Assembly: GCF_000300815.1 (NCBI RefSeq)
Contig: NZ_AMRX01000003.1
Coordinates: 1 to 64,000 of the forward strand
Direction: 5' to 3'
Length of the DNA: 64,000 nucleotides
Origin: Gayadomonas joobiniege G7
Lineage (GTDB): Bacteria; Pseudomonadota; Gammaproteobacteria; Enterobacterales; Alteromonadaceae
Both the position numbers and the translations under genes were made by a program. Under the pieces are notes generated by a model, which had not been told where the DNA came from, did no database searches, and saw only the letters and a list, made by a program, of their open reading frames with translations. Of this stretch, positions 1-64,000 are shown piece by piece. Position 1 is the first letter of the stretch; each line of letters begins with the position of its first letter.

Positions 1-2
1 TT

Positions 3-797
3 TCTCGCTCTGCAAATAAATCAACTGTCTATGAGGTATTCATACTTTTCAATGATCTAAGCATTGAAAATAGGGCATTTATAGCAAGATCAATCCATGA
101 TTTACCAAACTTGATTTTAAAATTTATAGACTGTCGAGAATTCTTTACTAAAGGGCATGAAACTCGAGGTATAACAAGTAGCACCTATTTAAGGTTATGG
201 GCGCCCGTTGTCCTTCCAACATATAAAAAAATACTTTATGCGGATGTTGATATCATTTTTTTAGAAGACTTAACCAAACTGTATCAATGGGATATCGGTG
301 ACTCCTGTTTTGCTGGTGTTAAATCCCCTCCACCACGACAAAGGTATTCAATGCAAAAAGGATGGGGCGATTCTTATATCAACGCAGGCGTGCTAATTAT
401 AAATTGTGAAAAGATCACCCATGATGACATCGATACTTGCAGCAAGCTAGCAGCTAAAAATAAATTCGAATTTCAAGATCAAGATATTATCAATTCAGTT
501 TTCAAGGGACGCAAGTACTGTGATATTCCTCAACGGTATAATTTTTCACCCTCAGCTCTTAAACGTTTATTAGTAAGCGGCCATACCAATAAAATTGATA
601 TAGCAGTTATACACTACATTGGGGCTAAACCATGGAACCAGAATGTCTTATTAGGTGAATTTTGGTGGAAAGAATTCACCAATTGTAGTTTTTTCGATTT
701 CGATTGGTACATAAAGTACTGTGAGAATCTAAAGAAGGGTCCACCCCTAAAAATTGCAACAAGGCTATTTTTAAAGGCATTGTTCAGAGCTAGATAA
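3..797 (+). CDS. Glycosyltransferase family 8 (5' end cut by window edge)
   Basis: The reading frame is open from the first bases of the window to a TAA at 795-797, so the true start lies outside. An in-frame TTG at 111 is not a convincing start, because coding-like sequence with hydrophobic and charged blocks continues upstream of it. The protein carries the GT8 metal-binding DxD (DVD, bases 243-251) inside an ILYADVDIIF context and the family's C-terminal H-x-x-G-x-K-P-W signature (HYIGAKPW). GT8 enzymes transfer galactose or glucose from UDP-sugars, often to lipopolysaccharide cores. Acceptor and sugar cannot be read from the sequence. A hairpin pair and an IS21-type remnant follow immediately, so this gene may belong to a neighbouring surface-polysaccharide block rather than to the XrtA locus. 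Confidence 0.82.
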   Translation, partial: SRSANKSTVYEVFILFNDLSIENRAFIARSIHDLPNLILKFIDCREFFTKGHETRGITSSTYLRLWAPVVLPTYKKILYADVDIIFLEDLTKLYQWDIGDSCFAGVKSPPPRQRYSMQKGWGDSYINAGVLIINCEKITHDDIDTCSKLAAKNKFEFQDQDIINSVFKGRKYCDIPQRYNFSPSALKRLLVSGHTNKIDIAVIHYIGAKPWNQNVLLGEFWWKEFTNCSFFDFDWYIKYCENLKKGPPLKIATRLFLKALFRAR

Positions 798-844
798 AGT
801 GGATCTAAATTCATTTGAACACTTTAATATGCGCTGTGACATTA

Positions 845-908
845 ACTAAACCACTATTAGCGGTTTAGTCATCACTTACTGTTATATGTTCATTTGTTGG
901 TAAGTGGT
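845..908. repeat. Two consecutive stem-loops after the GT8 gene
   Basis: The first hairpin has an 8-bp perfect stem (845-852 with 862-869) and a 9-base loop. The second pairs 871-879 with 900-908, matching 8 of 9 positions. Neither is followed by a clear T-run, so they are poor intrinsic terminators, though they could stabilise the 3' end of the GT8 transcript. Apart from these hairpins I see nothing coding in 798-1089. Confidence 0.4.
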
Positions 909-1089
909 GTTTAACCTGTCCTTTGAAATTGTGGTTTATTGCTCGAGATTTGTCAGCCTGATCTGCGCCTAACCGTATACACCCTCGCAAACACGCTTTA
1001 AATTGGCGGTGGACACTAGACATTTACCCCAAATGCCGCAGAAACGCGTAGGTGCGCACCGCCGAAGGCGTTGCGAACAACTTCCAAAC

Positions 1090-1288
1090 TGTTACCAACA
1101 ATGCAAAATTGATCCACTCCAACAATTGAAATCTGATCCACTTGTTTTCAATATAGTGCTTTTTCGGGGGCACTTTGATCATAAAAGAAGAGCTTATGAA
1201 AATTCAGACTTTGCACCAACAAGGTTGCTCACAACTGAAAACACCGCAAGAAATAGGTGTGATATCGGGCTGTTTTCGAAAAAAGCGT
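1090..1288 (+). mobile_element. Decayed IS21-family left end with start of istA
   Basis: From 1090 the sequence begins with TG and carries two direct copies of TGATCCACT (1110-1118 and 1134-1142, 24 bases apart), as expected of the repeated transposase-binding sites at IS21-family ends. An ATG at 1175, with AAGAAGAG upstream of a second ATG at 1196, opens a frame whose first part (KIQTLHQQGCSQ) resembles the N-terminal helix-turn-helix of IstA transposases. The similarity fades after about 30 codons and the frame runs into the hairpin-rich segment. No istA body or istB is present, so this is a remnant that cannot move on its own. An inverted AGTGGATC at 798-805, next to the GT8 stop, might be a second, eroded end. 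Confidence 0.5.
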
Positions 1289-1433
1289 CACCGGCAGGGA
1301 GCCGGTGTCGAGCATATATGGAAGTACTTGCTGCGTCTTTTTGAGGAAATCCTCGATTGAGCACCGGGCAAGGTGCACGTATTTGCAAGTACCGCCAATG
1401 TTTGCGGGGTGTCGCCAACACCTGCGGCGGTGA
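1289..1433. repeat. Hairpin-rich REP-like intergenic element
   Basis: This segment is a chain of short perfect inverted repeats: 1289-1307 (7-bp stem, 5-base loop), 1343-1354 (5 bp), 1361-1376 (5 bp), 1392-1407 (4 bp) and 1408-1422 (5 bp). An 8-bp pair, 1324-1331 with 1385-1392, encloses two of them. A related palindrome, GGTGCGCACC, and a 4-bp hairpin lie at 1051-1070. The composition is more GC-rich than the surroundings. The arrangement looks like a dispersed REP/BIME-type element, but copies elsewhere in the genome cannot be tested here. The remaining stretch to 1600 shows no gene. Confidence 0.5.
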
Positions 1434-1600
1434 AAATCTTGATAGCAAGGTTATTTCCGATCATTTATTCAGTGAAACACAGGTACCAAAACTCAGCAGT
1501 TGGTTTTCCAACTACTTTAGGCTAAGATTTTGTTTTGGTTTATATTGTCGATGTTTTTCACGTTTAGCCTTAATCACTGAAAAGTTAGGATCAAAATAAT

Positions 1601-2689
1601 ATGTATGAAGAATTTTATGGATTTAACGAAAAGCCTTTCCATTTAACCCCAGATCCTAATTTCTTTTTTGCGAGTAAATTGCATGCGAGAGCCTTATCTT
1701 ATTTAAAGTATGGTATCACTCAAGGAGAAGGTTTTATTGTCATCACTGGCGCTATTGGCACGGGTAAAACAACGATTGCCAATAACTTGATGAACTCAAT
1801 AGATGACGATCTAGTGGCAATCCAAATAGTCACGCCAAAGCTTAACCCTGATGATCTAGTGTTCATGACAGCCTCTAAGTTAGGCCTACAGACTGAAAAT
1901 AAAAGCAAAGCTTCATTATTGCAGGCTATAGAGCAGCGGCTTTCTGAATTACACCACCAAGGTAAGCGAGCATTATTGCTGGTTGATGAGGCTCAGAACT
2001 TGCCGTTGGAATCTGTCGAAGAGTTGCGAATGCTGTCTAATTTTCAATTAGAAGGAAAACCCTTGTTGCAAAGCTTTTTATTAGGGCAACCTGAATTGCG
2101 TAATTTACTTCAATTACCTGCAATGGAGCAGTTTAGACAAAGAGTGGTTGCTTCATGTAATTTGCAGCCTTTGTCTCTTGATGAAACGCGAGCTTACATT
2201 CATTTCAGAATCCATGCGGCGGCAGGCGATCAGGATAAAGCTGTATTTTCAAGTGCAGCAATTGATAACATTTATAGTTATAGCTGCGGTATTCCACGAC
2301 GTATAAATACTTTATGTGATCGAGTATTACTTTACGGATTTTTAGAAGAAAAGTCGTTTATTACTGAACAAGAAACCGCTTTAGTCATTGCCGAAATTAA
2401 AGAAGAAAGCACCAATATATCGAGTACTGATGAGCAAATTGAAACAAGCTATGATCAATCGCAAGATATTAAACTAACTGATTTAGCTGCTCCGAATCAT
2501 CAACAAGAAGTAAGCTCTGATAGCCAAATGTTGGCGAAAGATCTTCGTGAAATTAGAAACATGGTGGATGACATAAAAGAAACTCTAAATACCAATATAG
2601 AGTACAAGTTAAAAGTCAGTCGCTATATCGATAATGCTATCAACCGTAAGTTAAAAGAGTTAAAAAAGCTGACACCGGAACAGGACTGA
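1601..2689 (+). CDS. XrtA/PEP-CTERM-associated AAA ATPase (ExeA-like)
   Basis: A 362-residue cytoplasmic ATPase of the ExeA/GspA-like group. It opens with the typical MYEEFYGF...PFHLTPDP motif, has Walker A GAIGTGKTT at residues 50-58 and Walker B LLLVDEAQ near 126-132. This combination and length match the ATPase that accompanies exosortase-A exopolysaccharide loci (TIGR03015-like). The last 70 residues are charged and probably helical or coiled coil. In many XrtA loci the gene sits next to the Wza/Wzz/kinase genes; here it stands alone about 45 kb away, converging on prsR with only 19 bases between stop codons. A weak AGGAT ribosome site precedes the ATG. Its exact role in export is not established; energising or positioning envelope export machinery is the usual suggestion. 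Confidence 0.88.
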   Translation: MYEEFYGFNEKPFHLTPDPNFFFASKLHARALSYLKYGITQGEGFIVITGAIGTGKTTIANNLMNSIDDDLVAIQIVTPKLNPDDLVFMTASKLGLQTENKSKASLLQAIEQRLSELHHQGKRALLLVDEAQNLPLESVEELRMLSNFQLEGKPLLQSFLLGQPELRNLLQLPAMEQFRQRVVASCNLQPLSLDETRAYIHFRIHAAAGDQDKAVFSSAAIDNIYSYSCGIPRRINTLCDRVLLYGFLEEKSFITEQETALVIAEIKEESTNISSTDEQIETSYDQSQDIKLTDLAAPNHQQEVSSDSQMLAKDLREIRNMVDDIKETLNTNIEYKLKVSRYIDNAINRKLKELKKLTPEQD

Positions 2690-2708
2690 CTTTAACTTCC
2701 TGAGCACA

Positions 2709-4073
2709 CTAAGTCTTTAGGTCGCTCAAGTCGTACTTTTCTATTAACGAATATAGCGTAGGTCGGGTAACACCTAATAACTCTGCTGTTTTAGTCATAT
2801 TTTTTTCAGATAAGTGATAGGCTTGCCGGATTGCACTTGATTCGGCTTTCTCGCGAACTTCTCTTAAATTTAGAGAGCTGCTCTCATCTATTTTTATTTC
2901 GTTCTCTGGAACCTGTAGACCCATATCTTCGGCTGTAATAACTGGCCCATCAGCCAAAACCACAGAGGTTTTAAGTTTGTTTTGCAATTCGCGAATATTG
3001 CCAGGCCATGGATGTTGCATCATGGCTTGTTTTGCACATTCGCTAAACCCCTTTATTGATTTTTTATATTGAAGGTTATAGCTATCTAAAAAGGCTTTAG
3101 CTAATAACAGGATGTCGGTATCTCGTTCACGCAGTGGCGGAATATTGATGATCAATTCACTGATTCGGTAAAAAAGATCTTCTCGGAATGTTTCTTCTTG
3201 AGCCATCTGTTGCAGGTTTCTATGCGTTGCACAAATCACTCTGACGTCGACGGGTAACACCTCGCGACCACCGACTCGCTCAATGACACGTTCTTGTAAA
3301 AAGCGTAACATTTTTGCTTGCAAAGGGAGTGGCATATCGCCAATTTCATCTAAAAAAAGAGTACCACCTTGAGCGGTTTCTATTTTTCCTTGGGTTGTTT
3401 TGGCTGCGCCGGTGAAAGCCCCTTTTTCATAACCAAACAGCTCACTTTCGAGTAAGTTTTCTGGGATTGACGCACAGTTGATTGCAATAAAAGGTTTATT
3501 GGCCCGATCACTGTGATCATGAATTGAACGGGCAAAAACTTCTTTACCAGTACCACTTTCGCCTAATAAGAGCGTGGTGATCTCAGTTTTGGCAATTTTC
3601 TCCGCGCGTTTGACTGACTTTTCTATCGCTTGGCTAGAGCCTATGATGCCATTCATAGAAGAGCTAATTTTATTCAGCCGTCTGTTTTCACGCTCAAGCC
3701 CGACTAAAGAAAAAGCTCGCTGAATGATGGTATTTAGTGTGTCTATATCTATCGGTTTTTGGTAAAAATCATAAGCGCCTAATTCAATAGATTTTAACGC
3801 ATTTGTTTTATCCGTATTTCCAGTTAAAACGATGACTTTAGTCGCTGGTGAAATAGATAGTATTTCAGTCAAGATATTTAGACCTACTGAAGCATTAGCG
3901 GGATCTGGTGGTAGTCCCAAATCGAGTGTAACCACTTCGGGTTCAAAACGTCTGATTTGGGTTAAAGTTGATTTTTTATCGTCTGCAAAAACAATATCAT
4001 AATCTGAAAGTCCCCATTTGAGCTGTTTTTGAATTCCTTTATCGTCGTCGACGACTAATAATTTTTTGCTCAT
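2709..4073 (-). CDS. prsR: PEP-CTERM-box sigma-54-dependent response regulator PrsR
   Basis: A 454-residue NtrC-class regulator. The receiver domain (1-120) has acidic pocket D10/D11, phospho-acceptor D51 and K106. The AAA+ domain has Walker A GESGTGKE (171-178) and an intact GAFTGA loop (218-223), which contacts sigma-54. The C-terminus carries a Fis-type helix-turn-helix (TAELLGVTRPTLYSLIEKY). I start the gene at 4073 rather than at the in-frame ATG at 4103, because an AAGGAG lies eight bases upstream of 4073 while the longer form would overlap prsK. It is translated two bases after the prsK stop, so kinase and regulator are coupled. In other bacteria PrsR with RpoN activates PEP-CTERM protein genes. 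The sigma-54 promoter at 9935 is the obvious local target. Confidence 0.93.
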   Translation of the reverse strand: MSKKLLVVDDDKGIQKQLKWGLSDYDIVFADDKKSTLTQIRRFEPEVVTLDLGLPPDPANASVGLNILTEILSISPATKVIVLTGNTDKTNALKSIELGAYDFYQKPIDIDTLNTIIQRAFSLVGLERENRRLNKISSSMNGIIGSSQAIEKSVKRAEKIAKTEITTLLLGESGTGKEVFARSIHDHSDRANKPFIAINCASIPENLLESELFGYEKGAFTGAAKTTQGKIETAQGGTLFLDEIGDMPLPLQAKMLRFLQERVIERVGGREVLPVDVRVICATHRNLQQMAQEETFREDLFYRISELIINIPPLRERDTDILLLAKAFLDSYNLQYKKSIKGFSECAKQAMMQHPWPGNIRELQNKLKTSVVLADGPVITAEDMGLQVPENEIKIDESSSLNLREVREKAESSAIRQAYHLSEKNMTKTAELLGVTRPTLYSLIEKYDLSDLKT

Positions 4074-4075
4074 CG

Positions 4076-6112
4076 TTATATCTCCTTGTTCAAGGTAAAA
4101 CATATTTCAAACCGGCTACCTTTTCCTATTTCAGAGGTCACCGTTAATTCACCGCCTTCATTTTCTATAAAGAGTTTAGCATCATATGCACCTATCCCCA
4201 TACCTGCATTACCTTTGGTTGTGACAAACGGCATAAAAAGCTTATTGGCAATAAAGTCCTCTGTCATTCCCACACCGGTATCTTCAATTACAATTTTAAT
4301 TTTATTGTTTTGCTGTTGAGCGCTTACGCTTACCTTCCCATTATCCTCAGTTGCTTGTTGAGCATTATCAATTAAATGAAAAAGAACATTCGAAAATTTT
4401 TCAGCATCCGTATCAAAATAAGGTTCGCCAATAACCGTTAGCTGCGGATGAGGTAGTTGATTCTGGCATTTATTTTCTACTAAAGCCGTTAATAAAGGTT
4501 TTAAATAAACCCGTTTTGAATTTTCTTTTTCATCTTCAGCTGATTTGTTCATTAACTGATTTAGCATTTTATGCATACGTTTTTGAGTATATCCCAAGGT
4601 CTCAAAGGTATCTTCAATAAATTCTGGATTACTTTTGTGCTTTTGAGCATTGCTTAATATCATCTCGATTTGTGCCAAGACATTTTTTAAATCATGAACA
4701 ACAAAAGCAGAGGTTCGATTGAAGGCTGCAAACTGAGCATTTTCTGTCATTATTTTGTTTGCTTCGTGCTGAAACAAGTAGTGCCCGACCTGAGCTGTGA
4801 CCACATTTAGATAGTCTCTTATTTCCCAATTCAACTTTAACTTGTTATTTTCCGGTGGGTTTAAGCATGCAAGCCCCCATAATCTATCTTGTTCAAAAAT
4901 TGGAATTAATAAACTGAATTGGCAGGTCGCTAGTAAATTGCGCTTAACTTCAATTTCAGGGTAACTATCTGGATGCTTTATTAGATGTTTTATATCAATG
5001 ATCCAGTGTGATTTTTGAATATAAGGGACGAGAGACCGTATAGCCTCAAGATTTTCATCTGTTTCATGTTGTAGGTTTTTTTTAGAACCAGCTACCTGAA
5101 TGAGGTTTTGGTTTTTAACTTTTAATAAAACCCCATCTTTATAATCACTGGCAAACAGAAATGCGTCAATTGCTCGATGATAAAAACTATCGCTTTTATT
5201 AAGTGGCTTGTTAAGGAGTTCCGTCAATGCCATCCACTGGGCTCGGTAATCGTATTGGTTGGCAAAAAAGTGTTTTTCTAAAAATACTTTCAAATTACGT
5301 TTTAATGATTCAGAAACAAACAGCGCAAACAGTAATGTAAAAGCTAACACCATGAAGATGGTTTGTAGCATCATGGTCCATTGCGATTGGATGCTTTTTA
5401 TATAATAACCAGCGATTGCCATTGCGCTGAGGTAGAGAGCGGCAACCAATAATAAACTACTTTGAAATACCATCTCCCTAGACACATAAATACTCACTGC
5501 TAAGCTTTTATTGCGTTTAATCGTCCAGATCAACAGTGGAATGAGTAGCGCATGTAAATAGCCGCGGGCCAGCCAGAAGTCCGGGTTAATATGGGCGACT
5601 AAACTCGCTTCCGAAAAAATAACAAAATCAAAAACAGTTATGCTACCTAATCCGATCAATAGAGGTTTAAACTCAGATAAACTATCTTTACTGCGTCTGT
5701 ATATGATTTCGATCAGCACGAGGGCGGCTATGCTGGCCGATAAAAACGCAATATAGTCAAAAACCAGTTGCCCCGATACAAAAACACCCAGCAGAGGGAT
5801 GACTAATACTAGAATAGGTAATAAACCAGCGTAGGTTAATAAAATAGCTTTAATAGAACGATTTGGCTGTAAAATCCCAATCAATAATAATAAGCTTGTC
5901 GAAAAGCGAATACTCTCAAGCCAACTGGTGTAAAGGCTATCTGCATACAAGAGATAAATAAGATTGCCAACCGCCCATGTTACGCCCCCTGCAGCAAACA
6001 AAATAATACGGCTCTGGGCAGGTGAATATAGCCGGTTAGCGAGTGCTAACAAACTTAATAATAAGTAACTGAACGCGGCACCTGCGTAGCCCGCCCAATG
6101 AAAAAACTCCAT
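4076..6112 (-). CDS. prsK: XrtA/PEP-CTERM system histidine kinase PrsK
   Basis: A 678-residue membrane sensor kinase. Hydrophobic segments fill roughly residues 5-265 (about eight to ten membrane spans), followed by a GAF-like region (about 290-450) and the kinase core. The phospho-acceptor is H473 in VVHDLKN. The N-box HLIDNAQQA is at 579-587, the G1 box DTGVGM at 611-616 and the G2 box GMGIGAY at 637-643. Length, membrane-GAF-kinase order and linkage to prsR match PrsK (TIGR02916-like). The signal sensed is unknown. It sits 50 bases downstream of the serine protease gene and directly upstream of prsR, so the three probably form one transcript. All catalytic motifs look intact. Confidence 0.92.
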   Translation of the reverse strand: MEFFHWAGYAGAAFSYLLLSLLALANRLYSPAQSRIILFAAGGVTWAVGNLIYLLYADSLYTSWLESIRFSTSLLLLIGILQPNRSIKAILLTYAGLLPILVLVIPLLGVFVSGQLVFDYIAFLSASIAALVLIEIIYRRSKDSLSEFKPLLIGLGSITVFDFVIFSEASLVAHINPDFWLARGYLHALLIPLLIWTIKRNKSLAVSIYVSREMVFQSSLLLVAALYLSAMAIAGYYIKSIQSQWTMMLQTIFMVLAFTLLFALFVSESLKRNLKVFLEKHFFANQYDYRAQWMALTELLNKPLNKSDSFYHRAIDAFLFASDYKDGVLLKVKNQNLIQVAGSKKNLQHETDENLEAIRSLVPYIQKSHWIIDIKHLIKHPDSYPEIEVKRNLLATCQFSLLIPIFEQDRLWGLACLNPPENNKLKLNWEIRDYLNVVTAQVGHYLFQHEANKIMTENAQFAAFNRTSAFVVHDLKNVLAQIEMILSNAQKHKSNPEFIEDTFETLGYTQKRMHKMLNQLMNKSAEDEKENSKRVYLKPLLTALVENKCQNQLPHPQLTVIGEPYFDTDAEKFSNVLFHLIDNAQQATEDNGKVSVSAQQQNNKIKIVIEDTGVGMTEDFIANKLFMPFVTTKGNAGMGIGAYDAKLFIENEGGELTVTSEIGKGSRFEICFTLNKEI

Positions 6113-6162
6113 ATTACTTTTCCCGTTGAATCAAAATAGATGAGTCGAATTAAAGTATAGGT

Positions 6163-6939
6163 CTAAGGGCTTTTGTTGGCTTTGGCCAGCAAGGCTTTTA
6201 AATGTTTTATCGGTATCGCATAAGTCATTCCACTTGGTTCTTTTAATAAGTTTTCTTTATTACCCTGAACAAAGGTTTTATTTACAACAGCAATGACTTC
6301 ACCACTTTGACTTAAATACACAGGACTGCCGCTATTTCCAGGGTATACGGTGGCGTCTAACTGGTAAATCAAATATGGGTCTTTGAGCCGCTTGATAGCC
6401 GCTGCTGTCAATTGTCCTGAATTGGGCAGTGGTATTATTAAAGGAGAGTGAGAAGAGACTATTCCTCTGTGCGTCACAGGGTATAAACCGAGTACAAATC
6501 CCATCGGAAAGCCGGTTAAAGCGATTTCACTGCCTTCCGCAACGAGGTGATTGTCATTGTATAAAGTCACAGGGGCAAGTGTCTGATCAGCAAGCCTTAA
6601 CAATGCTAGATCATAAGTTTTGTCAAAGTTAACCAAAGTAACTTGCTGGTAGTTCGCGTGAGCACCTTTGCCCACAAACACAACTAAGCTTTGCCCCTCT
6701 TTTTTTTCTGGCTTTAAAATATCTTGGATAACATGATAATTAGTTGCGATTAAGCTGCCATCACCGACAACAAAACCTGTCCCAGTGAGCTTAGCTCGTG
6801 GCTGGCTGAGCGGCGAATAAAACCCAATCCCGACAATAGAGGGTTTAATTTGTTGAATGACATCCATTAAAGTATTTGCTGATAATGCACGTGGTTGCAC
6901 AAAGAAAATAAAAAATAATAAAGCGATAACTAGTTTCAT
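6163..6939 (-). CDS. Secreted trypsin-like serine protease upstream of prsK-prsR
   Basis: A 258-residue protein with an N-terminal signal sequence (about residues 1-21, ending ALSA) and a trypsin-like protease fold. The catalytic triad reads H69 (TNYHV), D110 (YDLALLRL) and S204 (GNSGSP, 201-206). There is no PDZ domain, so it is a minimal HtrA/Tex-like form acting in the periplasm or envelope. Position at the head of the prsK-prsR operon suggests it could act on envelope or PEP-CTERM proteins, or on the sensor input to PrsK; that is inference. Divergent from the ElyC-like gene with 52 bases between start codons, which therefore contain both promoters. Confidence 0.85.
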   Translation of the reverse strand: MKLVIALLFFIFFVQPRALSANTLMDVIQQIKPSIVGIGFYSPLSQPRAKLTGTGFVVGDGSLIATNYHVIQDILKPEKKEGQSLVVFVGKGAHANYQQVTLVNFDKTYDLALLRLADQTLAPVTLYNDNHLVAEGSEIALTGFPMGFVLGLYPVTHRGIVSSHSPLIIPLPNSGQLTAAAIKRLKDPYLIYQLDATVYPGNSGSPVYLSQSGEVIAVVNKTFVQGNKENLLKEPSGMTYAIPIKHLKALLAKANKSP

Positions 6940-6991
6940 TGAATAATATTTTTTACACTGATGGCATATTCCGTGACATGTATACTAGCCG

Positions 6992-7774
6992 ATGGATATA
7001 CTTTTTGCATTTAAAAAACTGGTGGGGGTGCTGATTTCCCCGTTACCTATCATTTCTGCACTCTTTATTTGGGGCGTTTGGAATCTTTATCGGAGCAGCG
7101 CCAACCTTAAACTTGCACGCCTCCTTTTAACTCTAGCTGGGTGTCTGTTTTTATTGGCATCTTCACCACTCATTTCAGCGTTATGGATTAACAGTTTTGA
7201 AAAAGAAGTTCCTGTTTACAGAGATCATTTGAAGCATGTAGACAATATTATAGTCCTCGGTTGTTATAACTCAGAAGACTCGAATTTACCCATAGTCGCA
7301 AATATTCACGAATGCTCTTTATACCGCTTGGTAGAAGCCAAGCGCCTGAGCTTGAAGTATCCCCAAGCAAAAGTCGTTTTAAGTGGAATGAAAGAGAGTG
7401 AGCAAAGACGGCTCAGCCATCCTGCATATTCAGCTGAATTTTTGCAACAATTGGGTTTATCGCGCGAGCGAATATTAATTTTAGATAGTAATTTAGATAC
7501 TCAAGACGAGGCAAAAAGTTTACGCCAGCTGAGTCACAACAAGATAAACCTGCTCATTAGTTCGGCAAGTCACTTTAGACGAATAGAAAAGATATTTAGG
7601 CGCGAGGGTATTTTATATACCCCAGTACCCAGCGAATACACGAGTAGTTTTGAAATACATTGGAATTGGCGTTTATTTCTTCCATCTGTAAGTGCACTTC
7701 ATGCAAGTGAAAGAGCCATGTACGAAAGCCTTGGAAACCTCTGGGAAATGTTTAAAAATATAGACCGTAAGTAA
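6992..7774 (+). CDS. ElyC/SanA/YdcF-family (DUF218) membrane protein
   Basis: A 260-residue protein with two N-terminal hydrophobic segments (about 12-28 and 40-66) followed by a DUF218 domain. The domain shows the expected strand motifs VDNIIVLG, KVVLSGMKESE and the acidic SNLDTQDEA segment, then LLISSASHFRR. Proteins of this family (ElyC, SanA, YdcF) act in envelope polysaccharide metabolism, with ElyC affecting lipid-carrier-linked precursors in E. coli. A role in recycling or protecting undecaprenyl-linked EPS precursors is plausible but inferred. It is divergent from the protease gene and separated by about 330 bases from the acyltransferase gene, so it is probably its own unit. Confidence 0.8.
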   Translation: MDILFAFKKLVGVLISPLPIISALFIWGVWNLYRSSANLKLARLLLTLAGCLFLLASSPLISALWINSFEKEVPVYRDHLKHVDNIIVLGCYNSEDSNLPIVANIHECSLYRLVEAKRLSLKYPQAKVVLSGMKESEQRRLSHPAYSAEFLQQLGLSRERILILDSNLDTQDEAKSLRQLSHNKINLLISSASHFRRIEKIFRREGILYTPVPSEYTSSFEIHWNWRLFLPSVSALHASERAMYESLGNLWEMFKNIDRK

Positions 7775-8101
7775 TTGATTGTTGTGTATTTTTTTAGACC
7801 TTTTGGGTTTTTTAAAGCGGAGCAAGTGTCGATATTCTTTACATCTTTTTATCTGCAGTTTAGTACCCTGATTTTTCACCTTGATTTATAACAAATTTTA
7901 ACTTTCGGCTCGATTTTTGCTTGTTTTAAAAATTTGTGGTTTGCGGTTTAAACCCGAAGCAAGTTTTCTAATTCTGGGCTATACAGTTTCTAAGGTGTTT
8001 ATTCGGATGAAACTAGCATTTGACTATCCTGAGCTTTAGTGGTTACACACCGTAATATTTATTCACAGCATTTTATTTTTATCTTTTTAGTAGGCTCTGC
8101 G
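7775..8101. other. Gene-free 327-base interval upstream of the acyltransferase
   Basis: No convincing reading frame is present. The interval must contain the promoter of the acyltransferase-ThiF pair, since the previous gene ends at 7774. An 8-bp palindrome GTTTAAAC lies near 7947 within a CGG...CCG context. It could be an operator but has no recognised consensus. A GG-N10-GC pair (near 7804) was seen but lacks the other sigma-54 bases. I do not call a promoter. Confidence 0.3.
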
Positions 8102-8950
8102 ATGAAAAAACTCAGAAAGTTGGCTGAAAAACCAATTATTGGCCCTATTGTGAAAACGTTTGTTAGGTTATTTGCAGATCGTAAAGTGCACTCGATTAGC
8201 GGACACTTTTTTAAATATTTAAAACCAGAATTAGCGATTGATGAAGGGCTTAAACAAGCGACCTTCAGAGTAAGGCATCAAGTATATTGTTCTGAACTCA
8301 ATTTTCTGCCGATTTCGGAAGATGGCCACGAAAAAGATGAGTTTGATAAGCACTCTATCCATAGCGTGATACGTCACAAAGAAAGTGGCGATATTATGGG
8401 AACCGTACGTTTAGTGCTTTCGTCAGACCCATCCGAAAAGCTACCAATAGAAGCGTTTTGTTTAAACTCGATTGACAATAAAGAAGTTCACCCAAACGAC
8501 TTTCCGAGGGAAAAGATTTGTGAGATCTCGCGGTTAGCTATCCCTGAAAATTTCCGACGTCGTAACGTCGATAAACATAATGGCGCTGCGACAGGTGCTA
8601 TTAACGAAAGCACATACTCTGAAGCCGAGCTTAGGTGTTTTCCGTTTATTGCGGTAGGGCTGTATTTAACTTGTGCTTCAATTGCCAACCAAAAAGGCAT
8701 AGAGCACTGTTTTGTAATGATGGAGCCTAGATTAGCTCGCAGTTTAAAGTTTGTTGGTATTTCGTTTAAACAGATTGGCCCGATAGTTAATTTCCATGGC
8801 CGTCGCGCGCCCTATTATATCAGCCACGCGATGCTGATGCGTGAACTCAGCCCTGGCTTCCGTCGGTTGATGAAAAAAATCGAAGCAGCCTTGTCAAAGC
8901 AAGACAAAGTTAACAACTCTAGTAGTCAGCTTAGCCAAGCTGCCGTGTAA
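8102..8950 (+). CDS. PEP-CTERM/exosortase-associated N-acyltransferase (LuxI/FeeM-like)
   Basis: I start this 282-residue protein at the ATG at 8102; a GTG at 8039 would add 21 poorly conserved residues. The core resembles the exosortase-associated acyltransferase family (TIGR03694-like), related to acyl-homoserine-lactone synthases and to FeeM/NasY N-acyl amino acid synthases. The residues that define LuxI-type enzymes are recognisable: R56/R58 in FRVRHQVYC, the acidic pair D79 and D82 (DEFD), R103 in GTVRLV, and E141-x-x-R144 in EISRLAIP. Expected chemistry is transfer of a fatty acyl chain, from acyl-ACP or acyl-CoA, to the amine of an amino acid or related acceptor. The acceptor is unknown. 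The ThiF-like gene follows after 41 bases, so the two are probably co-transcribed and act in sequence. Confidence 0.85.
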   Translation: MKKLRKLAEKPIIGPIVKTFVRLFADRKVHSISGHFFKYLKPELAIDEGLKQATFRVRHQVYCSELNFLPISEDGHEKDEFDKHSIHSVIRHKESGDIMGTVRLVLSSDPSEKLPIEAFCLNSIDNKEVHPNDFPREKICEISRLAIPENFRRRNVDKHNGAATGAINESTYSEAELRCFPFIAVGLYLTCASIANQKGIEHCFVMMEPRLARSLKFVGISFKQIGPIVNFHGRRAPYYISHAMLMRELSPGFRRLMKKIEAALSKQDKVNNSSSQLSQAAV

Positions 8951-8991
8951 CCCGAACGCTTATTTTTTGCTTAGTGTGAAAGGACCTTATT

Positions 8992-9852
8992 ATGTTCAAT
9001 TACGAAAATGCCTTTTCTCGAAACATTGGTTGGTTGACTAATACCGAACAGCTGAGTCTACAGTCCAAAAGGGTTGCAATTGCCGGGGCTGGTGGGGTTG
9101 GCGGTGAGCATATAGTGACTTTAGCTCGTTTAGGTATCGGTGCATTTAATATTTCTGATTTTGATGTTTTTGAAGAGCACAACTTCAATCGCCAAGCTGG
9201 CGCTTTTGTTTCCACCTTAGGGCGGGACAAGATGGCGGTAATGAAAGAAGTCGCATTGGACATTAATCCTAATTTAAACGTCAAAACGTTCCCGACAGGG
9301 ATTGACAATAATAATGTGGATGAGTTTTTAGACGGTGCGGATGTTTATATAGATAGTTTGGATTTTTTTGCCCATCAAGCCCGAAAACTTGTTTATCAAA
9401 AGTGCCAAGACAAAAATATCCCAGTAATAGTGGCTGCGCCGATAGGAATGGGTGCTGCAACCCTCTGTTTTACTTCTGACAGCATGGGGTATGAAGAGTA
9501 CTTTAGGTTTGCAGACTGCCGCAACGAAAATGAGGAGCTAGTGAAATTCTTAATTGGATTGAGCCCATCGTTAATGCAAAAAAGCTATTTGGTTGATCCC
9601 AGCACCAGCGACTTTTTAGCTAAAAAAGCACCGTCACTACCGATGGGAGTCAAGCTCTGTGCTGGTGTGGCTGCGTCATTTGCCGTTAAGATATTGCTAA
9701 ACAGAGGACAGCTGGTGACCGCCCCGCACGGTCTACACTTTGACGCGTATAAAAATAAAATGGTTAAAACTTGGCGCCCATGGGGAAACCGTAATCCAAT
9801 CCAAAAACTCGTGTTTATGATAGCTAAAAAAGTTGTATTGAAAGCCAATTAG
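8992..9852 (+). CDS. Stand-alone ThiF/MoeB/HesA-type adenylyltransferase
   Basis: A 286-residue E1-like enzyme. The nucleotide-binding loop GAGGVG spans residues 32-37, followed by the acidic strand end SDFDVFEEHNFNRQ. R67 and K80 match the ATP-contacting Arg and Lys of MoeB, and D121 or D124 matches its essential Asp. The CxxC zinc pairs of MoeB/ThiF are absent, and there is no rhodanese domain. Family members adenylate a C-terminal carboxylate, usually of a ubiquitin-like sulfur carrier, but in MccB of a peptide. No ThiS/MoaD-like protein ending in GG is encoded nearby. AAGGACC-like ribosome binding sequence precedes the ATG. The basic hydrophobic C-terminus (about 268-286) may be a membrane-facing helix. 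Substrate unknown; the acyltransferase product is the attractive candidate. Confidence 0.82.
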   Translation: MFNYENAFSRNIGWLTNTEQLSLQSKRVAIAGAGGVGGEHIVTLARLGIGAFNISDFDVFEEHNFNRQAGAFVSTLGRDKMAVMKEVALDINPNLNVKTFPTGIDNNNVDEFLDGADVYIDSLDFFAHQARKLVYQKCQDKNIPVIVAAPIGMGAATLCFTSDSMGYEEYFRFADCRNENEELVKFLIGLSPSLMQKSYLVDPSTSDFLAKKAPSLPMGVKLCAGVAASFAVKILLNRGQLVTAPHGLHFDAYKNKMVKTWRPWGNRNPIQKLVFMIAKKVVLKAN

Positions 9853-9934
9853 GGTGTCAGCATATTTTACGCTGAAATTATCTCGGAGCGATAGGTTTTA
9901 TTTAGTGTTCTGATTTTTATGGTTTTTTTTATTT

Positions 9935-9950
9935 TGGCACAGGGTGTGCA
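9935..9950 (+). promoter_or_regulatory. Sigma-54 (-24/-12) promoter of the PEP-CTERM gene
   Basis: TGGCAC at 9935-9940 and TGCA at 9947-9950 place the invariant GG (9936-9937) and GC (9948-9949) exactly ten bases apart, as in the RpoN consensus TGGCAC-N5-TTGCA; only one core base differs. The PEP-CTERM gene starts 55 bases further on, leaving room for a short leader. PrsR, a GAFTGA-type activator, is encoded in the same window. In other PEP-CTERM bacteria PrsR and RpoN control such genes. The activator's upstream binding site was not identified. Confidence 0.8.
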
Positions 9951-10004
9951 TTGTCTAGGTAGCTGTGGTACTAGCGTTTTTTCTAATTTAATGGAGCATT
10001 TGAT

Positions 10005-10766
10005 ATGAATATTTTTACTAAACTAAGCAGCGCAGCAATCGTTGGCGCTTCTCTGATGTCTTTTAACGCGTCAGCCGCATTAGAAGATTTTGTTATTGAC
10101 GAAAGCCTTTATGGTGGCTCTTCAAGCGTCACTGCTGATAAGCTGAATGGTGCTTATGTAGAAAAAATTACTTTTGATGGATCTGGTAATTTTGAAGCAC
10201 ATGCTTTTGCAACCATGAGCCAACTTTTGACAAATGATGGCACTTCAGATATCACAGGCTCTGTACAGCTTGGCGATAGTTATGGTCTTTATGCATTGTT
10301 TGACGCTACTGGTGTAGGTGTTCCACGTGCAAACCCTAACGAAACTGACTTGTATATGACTTCTGGCTCGTTTTCTCTTTTCCTAGACACTAACTTTGAT
10401 ACAAACGGTACAGTTGGTGCGACTGGTTCAGATTCAGTGTCACTGGTTAATAATAGTGACGATAAATTGTTAGCTTCAACAAGTTTAAGCACTGGTTATG
10501 CCTATTTAAATAGTGCTTTTGGTGGCTTTTTTGATTTCAGCTTTTTCGACTTTACTTTAACTGCTGATGGTGAGAACTATTTTGTATCACCGGACCCATT
10601 TTATGTACGAGTTACTGTAGATGGTGATTTTGATGAGTTTGATACAGCGGGTACTCAAACCGTTATCGGTGATGTAAGTGCTGTGTTTGTACCTGAACCA
10701 GCTTCTTTAGGTATCATGAGCTTAGTTTTATTAGGTTTAACTGGTTTAGGCCGTAAAAAAGCTTAA
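10005..10766 (+). CDS. PEP-CTERM sorting domain protein (exosortase substrate)
   Basis: A 253-residue secreted protein. A signal peptide (1-24, ending ASA) is followed by an acidic, Ser/Thr/Gly-rich body without Cys. The last 25 residues form a canonical sorting signal: VPEP at about 229-232, a hydrophobic helix, and the basic end GRKKA. Exosortase XrtA (41829-43349) would be expected to cut at or near PEP and hand the protein on to the outer surface or matrix. No known catalytic domain is seen; proteins of this kind are often matrix or floc components. It has its own sigma-54 promoter and a strong terminator, so it is a single-gene unit. It is the only PEP-CTERM protein I find in the window. 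Confidence 0.93.
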   Translation: MNIFTKLSSAAIVGASLMSFNASAALEDFVIDESLYGGSSSVTADKLNGAYVEKITFDGSGNFEAHAFATMSQLLTNDGTSDITGSVQLGDSYGLYALFDATGVGVPRANPNETDLYMTSGSFSLFLDTNFDTNGTVGATGSDSVSLVNNSDDKLLASTSLSTGYAYLNSAFGGFFDFSFFDFTLTADGENYFVSPDPFYVRVTVDGDFDEFDTAGTQTVIGDVSAVFVPEPASLGIMSLVLLGLTGLGRKKA

Positions 10767-10789
10767 TTTGAGTTCAACCTATAATCATA

Positions 10790-10819
10790 AAGAGTCTGCA
10801 ATTGCAGGCTCTTTTTTTT
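10790..10819 (+). terminator. Intrinsic terminator after the PEP-CTERM gene
   Basis: A 24-base inverted repeat (10790-10813) with outer AAGAG/CTCTT and inner CTGCA/TGCAG arms, one G-U pair between them, runs into eight T bases (10812-10819). It lies 24 bases after the stop codon. Confidence 0.88.
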
Positions 10820-10937
10820 GCCTTTAAAAAACAGATGGAAGATTAGAAACAAGCATTTAATCACACAAGTCGCTTTTCTTCTTGCCCCTGATATTTCACT
10901 AAGCTAATCTTAAACTAAAGAGGATTAAAGGATATTC

Positions 10938-13700
10938 ATGATGAAACGCCAACTTATTTCGATCGCGTTAGCTTGTTCGCTTGCAGCATGTTTCGAGTCG
11001 TCTACGCCAGAAGAATTGATCGCTCAAGCCCAAAAAAATGTCTCGCAAGGTGAAGTTGACGAGGCTGTGATCCAATTAAAAAATGCAATTAGCCGAGCAC
11101 CTGAAAATACTCAAGCCAGATTTTTATTGGGCAGAATTTATTTTAATCAAGGCAGTTTTTTGTTTGCTGAAAAAGAATTAAGTAAAGCCTATCAAACAAT
11201 CAACCAAAATCCACAAGCTGCTCTCTTGCATGCAAAAAGTTTATTTTATACCGAAAGTTATACTGAAGCGGAAAAGTTATTTTCAAAAATAGAAGAGGCT
11301 GACAATCAGTTAGATATAGGAGAAATCAACTATTATCGATTTTTAATCAGTCGCCAAAATAGAAGCGATCAAGCTTCTAAGCAATATATTGCGCAAGGGC
11401 TACAAAATAGCAGCAGCACTTATCAACCACTATTTAGAGTTCATCAACTGGTTGCAGAGCAAAAAGTTTCCGATGCGCAGAATGAGATTGCTAATGCCAA
11501 AACAAAGTTGTCTAAAAATATTGAATATTTAAAATTAGCGGCCTATGTTGCTAACCTTAACCAAGATACACAAAAAGCGGCTGATGCTTACCAAGCATTA
11601 TTTGAACTTATTCCAAATTACCCTCAAGCATTTATTTTATATGCAGACGCATTAGTACGTAATCAGGATTTTGATAAAGCCGAAAAACAGGTTGATAAAC
11701 TCTTAAAGGCGTATCCTAATCATTCATACAGTAACACCTTAAAAGCTGTTATCTTGTTTGAAAAAGAAGACTATCAACAGGCAAAACAGTTTGCCGAAGT
11801 TGCCTTGAGTCGGGGCAGTAAAAATCCGCAAACCTTGGTGGTTGCAGCAGTTTCAAATTTCAAATTAGAAAAGTTTGAGCAGAGTTACGAGAACTTTAAA
11901 AATCTTTCAGCCGTAAGCCGTTTAACACCTGAATTGCAACGCATGTATACAGCTGTTCAGTTAAAAATGGGCTATGACGATGAAGCAGTGAGTGCGTTAT
12001 TAGGAAAAGATTCAGTTAGCGAGCAGGATTTGCCTTTTTTCTTATCTGTAACATCGCAAGCGCTTCGTAACGGTCAATACAGTGCGGCACAAAAAATGTC
12101 TGATAAGTTTAAGTCACTAAACCCAGACAACCCGCAGTCTATGGCACAACTAGGCTTGTTAGATTTTTTAACTCGTCAAGATACCCAAAAATTAGAAGAT
12201 GCTGAAAAAATGTCGGACAATGCCAGCATTAGAGCTGCACTTGCTAAAGCTTTGTACACAAAAGGTGATTTTAAAAAACTCTCGGAGTTAGCAGCGGAAT
12301 GGTTAGTCGACGAACCAGATAATATGATTGCGCTCAATATGGCAGCGCTCAGTGCTTTTTCATTACAAAAAACTGCCGAAGCAGAACAATACCTGGACAA
12401 AATTAAAACACAAGATCCCGAAAATCCACTCTATTTAGTCTATACGGCTTTCAACGAAATTAAGAATGGCGAAACAAAAAGCGCAACTCAGCGTTTAAAC
12501 TTGCTGCTTGACAAGTATCCGGATAGCTTAGGTAGCTATAACTATTTTGTGAGTGGGTATGCTGCAATGGGGCAACTTGATCAGGCAGTTGAGGTGCTAA
12601 AGCGTAAATATCAAGCACAGCCGGATAGTGGTATTGTTTATTTTGCCTACCTGCGCAGTTTAATGCTAAACGGCAAAAGCACCGATGCCCTCGAGCTGCT
12701 GGCTAAAAGCAAAGCAGAGTTCAAACAAAGCGAGTTATATTGGTCATCATTGGTTGAAGCTTATATCAATACGTCTCAATTTGATAAAGCTCAATCTAGT
12801 CTGCAAGATTGGGTTAAACAAATGCCGAATCAACGACAGGCTCATAGCCGGTTAATTAGTTTTTACGAAGTTTCAGGAAAACCAAATGACGCTTTAGGTG
12901 CTTTACAAAATGCTTTCCACAGATTTCCTGATGACGTTGGTTTTAAGATTAAACAAATTGAATTATTGATATCAATTAACCAAAGCCTACAAGCGAGTAA
13001 CGAGATAGAGGCTTTAGAAAAAGTGTCCGATACCGAAGCAATTGGCTTGCTGAAAAGCAAACTTGCGCTTGCGAAAGCAGATTATTCGGATGCGCTCCGG
13101 TTGGCACTTGATAGTTACAATAAATCCTCTAATCCGGGATTGGCGGTTGAATCAGTTTATCGAGCTTATTCTGGACTAGAGCAAGATGACAAAGGCTATC
13201 AATTTTTAAAACAGCACTACTTATCAGAAAAGTCATTTTCGAACAAAATGGCAAGGGTATTTGCAGCGCAAGCAATACAGCATGACCCTGACATAGCAAC
13301 GAGTGTTTATAAGTATTTAGCGTTAAAAAACAATCGAGATGTTACAAGTCTAAATAATGCCGCTTGGTTGCTTAACCAGCAGGGACGAACCGATGAAGCG
13401 TTAAAATTTGCGCTACAAGCAAAAGAATTGACAGAAAGTAAAAACGCAAACGTATTAGATACTCTAGCCACTATTTACATGTCTCAAAAAAACTATCAGA
13501 AAGCAAAAGAGACGGCTGCTCAAGCATTTCATTTAGAACCAGAAAATGAGCAGATTGCATTAGCATATATAGCGACGTTAGAAAAATTCCCCAAGGCCGA
13601 TCTCGTTGATGTACTGGGAGAGCTTTATAAGCTTGATTCAAACAAGGTGCGCCAAAAAGTACAGTCACTTGCAAAAGCTAGGGGGATAGAGTTGAGGTAA
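10938..13700 (+). CDS. prsT: XrtA/PEP-CTERM system TPR lipoprotein PrsT
   Basis: A 920-residue lipoprotein: signal peptide with lipobox LAAC, lipidated Cys at residue 18, then almost entirely tetratricopeptide repeats (for example EAVIQLKNAISRAPENTQA near residue 42 onward). Length and context match PrsT (TIGR02917-like). TPR lipoproteins of this type resemble BcsC/PelB/AlgK scaffolds that join inner-membrane synthesis to the outer-membrane exit, so a periplasmic scaffolding role is likely. It is the first gene of the long plus-strand EPS operon and follows the terminator at 10790, so a promoter must lie within 10820-10937. No clear one was recognised. AGGATTAAAGG supplies ribosome binding. 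A second ATG directly follows the first. Confidence 0.92.
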   Translation: MMKRQLISIALACSLAACFESSTPEELIAQAQKNVSQGEVDEAVIQLKNAISRAPENTQARFLLGRIYFNQGSFLFAEKELSKAYQTINQNPQAALLHAKSLFYTESYTEAEKLFSKIEEADNQLDIGEINYYRFLISRQNRSDQASKQYIAQGLQNSSSTYQPLFRVHQLVAEQKVSDAQNEIANAKTKLSKNIEYLKLAAYVANLNQDTQKAADAYQALFELIPNYPQAFILYADALVRNQDFDKAEKQVDKLLKAYPNHSYSNTLKAVILFEKEDYQQAKQFAEVALSRGSKNPQTLVVAAVSNFKLEKFEQSYENFKNLSAVSRLTPELQRMYTAVQLKMGYDDEAVSALLGKDSVSEQDLPFFLSVTSQALRNGQYSAAQKMSDKFKSLNPDNPQSMAQLGLLDFLTRQDTQKLEDAEKMSDNASIRAALAKALYTKGDFKKLSELAAEWLVDEPDNMIALNMAALSAFSLQKTAEAEQYLDKIKTQDPENPLYLVYTAFNEIKNGETKSATQRLNLLLDKYPDSLGSYNYFVSGYAAMGQLDQAVEVLKRKYQAQPDSGIVYFAYLRSLMLNGKSTDALELLAKSKAEFKQSELYWSSLVEAYINTSQFDKAQSSLQDWVKQMPNQRQAHSRLISFYEVSGKPNDALGALQNAFHRFPDDVGFKIKQIELLISINQSLQASNEIEALEKVSDTEAIGLLKSKLALAKADYSDALRLALDSYNKSSNPGLAVESVYRAYSGLEQDDKGYQFLKQHYLSEKSFSNKMARVFAAQAIQHDPDIATSVYKYLALKNNRDVTSLNNAAWLLNQQGRTDEALKFALQAKELTESKNANVLDTLATIYMSQKNYQKAKETAAQAFHLEPENEQIALAYIATLEKFPKADLVDVLGELYKLDSNKVRQKVQSLAKARGIELR

Positions 13701-13707
13701 TTTGGTT

Positions 13708-14802
13708 GTGTTGGATCAGCGCAAGCAGCAAGCCGAGCCTAAAGTAGAGGTTGAAGTCGTCTCAAACAAGAGCGACTTCTTCATGATATATCGTCAAGCT
13801 AAAACGTACTTAACCTATAGTGTTTTCACGAGTATCGAGTGGTTAGAAACTTTCACGAGCCAACTTGATGATGCCTTGTTTTTGGCTTTTCGGCGAGATA
13901 AACAAATCGTAGGTTTAGCGTTATTGGTGAATAAAAAAGACTTTTGGCGTTCAGCAGGTGACTGTTGGTTTTTAAACAGAGCAGGGTGCACAGAGATAGA
14001 TCAAATCTGGCCAGAATACAACAACTTAATTTATGCCAAAGATTTTGAAGCCCAAGTTTGGCATGCTTTTTTGGGGTATTTTGCGGCCAATAGAGCTCAA
14101 CGTTTGGTTGTCGGATTAACACCTGCTATTCACGTACTCGAGGGATCGAATGAGTTTATTATTGAAAAAAATATTGTCAGCCCGAGCTTTTGGTTAGATT
14201 TAAAACCTGAATATATAGAGGTAGACTGCTTATTAAAAAGCTTTTCGCGCAATACAAGATCACAAATTAGACGGGCATTAAAAAAGTGTGAAGCCATTGC
14301 TGAATTAAATGTTGAGAGGGCTACTACTGAGAGCGAAGCTCAGCTCTGGTTTGAACAAGCGGGGCGCTATCATATGCAAAGATGGTCTGATAGCGGTTTT
14401 AAAAACCCTCGTTTTGTTGAGTTTCATAAAAACTTAATCAATAAATTGTTTGCCGTCGATAAAGTTGATCTACTTAAGGTTTGTCTGGGTAAAACCACTT
14501 TAGCCATTTTATATTGTTTACGGGATGGCACTACGGCCCGATTTTATTTGAGCGGTATTAATTACCACCCAGATCTAAATTCGATCAAACCTGGGATTTT
14601 ATCTCACATGATGGCGATCCAGTTTTTTTCGGCACAAGGCCTCAGTGGTTATGATTTCATGGCAGGGGAAAACCGATATAAAAAATCTTTAAGCAGTCAG
14701 CAGGGAGCGCAAATTCTTTATTCAGTACGTAAAAATAATGTATTCCAGCGACTGATAGTGAGCGCCAAAAAATATAAAAACAAGTTAAATGGAAATAGTT
14801 GA
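13708..14802 (+). CDS. FemAB/GNAT-like acyltransferase (BioF2-like)
   Basis: A 364-residue protein with a double-GNAT, FemAB-like pattern. The central FSRNTRSQIRRALKK stretch resembles the R-x-x-I-R/K-x-A motif of FemAB-related transferases, and the second half ends in the typical YDFMAGENRYKKSL block. I prefer GTG at 13708, with GAGG ten bases upstream; TTG at 13702 is the alternative. No signal peptide, so it acts in the cytoplasm, probably moving an acyl or aminoacyl group to a sugar or lipid-linked intermediate. It follows prsT by seven bases. It is distinct from the canonical XrtA FemAB protein at 20400, so this locus has two such transferases. Confidence 0.7.
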   Translation: MLDQRKQQAEPKVEVEVVSNKSDFFMIYRQAKTYLTYSVFTSIEWLETFTSQLDDALFLAFRRDKQIVGLALLVNKKDFWRSAGDCWFLNRAGCTEIDQIWPEYNNLIYAKDFEAQVWHAFLGYFAANRAQRLVVGLTPAIHVLEGSNEFIIEKNIVSPSFWLDLKPEYIEVDCLLKSFSRNTRSQIRRALKKCEAIAELNVERATTESEAQLWFEQAGRYHMQRWSDSGFKNPRFVEFHKNLINKLFAVDKVDLLKVCLGKTTLAILYCLRDGTTARFYLSGINYHPDLNSIKPGILSHMMAIQFFSAQGLSGYDFMAGENRYKKSLSSQQGAQILYSVRKNNVFQRLIVSAKKYKNKLNGNS

Positions 14803-14804
14803 AC

Positions 14805-17342
14805 ATGCCCGAAAACACAAAAATAATAATACCGCTGGAGTTTTTAGGTACAAATAGCGATGAGGTTTGTGGTTTTTCTTTGCCTTTTAAACAAGGTGTT
14901 GTCGCAAACAGCGAATATATTCACCTGTTGGACCGTACAGGACAGCCTCTACCACTCTCTGTTAAAGTTCTCACTGTTTGGCCCGATGGCAGCTACAAAA
15001 ACGTCTTATTTTTCTGCTTTCAAGCCTCAGCGAGTCGACATAATACATATTCTTTAATAGTAGACACAGATATTAAAAAATTATCGGCCGATAAAAAGTT
15101 TAATCCGGTAGAAAAAATCGCTGGCATAGAGGGGATCTGGCGGCTTAATGAAATCAGTTTGACCACTGCCAGTGGCGACAAGCCGGTGGCCATTTTTACA
15201 GACAAACAGATTGAAACAGATGCATTGAGCAAAAATTTCAACTTCCAAGGCGAGCTAAAAACGCACTTGGTAGAGCCATTAAAAATTAGCGTTAAAGGGA
15301 AGAGTTTTTTCTATAATGGCTTGACGGAGTTGGAAGTTAGCATTGTAAACCCTAACCCAGCAGAGCATGATAACGGGTTGTGGGATTTAGGAGACGCAGG
15401 TGCAATTGAACTTGCGTCATTTGACATTAGCTTTCAACTATTACAGCAAGGTAATCACAGACTACAAGTTAACGAACAAGCTAATATTGCTGATGGTGAA
15501 AATAAAAATGCTCAATTTGAGCTACCTGAAGGACGTCTAGAGCAGTATGCCAGCGGTGGGGAAAACTGGCAGTCACCCGTTCATTTGAATAAATATCGTC
15601 AAATTAATTATAAAAAAAATGGTTTTGCGGTATTTGCTGGAAACAATCTTGTAAAAACAGGCAAGCGAGCTGGATTTAATGTGCAAATTGGTGATGGTTT
15701 TAATTTAACCATGGCACAATTTTGGCAGAATTTCCCTGCAGCGGTAGAGCTTTCAGAGGGCTTAATCAAATGTCAATTTTTTAAACAGTTAGCCAGTGCT
15801 CAATACGAGATTTTGCAAGGAGGCGAGCAAAAAACGTTTAAATTTAGTATCTATCCAAAACATCAAAATGCCAGCATCACATACTTTAATTCAAAACAAG
15901 TGCTAGGTGAGCACACTTCTGAATGGATTGATGAATCGGGGATCTTGCTACCCACTTCATTACCATTGTCACCAGTTGAGCAACTGATTCAATTGGGCAT
16001 AAATGGCGAGCAGAATTTTTTTAATAAACGTGAAGTTTTAGATGAGTATGGCTGGCGAAACTTTGGGGAGCTATACGCTGATCACGAGGCGCGTGGTTAT
16101 CAAGGCAATGACATTTTTGTTTCTCATTATAATAACCAGTATGACCCAATATACGGTTTTTTACGCCAGTGGTTAAGAAGTGGTGAAATGGCTTGGTTAA
16201 CCTTAGCACAAGATTTAGCACAACATGTAAAAGATATTGACATCTATCATACGATAAATGATAAATCCGAATATAATCAGGGACTTTTTTGGCATACAGA
16301 TCATTATCTGCCAGCTGAAACTGCGACTCATAGAACCTACTCAAAATATCATACGCAAGGCGCATATATGGATCATGCTGGCGGCGGCGGGCCAGGCGGG
16401 CAGCACTGTTATACGAGTGGTTTAGCTGAGCACTATTTATTGACCGGAAATATTGAATCAAAACAAACCGTGTTGGCATTAGCGGCTTGGATAGAGGCTA
16501 TTTATGATGGCTGTGGTGGAATACTTGAATGGATATTGGCACTAAAACAATCTAAACAAGCAGGCCGAAAAAATCTTTTTAACGGCCATTATCCGCTTGA
16601 CCGAGGAACTGGTAACTTAATTAACGCATATTTAGATGCGTACCTTGTTAGCAGCGATCTCCAATATTTGCAAAAAGCGGCTATGGTAATACGGCAAACC
16701 ATACACCCAGCAGAAAGCGTGGACGAAAGACAGTTAAGCGATGTTGAAAATCATTGGTTTTACACTGTGCTTTTGCAAGCTGTTGGTCGCTTTTTATATA
16801 TTAAAACTAAAAATTGTGCACAAGATAGCGATTTTTATTATGCACGAGATGCGTTACTCAATTATGCTCAATGGATGTTGGTGCATGAAACACCTTATTT
16901 AGACAAGCCCGACATTCTAGAATACCCCAACCATACTTGGACAGGGCAAGAGATGCGAAAAGTGCAAGTATTTGTATGGGCCGCACTTTATGCAGATAAC
17001 TTAGATTTAAGATCACATTGTTGGCAAAAAGCGCTCAGCTTTTCCCAGCGAATTGCGGCCGATTTAGCGCAAACAACTGAAACCCAAGATACTCGAATTT
17101 TAGCGTTATTAATGCAGAATCATGGCTTTGTAGAATATTTTGAACAGAATGAATTTCCACCTATTAGCAAACCTCGGCAGACTTATGCAATTAAAAAGTG
17201 GTCTAAGGCGGTTTCAGGTCGCTACGTAGTTAGTGAATTTTGGCATAGGTTAAAAAAACTCTCCATTAAACGAGAAGTACACTGGCTGGCTAAACGGTCA
17301 TCTAAAATCGAAAAAATATTAAAAAAAGCAAGGATTGTATGA
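14805..17342 (+). CDS. PcRGLX/YetA-like large protein (polysaccharide lyase-like)
   Basis: An 845-residue protein without a signal peptide. The first 100 residues, including LPFKQGVV and VKVLTVWPDGSYKNVLF, look like the N-terminal barrel domain of the PcRGLX/YetA group (PL26 rhamnogalacturonan lyase relatives). The middle (about 430-620) has aromatic-rich helices and a striking glycine run with histidines (HAGGGGPGGQHCY) typical of the alpha/alpha-barrel part of that group. ATG at 14805 is preferred over TTG at 14799. It begins two bases after the previous stop and its own stop overlaps the next start (ATGA). Family members cleave uronic-acid-containing chains outside the cell, so a cytoplasmic-looking member inside an EPS operon is odd. 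It could edit lipid-linked intermediates. Assignment is by recollection of motifs only. Confidence 0.6.
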   Translation: MPENTKIIIPLEFLGTNSDEVCGFSLPFKQGVVANSEYIHLLDRTGQPLPLSVKVLTVWPDGSYKNVLFFCFQASASRHNTYSLIVDTDIKKLSADKKFNPVEKIAGIEGIWRLNEISLTTASGDKPVAIFTDKQIETDALSKNFNFQGELKTHLVEPLKISVKGKSFFYNGLTELEVSIVNPNPAEHDNGLWDLGDAGAIELASFDISFQLLQQGNHRLQVNEQANIADGENKNAQFELPEGRLEQYASGGENWQSPVHLNKYRQINYKKNGFAVFAGNNLVKTGKRAGFNVQIGDGFNLTMAQFWQNFPAAVELSEGLIKCQFFKQLASAQYEILQGGEQKTFKFSIYPKHQNASITYFNSKQVLGEHTSEWIDESGILLPTSLPLSPVEQLIQLGINGEQNFFNKREVLDEYGWRNFGELYADHEARGYQGNDIFVSHYNNQYDPIYGFLRQWLRSGEMAWLTLAQDLAQHVKDIDIYHTINDKSEYNQGLFWHTDHYLPAETATHRTYSKYHTQGAYMDHAGGGGPGGQHCYTSGLAEHYLLTGNIESKQTVLALAAWIEAIYDGCGGILEWILALKQSKQAGRKNLFNGHYPLDRGTGNLINAYLDAYLVSSDLQYLQKAAMVIRQTIHPAESVDERQLSDVENHWFYTVLLQAVGRFLYIKTKNCAQDSDFYYARDALLNYAQWMLVHETPYLDKPDILEYPNHTWTGQEMRKVQVFVWAALYADNLDLRSHCWQKALSFSQRIAADLAQTTETQDTRILALLMQNHGFVEYFEQNEFPPISKPRQTYAIKKWSKAVSGRYVVSEFWHRLKKLSIKREVHWLAKRSSKIEKILKKARIV

Positions 17343-18286
17343 AGGTATCTTTTGTAATCCCTCATAAAGGAAGGCTTGATCTGTTAATCCAGACGATAGA
17401 ATCTATTTGGCAGCAAACAGGCGTAGATAAAGAAATCCTTTTAGTGAGTAAAAATTCTGATTTAACCACAGAACAGTTGCCTATGAGCGGCGAGCAAAGG
17501 GTAAATTTGCTGATCGCGAATGAAAACCTAACCATAGCTGAACAAAGAAATATCGGTGCTGCGGCAAGTATAGGTGAATATTTAGCGTTTTTAGATGCGG
17601 ATATTCAGCTGCCGGCTGATTGGGCTAAGTTATTGATAGAAAAATTGGCTAGTGAGCCTAACCTAGTCATGTTGAGCAGTTTGCAGAGTCTGCCCAAAAC
17701 GGCAACCTGGGTCGAAAAATTAAGGGCAAATTTGGCCAACAAAGGCATAGAAAAAGCAGTCGATAGCTTACCGGGCAGTAACTTAATTTTACAACGTGAT
17801 ACTTTTATTAAAAGTGGTGGCTTCCCAGCTCACTTAACAACTTGTGAAGATATTTATTTTACTCAAGCTGTCGCCAAGCTGGGAGAGATCAAACGTACAG
17901 CGGTCACTGACCATATTCACCTTGGCGAAGACAAAACACTAGCAGTGGTATTTAAAAAAGAAATCTGGCGTGGGCAATCCAACTTATTATCTTTGCAAGG
18001 ACGCAAAATACCACTGCGCGAATGGCCGAGCCTGTTGGTGCCTTTTTGGGTCACTTTGTTTTTGTCATTCAGCATCATATTTTTGCCCCTTACATATATG
18101 ATGTTCCTTGGTGCATTGGTTCTGTGGCTGTTACCTATTGCTCTGTACGCTTTAAGAGCTATCAAAGGGGGGAGAACTGAAGTTAATTTTTTCCGAGCGA
18201 GTTTATTTTATGCAGTGTACTTCCCGGCAAGATGTTGGGGCACTTGTTTAGGTATTTTTAAAACAATCAATATAAGGCAAGGATGA
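17339..18286 (+). CDS. Glycosyltransferase family 2, membrane-anchored
   Basis: A 315-residue GT-A enzyme beginning MKVSFVIPHKGR, with the nucleotide-sugar motif LDAD at residues 85-88 and an acceptor-side ED pair in TTCEDIYF. Two hydrophobic segments near 232-275 probably anchor it to the inner membrane. It starts inside the preceding stop codon (ATGA), so it is translationally coupled. Donor and acceptor sugars cannot be deduced. It belongs to the repeat-unit assembly set of the EPS operon. Confidence 0.85.
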   Translation: MKVSFVIPHKGRLDLLIQTIESIWQQTGVDKEILLVSKNSDLTTEQLPMSGEQRVNLLIANENLTIAEQRNIGAAASIGEYLAFLDADIQLPADWAKLLIEKLASEPNLVMLSSLQSLPKTATWVEKLRANLANKGIEKAVDSLPGSNLILQRDTFIKSGGFPAHLTTCEDIYFTQAVAKLGEIKRTAVTDHIHLGEDKTLAVVFKKEIWRGQSNLLSLQGRKIPLREWPSLLVPFWVTLFLSFSIIFLPLTYMMFLGALVLWLLPIALYALRAIKGGRTEVNFFRASLFYAVYFPARCWGTCLGIFKTINIRQG

Positions 18287-19428
18287 TGCAACCCATAAGA
18301 GTATTACAAATCATCTGTTCAACTGGGTTTTATGGTGCTGAGCGCTGGACGTTGGCCCTTGCTCGCCATTTTGATAAATCTGCGGTTGTTTGTGATCTAG
18401 TGGTCCCATTAGAGGCTGATAATCAAACACTTGAGTTGGTCGAGCAATACAAAAAACTCGGGCTCAAAGTTCATCGGGTACCTATGGCGCATAAGTTTGA
18501 CTACAGAGTCATAGCTAAATTGTCTGCACTCATCAAAAAAGAAAGTTACCAAATCATTCATACTCACGGATATAAATCCGATATTTTAGGTGTATTAGCG
18601 GCTCGTAAAGCGGGGATCTTGTCTCTAGTGACACCGCACGGATTTGAAAATTCGAGTGATTTAAAGCTGCGTCTGTTTATTTGGTTAGGTGCCCAAGCAA
18701 TGCGAAGAGCGGATTTAGTCGTGCCATTATCTAAAGCTTTGTGTCGCGATGTGCTTAACATGGGGGTTAAACAGGATAAGTTGGTCTATGTGCAAAATGG
18801 CGTAGACTTAAGTGAGGTTGAGGCGGTTCGTGTCGCAGCGGAGCAGGAACATAAATCTGAGATAAAAAGAATCGGTTTCATCGGCCAAATGATCAGTCGA
18901 AAAAATATCTTGGATATATTAAATATTTTTGATCAATTGCAGCAAACCCAGCCAAATATTGAATTGGTTTTACTCGGTGATGGCGAAGATAGAGTGGCAC
19001 TAGAAGCTTACGCCAATACGCTCGATAGTGCTGCTAAAATTTCATTTTTAGGGTTTAGGAATGATCGCTTAGCGCTTTTAAAAAGTTTTGATCTTTTTGT
19101 CATGACATCTACTTTAGAAGGCATACCAAGGTGTTTAATGGAAGCGATGGCAATGGGTATCCCAGTGGCGGCATACCAGATTGCTGGTATTGATCAGTTG
19201 ATCGAACATAACCAATCGGGTTTGCTTGCTCCGTTAGGAGACAAAGAATTGTTGTTAACATACTGGCAAAAGCTGCTAAATGATCCTAAGTTTGCAAACG
19301 AACTAGCGGAATCAGCCCGGGAGTTTGTGCACCAGCACTATTCGGCACAACGCATGGCAGATGAATATCTGGCCGTCTATAAAAATATGCTAAAGGATGA
19401 CAGCCCAGATGAACAAAACAAAACCTAA
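18283..19428 (+). CDS. Glycosyltransferase family 4
   Basis: A 381-residue GT-B retaining glycosyltransferase. The N-terminal loop STGFYGAERWTLALA is typical of GT4, and the C-terminal domain has FIGQMISRKN and the E-x7-E donor-binding motif in EGIPRCLMEAMAMG. Two consecutive ATGs overlap the previous stop by four bases, with AAGG just upstream. Expected to add one sugar to the lipid-linked repeat unit at the cytoplasmic face; donor unknown. Confidence 0.87.
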   Translation: MMQPIRVLQIICSTGFYGAERWTLALARHFDKSAVVCDLVVPLEADNQTLELVEQYKKLGLKVHRVPMAHKFDYRVIAKLSALIKKESYQIIHTHGYKSDILGVLAARKAGILSLVTPHGFENSSDLKLRLFIWLGAQAMRRADLVVPLSKALCRDVLNMGVKQDKLVYVQNGVDLSEVEAVRVAAEQEHKSEIKRIGFIGQMISRKNILDILNIFDQLQQTQPNIELVLLGDGEDRVALEAYANTLDSAAKISFLGFRNDRLALLKSFDLFVMTSTLEGIPRCLMEAMAMGIPVAAYQIAGIDQLIEHNQSGLLAPLGDKELLLTYWQKLLNDPKFANELAESAREFVHQHYSAQRMADEYLAVYKNMLKDDSPDEQNKT

Positions 19429-20410
19429 AGTTAAATTTGTTTTATCGATAGATACAGAAGAAGAGTGGGATTGGTCTGGTGGCTTCCCTGAACAAAACTG
19501 TTCAGTGAATAACATCCAGCAGTTGCCTGATTTTCATGCTTTTTGTCAAAGTTTAGGGGTTAGGCCCAGTTATTTTGTCGACTATGCCGTTGCAGACAAC
19601 CAGCAAAGCGCTGCTTGCCTAAAAGAGATTTTAGCATGTCAAGATAGTGAGCTAGCTGCCCATCTTCACCCTTGGTGTAATCCACCTTATTATGGCTCGA
19701 CGAGAGAAAAAGAATCACACGTTGTCAACTTGCCATTGCACCAGGTCGCTGAAAAGTTAAAACAGTTAACTGAAAAGTTGAGCGAAGCTTTTAACCGTCA
19801 GCCCAAAGCATTTAGAACTGGGCGCTGGGGGATTAACGGAGAGGTTTTAAAACTCTTGAGTGCGCAAGGTTATACATTAGATTCAAGTGTATACCCGTTT
19901 TATCAACATAAATATTTTGATTGCCGCGGTGCACCCATCGAACCCTATTGGCCTGACTGGAAAAACCCGAACCGGTCGGGTAATCAACGCGAAATAATGG
20001 AACTGCCGGTATCTGTTGGTTTTAATCGAGATGACTTTGTCCAAGGACAAAAACTGTATGAAAAGCTCGCTGCTGATTGTTGGCGTTGGTTTAGACCCGT
20101 GGGTCTGGCATGGCATCTGGGGTTATTAAAAAAGCTCTATATGTGTCCGGAGCTTGCAACTGGCGCACAAATGATCGAGCTCGCTGATAAATTACTGCAA
20201 AAAAACATAGGTATCATTCATATGTATATGCATAGTTCAAGTTTATTAGCAAATGCAACCGGCTTTATGAAAAAAGGTGAAGATTCAGTTGTTCTGAAAA
20301 GTCGAATCGCTGAGTTGATAGCCCATTTAAACAAGGTCGCAGAGGTTGATTTTTGTACCATTAGCGAAGCGGCAGATCACTCAAATAAGGAACTGCTAAA
20401 TGGAAATTAA
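19409..20410 (+). CDS. WalW-like polysaccharide deacetylase
   Basis: A 333-residue NodB/CE4-type protein. The metal-site start reads LSIDTEEEWDW, followed by ELAAHLHPW as the metal His motif and FRTGRWG and LDSSVYP as later family motifs. The DTEEEWDW form is that of the WalW subgroup rather than of the standard XrtA deacetylase at 43364. I choose ATG at 19409, which has AAAGG at a usable distance inside the previous gene; ATG at 19397 lacks it. The gene overlaps the GT4 gene by 20 bases. No signal peptide is visible, so it may act on cytoplasmic intermediates. Likely removes N-acetyl groups from the EPS; substrate not known. Confidence 0.75.
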   Translation: MNKTKPKVKFVLSIDTEEEWDWSGGFPEQNCSVNNIQQLPDFHAFCQSLGVRPSYFVDYAVADNQQSAACLKEILACQDSELAAHLHPWCNPPYYGSTREKESHVVNLPLHQVAEKLKQLTEKLSEAFNRQPKAFRTGRWGINGEVLKLLSAQGYTLDSSVYPFYQHKYFDCRGAPIEPYWPDWKNPNRSGNQREIMELPVSVGFNRDDFVQGQKLYEKLAADCWRWFRPVGLAWHLGLLKKLYMCPELATGAQMIELADKLLQKNIGIIHMYMHSSSLLANATGFMKKGEDSVVLKSRIAELIAHLNKVAEVDFCTISEAADHSNKELLNGN

Positions 20411-21443
20411 AAAAGCGAGCCCGAGTGACCAGTTCGCTTGGGACGAGTATGTAAATAAACACCCGCAAGCAACCGCTTATCATTTATTTGGCTGGGGACT
20501 GGCAGTGGCAGCCAGCTATCAGCATACGCCAATTTATTTAATGGCTTATCAAAATGACGCAGTGGTTGGTGTGCTGCCTTTAGTCGAATTCAAAAAACCT
20601 CTGTTCGGTAAACACTTATCCAGTTTACCCTTTTGTGATTTGGGGGCTGTTTTGGCTGACAGTACAGAGATCTCAAGTCAGTTACTGCAAGCTGCGCAAC
20701 AGATAATGCAACAACAACAAATTAAAGAGCTTGAATATCGCGCAAGTGAGGTATCGCCAGACGAAGGGATAGATATGACTGAGCGCAAAGTTAGAATGTT
20801 ATTAAATTTGCCCGATAGCTCACAAGCACTATGGGATGGTTTTAAATCAAAACTTCGCAGCCAAATTCGTAAAGCGGAAAAGAATGGGCTCACTGCACGG
20901 GTTGGTCATGATAGTGATTTGCTCGACGGTTTTTACCAAGTTTTTTGTCGCAATATGCGTGAATTAGGTTCTCCGGTCCATAGCCGCTGTTGGTTTGAAC
21001 AAATTTTGAAGCACTATAAAAATAATATTTTTATCGTTAATGTTTATGCAAACGGAGAAGTAGTAGGTGGAGGGATAGTCCTATATACATCCTGCTGCGC
21101 CAGTATTCCATGGGCGTCTACGTTGAGTAAATTTAATCGTTTAGCTCCGAATATGCTGCTTTATTGGCGATTATTGGAAGCGGTCGCGGATGCTGGTATA
21201 ACAACATTTGATTTTGGGCGCTCTACTTTTTCGCAAGGGACTTACCGTTTTAAAAAACAATGGGGTGCGCAACCCGAACTGTTAAATTGGCAAACCATGG
21301 ACAATGCGGGTAGCTGGCAAATTGATCAGGCGAGTGGACAAAGTGGGCGATTACGAGCAACGGTAGAAAAAACTTGGCAACGTCTACCACTCCCTCTGAC
21401 TTGTTGGGCCGGCCCTAAAATACGGAAGTATATAAGTTTATAA
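20400..21443 (+). CDS. FemAB family XrtA/PEP-CTERM-associated protein
   Basis: A 347-residue FemAB-like transferase matching the exosortase-A-associated subgroup (TIGR03019-like): HLFGWGLAV near the start, KSKLRSQIRKAEKNG in the middle, VFCRNMRELGSPVHS, and the FDFGRSTFSQGTYRFKKQWG block near the end. FemAB proteins transfer amino acids from aminoacyl-tRNA to peptidoglycan precursors; in EPS loci they may aminoacylate sugars, which is inference. It overlaps the deacetylase gene by 11 bases and precedes the amidotransferase gene by 15. Confidence 0.85.
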   Translation: MEIKKASPSDQFAWDEYVNKHPQATAYHLFGWGLAVAASYQHTPIYLMAYQNDAVVGVLPLVEFKKPLFGKHLSSLPFCDLGAVLADSTEISSQLLQAAQQIMQQQQIKELEYRASEVSPDEGIDMTERKVRMLLNLPDSSQALWDGFKSKLRSQIRKAEKNGLTARVGHDSDLLDGFYQVFCRNMRELGSPVHSRCWFEQILKHYKNNIFIVNVYANGEVVGGGIVLYTSCCASIPWASTLSKFNRLAPNMLLYWRLLEAVADAGITTFDFGRSTFSQGTYRFKKQWGAQPELLNWQTMDNAGSWQIDQASGQSGRLRATVEKTWQRLPLPLTCWAGPKIRKYISL

Positions 21444-21458
21444 AAAATAGGACAGATT

Positions 21459-23375
21459 ATGTGTGGAATAGCCGGATTTACTCGTTATCAATACGCTGGT
21501 GATGAAAATACTTTAATGACTATGGGGCAAGCAATTGCACACCGAGGTCCAGATGCCCAAGGTACATTTCTAGAAGAGCGGATAGGTTTATGCCATCAAA
21601 GGCTCAGTATTTTAGACTTATCTGACGCCGGTCGACAACCAATGCATACTTCTGATGGCCGTTATAGTTTAGTTTTTAACGGTGAGATTTATAATTTTTT
21701 AGATCTTAGAGAAACTTTAGAAAGTTCGGGGTATCGTTTTCATAGCCATACAGATAGTGAAGTCATACTTGCAGCCTACCAAGCCTACGGACATGATTGT
21801 GTCAAACAATTAAATGGTATGTTTGCATTTGCAGTGTGGGATAAACAGCAACAAGAGCTTTTTATTGCACGTGACCGACTCGGCAAAAAGCCACTTTATT
21901 ATTATTTTGATGGTTCAGACTTATTTTTTGCATCCGAACTCAAAGCTTTGATGGCAGCTGGCTGTATCCCGAAACAAATACGGACAGATGCTGTATACGA
22001 CTTTTTTGCATATCAATATATTCCAGATCCAAAAACTATTTTTGCTGAGGTTTATAAGTTAGAACCTGGTCATTATTTAAGCTTTAAACAAGGTGAAATT
22101 AAATGTCACTCATATTGGCATTTGGATTTTTCAAAAAAGAATAAAAAAAACGCTGAACAACAAGAAGCCGACTTGCTAGCATTAATAAAAGACTGTACTA
22201 AAAGTCGCATGTTAGCTGACGTCCCTTTAGGTGCATTTTTAAGTGGCGGTGTAGATTCTAGTGGTATTGTTGCACTGATGGCCGAACAATCACCAACACC
22301 AGTGACGACTTGTTCAATTGGTTTTGACGTGCAAGCGTTTAATGAAACAGAGTTCGCTAAGGCGGTAGCAGAAGCAAAAAAAACCGACCATCATGAATTT
22401 TTTGTCAACCAGCAGGTAGCCGATAGTTTAGCTGACATTGTCGGATATTTTGATGAACCTTTTGCCGATCCATCTTTGGTGCCAACTTATTATGTTTCGC
22501 AATTGGCTCGACAAAAAGTGACTGTTGCACTGTCGGGTGATGGGGGCGATGAAATATTTGCAGGCTATGAAAAATATGCGATTGATGCCAAAGAAAACCA
22601 AATCCGTAATCAATTACCTAAATGGTTTAATCAGCATATCGCTGGTAAGCTTGCTAAGCTGGTGGCAGCCACACCTGTATTAAAACAAACAACAACTGGG
22701 CGCAAAGCCGTGACCCTGTTAAAAACCCTAGCGAGCGACCCAGCGACTGGATTTTATCACTCTAACGCATTTATTACTGATGAAGTTTGGCAAACTTTAG
22801 TTAAACCAGATCGGGCTGACGAGCTGGCAGGTTATCATCCTAGCCAAATTACAACAGATAAATATCATCAAGCTAACGCGGATGACCATTTAAGCAAAAT
22901 TTTATATACAGATATAAAAACATTTTTGCCCGGCGGTATTTTAACTAAAGTAGACCGTATGAGTATGGCTAACTCGCTAGAAGTTAGAGCGCCATTATTG
23001 GATTATCAGGTGGTAGAATATGCGGTGTCTTTGCCATCACATCAAAAGCTAAAAGACGGTGACAAAAAGCATATTCTAAAAAATATTTTAAAACCTCTGT
23101 TACCGTCAGAAATTTTAACACGCAAAAAAATGGGTTTTAGTGTGCCTTTAGCTCAGTGGCTTCGAGAAGATCTCAAAAACCTCGCCGAAGATAAAATTTT
23201 GAAAAATAACCCAGCATTAACCTCTTATTTTCGCCAACAAGGGCTCGCTCTATTATGGCGGCAACATCAAGCTGGCACGCATGATCACTCCAGCGTACTT
23301 TGGAGTTTGTTAATGTTTCAAATGTGGTGGGATCACTATATTTGTCAGCCGAGTTCTGGAGCACTTGATGGATAA
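21459..23375 (+). CDS. XrtA-associated amidotransferase (asparagine synthase-like)
   Basis: A 638-residue class-II glutamine amidotransferase. C2 of MCGIAGF is the glutaminase nucleophile, with GEIYN (75-79) and HTDSE (97-101) completing that site. The synthetase half has the ATP-pyrophosphatase loop SGGVDSS at 262-268. It matches the amidotransferase 1 of exosortase-A loci (TIGR03108-like) rather than housekeeping AsnB, judged mainly by context. It probably amidates a carboxyl group, perhaps a uronic acid of the EPS or a carboxyl group of a linked substituent. RBS AGGACA lies before the ATG. The next gene starts inside its last codons. Confidence 0.87.
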   Translation: MCGIAGFTRYQYAGDENTLMTMGQAIAHRGPDAQGTFLEERIGLCHQRLSILDLSDAGRQPMHTSDGRYSLVFNGEIYNFLDLRETLESSGYRFHSHTDSEVILAAYQAYGHDCVKQLNGMFAFAVWDKQQQELFIARDRLGKKPLYYYFDGSDLFFASELKALMAAGCIPKQIRTDAVYDFFAYQYIPDPKTIFAEVYKLEPGHYLSFKQGEIKCHSYWHLDFSKKNKKNAEQQEADLLALIKDCTKSRMLADVPLGAFLSGGVDSSGIVALMAEQSPTPVTTCSIGFDVQAFNETEFAKAVAEAKKTDHHEFFVNQQVADSLADIVGYFDEPFADPSLVPTYYVSQLARQKVTVALSGDGGDEIFAGYEKYAIDAKENQIRNQLPKWFNQHIAGKLAKLVAATPVLKQTTTGRKAVTLLKTLASDPATGFYHSNAFITDEVWQTLVKPDRADELAGYHPSQITTDKYHQANADDHLSKILYTDIKTFLPGGILTKVDRMSMANSLEVRAPLLDYQVVEYAVSLPSHQKLKDGDKKHILKNILKPLLPSEILTRKKMGFSVPLAQWLREDLKNLAEDKILKNNPALTSYFRQQGLALLWRQHQAGTHDHSSVLWSLLMFQMWWDHYICQPSSGALDG

Positions 23376-24441
23376 ACGTGTATATCGACTCGACTTGTTG
23401 CGAGCCTTTGCGATTTTCAGCGTCTTTTTAGCGCATACAGTCTTAAGTTATGGTGCGCCGGCACATTTAGCACCATTACAGTTTGGCGGCACTGGGGTTG
23501 ATTTATTTTTTGTTCTGTCGGGTTGGTTAATCGGTAGCCAATTGTTTGCTGAGCAGCAAAAGTATGGCGATATTCAAGTTGTTCGTTTTTGGATCCGGCG
23601 CTGGATGCGAACCTTACCCGCTTATTATGCGGTACTTATCTTTACTTTGTTGCAACTATCACTCACAAAAGACGGCTTTACGATTCCACTTTCGTATTTT
23701 GTTTTTTTACAAAACTATCAAACAGATTTGCCGTTTTTCGCGGTTAGTTGGTCTTTAAGTGTCGAAGAACAGTTTTATCTTTGCATCGCCCCTATCGTAG
23801 TCTTTTTAGTACGCCTTGTTAAACATGTCCGAACACTCATTTTAACCATATTATTATTAATGCCTTTGGTGTTTCGTTCCCTTGGCTGGTATGAAACCGA
23901 TATAGAAACCCACGTGCGCTGGGATTGTTGTTTAATGGGCATACTAATGGCGCAGGTATATTTTGATTTTCCGGGTCTTTGGAAAAAAATAGCCCGCTTT
24001 GCGTGTCCGTTGGCAATTTTAGCAAGTATTATTTATTGCTCATTTTATTTAGCTAGGTGGGGGCTAGGCAATTATTGGTTAGAAGCTGATAAATTGGCCC
24101 TGGCTTTTTTATTTGCAAGTTGGTTGATTTGGGCAACAGATAAAGCAAATAAAAGGTTTTGGGGATACGCTTTTATTGCATATATTTCTACAAGATCTTA
24201 TTCAATTTATTTATTGCATCCTGAGGCATTGGCGCTGGCACGTCGTTTTTTTCCAGATATCCCTTTTGTTATTTATTTTTTCCTTGCTGCGATTATTTCA
24301 TGTTTAGCGGCGGAAGTGTTATTTCGATTAATTGAGCAGCCAGTGATGCAAATGCGATCTCGTTTTAATTTCTCCTGTAGTCGTAGCCAGTTAAAAAAAC
24401 AATCGCAAAAAGTGGAACAAAGGAGTATCCCGCATGGCTAA
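23368..24441 (+). CDS. OafA-type membrane O-acyltransferase (acyltransferase family 3)
   Basis: A 357-residue polytopic membrane protein with about ten hydrophobic segments. The motif LDLLRAFAIFSVFLAH near the N-terminus and SVEEQFYL at mid-length identify acyltransferase family 3. These enzymes acetylate or succinylate surface sugars from inside the membrane. ATG at 23368 overlaps the amidotransferase end by eight bases; TTG at 23365 is unlikely. The C-terminus is basic and cytoplasmic. It points to O-acylated EPS. Confidence 0.88.
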   Translation: MDKRVYRLDLLRAFAIFSVFLAHTVLSYGAPAHLAPLQFGGTGVDLFFVLSGWLIGSQLFAEQQKYGDIQVVRFWIRRWMRTLPAYYAVLIFTLLQLSLTKDGFTIPLSYFVFLQNYQTDLPFFAVSWSLSVEEQFYLCIAPIVVFLVRLVKHVRTLILTILLLMPLVFRSLGWYETDIETHVRWDCCLMGILMAQVYFDFPGLWKKIARFACPLAILASIIYCSFYLARWGLGNYWLEADKLALAFLFASWLIWATDKANKRFWGYAFIAYISTRSYSIYLLHPEALALARRFFPDIPFVIYFFLAAIISCLAAEVLFRLIEQPVMQMRSRFNFSCSRSQLKKQSQKVEQRSIPHG

Positions 24442-25537
24442 AAAAATACTTCACGTAACTTATGACATGCGGATTGGTGGCACGGAACGCGTCATCATCA
24501 ATTTGCTAAAAGGGTCTGATCCCAGTTATCAAATGTCTATCTTTTGTATTGAATCCCCGTTAGGACCTTGGGGGGTAAAATTGCAAAAACAAGGTTTGGC
24601 AATTTTTCAATCTGACCGCAAACCAGGTTTCGACCGGGCGCTCATCCGGCAAATTAACAAGGTTATCAAAAGCCAAAAGATAGATATTGTTCATTGCCAT
24701 CAGTATACGCCTTGGGTTTATGGCACGCTGGCTAGTTTAGGGACATCTGCTAAAGTGATATTTACCGAGCACGGACGTTTTTATCCTGATAGAGGGAGCT
24801 GGAAGCGACGGATCGTTAACCCGATTTTAAATTGTTTTACGGCGCATATTACTGCGATTTCAAAAGCCACAGCAGCGGCGTTAAGTGAATTTGAGTATTT
24901 GCCCAAAAAGCAAATTAAAGTTATCTATAATGGCATAGAGCCGGTTTCTGTAGCCCCCTCAATTGCTCAGACGTTAGCGTTAGAATTAGGCATTAAAGAC
25001 ACAGACCTGGTATTTGGCACCATAGCGAGATTTGATCCGATTAAAAATCACCCACTTATGTTAAGGGCTTTTACGAGTGTTTTGCAAAAATACCCTAATG
25101 CGCGTTTGTTAATTGTTGGTGATGGGGAAGAAAAAGACACCATAATTAAACTGGCGAATCAATTAGGCATCCAAGATTCGCTCATTATGCCAGGGTATCA
25201 ATCAGACCCTTCGGCTTTTTTAGGTTTGATGGATATATTTTTACTTTCCTCCTTGAGCGAAGGGACCTCGATGACCTTATTAGAAGCCATGTCGTTGGGC
25301 AAACCTTGCATAGTAACAAATGCGGGCGGAAACAAAGAAGTGATAGCCGATCAAATTAACGGTGAAGTATGTGCAAACGATGATCTCGCAGCTTTCTCTA
25401 GCGCTATGCTAAAGATGGCAGCGGATTCAGAGTTACAGCAAAAATATTCCGTGCAGGCCAAACAAAGATTCAATGAAATATTTAGTGTGCAACAAATGGC
25501 GAGTGCATACGCAAATTTATATGAGGACCTTGCATGA
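24434..25537 (+). CDS. Glycosyltransferase family 4
   Basis: A 367-residue GT-B enzyme. MRIGGTERVIINL is the GT4 N-terminal glycine loop. The C-terminal domain has FGTIARFDPIKNH, LIVGDGEE and the E-x7-E motif in SEGTSMTLLEAMSLG. It overlaps the acyltransferase stop by eight bases and is followed by another ATGA-coupled gene. Donor unknown. Confidence 0.87.
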   Translation: MAKKILHVTYDMRIGGTERVIINLLKGSDPSYQMSIFCIESPLGPWGVKLQKQGLAIFQSDRKPGFDRALIRQINKVIKSQKIDIVHCHQYTPWVYGTLASLGTSAKVIFTEHGRFYPDRGSWKRRIVNPILNCFTAHITAISKATAAALSEFEYLPKKQIKVIYNGIEPVSVAPSIAQTLALELGIKDTDLVFGTIARFDPIKNHPLMLRAFTSVLQKYPNARLLIVGDGEEKDTIIKLANQLGIQDSLIMPGYQSDPSAFLGLMDIFLLSSLSEGTSMTLLEAMSLGKPCIVTNAGGNKEVIADQINGEVCANDDLAAFSSAMLKMAADSELQQKYSVQAKQRFNEIFSVQQMASAYANLYEDLA

Positions 25538-26448
25538 TAGATAAAGCCCATACTATTAGCGTTATCATTCCAGCGTTCAATGCGGAAAACACCATTGAAG
25601 AGACGTTGCACTCAGTTTTACAGCAGACTTATCCGGTGCATGAAATCATCGTTGTAGATGATGGTTCTAAAGATAATACATTAAAAAAGCTCTATGATAT
25701 GAGCAGTCGATATCCTTTAATAAGATTTGTGAATCAAAATAATCAAGGTGTTTCGGCCGCGCGCAACTTAGCCGCTAAACAAGCGACTGGCGATTGGTTA
25801 GCATTTGTGGATGCAGACGATCTTTGGTTACCGAATAAACTGGCTAAACAAGTAGAGGATTTAGCAGATGGCCGGTGGAGTGCTTGTGATTCTTTTTATT
25901 TTGGTTATGGACATGATGGCTCGACTAAACGCAGTGATTTAAGTGAAATATCATCAGGTCATGTGTTTGAAGCCCTCTTGTTGGACAACTTTTTAACTAC
26001 CTCAACGGTATTAATTGAAAAAAATTTATTCTGGCAAGCCGGTGGGTTTGACGAATCTTTGCTTGCACTGGAAGATTGGCAATTGTGGTTGTCGGTTAGT
26101 TTATTGGAACCATTAAAAATGATTGATGAACCACTGGTTCGTTATCGAGTGTATCCAGGTTCTACCTCACGAAAAGCGCGCCACATTTTGCCACTACATA
26201 TGCAGTTGATAGACACTGTTTTTTCGCAGATTGCGGCCCAGCCATTTTTGTCCAACAGAAAAAATGCAAAAGCAAACTCTTACTCTATTTGTTCTTATAT
26301 TGCAGAAGATAGTCAAGATTATGCTTATGCATTGTACTGTGCGTATTGTGCTTTCAAATTGCAGCCGACTTCTGTTATGCGTATTAAGCGGTTGCTCAAT
26401 ACAGCTGTAAAACGTTTAATTAAAAAGTCTAATAAGGACGCTGAATGA
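25534..26448 (+). CDS. Glycosyltransferase family 2
   Basis: A 304-residue GT-A enzyme beginning SVIIPAFNAENTI, with VVDDGSKD, the metal motif VDADDLW and the acceptor-side LEDWQLWL. These are all standard for inverting family 2 transferases. The start overlaps the previous stop (ATGA). No membrane anchor is evident. Donor and acceptor unknown. Confidence 0.87.
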   Translation: MIDKAHTISVIIPAFNAENTIEETLHSVLQQTYPVHEIIVVDDGSKDNTLKKLYDMSSRYPLIRFVNQNNQGVSAARNLAAKQATGDWLAFVDADDLWLPNKLAKQVEDLADGRWSACDSFYFGYGHDGSTKRSDLSEISSGHVFEALLLDNFLTTSTVLIEKNLFWQAGGFDESLLALEDWQLWLSVSLLEPLKMIDEPLVRYRVYPGSTSRKARHILPLHMQLIDTVFSQIAAQPFLSNRKNAKANSYSICSYIAEDSQDYAYALYCAYCAFKLQPTSVMRIKRLLNTAVKRLIKKSNKDAE

Positions 26449-27551
26449 AATACGATTATTTGATTGTAGGGGCCGGTTTATTTGGATCCGTCTGTGCGCA
26501 TGAGCTAACCCGAGCGGGTAAACGAGTGCTGGTGGTCGATAAAAGAAGCCATATTGGTGGCAATGTGTATACCGAAGATCATCAGGGGATCCCTGTTCAT
26601 AAATATGGCGCGCATATCTTTCATACCAATAATAAAGAAGTATGGGATTACGTTAACCAATTTGTGAGCTTCAATCGATTCACAAATTCGCCATTGGCAA
26701 ATTACAAAGGCAAATTATATAACTTGCCTTTTAATATGAATACTTTTTATCAGCTTTGGGGCACGGTGACACCGGCTGAAGCTGCTAAAAAACTCGCAGA
26801 ACAAACAGCAGAGATGCAAGGCAAAGAAGCTGAAAATTTAGCCGAACAAGCGATTAAATTGGTCGGTCGAGATATTTATGAAAAGCTGATAAAAGGGTAT
26901 ACCGAAAAGCAGTGGGGGCGGGATGCGACAGAGCTACCTGCTTTTATAATCAAACGTTTGCCGCTGAGAATGACTTACGATAATAATTACTTTTCAGATC
27001 GTTACCAAGGTATTGCCGAAAATGGCTATACCGAGCTGTTTGATAAGTTGTTAGATGGCATCGAAGTACGCTTAGAGTGTGATTTTTTCACTGACAAAAA
27101 ATCGTTGCAGGCTTTAGCCAACCACACGATTTATACTGGCCCTATTGATGAATATTTTGCGTTTAGCGAAGGTGTGCTGGAATACCGAACGCTTAAATTT
27201 GAACATCAGACCTTGGCAGACTGTGAAAACTACCAAGGTAATGCGGTGGTGAATTATACTGAGCGCGAAATACCTTTCACTCGCATTATAGAGCATAAAC
27301 ATTTTTCAGGCAGTGTCACTAAACATACGGTGATCACCAAGGAATATCCGGCAGAATGGAAGCTGGGTGATGAGCCTTATTATCCAATCAACAACGAAAA
27401 AAACATGGCATTGTACAAACGCTATCGTCAAAAGGCCAAAGAATTAACCCAGGTGACCTTTGGTGGCCGTTTAGCTGAATACAAATATTATGATATGCAT
27501 CAAGTGATTGCTTCGGCGTTAAAGACTAGCAAAGGTTTATTAGATGAATAA
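26445..27551 (+). CDS. glf: UDP-galactopyranose mutase
   Basis: A 368-residue flavoenzyme. The FAD-binding start YDYLIVGAGLFGSVCAHEL, the GGNVYTEDHQGIPVHKYGAH segment and the late KYYDMHQVI block are diagnostic for Glf. It converts UDP-galactopyranose to UDP-galactofuranose in the cytoplasm. The ATG overlaps the preceding stop, and the following glycosyltransferase overlaps its 3' end by eight bases. This pairing strongly suggests that galactofuranose is part of the polysaccharide. All core motifs look intact. Confidence 0.95.
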   Translation: MKYDYLIVGAGLFGSVCAHELTRAGKRVLVVDKRSHIGGNVYTEDHQGIPVHKYGAHIFHTNNKEVWDYVNQFVSFNRFTNSPLANYKGKLYNLPFNMNTFYQLWGTVTPAEAAKKLAEQTAEMQGKEAENLAEQAIKLVGRDIYEKLIKGYTEKQWGRDATELPAFIIKRLPLRMTYDNNYFSDRYQGIAENGYTELFDKLLDGIEVRLECDFFTDKKSLQALANHTIYTGPIDEYFAFSEGVLEYRTLKFEHQTLADCENYQGNAVVNYTEREIPFTRIIEHKHFSGSVTKHTVITKEYPAEWKLGDEPYYPINNEKNMALYKRYRQKAKELTQVTFGGRLAEYKYYDMHQVIASALKTSKGLLDE

Positions 27552-28470
27552 TGTATGTGCAGTAGTTGTAACATTTAACCGCCGAGCATTGTTGCAAAGG
27601 TGTATCGAGCATTTATTAGCCCAATCATCTCCATTAGCAGGTATAGTGGTTGTCAATAATGCTTCTGAGGATGATACCCAAAGTTATTTAGATGGCTTGC
27701 ACGGGCAACCTGTACCCATATTTCCTGTCCATATGACCACGAATACTGGCGGCGCAGGGGGCTTCCATGAGGGGCTTAAAACCTCTGTTGAGCTTGGTTT
27801 TAGTCATTCTTGGATTATGGATGATGATGCACTCCCTCAGGCAGATGCCTTGCAAGAGCTGCTGTTAGCAGAAAAAAAGGTTGTCGACAAGTATGGTTTT
27901 TTAACAAGTAAAGTCGTTTCTGAAGAAGGCGAGGTGATGAATGTACCTGAGATCGACTTTAGCCCAAACTCAACAGGGTATTCAAATTGGGGGGAACGGA
28001 TTGAAGATGGATTAATTGCGGTTGAAAATGCGACCTTTGTTTCAGTGTTTTTACCCAATCAGCATTTAGTTGAAAATGGGTTGCCACTAAAAGAAATGTT
28101 TATTTGGGGTGATGATACCGAATTTACCGTTCGTTTAAGCCAGAAATACCGTTGCTACTTAGTGAATAAAAGCATTGTTGTTCATAAACGAGTACTGAAA
28201 TCAGGATTATCAATCATCACTGAGAGTGCTGATTTTCGGTTAGGGTGGTTTTATTTATTGTACCGGAACCAAGGATATATCAAACTAAAATTTTATGGCC
28301 GTAAAGTTTGGCTGAATTACGTCTGTGAAAACCTAAAACATATTAAACAAATTTTGCTTCATGCTGAAGACCGTAAATTAAAACGAATTAAATTATTAAT
28401 AACTGGGCTGATTGATTCGACTCGTTTTAAACCGAAAATCAAATATCCAGAACATAAACACAAAGGTTAA
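27544..28470 (+). CDS. Glycosyltransferase family 2, probable galactofuranosyltransferase
   Basis: A 308-residue GT-A protein beginning CAVVVTFNRRALL. WIMDDDALP supplies the metal motif, and FIWGDDTEFTVRL is a pattern shared with GlfT-type and rhamnosyl-type family 2 enzymes. The overlap with glf makes UDP-galactofuranose the likely donor. That specificity is inferred from position, not from a diagnostic residue. The C-terminal part is basic and may lie on the membrane. Confidence 0.78.
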   Translation: MNNVCAVVVTFNRRALLQRCIEHLLAQSSPLAGIVVVNNASEDDTQSYLDGLHGQPVPIFPVHMTTNTGGAGGFHEGLKTSVELGFSHSWIMDDDALPQADALQELLLAEKKVVDKYGFLTSKVVSEEGEVMNVPEIDFSPNSTGYSNWGERIEDGLIAVENATFVSVFLPNQHLVENGLPLKEMFIWGDDTEFTVRLSQKYRCYLVNKSIVVHKRVLKSGLSIITESADFRLGWFYLLYRNQGYIKLKFYGRKVWLNYVCENLKHIKQILLHAEDRKLKRIKLLITGLIDSTRFKPKIKYPEHKHKG

Positions 28471-28485
28471 AACGAGATTTATTAA

Positions 28486-30000
28486 ATGACAGATGAAAAT
28501 TTAACTCGAAGCGCCGGGAGTGCTGCTTTTTGGCAGCTCTTTGGTGGTGGTGCAAGTGCTTTTATTCGATTGACAGCGAGTATATTTCTTGCACGCTTAT
28601 TGACCCCCCATGATTTTGGGATTTTTGGCATGGCATTATTAGCGTATGAGTTTGTCTCTTACGCAGTTTCTTGCGCGGGTATTGGTAGTGCGATTGTAGC
28701 TAAAAAAGAAGTTACTCAAGCTGATTTAAGCACCTCATTTTGGTCCATCGCTTTAGTTAAGTTTGTGATGTTTTTATTAGCTTTTTTAGGTGCACCTTTA
28801 GCCGGTGAGTTTTGGAAATCTGATGAAATTGTGCCTGTATTACAGGTTATATCGTTCACTTTTTTAATTTCAGCCCTAGACTCTGTTTCAAATACTTTGT
28901 TAATAAAACGCTTAAAATTTAAAACCATTAACATCATTAATGTTGTTATTTGTTTGTTAGAGTCGGTTGGGGCCGTTATTTTAGCCTACACCACAGACTT
29001 GGGGTATTGGTCTCTTGTCATAACTATGCTAGCGGGGAGCTTTGTGACTGCCTTGTTAATGTTTGTTTTAGCAGGTTGGCAACCTAGTCTAGAGTTTGAT
29101 AAACGCTCCTTTAAATATCAGTTTAGATTTGGCATCAATGGCTTAGGTTTTTCAATTGTTAATTACCTGAACCAAAACTTAGATTATTTGATAGTTGGAC
29201 GAATGTTAGGTACAAGCGCACTTGGCCTATACGAATTTGCTTACCGTATCCCTCACTTACTTCAATTGAGGGTGGTCCAACCGATAGGTAATGCGCTATT
29301 TCCTTTATTAGCTAAAGTACAAGATGATGATGACAAACTCATCACTGGTTACGCTAAAGCGGCCGCTATTTTGTCGTTCATTACTTTCCCATTATTGGTA
29401 GGGCTTGCTGCTGTTGCTGATATTTTAGTCCCACTGATGTGGGGGGAACAATGGGTGTCAATAGTCATACCGCTGCAAATATTATGCGCAAGTGCCTTGT
29501 TAAGGGTCGTTCCGCAAGCAAGTGGGGCGGTATTATTAAACCGTAATCGGCCTGATCTACCTTTTAAAATATCGGTGCTTTCATTATTAATAACTGCGGC
29601 TCTGCTTTTTTTCTTGGGACAAAAAATGCAATTAAATGGCGTTGCGTTGGCAATGACACTAGGTACCATACCCCACTATCTTGGGGTTTATTACGCGTTT
29701 AAATTAACCAATGGAAAGGTCGGGTATTTATTATCACAACTGGCACCAGTGATAGTCGCATCCATCGTTTGTGGCGGGATGGCAATGTTAACGAAAGAAA
29801 TGCTAATGGCCAACACTGGGTCTATGCTATTTGCTTTATTCGCTGCAATCTTGGTTGGGGCGTTAAGCTATTTGATTGTTTTAGTTTATCTATTTAGTCG
29901 TTTTTTTAAAGGAATACTCACTCAAATAGATGCTGCGACTGGTGTGTCTTTGGTGAGCCGATTTGCTTGGTTGTATCGTTGGACACCGTTGAAGGATTAG
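28486..30000 (+). CDS. Wzx/WzxC-type polysaccharide flippase
   Basis: A 504-residue polytopic protein of the MOP flippase superfamily with about twelve to fourteen membrane segments. The start SAAFWQLFGGGASAFIRL and FLARLLTPHDFGIFGMA are typical of WzxC-like polysaccharide translocases. It would flip undecaprenyl-linked repeat units to the periplasm. This is the first of two flippases in the window (see 40366-41820), so two distinct substrates or repeat units are possible. Confidence 0.88.
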   Translation: MTDENLTRSAGSAAFWQLFGGGASAFIRLTASIFLARLLTPHDFGIFGMALLAYEFVSYAVSCAGIGSAIVAKKEVTQADLSTSFWSIALVKFVMFLLAFLGAPLAGEFWKSDEIVPVLQVISFTFLISALDSVSNTLLIKRLKFKTINIINVVICLLESVGAVILAYTTDLGYWSLVITMLAGSFVTALLMFVLAGWQPSLEFDKRSFKYQFRFGINGLGFSIVNYLNQNLDYLIVGRMLGTSALGLYEFAYRIPHLLQLRVVQPIGNALFPLLAKVQDDDDKLITGYAKAAAILSFITFPLLVGLAAVADILVPLMWGEQWVSIVIPLQILCASALLRVVPQASGAVLLNRNRPDLPFKISVLSLLITAALLFFLGQKMQLNGVALAMTLGTIPHYLGVYYAFKLTNGKVGYLLSQLAPVIVASIVCGGMAMLTKEMLMANTGSMLFALFAAILVGALSYLIVLVYLFSRFFKGILTQIDAATGVSLVSRFAWLYRWTPLKD

Positions 30001-30002
30001 AG

Positions 30003-31280
30003 ATGAAAAAAGTACTTTTTATTGCTTATTTATTTCCACCGATTGCTAATTCAGGTACTCAGCGGAGTGTGAAATTTGCCAATAATTTATTGCAACACAA
30101 TTGGCAACCTTATGTTTTAACAGTTAAAAACCCGCCTGATCCTAGTATTGATCCAGCTTTGTTAAATGAAGTAGATAAGCATGTGCCCGTATATAGAGTA
30201 CCTATGCAAAGCGAAAAAATGTGTTCTCAGTTGACCAGTTGGCTGCCCAAACCTCTAAAAAACAAAATTAAATCCGGCTTGGAGTGGCGTCTGCGCAGTT
30301 TGCAGCAGACGCCAGACGAGTATGTTGGTTGGGTACCCACAGCATTACAGGCTGCAATTAGGTTGCATAAAGAACAACATTTTGATCTGGTTTATGTAAC
30401 GGGTATGCCTTGGAGCAGCTTTTTAATCGCCGATAAATTAAAACAAAAAACTGGTTTGCCTATGGTTTTAGACTACCGAGATTTGTGGAACAACACAGAT
30501 TTAGGCTGGGAGTCTCAAACAGTAAATAAACATAATACGGCATTAGAAAACAAACTACTGGACAATGCTGATGCGGTGATATCTACGACAGATTCTTTTG
30601 TTGATAAACTCATGTTAGATCAACAGGTCCCTGCCCATAAAAAAGATCGATTTTATTGCATAACAAATGGTTATGAACCGGATGAATTTCTTGCTGCAAA
30701 ACAGTTAGCACCGATTTTAGACTCGTCGACTTTCAATATTGTTTATACAGGCGTTTGGAAAGATGGTTACAATATTTCCCGTTTATTGGAGGCCATCAGC
30801 TATCTCCTAAAGCAACACCCTGAATTGAAAATCAAGCTATATACTGCCGGTTATCAGGACAAACAAGCGAACCGATTCGATCTTGAAAATAACATGGTTG
30901 AATTTGGCCGGGTTGCACATAAACAGGCACTTAAAATGATGTTGGAAGCCGACTTGTTATATTTGCCTATTCCTGAAGGCAAAGTTGGCCATATGCAATT
31001 ACCCGGTAAGTTATTTGAGTATGTTGGCAGTGGCAGCACTATCCTGGCAGATTTACCTAGCGACAGTGAAGCGGGAAAAATGCTTGCAAAAACAGGCGGT
31101 GCAGATATTGGGCAAAGCACCTCTATCGAAGGGTTAGCGGATCGACTGATGTCACATTATCATAAAACAGCCAATGTGCAGCCAGCAAATGCCAAGGCGT
31201 GTCGTCAATTAGAACGTCAGGCCCAAGCCGCGCAGTTGGCTGCGGTATTTAATCGGCTTGTATCCGATAGGCGGCAATAA
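30003..31280 (+). CDS. Glycosyltransferase family 4-like
   Basis: A 425-residue GT-B protein: KVLFIAYLFPPIANSGTQRSVKF at its N-terminus, NIVYTGVWKDGYNISRLLEAI in the donor domain and LPGKLFEYVGSG near the end. I start it at ATG 30003, two bases after the flippase stop, not at the longer in-frame start at 29967. It is the last gene of the plus-strand operon, and its final 32 bases overlap the 3' end of the opposing gene. Donor unknown. Confidence 0.83.
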   Translation: MKKVLFIAYLFPPIANSGTQRSVKFANNLLQHNWQPYVLTVKNPPDPSIDPALLNEVDKHVPVYRVPMQSEKMCSQLTSWLPKPLKNKIKSGLEWRLRSLQQTPDEYVGWVPTALQAAIRLHKEQHFDLVYVTGMPWSSFLIADKLKQKTGLPMVLDYRDLWNNTDLGWESQTVNKHNTALENKLLDNADAVISTTDSFVDKLMLDQQVPAHKKDRFYCITNGYEPDEFLAAKQLAPILDSSTFNIVYTGVWKDGYNISRLLEAISYLLKQHPELKIKLYTAGYQDKQANRFDLENNMVEFGRVAHKQALKMMLEADLLYLPIPEGKVGHMQLPGKLFEYVGSGSTILADLPSDSEAGKMLAKTGGADIGQSTSIEGLADRLMSHYHKTANVQPANAKACRQLERQAQAAQLAAVFNRLVSDRRQ

Positions 31281-32466
31281 CCGGTGTGCGGTTATACAAA
31301 GAACTACGACCCGCTCCAGATAGCACTAAGTACAATACTTGTTTATGTTTATCCCAGGCAGCGCCTGCGATAGGCGCAAATAAATCTTGTTTGGCAAATG
31401 CATCATATTGAAAAGGGACTTTAAATTGTCCCCATGCATAAGGTTTTATTTGGTGCGGCTGAATACCTCCAGCATGTGCTTTTGCTAACTCTTTAACGTC
31501 AAAAAACCAATAATAGTTATATTTATCTGTAGCATCATAAGCACAAGGGCCTGCACAGACATTGCCTTGTTTTTGTTTTATTTTATAACCTATCTTAGAA
31601 CGGATACCGGATTGGGTACCAAATACAGCATAAGTATCAGTGCCAGGCACAATAAAACCATAGACGGCAGCAGATAACTCATTCCATAAATCATTTTTGC
31701 CTGACTCATTATACAAGTCGTCCATTAATTTATGTTCGAGACTGTAATCAAGTACTGCATTGGTCTGAATGGTCGAATCTTCTGGCAGAGCTAACGCCTG
31801 TTTAAGATCAAATGAAAACGCAGAAGGTCCCATACTTGAGCGTGAGTTAATGGCTAAAAAGCTTGATGAGCCTGTTATGTGAGAGCCCCCTAATTTTTTT
31901 TGCCATTGTTGAGGGATTTCACTAATCCAAGCGGCGGCATGAGCTGCACCTTCTAATTTATAAAAACCTTTGTAAGCTGAGTTTTCAAGGTTATCAGCTT
32001 GCTCAATGATAAATGAGGTATCCGAATTATCGGCCGGTGCATCGTAATATTCAACCGCATTGACGAATAGTTGGTTATCAAGATGAAATAACCCAGTTAT
32101 GGTATTTAGAGATTGAGTGTTTTTTTCTTTTAATTTAGGTGAACTAAGGAGAGGCACAAAAGCTTGTTTGACCTGTTTAGCAATTTTTAAATCAAATAGG
32201 TTGCTCGATTTCACCAGCTCAGGGACAACCAACTCGGCTAACATGGCTTGGTGACTGTGACCTATCATAAAGAGGCTGCCACCTTTTTCATGAACTCCGA
32301 TTGGCCCAGCTGCAAAACTAAAAGATGAGCCATTAATGACTTCATCGGTGACTCGAAAGGCCCCGACAAATTTGAAGTTATCGATAGATAGTTGTGCTGG
32401 CAACTCGTTCGCAAAAGCAGCTCGACTAAATAAGATACTTAATATTAAGATATAAAAAAATTTCAT
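31249..32466 (-). CDS. Secreted protein of unknown function in the EPS locus
   Basis: A 405-residue protein with a clear signal peptide (about 1-20, SRAAFA). The body contains repeated short beta-rich blocks (FKFVGAFRV, GSLFMIGHSH, ITGLFHLDNQLFVNAVEYY, QVLYLVLSGAG), suggesting a beta-propeller-like fold. I do not recognise a catalytic motif or a named family. Two Cys in NVCAGPCAYD could form a disulfide. ATG 32466 lies one base after the preceding stop, so it is coupled to the glycosyltransferase upstream. Acting on the secreted polysaccharide is possible but unproven. An in-frame ATG at 32538 inside the previous gene is not preferred. Confidence 0.6.
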   Translation of the reverse strand: MKFFYILILSILFSRAAFANELPAQLSIDNFKFVGAFRVTDEVINGSSFSFAAGPIGVHEKGGSLFMIGHSHQAMLAELVVPELVKSSNLFDLKIAKQVKQAFVPLLSSPKLKEKNTQSLNTITGLFHLDNQLFVNAVEYYDAPADNSDTSFIIEQADNLENSAYKGFYKLEGAAHAAAWISEIPQQWQKKLGGSHITGSSSFLAINSRSSMGPSAFSFDLKQALALPEDSTIQTNAVLDYSLEHKLMDDLYNESGKNDLWNELSAAVYGFIVPGTDTYAVFGTQSGIRSKIGYKIKQKQGNVCAGPCAYDATDKYNYYWFFDVKELAKAHAGGIQPHQIKPYAWGQFKVPFQYDAFAKQDLFAPIAGAAWDKHKQVLYLVLSGAGRSSLYNRTPVIAAYRIQAD

Positions 32467-32467
32467 A

Positions 32468-33259
32468 TTAGAGTCCAAACGCTTTTTTTTCTGATTTTGA
32501 GAGATAGCTATATTTGGCCAGCATAGAGGCGAATGCACGAAGCTTTTTATAACCAGAATCTAAATAACCATCGCTGATGTTATCTCCGTTAGCTCGTACA
32601 TACATCAACAATTTTTCTTGAGGGATAAAATAAATTAAATTATTTTTTTCGAAGTATTCTTTCATGTGAACGTGTGAGATAGCGCCAAATGGCATACCCC
32701 TATAACTATCTTTAGTTAGCGTATCAGGGATAGTAAATAACGATTGGCTAATGACAGCGCTAGAGCCACAGTAATAATAAAACTCGTTAGTTGCATTAAA
32801 AATTTTCCACTTGGCAAAATAAAAATAACCATTTTCGATTATAAAACCTTGGTGGTCACCGGCTTTAATGAGCGTACTTACAAAATTTTTATGCAGTAGA
32901 TCGTCTGCGTCTAAAGCGAACCAATGGGTGATATCCGAGTCGCGTTCAGCCAATACTTGCATACCTTTAAGAATTTTGGAACAACGGTCAATTTCGTAAT
33001 TTTTTTGATTTAACATTTCATCAGTTGGGTTGACAACTGGCGGGGGGAAAGCATCAAAGGGGACAAAAACAGGTTTGCCAGCATGGGTCACTTGGGTTAA
33101 ATTTTCGGGACAGTCGTGACCGACCAAAGCGACCGAAAAACAACTATTTGTTTGATGTAATACAGACTGAACGGTTTGGTAGGCGCTATTTGCAACTTCT
33201 TGCCAGTTTTTGGCAACCGCTTTGGCTTTCAATGGAATTAAAATGCCTATTTTCATCAT
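32468..33259 (-). CDS. Glycosyltransferase (GT-A, family 2-like)
   Basis: A 263-residue GT-A-like protein: MMKIGILIPLKAKAVAK, then HWFALDADDLLHKNFV with the metal-binding DADD and a conserved-looking acceptor region. The start overlaps the previous stop (ATGA on the minus strand). It is shorter than most family 2 enzymes and its family assignment is less secure than for the others. It lies between a GT4 gene and a secreted protein in a four-gene minus-strand operon. Confidence 0.7.
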   Translation of the reverse strand: MMKIGILIPLKAKAVAKNWQEVANSAYQTVQSVLHQTNSCFSVALVGHDCPENLTQVTHAGKPVFVPFDAFPPPVVNPTDEMLNQKNYEIDRCSKILKGMQVLAERDSDITHWFALDADDLLHKNFVSTLIKAGDHQGFIIENGYFYFAKWKIFNATNEFYYYCGSSAVISQSLFTIPDTLTKDSYRGMPFGAISHVHMKEYFEKNNLIYFIPQEKLLMYVRANGDNISDGYLDSGYKKLRAFASMLAKYSYLSKSEKKAFGL

Positions 33260-34434
33260 TTGTCCTTAATTTGATTCAATTGCTGTTGGTATAAATCAGC
33301 AATCTTAGTCATACAGTGCTGCCAACTAAACTGTTTATGCCGCTTTAAACAGGTTTGGTGCATTGTTTGCCATAGCTCAGCTTGACTCAGTAGGCGGTTC
33401 AATTGTTGAGAAATGGCTGTTATATCGTCGGCGTCTGAACTTAATGCGGTTTCAGATGCAATTTCAGTTAACACAGGGTGAGTCGATATAATCGCCGGTG
33501 TTCCGCAGGCCATTGCTTGCACTAATGGAAAGCCAAAACCCTCATGGCGCGAAACAAATAGCAGGGCTGCGCTTTGTTGAAATAAGCGAACTAGTTCGGG
33601 GGTGGTTATCCAACCTGTTAGGTTTACCGTTTGCAATAGGTTTAGCTCATTCAATGTTTGATAAATAAGTGAAGATTCACCGCCGGTGAAACCTGCGATG
33701 GTTAAAGGATGTTTATCTTTTAGCTCGCTAGGTAGCGCTGCCCAGGCTTTAATCGCATTCACAGGATTTTTTTGGTAACTATCGCCGCCAAGCATTAACA
33801 CTCCTTTGCGTTTATTTAACTGATCTAAACTATCATCCGCAATAAAGTCTTGAGGCACACCATGATGAACATAGCTTATTTTATTTTTGATACTGGGAAA
33901 TTGATGAATGAGATCAGCTTGTGCTGATGCTGAAATTGTTAAAACATGATCAACCTTTTTAAGCCCGCACCAATATACCCATCTAAGGTAGCAGCGAACT
34001 TTAAAAAGGTAGACTTTATTCGACCAGCCGTCCACATTGTTAAAAGAATAAATATTCTTGAGTTCGGTCCACTCTAAACTATCATGAAAGGTTGCAATTT
34101 GCCGCACTTTTGTGGGGATGCATACTCGGTTGCCCGGCATATGTAACAAGTCGATTTGATACTCAGATAAATACTTTGGTAAAAGTTTTTGCTCCCATGA
34201 GAAGTCGTCACTGGCTTGAATATCCAGCAAGCTTACGTTTTGAGCTTGTTTTAGTTGCTCCAATCTAGCTTGATATTCATCTGGCATCTCATTATGTTCA
34301 AAAGCGGTATTAATTAATAAGATAAATTTGTGGTCTGGTAAATAATAGGGTAGTTGGCTCGCCAATTGGAATACATAAACAGGCATGCCTCTTTGTTTTC
34401 GTGTGATAAAACGGCAATCAATAGCTATTTTCAT
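33256..34434 (-). CDS. Glycosyltransferase family 4
   Basis: A 392-residue GT-B enzyme beginning MKIAIDCRFITRKQRGMPVY, with MLGGDSYQKNPVNAIKAW and the E-x7-E motif in HEGFGFPLVQAMACG. This resembles mannosyl- and rhamnosyl-type GT4 enzymes. ATG 34434 is chosen; an earlier ATG at 34458 would extend the overlap with the O-ligase gene from 17 to 41 bases. Donor unknown. Confidence 0.83.
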   Translation of the reverse strand: MKIAIDCRFITRKQRGMPVYVFQLASQLPYYLPDHKFILLINTAFEHNEMPDEYQARLEQLKQAQNVSLLDIQASDDFSWEQKLLPKYLSEYQIDLLHMPGNRVCIPTKVRQIATFHDSLEWTELKNIYSFNNVDGWSNKVYLFKVRCYLRWVYWCGLKKVDHVLTISASAQADLIHQFPSIKNKISYVHHGVPQDFIADDSLDQLNKRKGVLMLGGDSYQKNPVNAIKAWAALPSELKDKHPLTIAGFTGGESSLIYQTLNELNLLQTVNLTGWITTPELVRLFQQSAALLFVSRHEGFGFPLVQAMACGTPAIISTHPVLTEIASETALSSDADDITAISQQLNRLLSQAELWQTMHQTCLKRHKQFSWQHCMTKIADLYQQQLNQIKDK

Positions 34435-35752
34435 AAGGTGTTTTGGTTTTATTGGCATTGTTAAACGCTTGATCTGCGAGTTTTTGCTGGTTTTTTAATG
34501 CGATAGAAATGCCAAACATATAGTATATCCACGGATAAAACGCTATGTTCACAAACATACCGCCGGCACAAAAAATCAGCAGAGAGGCTTTAATCGCACT
34601 GTTATACCTATAACGCCAATTAGTATTTAGTTGCGGATCTTTTTCAGGTAGGCGAGCGAACAAAGTACTGGCGATAAAACATAAAAAGACTAACAAGCCG
34701 ACATACCCTTGGGTTCCGAGTACTTCAATGATCATGTTGTGCCATGCTTTAGGGTAGGGGGTATCAATGGTAACAAATTCACTACCACTATATTGCGCCA
34801 ACTCCCCCGCGTTATCTCGGTAAGCGAAAAAACCACCGCCCATAATTGGATGTTCCAGCGAATAATCTAATGTCCATAACCACACGGCTACCCGGCCCAT
34901 GGCGGAAGTATCTTGAGCTGCATTTTCCGAGCTTTCTATTGTATTCGCCCTATGCAAAAAGGAGTCGGGCACAAATGGGATGAGTATCAGTGGGAAAATA
35001 AGCGCGATGGCTAGACCGCGTAATTTTTTTTCTGATTTTAAAATTTGCAAAAGAACAAATACAATAATACAAACGATACCCGTTCTTGCTTGGGTGCCAA
35101 CCACGGTTAAAAAACCGCAAAATGCATAACCCCATAAAACCCAATTTAATTTTTTGTTCCAGTTGGCTAGCTGGCTATGAACTAATATTAAACATAAAGG
35201 CACTAATGCCATTGTCATGGCGGCTAGGGTACTGCCTTCACTCCAGAAACTCCCTCCAAAAGTGCCAATTAGGTTTACTCCGTAACCGCCACCACCAAGT
35301 AAAGTTTTAACGCCAGCAAAAAATGACAAAGTACCAAAGGTAATTACATTAACCCATAAAAACATTTCAGTTGAGCGCCTATCCACCAAAACTAAAGGAA
35401 TAAAAAAGGCGCTTAAAATAATTTTAAATGCCGAATCATGTTTCAGCCAAGCGAGTTCGGGATAGTGTGAGTAAACTGTGGTTAGGGTGATCCAAATTAA
35501 AAAGAAAATATTTAAAACATAAAAACGAATAGAGGAAGGAAATTTGACTTGGCGCAGATTTATCAGTAATACCAATAAAAAATACGCAGTAAACAAAGCG
35601 GATAATGGTTTACCATTTAAAAAGCTTACAGATAACTCTTGCGGGCGAAAGTTATCAATCCAAATTAATCCACTTAATGCGACATAAGGCCGTTTAAATC
35701 CAAAGATAATAAACAGAGATATGATCGCCAATGCAAACAGGTCAGAGATCAT
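34418..35752 (-). CDS. Exosortase A-associated O-ligase/polymerase-like membrane protein
   Basis: A 444-residue polytopic protein of the O-antigen ligase/Wzy group. The N-terminus (FGFKRPYVALSGLIWIDNFRPQ) matches the putative O-glycosylation ligase tied to exosortase A (TIGR03097-like). A Wzy_C-like centre contains TQARTGI, and the large periplasmic loop before the last spans carries HNMIIEVLGTQGYVGL. It could polymerise repeat units, ligate glycan to a carrier, or glycosylate exported proteins; these cannot be separated by sequence. No other Wzy candidate was found, so it may be the polymerase. A possible sigma-54 site lies just upstream. Confidence 0.85.
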   Translation of the reverse strand: MISDLFALAIISLFIIFGFKRPYVALSGLIWIDNFRPQELSVSFLNGKPLSALFTAYFLLVLLINLRQVKFPSSIRFYVLNIFFLIWITLTTVYSHYPELAWLKHDSAFKIILSAFFIPLVLVDRRSTEMFLWVNVITFGTLSFFAGVKTLLGGGGYGVNLIGTFGGSFWSEGSTLAAMTMALVPLCLILVHSQLANWNKKLNWVLWGYAFCGFLTVVGTQARTGIVCIIVFVLLQILKSEKKLRGLAIALIFPLILIPFVPDSFLHRANTIESSENAAQDTSAMGRVAVWLWTLDYSLEHPIMGGGFFAYRDNAGELAQYSGSEFVTIDTPYPKAWHNMIIEVLGTQGYVGLLVFLCFIASTLFARLPEKDPQLNTNWRYRYNSAIKASLLIFCAGGMFVNIAFYPWIYYMFGISIALKNQQKLADQAFNNANKTKTPYENSY

Positions 35753-35796
35753 CTTTTTTACTGTAAAAAATTATTATTATAAATAACATGACACTG

Positions 35797-35811
35797 GCAA
35801 TCAGTTTACCA
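35797..35811 (-). promoter_or_regulatory. Possible sigma-54 promoter of the O-ligase operon
   Basis: On the minus strand the sequence reads TTGGTAAACTGATTGCC. The GG (35809-35810) and GC (35797-35798) are ten bases apart and a full TTGC is present at -12, but the CAC after GG is replaced by TAA. It lies 45 bases before the start of the O-ligase gene. It is weaker than the site at 9935 and could be chance. Confidence 0.35.
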
Positions 35812-36006
35812 AGGCCCTCAACATCCAAATCCATTGTTTTATTTCGGTTAGTTGTGTTTTAGATATGAGTTTGGTTTAAATTGAGCAGAGAAACAAGATC
35901 CAATTGTAAAATATAATAAAATTAACTTATTAATTGTGTCATAAGCCTCAACAATGTACCTTATTAGCATGCGTCAGGTCAGTAGTGGTTGGCTGAGTCT
36001 CTAAGA

Positions 36007-37341
36007 ATGGATATAGAAAAAATTACACATCGACAGCTCAATTATTTGTCTCGGTTAGCATGGTTATATTTGACTTTTTTGGTTGTTGTCAGTTGCTTGC
36101 CGTTCAAAGTTGAACCACTCACTTTAGCTGAAGCCTACGAGCATGCCTGGACCCACTCGCCTTTTGCTATTGATTCATACTCGGCGTGGATCAGTAACCT
36201 TTTGCTATTTTTGCCGCTTCCGTTCCTTTTTGCGGCCAGTAATCAAATCATTGGCATCAAAAAAAAGCACAGTTATCAAATTCTTCTGTTTACCTTAGGT
36301 TTTTTTGTATTAACTTTATTGATTGAATTTTTGCAGCTTTTTATCCAAACTCGCACGTCAGCGGCCAATGATGTGGTGGCTGAAATGTTCGGCGTTTTAT
36401 GTGGCTGGTTATTATGGTGGCGCTTGCGCATTAGGTTTTATTGGCTGCTAACTGATCTAACAGAGCGTTTTTATGGCCGTCGGTTTCGCTCTTATTTATT
36501 AATGTATTTAGGCGTGTTAATCGTTTTTTATCTATATCCATTAGATATCACTATCAATCCAATAGAATTATATCGCAAGCTGATTGAAGGGCGATTAGTA
36601 CTTATGCCCTTTCATCAGCAATTAACAGAGCAAGCATCGTGGTGGTCTTTAGTGGCGAACGCTATCCTTTGGTTACCTGTGAGTTACTTACTTGCTAAAG
36701 ATGGTTTGTTTACTCGTTTTCAAATAGTGATACGGACTTTCTTTTTAGCGCTTACCATCTTGTTATTTCAGTTTTTTATATATAGTCGAACGACAGATGT
36801 CAGCGATTTATTGTTGGCTGTATTGGGTGCGACTATTGTGGTGGTTATTTTCCCTAGGTTGGACGTCATTGATGTCGTTGCAGAAAATAAACGTAGCCGG
36901 TTAGAAAAACATATTTTTTTATACTTGACAGGTTTGCTCGCAGCAAGTTTGATTTTTATTAGCGTATTTGTCTTTCCTTATTCACTGACATTTGAGAGTG
37001 AGCATATTAAACCAGCAATCCCCTACTTTTTTACAAACCCGTTTACCAATGTAGATTATGCAAAAAGTTTTTTTGCTATTGAACACCTTTTTTGGCAAGT
37101 AGCACTGGCGGTGCCGTTTGGATTAATCACGGCGCTTTTTACCCGGCGCGTAAAAGCGTCTGTATATTATGCTGTACAATATAGTTTGTTAGCCTTGATA
37201 TTTGCGATCTTTGTCGCATTGGAAATTGTGCAGATAGCTGTGCCCCAGCAAACAGCTACCTTATTTGATGCTGGGTTATCTTGGCTTGCAGCGGTTTTAG
37301 TTTGCCTTTTAACTAATTATAGTGTCTCTAAAATGCGTTAG
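36007..37341 (+). CDS. VanZ-like membrane protein with three VanZ-type repeats
   Basis: A 444-residue polytopic protein. The VanZ signature (E..Q...R...D followed by a glycine-rich membrane helix) is clear at residues 107-132 (E107, Q110, R116, D122). It recurs in weaker form at 255-275 (Q255, R261, D267) and 406-425 (E406, Q409, D421). Standard VanZ proteins have one such unit in about 130-200 residues, so this is an expanded form. VanZ proteins are common in XrtA loci but have no settled biochemical role. ATG 36007 is preferred over TTG 35989. The gene heads a short plus-strand unit and is followed after 76 bases by the TIGR03087-like transferase. Confidence 0.8.
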   Translation: MDIEKITHRQLNYLSRLAWLYLTFLVVVSCLPFKVEPLTLAEAYEHAWTHSPFAIDSYSAWISNLLLFLPLPFLFAASNQIIGIKKKHSYQILLFTLGFFVLTLLIEFLQLFIQTRTSAANDVVAEMFGVLCGWLLWWRLRIRFYWLLTDLTERFYGRRFRSYLLMYLGVLIVFYLYPLDITINPIELYRKLIEGRLVLMPFHQQLTEQASWWSLVANAILWLPVSYLLAKDGLFTRFQIVIRTFFLALTILLFQFFIYSRTTDVSDLLLAVLGATIVVVIFPRLDVIDVVAENKRSRLEKHIFLYLTGLLAASLIFISVFVFPYSLTFESEHIKPAIPYFFTNPFTNVDYAKSFFAIEHLFWQVALAVPFGLITALFTRRVKASVYYAVQYSLLALIFAIFVALEIVQIAVPQQTATLFDAGLSWLAAVLVCLLTNYSVSKMR

Positions 37342-37417
37342 AGCGTTTAAATCAACTATAGGTTTGCAGAGCGCAAATATCATCTGGCTTCTAAATCAAG
37401 GTTTATAAGGAAAGATT

Positions 37418-38623
37418 ATGCATTTACTGGTTCTAGCACATCGCTTGCCATATCCACCAAATAAAGGTGAAAAAATACGGACATATCATCAAATTGAGTA
37501 CCTTATTCAGATGGGCCACCAAGTGACTCTGCTGGCTCCAGCCGAGGCATCAGACGACCGCATTCAGGCCGATCGCCTGCAACAAAAAGTGGGTTGCCAA
37601 GTGACTGTATTTGCTCAGCCTTGGAGAAAATTAAAAATGCTGGTAGCACTATTAACTAAAAAAAGTTTAAGTGTCGCTAATTTTTATAACAATGGATTGC
37701 AAAAGCTTTTTGATCAAATGCTTGGGGAGCAAACGTATGATGCTGTTCTGTGCACTGCAAGCAGTATGGCAGAATATATTTTACAAAGTCAGGCGATCAA
37801 AAACTCCAACGTTGAGTTAATGATGGATTTTATGGATCTGGATTCAGACAAATGGCGTCAATACAGCGAACATGCTACTTGGCCAATGCAATATTTGTAT
37901 AAGCGAGAGTGGCAGCTACTAGCCCCGTATGAAAATAGAATTCATAATACCTTTGACCACTGTTTGTTTGTCTCCGAACAAGAGGTGGCTTTATTCGCAA
38001 AGCAGCTTGATACCCCTTGCAAAGCAGTGGCGATTGGCAACGGCATAGATTTATCTATGTTTTCGGTTTGTAATTATCATCAAAAACCACAGCCACCCGA
38101 GCTATTATTCACGGGTGTTATGGATTATCAACCGAATGTTGATGCTGTGATCTGGTTTGTCAACCATGTTTGGCCCACATTAAAACACAATCATCCTGAG
38201 ATTAAATTTATTATTGCAGGCATGAATCCAACCCCTGCGGTGACCGCATTGGCCAAAAATAAAGACGTTGAAGTGACGGGGTTTGTTGAAAATATAGTCC
38301 CCTATTATGATAACGCACGTATTTTTGTAGCGCCTTTTAGATTAGCACGAGGGGTGCAAAATAAAGTATTACAGGCACTCGCTTGTGGCATTCCTGTGGT
38401 CGCAACTCCCATGGGTGCTGAAGGTATTGAGTGTGAGGCGGCTGATGGACTAATTACAGCAAATACGGCCAGCCAATTTGCAAAAGAAATTGATCGTTTG
38501 ATTGAACAGCCAGACAAAGCAGCTGAACTTGCGATTGCTGCGCGCGCGTGCATTGAGCACAAATACAGCTGGCAGACTCAATTAGCACAGTTACATCAAA
38601 TGTTAGGAGCAGAGCGTGCGTAA
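37418..38623 (+). CDS. PEP-CTERM/XrtA system glycosyltransferase (TIGR03087-like)
   Basis: A 401-residue GT-B enzyme. Its start, HRLPYPPNKGEKIRTYH, is the hallmark of the sugar transferase that accompanies exosortase A. The donor domain has LLFTGVMDYQPNVDAV, APFRLARGVQNKVLQALA and a catalytic-region GVQNK loop. Strong AAGGAAAG ribosome site five bases before the ATG. Probably transfers a sugar to the lipid-linked repeat unit. Confidence 0.9.
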   Translation: MHLLVLAHRLPYPPNKGEKIRTYHQIEYLIQMGHQVTLLAPAEASDDRIQADRLQQKVGCQVTVFAQPWRKLKMLVALLTKKSLSVANFYNNGLQKLFDQMLGEQTYDAVLCTASSMAEYILQSQAIKNSNVELMMDFMDLDSDKWRQYSEHATWPMQYLYKREWQLLAPYENRIHNTFDHCLFVSEQEVALFAKQLDTPCKAVAIGNGIDLSMFSVCNYHQKPQPPELLFTGVMDYQPNVDAVIWFVNHVWPTLKHNHPEIKFIIAGMNPTPAVTALAKNKDVEVTGFVENIVPYYDNARIFVAPFRLARGVQNKVLQALACGIPVVATPMGAEGIECEAADGLITANTASQFAKEIDRLIEQPDKAAELAIAARACIEHKYSWQTQLAQLHQMLGAERA

Positions 38624-39218
38624 ACTTTTAAAAAGTGGCTTAAGAGTTATTTTTAAATTGCTAAATTTGCCTTTTTTACTTTTGTATTTTGCATTGGCCA
38701 GCCTACCGATCAATAAAAATGCTTTGTTCGCCTCATTTTCGCAATTTTATAGCCTATGGCCTGGTAAAATCGGCATCTACATGCGCGCTGCGTTTTATCA
38801 AAGCATTTTTCCAAATACCGCGACCAACATAGAAGTAGGTTTTGCTACTTTATTCTCACAAATCCAAACAGAGATTGGCCGCAGCGTCTATATTGGCCCT
38901 CAATGTAATATAGGGAGCTGCAAAATAGAAGCAGATTGTTTAATTGGTAGTGGCGTTCATATTTTGAGTGGTAAGGGGCAGCACAACTTCACTGACATCG
39001 AAACTCCGGTTCGAGAGCAGGGCGGGCAGTTTGAGCAAATTAACATTGGTGAAGATTGTTGGATTGGCAATCAGGCCATTATCATGGCCAGTATCGGCAA
39101 AAAATGTGTTGTGGCTGCGGGTTCGGTTGTGGTCAATTCAGTGCCGGATTTTTCAATTGTTGCTGGCAATCCAGCCAAAGTCATTAAAACCCGTCGAGGG
39201 ATTGAGACGGCGGATTGA
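38616..39218 (+). CDS. Hexapeptide-repeat (left-handed beta-helix) acyltransferase
   Basis: A 200-residue protein. A basic hydrophobic N-terminus (about 1-35) may touch the membrane. It is followed by hexapeptide repeats (IGRSVYIGPQCNIGS, INIGEDCWIGNQAIIMASIGKKCVVAAGSVV) ending in the PAKVIK motif of sugar O-acetyltransferases such as WcaF relatives. The start is GTG, overlapping the previous gene's end by eight bases. Its last 35 bases overlap the opposing beta-helix gene. Probably O-acetylates an EPS sugar using acetyl-CoA. Confidence 0.85.
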   Translation: MRKLLKSGLRVIFKLLNLPFLLLYFALASLPINKNALFASFSQFYSLWPGKIGIYMRAAFYQSIFPNTATNIEVGFATLFSQIQTEIGRSVYIGPQCNIGSCKIEADCLIGSGVHILSGKGQHNFTDIETPVREQGGQFEQINIGEDCWIGNQAIIMASIGKKCVVAAGSVVVNSVPDFSIVAGNPAKVIKTRRGIETAD

Positions 39219-40278
39219 CCTGCATATTAATAGCAGTTAAGTGTGCTTGCAATGCACTTAAAAAATCGTATTGGTCGAGTTTTTTATTGTTTGATACGGC
39301 CGCGGAAGCACCATTTCGGGAAATGATTTTTTTATTAATATAGTTATTTTTGACGGTTATATTTTTGCTTTTGGAAAACCTGTACTCGATAGCATTCGGG
39401 TAGTCGTGCATTAAATAAATCCAGTTATTTTTTACGATAGTCTCAGGACTTGACTCTAAGCCTATGCCAACATCGGCAAAAGGCGCTTGATTGTTGTTAT
39501 GAAAAATAAAATTATTCTCTATTAAGCCGCCATGATTGCCAAATTTAAATTTTGCCGGATCCGGTTCACCTAATCCCAAACCTATACCGCGGTCTGAGTT
39601 GATAATGACATTGCCTTGAATGCGGTTATTTTTTGTATTATTCCAAAGATGGATAGCATGTTCAGCAATACTTTCACTCGGGCTGCTGATATCTTTGAAA
39701 ACATTGTTAACAATTTGCCAGTTTTGCACAGCGTGTGCATCTATACCGCCAGTATAGGACTGAAATGCTACCCCTTTAGAAAAATAAAAGTAACAGTTCC
39801 TGACCACACCACCACTCGAGTATTGGGTCGGTATGTTAGTATCATAACTAACTTTTAATAATTGTTGGTAGGCATCCCTAAAAGTGACTCGCTCAAAGCG
39901 AGGTCGATTGGCACCTAATTCAGATGCGATTTGTACTAAATGGTGTTTTGCATTTTGCAAAGTGACTCCTGAGAGCTTAAAGTCATCTGCTGCAACTAAA
40001 ATTAAATTATTCACCTGAATGCTGCCAAGCTTACCATCTAAAATGACTGGATTGCTTAATTCAGGAACTTGGGATATCTGAACTCTATCTGTTGTGACAG
40101 TTAACGTTTCTGATAAATAGTAGTGGCCGGGGTAAATATAAATTTGGCCGCCGCTACCGCTATTATTTAATTGTTTGACTGCTTGGAGGAGTTGATCGGT
40201 TTCACTGACATAAAAAGTTTTTGCATAATTTAATGGAGCAAAAACGAGCATCAAAAATAATGAGACAAAAATTTTCAT
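39184..40278 (-). CDS. Secreted right-handed parallel beta-helix protein
   Basis: A 364-residue protein with a signal peptide (about 1-19, NYA-K). The body has regular beta-helix rungs with asparagine ladders (NWQIVNNVFKDI, NRIQGNVIINSD, GGLIENNFIFHNNN, SKNITVKNNYI), the pattern of pectate-lyase-like and DUF1565-type folds. No metal or catalytic residues of a specific lyase family are obvious. In an EPS operon it could be a periplasmic lyase or epimerase trimming the chain, as AlgG/AlgL do for alginate; this is inference. It is 87 bases downstream of the flippase gene, the last gene of this minus-strand unit. Confidence 0.78.
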   Translation of the reverse strand: MKIFVSLFLMLVFAPLNYAKTFYVSETDQLLQAVKQLNNSGSGGQIYIYPGHYYLSETLTVTTDRVQISQVPELSNPVILDGKLGSIQVNNLILVAADDFKLSGVTLQNAKHHLVQIASELGANRPRFERVTFRDAYQQLLKVSYDTNIPTQYSSGGVVRNCYFYFSKGVAFQSYTGGIDAHAVQNWQIVNNVFKDISSPSESIAEHAIHLWNNTKNNRIQGNVIINSDRGIGLGLGEPDPAKFKFGNHGGLIENNFIFHNNNQAPFADVGIGLESSPETIVKNNWIYLMHDYPNAIEYRFSKSKNITVKNNYINKKIISRNGASAAVSNNKKLDQYDFLSALQAHLTAINMQVNPPSQSLDGF

Positions 40279-40365
40279 TTTAAATCCTTATCCAAAGCGC
40301 TAAGTAAACCACTTAAAAAAGCTACTGAGCAGCATTCATTGTTAAATTTTGACACCTGCTTAGAT

Positions 40366-41820
40366 TCAAACCGGCAGTTTAACAAGTATTAAGTGCCAAA
40401 TCGGTTGGAAATAGCGATGACGGCGAAACAAAAAAAGTACGGATACTATAAAGAGTAAGTACAATATTAAAAACGTACAACCAGTCATTAAAAAGTTCAT
40501 AAAATGAAGTTCTGATAAATTAGCCAGAGGTCGGACAAGTACTAAACACAAATAACTGATTAGCGCATAGCTAGTCGCACTAACAAATAAATTAAAAAAC
40601 GAAAACCTTATTTTCTGATATAAATAGACGATTAAAATGAATGTGCTCAATACGCCCAAACCAACCCTCAGCCAGGCTAATTGCATTATTTCAGGTGCGC
40701 TAAGCGCATAACTTATTAGCGTTAAAGCGATAAAAACAAGTGCAAACATGTCGGCGATAAATATAGCTTTAATTTTTCCGATTGAGATAAGTAAGTTTTC
40801 AGCAATCAATAAAATGACCCAATAAAAAAGCAAAAATGAAAGTGGCTTTAAAAGGTTTGCGGCCAACTGCCATTGTTCACCAAATAGAGCGAGTACTGAA
40901 AGCTCAGCAAAGTAGAACATAAATAAACAAGTAGGTGTCAAGACTGCTAAAATGACAGTGAAAATTAAGTTAACTTGTACCGAGATCTGCTCACTTGGTT
41001 TTAACTGTTGATCTTTAAATGCAGAAATTAGAGGTTCCAGTGCGGGTCCCAACAAGGTGTGAGCCGGCAACATAGCTAGGTCCCGCGCCACATAATAATG
41101 ACCTAGAATATTTTTAGAAAAATAATAACTAACAACTAGCGTATCTATTTGGGAACGCAAGTAACCTAATAAAGCTTTTCCTATCATCCACTTAGAAAAA
41201 TCCCATTGAGGTTTGCAATATTTGAGTGTAAAACGCACTTTGCCAGTGAATATAAGATAACTCAAACCACAATAGATTGAAGCGGCCACTAGGTCGGCAA
41301 TAATGAATGCCCAAAAAGACTTTAGATACCATGCTAAAACAATTAGCACTATAAAAGCAGCGACTTTGTGTGCGAGTGTCAGAATAAAAATTGGCCTATA
41401 ATCCAAAGCTCTTTTACATTGCATAATGGCTGGGTGGGCACAAGCGTTTAAACTCAATACAAGCGCAGCGGCTTGCAGACCTTGAGTGAGTTCAGGTTTA
41501 TTAAACCAAGTTAATAATATAGGTGCTAAACCTACTAAGGTTAGACTCATAAATAACTTAATTAGTAAGTTAAAACTCCATGCTGAAGCTAATTCACGGC
41601 GCAGCAAACGTGTTTTTTGCATGACATACTGTTCGCTACCTGCATGCGAGAGGGTATCGAACAAATAAAGTAAGATTGAGACAACCGCAACATTCGCAAA
41701 ATCAGAGGGTGTTAAGATTCGAGCCACGATCAAGGTGCTAATTAAACCCAAAAAACGAGTTAACAGCTTGCTGCCTGCAGAAAAAAAAGCGCTATCAAGT
41801 AGTTGTTTTGCGAGTCCCAA
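40366..41820 (-). CDS. Second MOP-superfamily polysaccharide flippase
   Basis: A 484-residue polytopic protein. FSAGSKLLTRFLGLISTLIVARIL and TPSDFANVAVVS near the start are typical of Wzx/oligosaccharide flippases. About twelve hydrophobic segments. It starts eight bases after the xrtA stop and belongs to the same minus-strand unit as the initiating transferase. Which flippase serves the XrtA polysaccharide cannot be told; this one is closer to xrtA. Confidence 0.87.
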   Translation of the reverse strand: MGLAKQLLDSAFFSAGSKLLTRFLGLISTLIVARILTPSDFANVAVVSILLYLFDTLSHAGSEQYVMQKTRLLRRELASAWSFNLLIKLFMSLTLVGLAPILLTWFNKPELTQGLQAAALVLSLNACAHPAIMQCKRALDYRPIFILTLAHKVAAFIVLIVLAWYLKSFWAFIIADLVAASIYCGLSYLIFTGKVRFTLKYCKPQWDFSKWMIGKALLGYLRSQIDTLVVSYYFSKNILGHYYVARDLAMLPAHTLLGPALEPLISAFKDQQLKPSEQISVQVNLIFTVILAVLTPTCLFMFYFAELSVLALFGEQWQLAANLLKPLSFLLFYWVILLIAENLLISIGKIKAIFIADMFALVFIALTLISYALSAPEIMQLAWLRVGLGVLSTFILIVYLYQKIRFSFFNLFVSATSYALISYLCLVLVRPLANLSELHFMNFLMTGCTFLILYLLFIVSVLFLFRRHRYFQPIWHLILVKLPV

Positions 41821-41828
41821 TGAATGGC

Positions 41829-43349
41829 CTATTGAGTTTGCTCATTGAAAGATTCATTGGCAATTTTGTCAGCTAAAAAACTGGCTTCTTGTAAAAGCCT
41901 TTCAATGATCTCTACGTCATTTGTGTCGGCTGGCAAAGGTGTTGATATGACGATTCTAAAGCCGCTATTACTTTGACCTGTTAACGTATTAATGGTTTGT
42001 AGCAATTTAGTTTTTATCGCCGAGGCACCAGCGAATACATTGATCTGATACCAATCGGCCACTATCCGACGCTCACCCATTGGAGACGTAATATAACTTA
42101 AACGAATATTTCTTGTTGAGCTAATGGCTCTTTGTTCTTGGCTGATCAGGCTCCACTTGTTTTCGGCATAAAGTTTTTGCAAGCCAGAGACTAACTCTCC
42201 GTCGCTATTATTCACGTATTGAGCGATAAGCACTTCAAATTCGAAGCCATGCTGCTTCTTATTGAACAAATAAACTCGATCGGCTTTTGAGTAATCAACC
42301 GCTAGTGCTGATGCGCTTTTATCGTGATTGCTTGTGTTAAAAGTTAATGGGATTAAAAGATCAGGTTGTGCGCTAGCCAGTTTTTGCAGCCAGCCCCATT
42401 GTAATAACATTAACCCGATTAATAATGCCGCAACAGACATCAGGCTGCTCACTTTAAAGTTAATAGCTGGGTGCCGCGACGTATCTTGATTTTCTGGTGA
42501 AGGGGCTGCTTCTGACTGCATCGCGCGGCCAATGAAGAGCAGTAAAATAAGCACAAAACAATAAAAAAACCATCCATAAATTAGGTGGTCAGCGCCAGCA
42601 GCATACTCCATATCACTTAAATGGGCGATTCCGATAATACCATAAACTCTGATCCCGTTCGCCAAAATAGGAACGACAAAAGACAGAAAAATAAAGCCGA
42701 TTTTACGAGCTGTACTGTGCAAATGAATGTGCGCGTACAAGCAGCCAAATACAATAGAGACAATAAAAAAACTAATTCCTGAGCAGGCTTCAGCGACTAA
42801 AAATCGTCCTGCTGGAATCTCTATATACAGACCATTAACATAGGTGGCAATACCAGATAGGTTTAATAAAAAAACCGAGATCGTTGCTGCAATTTGTTGT
42901 AAATAGGGAATTAAAGCTTCACCGACCGGAATTGCAAAAAAACTAAAAAATAATGGAAAAGCGACTTTTAGAGCGCTTTTTACGCCGAATAAACTAACAA
43001 AAATAAGCGGAAAGAAAGAAAACGTCGCTAAATGCATCAGTAGACCAATATCACCCACGACGGCAAAAATATATACAGCGATAATGGGCAAACCTAATAA
43101 TGCAACGCTAGCGCTAGGTTTGATATCTGATTGCAGAAGCAGTTGACGTTTCCGGTACAGCAAAAAAAGCACAATCGGAATAACAAACAAGCAGTGATTA
43201 AATATTTCCGATGTTACCCAAACTTGGTAAGCAGACATCAGCCCTTGATGAAAGACAAGGCTCCAGCATAACAGCAAAATAATCAGCGTCAGATCGAATT
43301 TATTCGAAATAAAATTAACTCGTGTGCTTTTGGGGGCCGATGCTGCCAT
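41829..43349 (-). CDS. xrtA: Exosortase A fused to EpsI
   Basis: A 506-residue inner-membrane protein. Residues 1-275 form the polytopic exosortase, with proposed catalytic C189 (AEACSGIS), R234 (NGIRVYG) and H255 (ADHLIYGW). Residues about 300-506 are a periplasmic EpsI-like domain after one membrane span, seen as MLLQWGWLQKL and later the ADWYQINVF block. XrtA recognises PEP-CTERM tails and is thought to cleave and transfer the protein, in the way sortases do. EpsI is often separate but fusions are known. It is encoded between the polysaccharide deacetylase and the second flippase. The substrate visible here is the protein at 10005-10766. Confidence 0.93.
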   Translation of the reverse strand: MAASAPKSTRVNFISNKFDLTLIILLLCWSLVFHQGLMSAYQVWVTSEIFNHCLFVIPIVLFLLYRKRQLLLQSDIKPSASVALLGLPIIAVYIFAVVGDIGLLMHLATFSFFPLIFVSLFGVKSALKVAFPLFFSFFAIPVGEALIPYLQQIAATISVFLLNLSGIATYVNGLYIEIPAGRFLVAEACSGISFFIVSIVFGCLYAHIHLHSTARKIGFIFLSFVVPILANGIRVYGIIGIAHLSDMEYAAGADHLIYGWFFYCFVLILLLFIGRAMQSEAAPSPENQDTSRHPAINFKVSSLMSVAALLIGLMLLQWGWLQKLASAQPDLLIPLTFNTSNHDKSASALAVDYSKADRVYLFNKKQHGFEFEVLIAQYVNNSDGELVSGLQKLYAENKWSLISQEQRAISSTRNIRLSYITSPMGERRIVADWYQINVFAGASAIKTKLLQTINTLTGQSNSGFRIVISTPLPADTNDVEIIERLLQEASFLADKIANESFNEQTQ

Positions 43350-43363
43350 GCGTTAGCTTCCTA

Positions 43364-44212
43364 TTATTTAATTTGGTATACGTTTTTCATACTTGACCAC
43401 TGATAGCGTTGTAACAAGGTTTTTAAGCGACCTTCCATTTTATCCAAGTTTAAATAATGACGAAATTTAGATTTAAACGGTGCATCTGTTACCCTTGGCT
43501 GATCAGGATCTATTTCCCACGGATGAAAATAAAAAGAGTAAGGCTGCTGCTCTTTATTCAGATATTTATCGACTAAAAAGTGTGCCAGCCAAGTTGGGTA
43601 CAAACGAAAATATCCTCCCCCACCAATTGGCATTTGTTTACCGACTATCTTTAACGTAGGTACAGGGATCTCTATAATGCCTTCATCACGTGTATATTTA
43701 AATCTTGGCCAGTCCGGTGTGCCGTACAAGTCGTGTTTAACCGGGTAAGTGCTGGAGCTGTATTTAAAACCAAGCTCAGTCAACACTTCAAACGCCCATT
43801 GATTGCTCTCGTCAATTGAAAAGCTCGGTGCGCGATAACCTAATATTGCTTCACCAATTGTATCCTCCAAATGGCTTTTTGAGCGGTAAACATCTTCATG
43901 AAAAACGGCTCTACTCTGTGTTGTTGCTCTTTGGTGCGCATACCCATGACTGGCTATTTCATGCCCTTGTTGATGGATATCGCGCAGTAGTTGTGGGTAC
44001 TTTTCCCCAACAGCGCCTAAAATAAAAAAGGTTGCTTGGCAATTATTTTCGGCAAAAATATCTAATAAACGATAGGTGTTTTTTTCGACCCGAGCCGGCA
44101 ATGAATCCCATTGATCGCGACTAAATTGTTCTTCAAATGCAGCGACGTGGTAATAGTCTTCAACGTCAACTGTCATTGCGTTTGTGATATTGCTTGGCTG
44201 AATGCGACTCAT
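43364..44212 (-). CDS. XrtA-system polysaccharide deacetylase
   Basis: A 282-residue CE4 protein with the XrtA-type signature MTVDVEDYYHVAAFE, metal histidines in HEIASHGYAHQ, and YRAPSFSI and PVPTLKI downstream (TIGR03006-like). No signal peptide. Starts three bases after the sugar transferase stop and ends 14 bases before xrtA. It probably N-deacetylates a sugar in the EPS. The catalytic Asp (DVED) and both His are present, so it looks active. Confidence 0.92.
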   Translation of the reverse strand: MSRIQPSNITNAMTVDVEDYYHVAAFEEQFSRDQWDSLPARVEKNTYRLLDIFAENNCQATFFILGAVGEKYPQLLRDIHQQGHEIASHGYAHQRATTQSRAVFHEDVYRSKSHLEDTIGEAILGYRAPSFSIDESNQWAFEVLTELGFKYSSSTYPVKHDLYGTPDWPRFKYTRDEGIIEIPVPTLKIVGKQMPIGGGGYFRLYPTWLAHFLVDKYLNKEQQPYSFYFHPWEIDPDQPRVTDAPFKSKFRHYLNLDKMEGRLKTLLQRYQWSSMKNVYQIK

Positions 44213-44215
44213 GGT

Positions 44216-45634
44216 TTATCGCCCTTTACCAAATAAAACAACTTCTGCGGTCCGCAATAGAATAAGCAAATCGAACATAATAGAACGGTGTTTAATGTAA
44301 TATAGATCAAACTTTAATTTTTCTGTCGTATCATTATTATTTGCCCCATAGGGATATTTTAATTGCGCCCAGCCCGTTAAACCGGGTTTAACATTGTGCC
44401 TTTGATTGTAATAAGGAATTGTTTTAATAAACTCGTTTACAAACTGAGGCCGCTCTGGACGAGGGCCGACAAACCCCATTTCACCTTTTAAAACATTAAA
44501 TAGCTGCGGTAATTCATCAATTCTGTATTTGCGGATAAATGCACCGACCTTGGTTGTTCTATCATCATTTTTTTGCGCAAATTGGGCACCGCCTTTTTCA
44601 GCATCAGGTCCCATACTCCGAAATTTAATAATTTTAAATGGTCGACCATCTAAACCAATACGCTCTTGTTTATAAAACACCGAAGCACCTGTTTTGCGCC
44701 CGTCTTCAAAATAAATGGCTAACATGGTGACCAACATAATTGGCGAAGTCACGATAAAAATGAGCAGTGCAAGTGTTGCATTGAGCAGATAATCTAATGA
44801 GTCGCGTAAATGGTTATTCGTCGAAAAACCGTTTGAATAAATAACCCAGCTTGGATAAATTAAATTGACAGCGACTTGACCTGTTTCACGTTCTATAAAA
44901 TCTAAAATATCAGTGATCTCTATACCGCGAAGGCGGAAGTTGAACAAAGTATTGAGAGGTAGCGCTTGCCGGCGTTCGTCACTGGCAATGATGATTTCTT
45001 GTATATCATTTTCTAAAACGAAGGTCTCAAGCTCTTCATCCAAATCTAAATTAATCAACGGCTCTCGGCTAATCAAAATTTCAGGATCCGCAGGCATAGG
45101 TACAAAACCGACAACACGAATACTCCGGCGGTCAGATTTCCGGCGCATACGTTTTTCGATTATCGACGCTCTTTCACCCGCGCCTATGACTAAAATATCT
45201 TTTTGTGAAAATCCAAACCACTCATTGTGCAAAATGAAGTATCTAAAGATAGATAAAATAACAATCGAACTAAATGCTGACAGAGGTACAAACGCGGGGT
45301 TTATTTTTAGGTCCGGGATTAAATTGAGTAAAATGGCATCAATAAAAAAATACGTCATCCCTAATGCAACTAATAAGCGTCTGACGACCCCAGAAAATGA
45401 CTCCCTAAGTCTTAATTCGTATAATCCAACGGCTAAAATGGCCAGCTGTCCTACAGCAACAAAAATAAGTAAATTGATTATATGACTGGTCACAGGTGCG
45501 GTTAAATTAAATGGATAATTTAGAGACGATAGGTAGAGACTTAAATAACCAGCAATCAATAATATAGTGGTTTCTATAACGATCAAAGGTTTAACCTTTT
45601 TATGGGTGTGACCTGAATATGTGTAAGCTGCCAT
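44216..45634 (-). CDS. XrtA-system initiating sugar transferase (polyprenyl glycosylphosphotransferase)
   Basis: A 472-residue membrane protein of the WbaP/EpsB-like class (TIGR03013/03025-like). Four or five N-terminal membrane spans are followed by a Rossmann-like domain (KDILVIGAGERA), then a further membrane helix and the catalytic bacterial sugar transferase domain with FKIIKFRSM, IRKYRIDELPQLFNVLKGEM and VGPRPERP. It loads the first sugar phosphate onto undecaprenyl phosphate. I start at ATG 45634 (AAGGAA upstream) because the 45 codons before it lack family character. It is divergent from the export operon at 46107. Confidence 0.92.
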   Translation of the reverse strand: MAAYTYSGHTHKKVKPLIVIETTILLIAGYLSLYLSSLNYPFNLTAPVTSHIINLLIFVAVGQLAILAVGLYELRLRESFSGVVRRLLVALGMTYFFIDAILLNLIPDLKINPAFVPLSAFSSIVILSIFRYFILHNEWFGFSQKDILVIGAGERASIIEKRMRRKSDRRSIRVVGFVPMPADPEILISREPLINLDLDEELETFVLENDIQEIIIASDERRQALPLNTLFNFRLRGIEITDILDFIERETGQVAVNLIYPSWVIYSNGFSTNNHLRDSLDYLLNATLALLIFIVTSPIMLVTMLAIYFEDGRKTGASVFYKQERIGLDGRPFKIIKFRSMGPDAEKGGAQFAQKNDDRTTKVGAFIRKYRIDELPQLFNVLKGEMGFVGPRPERPQFVNEFIKTIPYYNQRHNVKPGLTGWAQLKYPYGANNNDTTEKLKFDLYYIKHRSIMFDLLILLRTAEVVLFGKGR

Positions 45635-46106
45635 AATTTTTTTGTATTCCTTGTAACTACGCCTTATACATTTATATTTATCGTAATACTGTACCACTTT
45701 AACCCAAACTAACGGGCAGACAACAGTGAAATTTTGAAGACGCTTGAGCGAGCACGACAATGAGCGCAACTATAGATTCTTTTATAGTTTTGACTTTACC
45801 CGCATTTTAGATAGCCATAAATGATGAACGACTATAAAAAATATTTAACTCAAATCAACTAATATTTATAGAAGACTTTATCTTAAATGTCTTCTTTTAT
45901 CAGGATTTTTTGTGGATGATTGCGAAATTTTGAACTAAATTTTCAAACGTAGTAAGATTTTTGTTCAGAAAGCAGAGGATTTCGGATAAGGTTTAACGTC
46001 GGAGATGAAGTTTACACCTTAAAATAGGGTTTGCGAGACCTCTCGATCTTTATCAGGTTGCGCAGCGTAATAGTTAAAATATTATAAACAAAGGAATATA
46101 AAGCGT
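45635..46106. other. Divergent regulatory region between sugar transferase and export operons
   Basis: About 470 bases with no convincing gene, containing the promoters of both divergent operons. A stem-loop with 7-bp arms (45870-45876 with 45889-45895) runs into TTTT on the plus strand and looks like a terminator or leader attenuator for the export operon. A second small palindrome (CGAGA-CC-TCTCG) lies at about 46033-46044. I searched for GG-N10-GC and found no good sigma-54 site on either strand. An EPS leader element such as a c-di-GMP-regulator binding site cannot be excluded. Confidence 0.4.
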
Positions 46107-46745
46107 ATGAAGAAGCAGAAACGTCATTTTAGCAGGCACTTTTTGCCAATCTTTGCAGTGAGTTTGTTATCGGCCTGCGCGGGCACCAACACCTTACCAA
46201 ATGCAACTATTCATGCTTCCCAAACAACAAATATCAATAATTATGATTATAAAATTGGTCCAGGAGATACGTTAAATATTTTTGTTTGGCGCAATCCAGA
46301 AATTTCAGGGAGTTTTATCGTCAGACCCGATGGTAAAGTCACCACATCCTTAGTAGAAGATATAGAAGTATCAGGCCAGACACCGACTCAATTAGCAAGA
46401 AACATAGAGCGGATCTTGGCTACCTACATCAAAGATCCTATCGTCACTGTTAGTATATCTGGTTTTGTTGGCCCTTACAGTGAGCAAATTCGAGTGATTG
46501 GACAAGCTACCTCACCGCAGGCTGTTAATTACCGCGAAAACATGACTTTACTTGACTTGATGATTGAAGTAGGTGGGTTAACTCAATTTGCAGCGGGCGA
46601 TAGTGCTAAATTAGTTCGAATTGAAAATGGTCAGCAAAACACCTACGACATAAATATTGACAGTTTAATCAACTATGGCGATATCAAAGAAAACGTAGAT
46701 ATTTTGCCTGGTGATATTGTCATCATTCCTGAAGCTTGGTTCTAG
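46107..46745 (+). CDS. XrtA-system exopolysaccharide export protein (Wza-like)
   Basis: A 212-residue lipoprotein. Lipobox LSAC gives lipidated C24. The polysaccharide export domain starts at YKIGPGDTLNIFVWRNPE and includes VRPDGKVTTSL, followed by a SLBB-like part (IRVIGQATSPQAVNYRENMTLLDLMIEVGG). Length and context match TIGR03027-like exporters. It is much shorter than E. coli Wza and lacks its C-terminal outer-membrane helix, so a separate outer-membrane pore is needed. The protein at 49327 is a candidate. First gene of the export operon with an AAGGAAT ribosome site. Confidence 0.92.
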   Translation: MKKQKRHFSRHFLPIFAVSLLSACAGTNTLPNATIHASQTTNINNYDYKIGPGDTLNIFVWRNPEISGSFIVRPDGKVTTSLVEDIEVSGQTPTQLARNIERILATYIKDPIVTVSISGFVGPYSEQIRVIGQATSPQAVNYRENMTLLDLMIEVGGLTQFAAGDSAKLVRIENGQQNTYDINIDSLINYGDIKENVDILPGDIVIIPEAWF

Positions 46746-46755
46746 GCGTTTTTTT

Positions 46756-46779
46756 AAGGGGTGACTTGTTTTGCCCCTT
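46756..46779 (+). terminator. Weak hairpin between the Wza-like and Wzz-like genes
   Basis: A 6-bp AAGGGG/CCCCTT stem with a 12-base loop is followed by ATTTTAT and preceded by seven T bases, so it could act weakly on either strand. It may trim expression of downstream genes relative to the exporter. Confidence 0.4.
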
Positions 46780-46842
46780 ATTTTATGTTTGTCTGAATGA
46801 TCGGAAAAAATAAGGCAATAGCCCTTATGATGAGTGTAATTA

Positions 46843-48456
46843 ATGGATAATATTCAAAAAACAATAGACGACATTTTCGAATATTTGCAGGGCGTCTGGT
46901 TAAAAAAACGCAATATTTTAATTTTTGCTTGGTTAATTTGTCCGCTTGGCTGGATTTTTGTGGCCAATATGCCAAATGTTTATGAATCATCGGCTAAAGT
47001 ATACGCAGATACGCGCTCAATATTGCAACCTCTGTTACGCGGCCTCGCTTTGCAAAACAATATTGATCAAGAGCTACAATTAATCGCAAGAACTTTATTA
47101 TCGCGACCAAATTTAGAAAAAATCGCCCGTAATGCAGATCTTGATCTGCAAACTTCAACGCGCGCGGAATATGAGGCGTTAATCTCTCATCTTAAAGACG
47201 CAATTAATTTCAGAGCATCCGGGCGAGAAAATATTTACACAATAGAATATGAGGATCCTTCTCCTGCGGTCGCTAAACGAGTGGTCGAAGAAACTCTTAC
47301 GTTATTCGTTGAATCAACTTTGGGTTCAAGTCGACAAGATTCAGACACAGCCACTAAGTTTTTACAATCCCAGATCACTGAATACGAAAAACGTTTAACA
47401 GAAGCGGAAAACCGTTTATCAGACTTTCGCCGCAAACATGCGGACATTCTTGTTGAAAGTGCCGGTGGTGTGCACGGCCAGTTAGCGACATTAAAAAGTA
47501 ATTTAGAAGAAGTTAACTTACAAATTGATGAAACTCAGTCGCGGATAAAACAGGCAAAAGACGCGCTTAATATCTCAAGTCAAACCGCAGTTTCTAATCT
47601 AGATGCGAACTCTAGCCTTATTGAAACTGAATATGACGAACGCATTAAAAGTTTAGAACAACAATTAGATTCGTTATTAATTCGTTATACGTCTCGCCAT
47701 CCTGACGTGATTGAAACCCAGAATATGTTGGCGCAGCTTAAACAACTCCGTGAAGAAAAAATTGCAAGTTATCGCGAGCGATTAGCCTCAGCCGATTTTG
47801 ACAGTAACGAAAATGTTTCTGGTAAAGTGGGTGAAGAGCTATTAATTTCTTTACAAGAATATAAAAATGAGTTGGCTTCGTTAGAAGTTCGTAAGCGTTC
47901 TTATATTGCCAAAATTGATGCTCTACAGGAAAAAATGGACTTAATCCCGCAAATAGAAGCACAAATGTCGGGTTTAAACCGCGACTATGATATTACCAAA
48001 GGAAAATATGATGAGTTGCTCAGTCGTCGTGAGTCAATGCAAATGTCAAAAGAAGCCGATCTTCAGTCGGATGATGTGCAGTTCAGAATCATAGAACCAC
48101 CAAGATTAGCCCTTGGGCCTAGCGGACCACCAAGAATACTTTTGAATATTCTCGTTTTGATATTTGGTTATGGTATTGGTGTTATGGTCGCCTTTTTAAC
48201 GAGCCAGTTGAACCCAATTGTTGTTTCGGCTTCTCAAATCAGCCGAGTCACAGGTTTGCCAGTTTTAGGTAAAGTTTCGCATGTAAATCATCGCGAGCTG
48301 AAAAAGCAGGCAAACAGAAAACTGATCGTATTTTGGAGCCTAAATGGGGTGTTGCTATTAACTTTTTGTGGATTTACTTTGATGGCACTTATGGGTCTAA
48401 GATTAGATAGTGAATTTATTAGCACAGTGTCTGACACTATCCGAAGTCAATTATAG
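46843..48456 (+). CDS. XrtA-system chain-length determinant (Wzz-like)
   Basis: A 537-residue polysaccharide co-polymerase. One membrane span near residues 24-44 and another near 430-455, with a periplasmic region rich in coiled coil (about 160-400) between them; a further hydrophobic segment lies at about 500-520. The start DDIFEYLQGVWLKKR and the YxSSAKVYADTRSILQPLL block resemble TIGR03007-like proteins. It sets chain length and works with the separate kinase encoded next, as in Wzc split into two polypeptides. No kinase domain is fused. Confidence 0.9.
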   Translation: MDNIQKTIDDIFEYLQGVWLKKRNILIFAWLICPLGWIFVANMPNVYESSAKVYADTRSILQPLLRGLALQNNIDQELQLIARTLLSRPNLEKIARNADLDLQTSTRAEYEALISHLKDAINFRASGRENIYTIEYEDPSPAVAKRVVEETLTLFVESTLGSSRQDSDTATKFLQSQITEYEKRLTEAENRLSDFRRKHADILVESAGGVHGQLATLKSNLEEVNLQIDETQSRIKQAKDALNISSQTAVSNLDANSSLIETEYDERIKSLEQQLDSLLIRYTSRHPDVIETQNMLAQLKQLREEKIASYRERLASADFDSNENVSGKVGEELLISLQEYKNELASLEVRKRSYIAKIDALQEKMDLIPQIEAQMSGLNRDYDITKGKYDELLSRRESMQMSKEADLQSDDVQFRIIEPPRLALGPSGPPRILLNILVLIFGYGIGVMVAFLTSQLNPIVVSASQISRVTGLPVLGKVSHVNHRELKKQANRKLIVFWSLNGVLLLTFCGFTLMALMGLRLDSEFISTVSDTIRSQL

Positions 48457-48467
48457 GGCGATCAAAT

Positions 48468-49343
48468 ATGAGTACAATTGAAAAAGCGCTCGCCAAACAG
48501 GGGCAAACGAAAAAAGAGGCTCAAGTGGCGCGTCAGTCAGATGGAGAAACTTCGACTTCAGTCACTTCACGGACAGCAAGTACGCGGCAAGGCAAAACGG
48601 TTGAGTTACCAATCGAGCAATTAGCCGAGCAGGGATATGTCACGCCAGGAGCCGATCGGATTATCATCAACGAAGAAATGCGGGCAATTAAACGCAAGTT
48701 ATTAAGCAATGCATTCGGCCCCATTTCTAAAACCATTACGGATGCTAACTTAATCGCAGTGACGAGCAGTGTGCCACAAGAAGGTAAGTCATTTACCGCC
48801 ATTAACCTTGCGTTTAGTATTGCAGCTGAACAGGATAAAACCGTTTTATTAGTCGATGGTGATGTATTGAAACCCTCACTCACGAAAAAACTTCAGCTGG
48901 AGGGGCAAGTCGATGAAGGTTTAATGGAGTATCTTTTGGCTGAAACAGACCAAGTTAGCGACATAATATATTCGACTAATGTTGCGAACCTTAAATTTAT
49001 TCCTGCCGGAAAGCATAATCACCTGGCTACTGAACTCTTATCGAGCGAGCGCATGAAAAAACTTGCTGACGAGTTTGCTCGACGCTATCCGGATCGAATT
49101 GTGGTCATAGATGCACCGCCGATACTGGGGATTAATGAGACCATTGTGGTAACACATTTTGCGGGTCAAATTTTAGTGGTTGTTGAAGAAGAGAGTACGA
49201 ATCTAAATGATTTAAAAAAGGCCGTTGATCATTTGGACAAAGAAAAAGCAATTGGTTTTGTTATCAATAAAAGCAAATCTAACAAAGAAGCGAGCTATGG
49301 TTATGGTTATGGATATGCCTATGCGAATGGTCACAAAGCCTAA
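48468..49343 (+). CDS. XrtA-associated tyrosine autokinase
   Basis: A 291-residue BY-kinase (TIGR03018-like). Walker A SVPQEGKSF at 101-109, Walker A' VLLVDGD at 126-132 and Walker B-like IVVIDAPP. The C-terminal tail is an alternating tyrosine run with Tyr at 277, 279, 281, 283 and 285, the expected autophosphorylation cluster. Starts 11 bases after the Wzz-like gene. Phosphorylation cycling with the Wzz-like partner would control polymer export and length. The last 17 bases overlap the start of the outer-membrane protein gene. Confidence 0.93.
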   Translation: MSTIEKALAKQGQTKKEAQVARQSDGETSTSVTSRTASTRQGKTVELPIEQLAEQGYVTPGADRIIINEEMRAIKRKLLSNAFGPISKTITDANLIAVTSSVPQEGKSFTAINLAFSIAAEQDKTVLLVDGDVLKPSLTKKLQLEGQVDEGLMEYLLAETDQVSDIIYSTNVANLKFIPAGKHNHLATELLSSERMKKLADEFARRYPDRIVVIDAPPILGINETIVVTHFAGQILVVVEEESTNLNDLKKAVDHLDKEKAIGFVINKSKSNKEASYGYGYGYAYANGHKA

Positions 49344-50973
49344 GTATTTAACATTGCTACTGGCGGCGGTCTTAAATCCGGCGGTGAAAGCGGGGGATTG
49401 GCAATTAACTCCGCAAGTTGAAGCAAATTACCATTGGGTGCAAATTGATACAGATAACAATATTTTTACCGAAAGTGAAGGCGAGCACAGCGATCAGGTT
49501 CAGCAATATAAAGCGATATTAGATACAGATTATATTAGCCGACGCTTAACTTTCACTTCAACAGTCACGGCTGATGCGATTTATCACAACAATGATCAGC
49601 CCGACTGGGAAAAGGTTTATTATAATGCTGCCAGTCAGCTTGAGCTCATCGAAGACCGACTTTTTTTGTCGGCTTCTGGACAGCGAGATTATCGAATTAT
49701 TAATAGCCGCTATGGTGTTTTTGCCGATAATATCGTTGGCAGTGAGGCGCTCTCTGCGGTTGAACAGAAACAAGCAAGTTTAAAGTTTAAAAAAGCTGGC
49801 AGTCAATCTTTAAACTTTGTCGCTCAGGCAAGCATTATGCAAAGTGAAGCGGACAAATCTGACTTAGCACAAGCGGAACCACAGAATGACTTAACGACCG
49901 CATATGATACTAAAAGTGCTTTGTTTTCAGCGACCGCGAGCAATGGTTACAATAGTGCTGTTGATTGGTTGGTATCAGTTAGTTCTAGTCAATCAGATAG
50001 GGTCGATGTATCCGATTTTGAACAAAATCAACTAATCGCGCAAATTAAAGTGCCGCTCAGCGAACGTTGGGCTTGGAGCAATAATGCTCGGGTCAGTCGT
50101 AGTGAGATTAAAAATCAGGACGATTTATCTGACGGCCTTGCATATCAGCAGTATGGCACTGGCATAAATTATCGCTTTGGGCAAAAAAGCAACATAGATA
50201 TTTTAGCCTACCGTTCGAAAGTCGGTGATGAAGAAACTCGCTCTTTTATTGGCGGGACCTTATCTTTGTATTTTTCTCCGCGCACTGATCTCATGTTGAA
50301 TTATGATCGCAATCAATTTGGTGAAAACTACGAGTTTACATTAAATCACGCCAGCCGTTTTTGGCGAACACGCGCCTATTATATTGAAGGTATCTCGCTT
50401 GATACATTAGATCAATTTAATGAAGAGGTAGTGGGCAGTTTAGTCTGTAACAGCAATGAATTTGATATTGGCAGCTGTTATATCCCCCTAGAACCAGATT
50501 ACCAACTTGCAGCAGATGAGCAGTTAATCACTTTTACTAACACGGTTTACGAACTTGAAGACCAAGTGACTTTTGAAGAGCGTGGGGGGCTAATATTATA
50601 TTTAAATAACCAGCGCCGATTAACAGGCTCCCTTGGGATAGGTTATACCGAACAGGAGGTGCTTGAAGGTTCATTGGCTGGACGTAAGCAGCGCTCCGAA
50701 GATTATACAATGCTGTTAGCGTATGCGCTGTCGTCGCAGACTTCGCTTGAGTTTAGCAGCCGCTTAAATCGGATTGAGTACTTAGGTGAAGTCAACGAAA
50801 TTGGCGAACCTCGTACAGATGACAATATGTTTACATCACTCACATTGAGCTCTCAGCGTAGTCAACATTTGACCTTGGAGGCGGAGTTATCACGGAGAGA
50901 ATTTGATGCTAATCGTCTTGATGCAGACTATGTTGATGACCGACTTAGAGTCGGTTTGATTTACCAGTTTTAG
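49327..50973 (+). CDS. XrtA/PEP-CTERM-associated outer membrane protein (TIGR03016-like)
   Basis: A 548-residue protein. I start at ATG 49327, giving the signal peptide MVTKPKYLTLLLAAVLNPAVKA; ATGs at 49315 and 49321 are possible. The mature part is a long run of amphipathic beta strands ending in an aromatic C-terminus (RVGLIYQF), the usual signal for beta-barrel insertion. Linkage after the tyrosine kinase is typical of this family. It may form or support the outer-membrane exit for the polysaccharide. It ends just before a strong terminator. Confidence 0.88.
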   Translation: MVTKPKYLTLLLAAVLNPAVKAGDWQLTPQVEANYHWVQIDTDNNIFTESEGEHSDQVQQYKAILDTDYISRRLTFTSTVTADAIYHNNDQPDWEKVYYNAASQLELIEDRLFLSASGQRDYRIINSRYGVFADNIVGSEALSAVEQKQASLKFKKAGSQSLNFVAQASIMQSEADKSDLAQAEPQNDLTTAYDTKSALFSATASNGYNSAVDWLVSVSSSQSDRVDVSDFEQNQLIAQIKVPLSERWAWSNNARVSRSEIKNQDDLSDGLAYQQYGTGINYRFGQKSNIDILAYRSKVGDEETRSFIGGTLSLYFSPRTDLMLNYDRNQFGENYEFTLNHASRFWRTRAYYIEGISLDTLDQFNEEVVGSLVCNSNEFDIGSCYIPLEPDYQLAADEQLITFTNTVYELEDQVTFEERGGLILYLNNQRRLTGSLGIGYTEQEVLEGSLAGRKQRSEDYTMLLAYALSSQTSLEFSSRLNRIEYLGEVNEIGEPRTDDNMFTSLTLSSQRSQHLTLEAELSRREFDANRLDADYVDDRLRVGLIYQF

Positions 50974-51016
50974 TTTTACAAAACGAACACTCTATCGTCG
51001 CCAAGCGAATGCTCGT

Positions 51017-51044
51017 GTGCCAACCTGGTTAATCAGGTTGGCAC
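51017..51044. terminator. Bidirectional terminator hairpin
   Basis: A perfect 11-bp stem (51017-51027 with 51034-51044) with a 6-base loop sits between two converging genes. The plus strand continues TTACTTTGTTT, so the T-run is imperfect. Its position and strength fit a shared terminator. Confidence 0.78.
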
Positions 51045-51053
51045 TTACTTTGT

Positions 51054-51698
51054 TTAAAGTTTTAAACTCTGAATAAACAAATTAGATTGGGCCAATGACT
51101 TTTCAATGTCTTGAATGATGTCATCCACTTCGCGTTCAATTTGTCGTAACTCACCTCGCAACGCCCCCATAGACTGAGCATTAAGGTTATGTTTTAAATA
51201 TAGTACATTATCTCGTAACGCAGTTAAAAAGGGCTGCATTTTATTTTCAGCTTGTTTCATGCTCATAATGAGCTTTCCATAGTTCATACGCGTATCACTC
51301 AACCTTTGCTGGCTCTGGTTTTTAAGGTTGGCGTTTTGAAATAATTCAAGCTCTTCCTCCCACTCCTCAAACAACTCCTCTGCGACCGCTTCAATTTTTT
51401 TAATGCGTTTATGCACTTTATCCGCGGCGTCTTTACTGTCTTCATATTCACTGTTTAACTCATCATAAGCAACCTGTAGGTCACCCCCACTAAAATTAAC
51501 GAGTGACTGAAATTTTTCTAACGCAGAGGTAAACTCTTCTCTTGCCTCTTGCTGGGCTTCTTGTCCTGCTTCAACACGATCTACCAGAATGTCTCGTTTG
51601 TGATAACCGACTTTTTCCATAGCGGAATAATAAGCGGATTGACAGCCAGCCAGTGACAGAATGCTAAAAACGAATAACGAATGTAAAATTGGCTTCAT
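51054..51698 (-). CDS. DUF2959 lipoprotein
   Basis: A 214-residue protein with lipobox LAGC after a short signal (KPILHSLFVFSILS) and then a mostly helical, charged body (QEAREEFTSALEKFQSLV, KVHKRIKKIEAVAEELF), as in DUF2959. ATG 51698 is chosen for its GGAG nine bases upstream. Function is unknown; the family is common in marine gammaproteobacteria. It is not obviously linked to EPS synthesis. Confidence 0.82.
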   Translation of the reverse strand: MKPILHSLFVFSILSLAGCQSAYYSAMEKVGYHKRDILVDRVEAGQEAQQEAREEFTSALEKFQSLVNFSGGDLQVAYDELNSEYEDSKDAADKVHKRIKKIEAVAEELFEEWEEELELFQNANLKNQSQQRLSDTRMNYGKLIMSMKQAENKMQPFLTALRDNVLYLKHNLNAQSMGALRGELRQIEREVDDIIQDIEKSLAQSNLFIQSLKL

Positions 51699-51815
51699 AA
51701 AAATTTTCTCCATATGTGAATGCCGGATGCCGTTGAGATTATATGTATGACAACGGATGAATATAAGTATATATCTACGCACCCAGATTGCTAAAGATTT
51801 GCAAAATATTGTGGA

Positions 51816-52754
51816 TTAGTGCGAAAAATTTATTTCAAGTCGTAAAGCAATGCCAAAAGTCTGAGCATAATCCATTTTTTGTGGATGATGGACGAAAGGT
51901 TCAATTTCCAGATACAGCCATTCTCTCATCGTTTGGCATCGGTAACGAAAAAACAAACCGTAGTTTTCTACTAAATAATCGTCATTTTTATTAATGAGCC
52001 CATGAGAAAAAAAACCACTGACCATGGCCGCGTTCGATTCAAACTGATAGTAGTGTAACAAACTATGCCGCCACTCCGAAAAAGGTTCATCTTGAATATA
52101 CTCCCACCCGTTAGCAAAGCTTAATAAACTTTGTGAAGATAAAGCATAGTTATAGTCTAGGTTGAAACGCGCCCCATAGCCTTGGTCCAAATAATAATAA
52201 AGGGCAGGTTCAAACTCCAACTCTGTTGCATTGGTTAAATTAAATGTTCTGCGGTAGCGTGTTCTAAAATAAATATCAGAACCGCCATCGATACCAACTC
52301 GAGCTGATAAATATTTGTTATCTTTTATAAAACGGTTAAAGCGCAGAGCCAAGCTTGGGTTGTCCTTGCGGCGATTTGCTCTGGCCGCCGCAATATTTTT
52401 ATCGGCTTGATTACGTTCATCATCTTCATCATAATCAGAAAAAATGATATCCCAGCGATCTTTTAAATTAGGAAGTTTAGCTTTTATGCGAAACTGGTGC
52501 TCAAAATTTGCCAACTGTGTCTCATACGGGACATAAGCTAAGGTAAATTTAGCATGGGATTTAGAAATATTTTGTGGGTTTGTTTTATCGGTAACAAAAA
52601 AACTGTCAAACCATACAACACTGTTGTGAATCGATGAGTTAACTTGTTGATGCCAACTGTCATACCAGGTATGCGAAGTTTTGTCAGCTTGTGCTGCTAA
52701 CACCCTGGGACAGTAAAAAATTATTAATAGGCTTATGTGTAGCCAAGTCTGCAT
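51816..52754 (-). CDS. Predicted outer-membrane beta-barrel protein, unknown
   Basis: A 312-residue protein with a signal peptide (MQTWLHISLLIIFYCPRVLAA) and many alternating strands ending in LRLEINFSH. Blocks such as YGARFNLDYNYAL and YLSARVGIDGG fit a barrel of about ten or more strands. The segment DYDEDDERNQADKNIAAARANRR is a charged loop. I recognise no family. A start at 52772 is also possible. The gene is divergent from tatA and about 115 bases upstream of the DUF2959 gene on the same strand. Confidence 0.6.
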   Translation of the reverse strand: MQTWLHISLLIIFYCPRVLAAQADKTSHTWYDSWHQQVNSSIHNSVVWFDSFFVTDKTNPQNISKSHAKFTLAYVPYETQLANFEHQFRIKAKLPNLKDRWDIIFSDYDEDDERNQADKNIAAARANRRKDNPSLALRFNRFIKDNKYLSARVGIDGGSDIYFRTRYRRTFNLTNATELEFEPALYYYLDQGYGARFNLDYNYALSSQSLLSFANGWEYIQDEPFSEWRHSLLHYYQFESNAAMVSGFFSHGLINKNDDYLVENYGLFFRYRCQTMREWLYLEIEPFVHHPQKMDYAQTFGIALRLEINFSH

Positions 52755-52843
52755 TGTTAATTTAATATACACAACAATTTAAATTTATAATAATTGAGCA
52801 TACTGCATAGATCATCAGTCTGCCACAAAAACAGGAGTCAATT

Positions 52844-53098
52844 ATGTTGGGTGGAATTAGTATTTGGCAATTAGTCATTATATTAGTGATTGTCATTTTA
52901 TTATTTGGAACCAAAAAACTTAAAAACATTGGCGGTGATTTAGGTGCTGCGATTAAAGGTTTCAAAAAAGAATATAATGGTGATGATGACAGCAGCAAAA
53001 CAGATTCAGAAAGCACAGAACAAAAAAGACAACTTGATTCAGATAAATCTGATACGAACGCTGAGCGAGTAAAAGATCAGCAAAAAGTTGAAAAATAA
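52844..53098 (+). CDS. tatA: Sec-independent translocase subunit TatA
   Basis: An 84-residue protein with one N-terminal span ([18 protein letters not shown]), the hinge [20 protein letters not shown] and a charged tail. With TatB and TatC it exports folded, twin-arginine proteins. AGGAG ribosome site. The stop overlaps the tatB start by one base (TAATG). Confidence 0.95.
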
Positions 53099-53445
53099 TG
53101 CTTGATATTGGTTTTTGGGAACTTGTTATTATTGCCGTGTTGGCACTTGTGGTGTTAGGGCCAGAGCGCTTACCCAGCGCTATTCGCTCGGTGATGTCGA
53201 CGGTTCGTTCGGTTAAACAGACAGTGAATAACGTTAAAGCTGATATCAATCATGAAATGCGAGTGAGCGAATTGCACGAGCATCTAAAACGCGCTGAAGA
53301 AAAAGGCATGCGAGATTTAACCGACCAAGAAGAGAGTGCAATTTCTGAGCTTAAAAAAGCGGCTGATGAGATTAATCATTTAAAAGAAGAATTTAACCAA
53401 CCTAAAATAAATAGCCAAAAGAAGCAGAATCAACCAGATGAGTGA
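53098..53445 (+). CDS. tatB: Sec-independent translocase subunit TatB
   Basis: A 115-residue protein: [26 protein letters not shown] is the TatB signature with the [19 protein letters not shown] core, followed by an amphipathic helix and a charged tail. It forms the substrate-receptor complex with TatC, whose gene overlaps its end by eight bases. Confidence 0.95.
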
Positions 53446-54172
53446 GTCACAGTCATTAGTTAGTCACTTAACCGAGCTTAGAGACCGTTTAGTTAAAATC
53501 ATTCTTGCTGTTTTGATCGTGTTTGCAGCGTCTGTAACTTTTGCCAATGATATTTATCATTGGGTTGCGCTGCCGCTGATTGAAGCGTTACCAGAATCTA
53601 CTAGTATGATAGCTACCGGGGTTGCAACACCATTTTTAACACCTTTTAAATTAACTATGGTGTTATCGATTTTTGTTTGCATGCCGTACGCTCTGTACCA
53701 TGTTTGGGGATTTATCGCGCCAGCACTTTACAATAACGAAAAAAAACTGGTTGCGCCGTTATTATTCAGCTCATCTTTGTTATTCTATTTGGGTATGGCG
53801 TTTGCTTATTTTGTTGTTTTCCCGTTGGCTTTTCCGTTTTTTGTCGGAGCTGCACCTGAAGGTGTTACTGTATCGACTGACATTAATAGTTATTTGGACT
53901 TTGTTTTAAAGCTGTTTTTTGCGTTTGGTATTGCTTTTGAGATCCCAATTGCTATCGTTCTTATGGTTTGGACTGGTATGACAACGCCTGCTTCGTTAGC
54001 ACAAAAGCGACGGTTTGTTGTGGTCGGTGTGTTTGTCGCAGGCATGTTATTAACACCACCAGATGTTATTTCGCAAACACTGCTCGCGGTACCTATGTGG
54101 TTATTATTTGAAGTGGGTTTGATCGTATCAAAACTTTACCAAAAAAAAGAAGAGACAGATGAAACCGCTTAA
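53438..54172 (+). CDS. tatC: Sec-independent translocase subunit TatC
   Basis: A 244-residue six-span membrane protein with the N-terminal [12 protein letters not shown] motif, [17 protein letters not shown]-like loop and [21 protein letters not shown]. It binds the twin-arginine signal. Overlaps tatB by eight and tatD by fourteen bases. Confidence 0.95.
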
Positions 54173-54980
54173 TTGGTTTGATGCTGGTGTTAATTTGCTA
54201 AACGGCCAGTTTGATAAAGATAGATTAGATGTTTTGCGAGCCAGTAAAGATGCTGGCATTCAACATCAATTATTAATTGCGAGTCATTTGGCTGAAGCGC
54301 AAGCCAATCTTGAATTTATCCAAACTGAAAACCATTTATTCAGCACAGTTGGCATTCATCCGCATGATGCTGTAGCGGCAAAAGCAGAGGACTTTAGCCA
54401 AATAGAACATTTATATACTCAACATGATAGTTTAGTTGCCATTGGTGAATGTGGTTTAGACTACAACCGGAATTATTCTCCACAAGAGGTTCAACGCACA
54501 GTTTTTGCAAAACAACTTGATATTGCGTCTCGTCTACAGGCACCTTTATATCTTCATCAACGTGACGCCCACCAAGATTTTTATCAGCTCATTGCACAGA
54601 CAGATTTGCGAGCTGTTCCAAAACTAGTGCATTGTTTTACTGGGAATCAAACCGAACTTGAAGCTTATCTAGATCTAGGATGTTACATTGGTATAACCGG
54701 CTGGGTGTGTGATGAACGGAGAGGACAGGCCTTAAAAGATTTATTGCCGAAGATCCCGCTGTCACGGATCATTTTGGAAACGGATGCGCCATTTTTAATA
54801 CCTAGAAACATCCAGCCCAAACCGAAAACTCGGCGTAACTTACCCAGTTATTTACCCTGGATCGCGCAAACCATCGCAGAGGCTAAATCAATCAGCTTGG
54901 CGCAAGTCGCAAGTGCCACTTTTGCAAACAGTGTCCGGTTTTTTAATTTAGACAGTGCGGTAAAAATTAATGAGGAATAA
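54159..54980 (+). CDS. tatD: TatD-family metal-dependent nuclease
   Basis: A 273-residue TIM-barrel hydrolase. It shares with E. coli TatD the DxGVNL start, [40 protein letters not shown] and ETDAPFL motifs, including the metal-binding His, Glu and Asp residues. E. coli TatD is a 3'-5' exonuclease active on DNA and RNA, not part of the translocon despite the operon. The context matches the classic tatABCD order. Confidence 0.94.
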
Positions 54981-54983
54981 TAG

Positions 54984-55985
<1,002 letters not shown>

Positions 55986-56105
55986 ACCATCTGTCAATGA
56001 CTCTGTCATATTGGCTGGTTCTACGATTTGTCAAAACAGAATAAAATTTTTACATGTTAGTTTATTGCAGTAATGCAAAAATATAAGAGTGACTAAGGGG
56101 TGCTC

Positions 56106-57461
56106 ATGAAAATAAAAAGTGTTGGGATTAGCGCACTAGTAGCGGGTGCCGCTATGTTATCAGGCTGCGGTAGTGATTCAGGCAGCTCCAACGATTCCAG
56201 TTTCCTGACTTATTATAATTTATCGTCAGATGTCGCTCAGGTTGAGTTATATTATGATGATAGCTTAGTAACATCAGTTTCGTATGAAAATAAATCTACG
56301 CGTCAAACATTGCCTGCAGGCTCTGAAACCATAGCGTTAAAAACTGAAGAAGCAGGTGATGTCACCAAAACCTTGTATGAAAGCGAATTGGATTTAGGAA
56401 AAGACAAACGTAATTATTTAATCTCTGTAGGTGAGTTGGCCAACGGCGATGAGCCTTTGTTATTTACTTATGAAAGCCGAGATCTAGACGATGAAGAGTT
56501 TGAGTTTAATTTAATTCATCTTGCTAAAGATTTTGGCGATACTGTGACCATCAAATTCATTGAAAACGAAGATAATGAATTAATTGAAACCTTTACATTA
56601 GCTTATGGTGAGTCGTTAACAGAAACACTAGAAGGTGATACTTATTACATTCAAGTTGAAGACAGCCAAGGCGAAGTTTTATACACCTCACCGGATGCCA
56701 CTTTTATTGACGAAATTCAATACTATTTTGTTTTGAAAAACGAAACTTTAAACAGTGATAAGATCTTAACCATGGCGCGTCTAGTTGACTCATTTACTAG
56801 TCCAACCGTTTACCGAGACGAAAGTCTGAATTCATTCTTCCGTTATTATAATAGCGCAGAGAGTTTAGGTCAGACACAGTTAACACTTACTAAAGGCGCA
56901 ACGACCGAACAATTAGATCCGCAAGATCCGGATAGCTTGCCTGAATTATCAACTGAGTTAACAGCAGGGACTTACAAGGTCGTTTTAAGTGGATCTTCAA
57001 TTAACGGTGCGCTGTATAACTTCTCAGCAGGTCAAGATACCACACTGGTATTTTATCGTGATGAAGACGGTAAGCTAGATGATGTTTCGTTTAATAATAC
57101 CGAGCGCCCAAGCACAACTAACCATCAGGTAACTTTTGTTAACTTGTTAAATAACCAGGGTGATGATGAAGTTGATATCTACTTTGTTGCCTCTGACGCA
57201 AGTTTTGAAACCACTAGTTATCGTATTACAAATACTGAACTCAGTGACGTTGCCCGTATTGCATTACCGTCTGATTATTATGATATTTATGTCGCAATTG
57301 ACGACGGAGAAGGGGCGCCTAGAGTCATTGCGGAAGAGCTCAACGTGCATTTTTCAACAGATGCAGAAGCCGGCGATTGGATCATTTTTGCCGAACCAGC
57401 AAGCGATACTGATACACCGGTAGAGGGTAGCCCTTCTGTGATTAACAGAGTGGCCATGTAA
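56106..57461 (+). CDS. DUF4397-like lipoprotein
   Basis: A 451-residue acidic lipoprotein. ATG 56106 has AAGGGG five bases upstream; a GTG at 56100 is less likely. The lipobox LSGC precedes a GSDSGSS linker. Three related blocks (FLTYYNLSSDVAQVELYY, FFRYYNSAESLGQTQLTL, VTFVNLLNNQGDDEVDIYF) look like beta-sandwich repeats of the DUF4397 kind. Probably exported to the outer membrane surface or periplasm. Function unknown. Confidence 0.65.
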   Translation: MKIKSVGISALVAGAAMLSGCGSDSGSSNDSSFLTYYNLSSDVAQVELYYDDSLVTSVSYENKSTRQTLPAGSETIALKTEEAGDVTKTLYESELDLGKDKRNYLISVGELANGDEPLLFTYESRDLDDEEFEFNLIHLAKDFGDTVTIKFIENEDNELIETFTLAYGESLTETLEGDTYYIQVEDSQGEVLYTSPDATFIDEIQYYFVLKNETLNSDKILTMARLVDSFTSPTVYRDESLNSFFRYYNSAESLGQTQLTLTKGATTEQLDPQDPDSLPELSTELTAGTYKVVLSGSSINGALYNFSAGQDTTLVFYRDEDGKLDDVSFNNTERPSTTNHQVTFVNLLNNQGDDEVDIYFVASDASFETTSYRITNTELSDVARIALPSDYYDIYVAIDDGEGAPRVIAEELNVHFSTDAEAGDWIIFAEPASDTDTPVEGSPSVINRVAM

Positions 57462-57469
57462 AGCAAAGT

Positions 57470-57504
57470 TTAACCTGTTTTTGACTTTATCAGGAACAGG
57501 TTAA
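57470..57504. terminator. Perfect 10-bp hairpin after the DUF4397-like gene
   Basis: TTAACCTGTT (57470-57479) pairs fully with AACAGGTTAA (57495-57504) across a 15-base loop. There is no T-run on the plus strand, so termination is uncertain. Confidence 0.45.
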
Positions 57505-57511
57505 TTATGAT

Positions 57512-57541
57512 CTGCAAGCAGGCAAAAAATTGCGGTATAAT
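57512..57541 (+). promoter_or_regulatory. Possible sigma-70 promoter of the cytochrome gene
   Basis: A perfect TATAAT (57536-57541) lies 18 bases after CTGCAA (57512-57517), a poor -35 with three matches. Transcription would start near 57548, which favours the GTG start at 57586 over ATG 57556. Confidence 0.45.
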
Positions 57542-57585
57542 CGTTTGTAGTAAAAATGAATATTTCTATCAAACGGGGAAAATAC

Positions 57586-58005
57586 GTGGGTATTTTAAAT
57601 AAACTTAATTTTAAGAAGCTGTTGTTAGTTTCTAGCATTGCTGTTGCGCCTTTCACATTTGCAGCAGATATGAGTGATCAAGCTATTGCTGAACGGTTAA
57701 AACCAGTCGGTTCTGTGCATATTGCAAGTGCTGATGGGGCAGCTGGAAATGCATCAGCGGGTGGCGCTCGAAGCGGAGAAGCTATTTTTAACGCCTCGTG
57801 TACAGCCTGTCACAGCGCTGGCGTGTTAGGCGCACCTAAACCAGGCAATGCCGCTGATTGGCAACCTAGATTAGAAAAAGGCATGGAGACCTTGCTTAAG
57901 CATGCCATTAATGGTTTTAATGCAATGCCTCCAAAAGGCACCTGTGGGGATTGCTCAGATGAAGAAATTCAGGCCGCTATCGACTATATGACATCAGGCC
58001 TGTAA
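57586..58005 (+). CDS. Cytochrome c5-type c-type cytochrome
   Basis: A 139-residue periplasmic cytochrome if started at GTG 57586, which has GGGG seven or eight bases upstream; ATG 57556 would give 149 residues. A signal peptide (to about FTFAA) precedes one heme site CTACH and an axial Met in AMPPKG. A further Cys pair, CGDC, after the Met is typical of cytochrome c5, where it forms a disulfide. It carries electrons between respiratory complexes. The glycine/alanine-rich stretch before the heme domain is probably a linker. Confidence 0.9.
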   Translation: MGILNKLNFKKLLLVSSIAVAPFTFAADMSDQAIAERLKPVGSVHIASADGAAGNASAGGARSGEAIFNASCTACHSAGVLGAPKPGNAADWQPRLEKGMETLLKHAINGFNAMPPKGTCGDCSDEEIQAAIDYMTSGL

Positions 58006-58013
58006 AAATTATC

Positions 58014-58051
58014 GGCCGCGTACCCTTGTTACCTCAACACTAAACGCGGCC
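58014..58051. terminator. GC-rich stem-loop after the cytochrome gene
   Basis: GGCCGCGT (58014-58021) pairs with ACGCGGCC (58044-58051) across a 22-base loop, followed by TATTCTATGTTT. The lack of a continuous T-run makes it a weak intrinsic terminator. The remaining bases to 58186 show no gene. Confidence 0.5.
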
Positions 58052-58186
58052 TATTCTATGTTTAAAAAATAAAACTCTCTCACAAATACGCGCATATCCT
58101 AGCTATCTGCTATAGTGATATTTGAGCAAAAATAATAGCAGCAAAATATACTAACCAAAGCGAAGGCGATAAACGAGTTCGAGACG

Positions 58187-60745
58187 ATGCAGTCATATAA
58201 ATTGCGCCACTTAAAAAAATTGTTAGGACTAAAAAAACAAGCAGTGACCGTGCATTCGGTTATCCGTGAACTTGCTGGTTTAGCTGCAACGAGCAACGAA
58301 TTAGACTATTTTTATTTACAACTGCATGAAATTATTGCGCGTTTAGTAAAAGCTCCGAATTTATTTATCGTGTTCCGGAATCACTTAACTCAACGTTTAG
58401 AAATTCCTTATTATGCTACCCAAAATGAACCACTGAAAAAACCAAATCTGCCAGACAGTGTATTAGAGATGGGGTTAACTGGATATTTGTTACGGCAAAA
58501 ATCTTCGCTGTTGTGTTCGTATCAAGATTATCAAAATCTGGTTGAGCAAGGCGAGATTATCGAATTGGGGCAGCCTGCAAACAGCTGGTTAGGCGTTTAT
58601 ATTACTCGAGAAAACGGTGACCCTGGTGTGATCGCACTTGCAAGTTATCAGTCTGATGTGCTTTTTTCAGAGCAGGATAAACTGGTGCTTGAACTTATTT
58701 CAGAACATATTATTCATGCGATCGACCGAGTGACTTACCATGCGCAAATGGCGAGAGAAATCGGCAGCCGAGCAACTGCTATGCGCGAACTCAGAGAAAA
58801 AATAGAAACCGAAAAGCGCTGTAAAAGCAAATTCGTTAACATCAATCAAGCCGTATTTTCTGTCTACGAAAAATATGATTTGGCGGACCAGTCCGAGAAC
58901 ATGTACTCATGTTTAAGTGACTTGATTCAGCAACAATTTAGCTTGCCGCATTATATAGTTCAATGTGATAAAAGTTCAGATGAGTGGCAAATCTTAAGTG
59001 AGCTAAGGTGCAAGTCAATTCGTTCGTTAGCCACGCAGAGGTCGCTAAACCAATATCTGGCAATGGAACCTCAACCTAGAGTACTAGAGCAAAAAGAGCT
59101 GAATGATCTAATTAAGTTACAGCTGATACCTGAGGCTATGCAGTCTTTAAAAAACTTCACGCTTGCTAGTGCTGTATTGTTAAATAACTCTGAGCAAAGT
59201 GTTTTGTTGGTGATGCAGGCCGAAGACGAAGAACAGAGCTTATCAACTGACGATTATGAAGTATTTAGTTATCTATGTTTCCAGCTTCGGTTGATATTAA
59301 AACAATGGCAAGCTCAACAATCAGTTAATCAATTCGAATATTATCTCAAGAGCCAAAGCGATTCATCGGCAGATCATGAGTTAAAACAGCAAATTGTTGA
59401 ACACAAGAGAATTCAAGAGCAGCTGTACTATGATGCGAACCATGATTTACTCACTGGGCTACCAAACCGTCAGCTGTTTAACCGTAAACTATTACATGCA
59501 GTAGCGTCCTGCAGTATGAATGAAGATAGTGCCTTTACGGTGATATTTATCGATTTGGATAAATTTAAACTGATCAATGACTCTTTTGGTAGCCAGGTAG
59601 GAGATAGCTTTTTATTAGAGGCGAGTCGTCGCATCACTGAGTTTGTTCACGAAGAAGATGTGCTCGCTCGTTTAGGCGGTGATGAATTTGTGGTGTTGTT
59701 AAATAGCTGTCCAACGGTTGAGCAAGCTAAGCAGCTTGCAATGCAGTTAATTGATCGTTTAAACCAGTGTTATCAAATTGAAGGGCGAGCAATCTATGCC
59801 AGCTGCAGTATTGGCATCACGAGCTCAGAACACGGATATCAAAAACCGGCAGATGTATTAAGAGATGCAGATACCGCTGTTTATCAAGCGAAAAAATTAG
59901 GGCGGGGGCGATACGTTGTATTTGATAAACAGATGCACCTTCAGCTCATCGAACAATTAACGCAAGAATACGATCTGCGGAGAGTCATTAAACAAGGTGA
60001 CATTCGCTATCTTTATCAGCCGATAGTGCAACTTGAAAATAATGGTGTTTGTTCTGTTGAAGCTCAGGCCAGATGGTACCACCCTGACAAAGGGGTTGTG
60101 GCCCCTAACAACTTTTTTCACTTAGCCGAGGATAGAGGTTTATTACAGCAACTTGAGTTTGTTATGTTAGAAGATGCAATAGAAGCGCTTAGCGGGAAGA
60201 GTTTACCAACAGATATCAACCAATTATCGGTCAATTTGACCTCTGTTACCCTGTTAGATAATCAATCTATGGTGAACTTACAAAGTTTGTTAACCCTGTC
60301 CACGGCGGTCAATAAAAAGCTAATCCTGGTATTTGATGAAATGGATGTTATTCAAAATATTGCGGCATTTTTACCGGCACTTCGCAAGCTGCGTCATTAT
60401 GGCGTTCAGGTTGCATTAGATAATTTTTTAACGTCAGGCGGCAGCTTCCAGTTGCTGTTTAGTCAACAATTAGATGTGCTTAGATTACCGGCTCAGTTAC
60501 TCAAAAAAGCAGAGAAAGATACAGATTTACGAACGAGCATTATAGAATCAGTAGCCATTGCAAAGCGTTTGGATATACAGTTGGTTGCGGTTGAGGTCGA
60601 ACATACCGAGCTTGCGGCCAATGCAGCCAAACTCGGTATTGAATATTGCCAAGGTCAATTTTTAACGGGGGAGACTCCGAGAAGTTTGCGATCTGACTCA
60701 AAAAAAAACCGTCATTTGAGTAAATCGCGTAAGTTTGCAATGTGA
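58187..60745 (+). CDS. GAF-GGDEF protein with degenerate EAL domain
   Basis: An 852-residue cytoplasmic protein. A GAF-like domain fills about 30-185, a second GAF-like region about 215-375, a GGDEF domain about 410-580 with intact GGDEF at 497-501, and an EAL-type domain about 590-840. The GGDEF half should make c-di-GMP. The inhibitory RxxD is replaced by HEED at 488-491, so product inhibition may be lost. The EAL domain has EAQ (625-627) in place of EAL, and DNFLTSGG where DDFGTGYSS is expected, so it is unlikely to degrade c-di-GMP. It may bind ligand instead. Its last 34 bases overlap the end of rep. Confidence 0.87.
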
Positions 60746-62721
60746 GCCTGGCCTTTTTGTTGGCGTTCTGCTTGGCTCGTTTTAGGTTTATTTTGTTCCC
60801 ACTGGATATCGTCTTGTGGCATTTCGTATAAAAACCGGCTGGGTTCTGGTTTTATTATTTCACCAAATTGTCGGCGCTCTTTAGCCAAGGTAAAAAATAG
60901 CTCTTTTTGCGCACGCGTTACACCCACGTAAGCCAAACGGCGTTCTTCGTCAACATTGCCCTCATCAATACTGGACTGATGGGGTAGCAGGCCTTCTTCA
61001 GCGCCCACTAAAAAGACATAGGGAAACTCTAATCCTTTGGATGCGTGTAACGTCATTAATTGAACTTGGTCGGCTTCACTCTCTTCTTCCCCTCGCTCCA
61101 TTATATCTCGTAGCGTGAGTCGATTTACCGCTTCTTTTAAGGTTAACGGTGCTTCATCAGAATTACCTTCAAGCATTTCACTGATCCAGGTAAACAATTG
61201 GCTGACGTTTTTCATTCGCATTTCAGCCGCTTTGCCACTTGGAGCACTTTCGTGTAAATAGCTCTCATAGCGGATACCTTTGATCAAATCCCGAACTGCG
61301 CTGGTCGCATCGCCGCGTTGCGCCCTGTCATCCAACTCCACCATCCAACGGCAAAACTGTTGCAAGTTTTCTAAGCGTTTACCGCTTAAGCTGAGTTCTA
61401 ATTCGTTTTCAAATGCCGCAGCAAATAAACTAATATGATATTTGTTTGCCAGCATGCCCAATTTTTCTAATGTTGCAGGGCCAATTTCTCGTTTAGGCAC
61501 ATTGATAATACGCAAAAAAGCGTTGTCGTCGTCAGGATTCACTAATAAACGTAAATAGGCCATTAAATCTTTGATTTCAGCGCGCGCAAAAAAGGAAGTT
61601 CCGCCACTGATTTTGTATGGGATCCTATTATTCATCAGTACTTTTTCAAACACTCTGGCTTGATGGTTACCACGGTAAAGAATGGCATAATCTTTATAGT
61701 GACTGCGTTTCATATACTTATGCGCAATTAACTCAGAAACGACCTTTTCTGCTTCGTTTTCTTCATCGCGGGCAAACAGAACTTTAATCGGGTCACCATA
61801 ACCCATTTCACTAAAGAGGGTTTTTTCAAAAACGTGTGGGTTATTGGCAATTAAAATATTGGCAGCATTCAAAATGCGTTGCATCGACCGATAATTTTGC
61901 TCTAGCTTAATTAATCGCAAGTTAGGAAAATCTTTTTGCAATAACATTAAGTTTTGTGGTTTAGCACCGCGCCAACTATAAATTGACTGGTCATCATCAC
62001 CAACGACAGTGAATAACGCGCGTGAGCCCACCAAATATTTAACCAATAGGTATTGGCTGGTATTGGTATCTTGATATTCATCAACCAGTAAATAGCGTAT
62101 TTTGCGTTGCCAACGTTCACGAACTTCCTCTGAGCGCTTTAATAAGAGGGTAGGCACCAAAATTAAATCATCAAAATCAAATGCATTATATGCCGTCATT
62201 TGTTTATGGTAGGCGTGATAAAATTCAGCTTGTAGTTTGCTTTCGTCGTCAGTTACTTGATTTAGCGCTTGTGGTGGCAATATTAAGTCGTTTTTCCACT
62301 GTGATATTTTATTTTGCAGTGCGCGCAGTTTATCTTTGTCGCCATCATATACTTTTTCACTCAGGGCTTTTAAAAGTGCTAGGGTATCCTGATCATCAAA
62401 CAAGCTAAAGGCGGCCTTGATGCCCAACGTTCGGGTTTCTTTTTTTATTATATTTAGGCCAAGGGTATGGAAAGTGGATACCATAAGTCCTTTGCCTTTA
62501 CCGTTTGGTAGCGTTTGATTAATCCGCTCTTTCATTTCGCGGGCCGCTTTATTCGTAAAAGTGACTGCAGCAATCTGTTTTGCCGTATAACCACAGTGCT
62601 CAATCAGATAAGCGATTTTATTGGTAATCACTCTGGTTTTACCACTACCGGCTCCAGCAAGCACCAAACAGGGTCCTTTAATGTAGCTGACAGCTGCAGA
62701 TTGGGCGGGGTTAAGTTTCAT
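60712..62721 (-). CDS. rep: ATP-dependent DNA helicase Rep
   Basis: A 669-residue superfamily 1 helicase, close in length and motif to E. coli Rep (about 673). [11 protein letters not shown] is the start (ATG 62721), followed by Walker [52 protein letters not shown] and [12 protein letters not shown]. It unwinds DNA 3'-5' and clears proteins ahead of replication forks. A longer start at 62742 adds seven residues not seen in Rep. Confidence 0.96.
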
Positions 62722-62789
62722 ATTCACGACCGGTAAAAACAATAAAACGGGCGCAAATTGTATGCTTTTACTGCCGCTAGCGCAAAAGT

Positions 62790-64000
62790 TTAACTGCGTA
62801 TTCGCAATAAGCGAGTTAAGTTAATTGTTTGCTGGTGTGCTGGTTGTTTTTGCATACGTTTTGCAATCCGGTACTGATTGTCTATTAATTGTAAAGTTCT
62901 TTCTGTCGCACCTTGCATTTTCTGCTGAGAGGATTTTGCGGCGGTTGCTAATCTCAGTCGGGCTTGTGTATCTTGCAATAGCTGAGCGACGTTATTTGCT
63001 AAACTGCTTTCAGTGACTAACAAGCTGGCATTTTGCTCAGTTAAATAATGGTAGCTGGTGGCAAAGTTAAACGTATAGGGGCCATGAATAATGGCTTTGT
63101 ATTGGCAAGCCGCTTCAAAAGGATTATGTCCGCCTCGTTCGACTAAACTGCCACCGATAAATACAATGTCGGCTAGGCTATTATATAAGTGCATTTCACC
63201 CAGCGTATCACCCACCAATACTTGCACTGTGCTTGCTAGCGGCCCTGTCAATTGACTTTTTTGTTGGCTGTTAAACGTTTTTTTGGCAATTTGATAGACA
63301 GGCAAAAACCGCTCAGGGTGGCGCGGCACTAGGATTAATAATAAGTCAGGCTGCTGCTTTAATAAATACTGATGCGCTTGCAAGATAATTTCATCTTCGC
63401 CTGGATGTGTACTCGCAGCTAACCATACTGGACGTTTTAATTTTAGTTGTTCGCCAAACGAAGTAATTTGACTTTTTTGTACGGCTGAAAGGTGAGTATC
63501 AAACTTTAAGTTACCTGTGACTTTTATTCGGTGCGCCCGGCAACCTAATTCGGCAAATCGCTTCCCATCAGTTGAATCTTGAGCGGCAACCACATCCAGT
63601 TTTTTCATCATTGAATTGGTCAGCTGGGCTAGTTTTTTATAACCTTTTGCTGAGCGTTCTGACATTCTAGCGTTCATGACAAAAATTCTGCAATGGTTCT
63701 TTTTAGCAGCATTGATGAGGTTAGGCCAAAGTTCGGTTTCCATCAGAATTAATACTTTGGGTTGCAGATGTTTTATAAAGCGATTTTGCAACCAAGGTAA
63801 ATCAAATGGTAAATAGCAATGATGAACACTTGAGGCAAAACTTTTGATTATCTGCGCCGAACCCGTTGGTGTTGTGCAGGTGACTGTAATGGCTTCGTGC
63901 GGATATTTTTCTAGCAGGGCTTTAATAATAGCGTTGGCGGCAATGGCTTCTCCTAGGGAAGCAACATGAACCACAAAACCCCCTTTTTTAGCGTTTAATT
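62790..64000 (-). CDS. waaA: 3-deoxy-D-manno-octulosonic acid transferase (N-terminus cut by window edge)
   Basis: The frame is open to the right edge, so the true start lies outside; the GTG at 63974 is not the start. It corresponds to E. coli WaaA from about the GG-x-x-x-H-x-x-S-x-GE segment onward (here [10 protein letters not shown], with the nucleophilic Glu region), followed by [45 protein letters not shown] and [16 protein letters not shown]. It adds KDO residues to lipid A precursor at the inner membrane. Lies 68 bases from rep, same strand. Confidence 0.95.

Follow-up and report, generated by a model that had tools for sequence, protein, structure and literature searches.

Acyl-oxazolones are made by an N-acyl amino acid synthase (NAS) together with a ThiF-like cyclase and a flavin-dependent oxidase (FDO), as described for OxzAB, TyzACB and TrzAS in two reports (PMC10404671, PMC12856293). 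According to these, TyzB and TrzS cyclise N-acyl amino acids in an ATP-dependent manner; on N-acyl-Trp, TrzS cyclises first and desaturates afterwards, and when O2 is limiting a cyclised, non-oxidised intermediate builds up. In the same account, cyclisation by TrzS is abolished by the D217A substitution, at an aspartate that a comparison to the ThiF of E. coli had singled out; alcoholysis of oxazolones is reported as well (PMC12856293). Clusters combining NAS, ThiF and a nitroreductase have also been studied in Thalassotalea, Massilia and Stieleria, where open-chain acids were the only products and no oxazolone was observed (PMC12479983). In a separate line of work, NAS genes were linked to exosortase (Craig 2011, as cited in PMC7293339 and PMC11072679), and the role of NAS in exosortase genomes has been a standing question ever since. 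Disruption of an exosortase-type NAS in Methylomonas led to the loss of a polysaccharide band, an experiment that included complementation (PMC11072679).

The stretch of DNA analysed here, hereafter the window, comprises 64,000 nucleotides of Gayadomonas joobiniege G7 (contig NZ_AMRX01000003.1, positions 1 to 64,000) and contains an XrtA/PEP-CTERM locus in which a NAS gene is followed by a ThiF-like gene. We favour, with a probability of about 0.57, the reading that these two genes are an acyl-oxazolone module of the locus and that the ring of their product is saturated. The principal features are:

6163..6939, - strand: trypsin-like serine protease (Pfam Trypsin_2; homologue in 30/47 loci)
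8102..8950, + strand: NAS, an N-acyl amino acid synthase-type acyltransferase (TIGR03694 exosort_acyl; FeeM/LuxI fold), 282 aa
8992..9852, + strand: ThiF-like protein, an E1/ThiF-like adenylyltransferase (PRK08223/NF006077) and probable ATP-dependent N-acyl amino acid cyclase, 286 aa
10005..10766, + strand: PEP-CTERM protein of the floc_PepA family, likely an exosortase substrate (NF033554, 184 bits, cut-off 80)
10938..13700, + strand: PrsT, the XrtA/PEP-CTERM TPR protein (TIGR02917, 362 bits, cut-off 312; homologue in 35/47 loci)
41829..43349, - strand: exosortase A with a C-terminal EpsI domain (TIGR03109, 282 bits, cut-off 208; TIGR02914)

Both open reading frames of the pair were confirmed, 41 bases apart on a common strand, in agreement with the original prediction of two neighbouring genes, and no Rfam model matched around them. 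Besides the genes listed, the locus holds an XrtA-associated ATPase, a PrsR-type regulator, PrsK, a FemAB-type protein and an amidotransferase. The PEP-CTERM gene is close to the pair in many relatives, and the trypsin-like protease (6163-6939), on the opposite strand, is likewise a conserved part of the neighbourhood. A sigma-54-like site (TGGCAC-N5-GTGCA, 9935-9950) lies about 55 bases upstream of pepA, the PEP-CTERM gene; sites of this kind are no commoner in the window than in shuffled sequence. Proteins of the Acetyltransf_6 (FemAB-like) type are encoded at 13702-14802 and 20400-21443, only the second of which passes the XrtA FemAB model TIGR03019, and an 847-aa protein at 14799-17342 has a weak match to the PcRGLX N-terminal domain and to nothing else. 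Many relatives have a gene for a patatin-like lipase upstream of NAS (e.g., L053:12880-13713), which was considered as a third partner; it has a homologue in 14/47 loci, yet is absent from the host genome, and was rejected.

The NAS scores 252.2 bits against TIGR03694 in a profile search (curated cut-off 111.95) and matches the Pfam families Acetyltransf_5, FeeM and Autoind_synth; the exosortase that TIGR03694 presupposes in the genome is the XrtA at 41829-43349. Its predicted structure (pLDDT 81) matches LasI, TofI, RpaI, BjaI and FeeM in the PDB, with 2g0b and AHL synthases among the top fold matches. The LuxI-type residues listed in the original prediction fared well with one exception: R58, D82, R103, E141 and R144 are unchanged in 43/43 relatives and D79 is kept in 42/43, but R56 is unconserved. 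The FeeM/LuxI fold and the core acidic and arginine residues of a FeeM-type enzyme are accordingly both present. The host genome has a second FeeM/GNAT-like gene (contig C2, L064:8901-9641), which stays under the TIGR03694 cut-off at 83 bits and whose neighbours look like arginine biosynthesis genes.

The ThiF-like protein falls well within NF006077/PRK08223, an uncharacterised ThiF-like family (398.4 bits, curated cut-off 266), matches Pfam ThiF (PF00899), and has its nearest named relatives in Catenovulum (77% identity). Its predicted structure (pLDDT 78) resembles AclA, ThiF, MccB, PaaA and MoeB, AclA (9egb) being the top fold match, and the closest solved relative by sequence is TcdA, an enzyme that likewise spends ATP on closing a ring within one molecule, at the amino-acid carboxylate of t6A. 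Twelve residues (G32, G34, G35, G37, D56, D58, N64, R67, Q68, K80, D121 and D124) are unchanged in 43/43 relatives, which bears out the predicted retention of the ThiF/MoeB ATP site, including R67 and K80. The ThiF-FDO fusion families PRK14851 and PRK14852 score 287 and 214 bits against the protein, and the Rv1355c (TrzS) model 62 bits. The latter is less than the canonical ThiF models reach (86-96 bits), which counts against a cyclase. The Asp of the ThiF family, through which the TrzS residue can be equated with one in the host protein, aligns with D124. The protein combines a complete E1 adenylation site with a gene position next to an N-acyltransferase gene, as expected of an oxazolone cyclase, and its similarity to PRK14851/14852, the existence of a fusion, the FDO partner of its relatives and the genomic context make this assignment probable.

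The association of the two genes extends well beyond this locus. Among 326 genomes of the order, evenly sampled and with NAS and ThiF counted when over their cut-offs, 77 carry exosortase, 53 NAS, 38 ThiF and, among the NAS genomes tested, 10 FDO. The exosortase, NAS and ThiF sets are strictly nested: all 53 NAS genomes have an exosortase, 38/38 ThiF genomes (21 genera) have NAS, and the 24 exosortase genomes without NAS are also without ThiF. NAS and ThiF are separated by 200 nt or less in 20/38 genomes and lie within 5 kb in 35/38, the remaining three ThiF genes being on contigs without NAS. The count of adjacency across genomes, which the original prediction had proposed as a check, is therefore far above chance, and the pairing is not a chance one; the linkage p-values are very small, indeed too small because genomes were treated as independent. 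The proposed tie to exosortase holds as well, although its NAS half was already known (Craig 2011), and in a wider sample exosortase is found in 41/43 ThiF genomes. A plasmid of Nitratidesulfovibrio vulgaris (NC_008741.1, L145:5068-8037) encodes FeeM, ThiF and FDO in one 989-aa protein (WP_011787321.1), which is annotated only as a ThiF family adenylyltransferase and adjoins PEP-CTERM genes; the union of three domains in a single protein is strong evidence that they share one pathway. Taken with FDO, the nesting of exosortase, NAS and ThiF suggests an ordered pathway whose last step is optional. On a Bdellovibrio plasmid (AP029178.1, L146:5977-6852) a PRK08223-type ThiF has as neighbours several ABC transporter genes and a protein of 388 aa with no NCBIfam or Pfam match, and no NAS is annotated nearby.

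The optional component is the oxidase. A profile built from six FDOs that adjoin or are fused to PRK08223-type ThiF, which would miss an unrelated desaturase, matched nothing in the whole host genome, the neighbourhood of the pair included, so that the adjacent or fused oxidase of the Oxz/Tyz/Trz pathway has no recognisable counterpart here. An FDO elsewhere in the genome was likewise rejected, the two nitroreductase-family proteins found being small, at 234 and 197 aa, and unlinked. Four of the five FDOs scanned clearly match the FDO half of Rv1355c (TrzS) and one does so weakly. Strong FDO matches occur in 12/43 ThiF genomes and are missing from 31/43, the host genome among them; three of these 31 are less than 90% complete, and a few ThiF genomes (e.g., G463) have weak, unlinked matches only. 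Within the order sample, and among the NAS genomes tested, all 10 genomes with a strong FDO match are ThiF genomes, and none of the 15 NAS genomes without PRK08223-type ThiF has one; in the loci examined, FDO, where present, adjoins or is fused to this ThiF.

A single loss of FDO was rejected on the basis of the ThiF tree, on which the FDO state changes about nine times, with at least five changes forced by well-supported branches. The contrast can be seen even between close relatives, as Catenovulum agarivorans has FDO and C. maritimum lacks it genome-wide, their ThiF proteins being 91% identical. A ThiF that degenerated after FDO loss can also be discarded, since the active site is unchanged in 43/43 relatives. 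Because the ATP-site residues are kept in all 43 ThiF sequences whether FDO is present or absent, the enzyme appears to work without a desaturase, which would fit the order of steps in TrzS.

Both reactions of the pathway that we propose, acylation and cyclisation, are modelled on those of homologues. The FeeM/LuxI-fold enzyme (8102-8950) would produce an N-acyl amino acid by acylating an amino acid on its amino group with a fatty acyl moiety, and the ThiF-like enzyme (8992-9852) would then adenylate the free carboxylate with ATP. Attack by the adjacent amide oxygen, with release of AMP, would yield a 2-alkyl-oxazol-5(4H)-one. Since the host genome is without FDO, the ring should stay saturated, and with a ThiF that is apparently functional in the absence of a desaturase the expected course is acylation, adenylation, intramolecular closure and a saturated oxazolone. 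The candidate products of XrtA loci would thus be acyl-oxazolones, with the saturated form expected in the majority of these genomes. Acidic or alcoholic extraction hydrolyses or opens oxazolone rings, so that such a product would be missed.

The fate and role of this azlactone are speculative. It could be an end product with a structural likeness to acyl-homoserine lactones; alternatively, it could act as a reactive acyl donor whose ring is opened by a nucleophile of the envelope or the exopolysaccharide. Saturated azlactones hydrolyse readily, and for this reason the compound may be of little use as an end product. Also unfavourable to a ring-shaped product is the finding of open-chain acids alone for the Thalassotalea, Massilia and Stieleria clusters (PMC12479983). 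We consider it quite unlikely that the saturated acyl-oxazolone serves specifically as an acyl-aminoacyl donor that lipidates or anchors exopolysaccharide or sorted PEP-CTERM proteins, a role that, if true, would amount to a carboxylate-activation route to surface lipidation.

A related but distinct proposal is that the ThiF-like enzyme converts the N-acyl amino acid into an adenylate or short-lived oxazolone, in which activated form it is coupled to a second molecule of the envelope, whether an amine, a sugar, a lipid or a PEP-CTERM protein. This is close to the two-step acyl-amino-acid conjugation of the original prediction, of which the activation step stands, in that ThiF homologues use ATP on N-acyl amino acids, but not the coupling, the known reaction being an intramolecular cyclisation. 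In its favour, the E1-like activation chemistry would be identical, oxazolones can undergo alcoholysis (PMC12856293), the absence of FDO leaves a saturated ring, genes for exosortase, PrsT and PEP-CTERM proteins are linked to the pair, and the polysaccharide band of Methylomonas is lost, with complementation, on disruption of an exosortase-type NAS (PMC11072679). However, homologues form the ring without an acceptor, and the FDO-less loci have no consistent transferase or acceptor gene beyond the common XrtA neighbourhood; we regard coupling as an unlikely, if credible, alternative to the saturated oxazolone.

That an unrelated or diverged desaturase encoded elsewhere replaces FDO, giving an unsaturated oxazolone or a dehydro-amino acid, is very unlikely. 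The two further nitroreductase-family proteins of the host genome are the candidates for such a role, but their small size and lack of linkage speak against it, as do a profile that is silent in this genome and strong in 12/43 ThiF genomes, and FDO-less loci that show no consistent replacement gene. Highly improbable, too, is an MccB-like activity, in which the ThiF-like enzyme would adenylate the C terminus of a peptide or protein, such as one set free by exosortase, and would merely be co-regulated with NAS: the structural similarity to MccB, PaaA and AclA and the nearby PEP-CTERM genes could be read in this way, but a NAS-ThiF-FDO fusion exists, and this ThiF is confined to NAS genomes (38/38) and absent from the exosortase genomes that lack NAS. 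Finally, a misplaced ThiF/MoeB-type sulfur-carrier or ubiquitin-like activating enzyme is hardly credible despite the shared superfamily, given that, just as originally predicted, the protein has no zinc Cys pairs (no CxxC in its sequence) and no carrier partner nearby (no ORF of at least 40 aa whose product terminates in GG or has no more than two residues after it, in the whole 64-kb window), that the canonical ThiF, in the thiamin operon (L003), and TcdA (L002) are encoded elsewhere in the host genome, and that the linkage to NAS is steady.

The pair probably belongs among systems whose chemistry, NAS with a ThiF-like cyclase and FDO, has been published for OxzAB, TyzACB and TrzAS, and the original view of an undescribed system has to be given up to that extent. 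OxzAB of Pseudoalteromonas rubra (described by de Rond 2021, via PMC10404671 and PMC12856293) likewise joins an N-acyltransferase to a ThiF-like cyclase to make acyl-oxazolones, but OxzB combines cyclase and FDO, whereas the ThiF of the host stands alone in a genome without FDO. TyzACB/TrzAS of Mycobacterium tuberculosis share with it the LuxI/FeeM-fold acyltransferase, the ATP-dependent ThiF-type cyclase and, by ThiF-family alignment, the adenylation-site Asp of TrzS; they differ in including FDO and in being actinobacterial, with no exosortase context described in the available text of these reports (PMC10404671, PMC12856293), and the ThiF domain of TrzS is distant in sequence from the host protein. 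The thalassotalic, kyonggic and stieleriacine acid clusters, Proteobacteria included, also place NAS beside a ThiF-like adenylyltransferase/cyclase, but those with ThiF have in addition a nitroreductase (desaturase) and their products are open-chain dehydro compounds (PMC12479983). With the exosortase-linked NAS of TIGR03694 (Craig 2011 via PMC7293339; ExoAT, PMC11072679) the locus has in common the acyltransferase family and the XrtA/PEP-CTERM context, to which it adds a ThiF partner that goes unmentioned in PMC7293339 and PMC11072679. The PRK14852 fusion of Nitratidesulfovibrio vulgaris (WP_011787321.1) similarly unites FeeM and ThiF in a PEP-CTERM locus, though as a single protein that includes FDO, as opposed to two genes without it. 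What is new here is that an oxazolone chemistry already known is probably represented by an FDO-less pair, with a complete ThiF, that is linked to exosortase.
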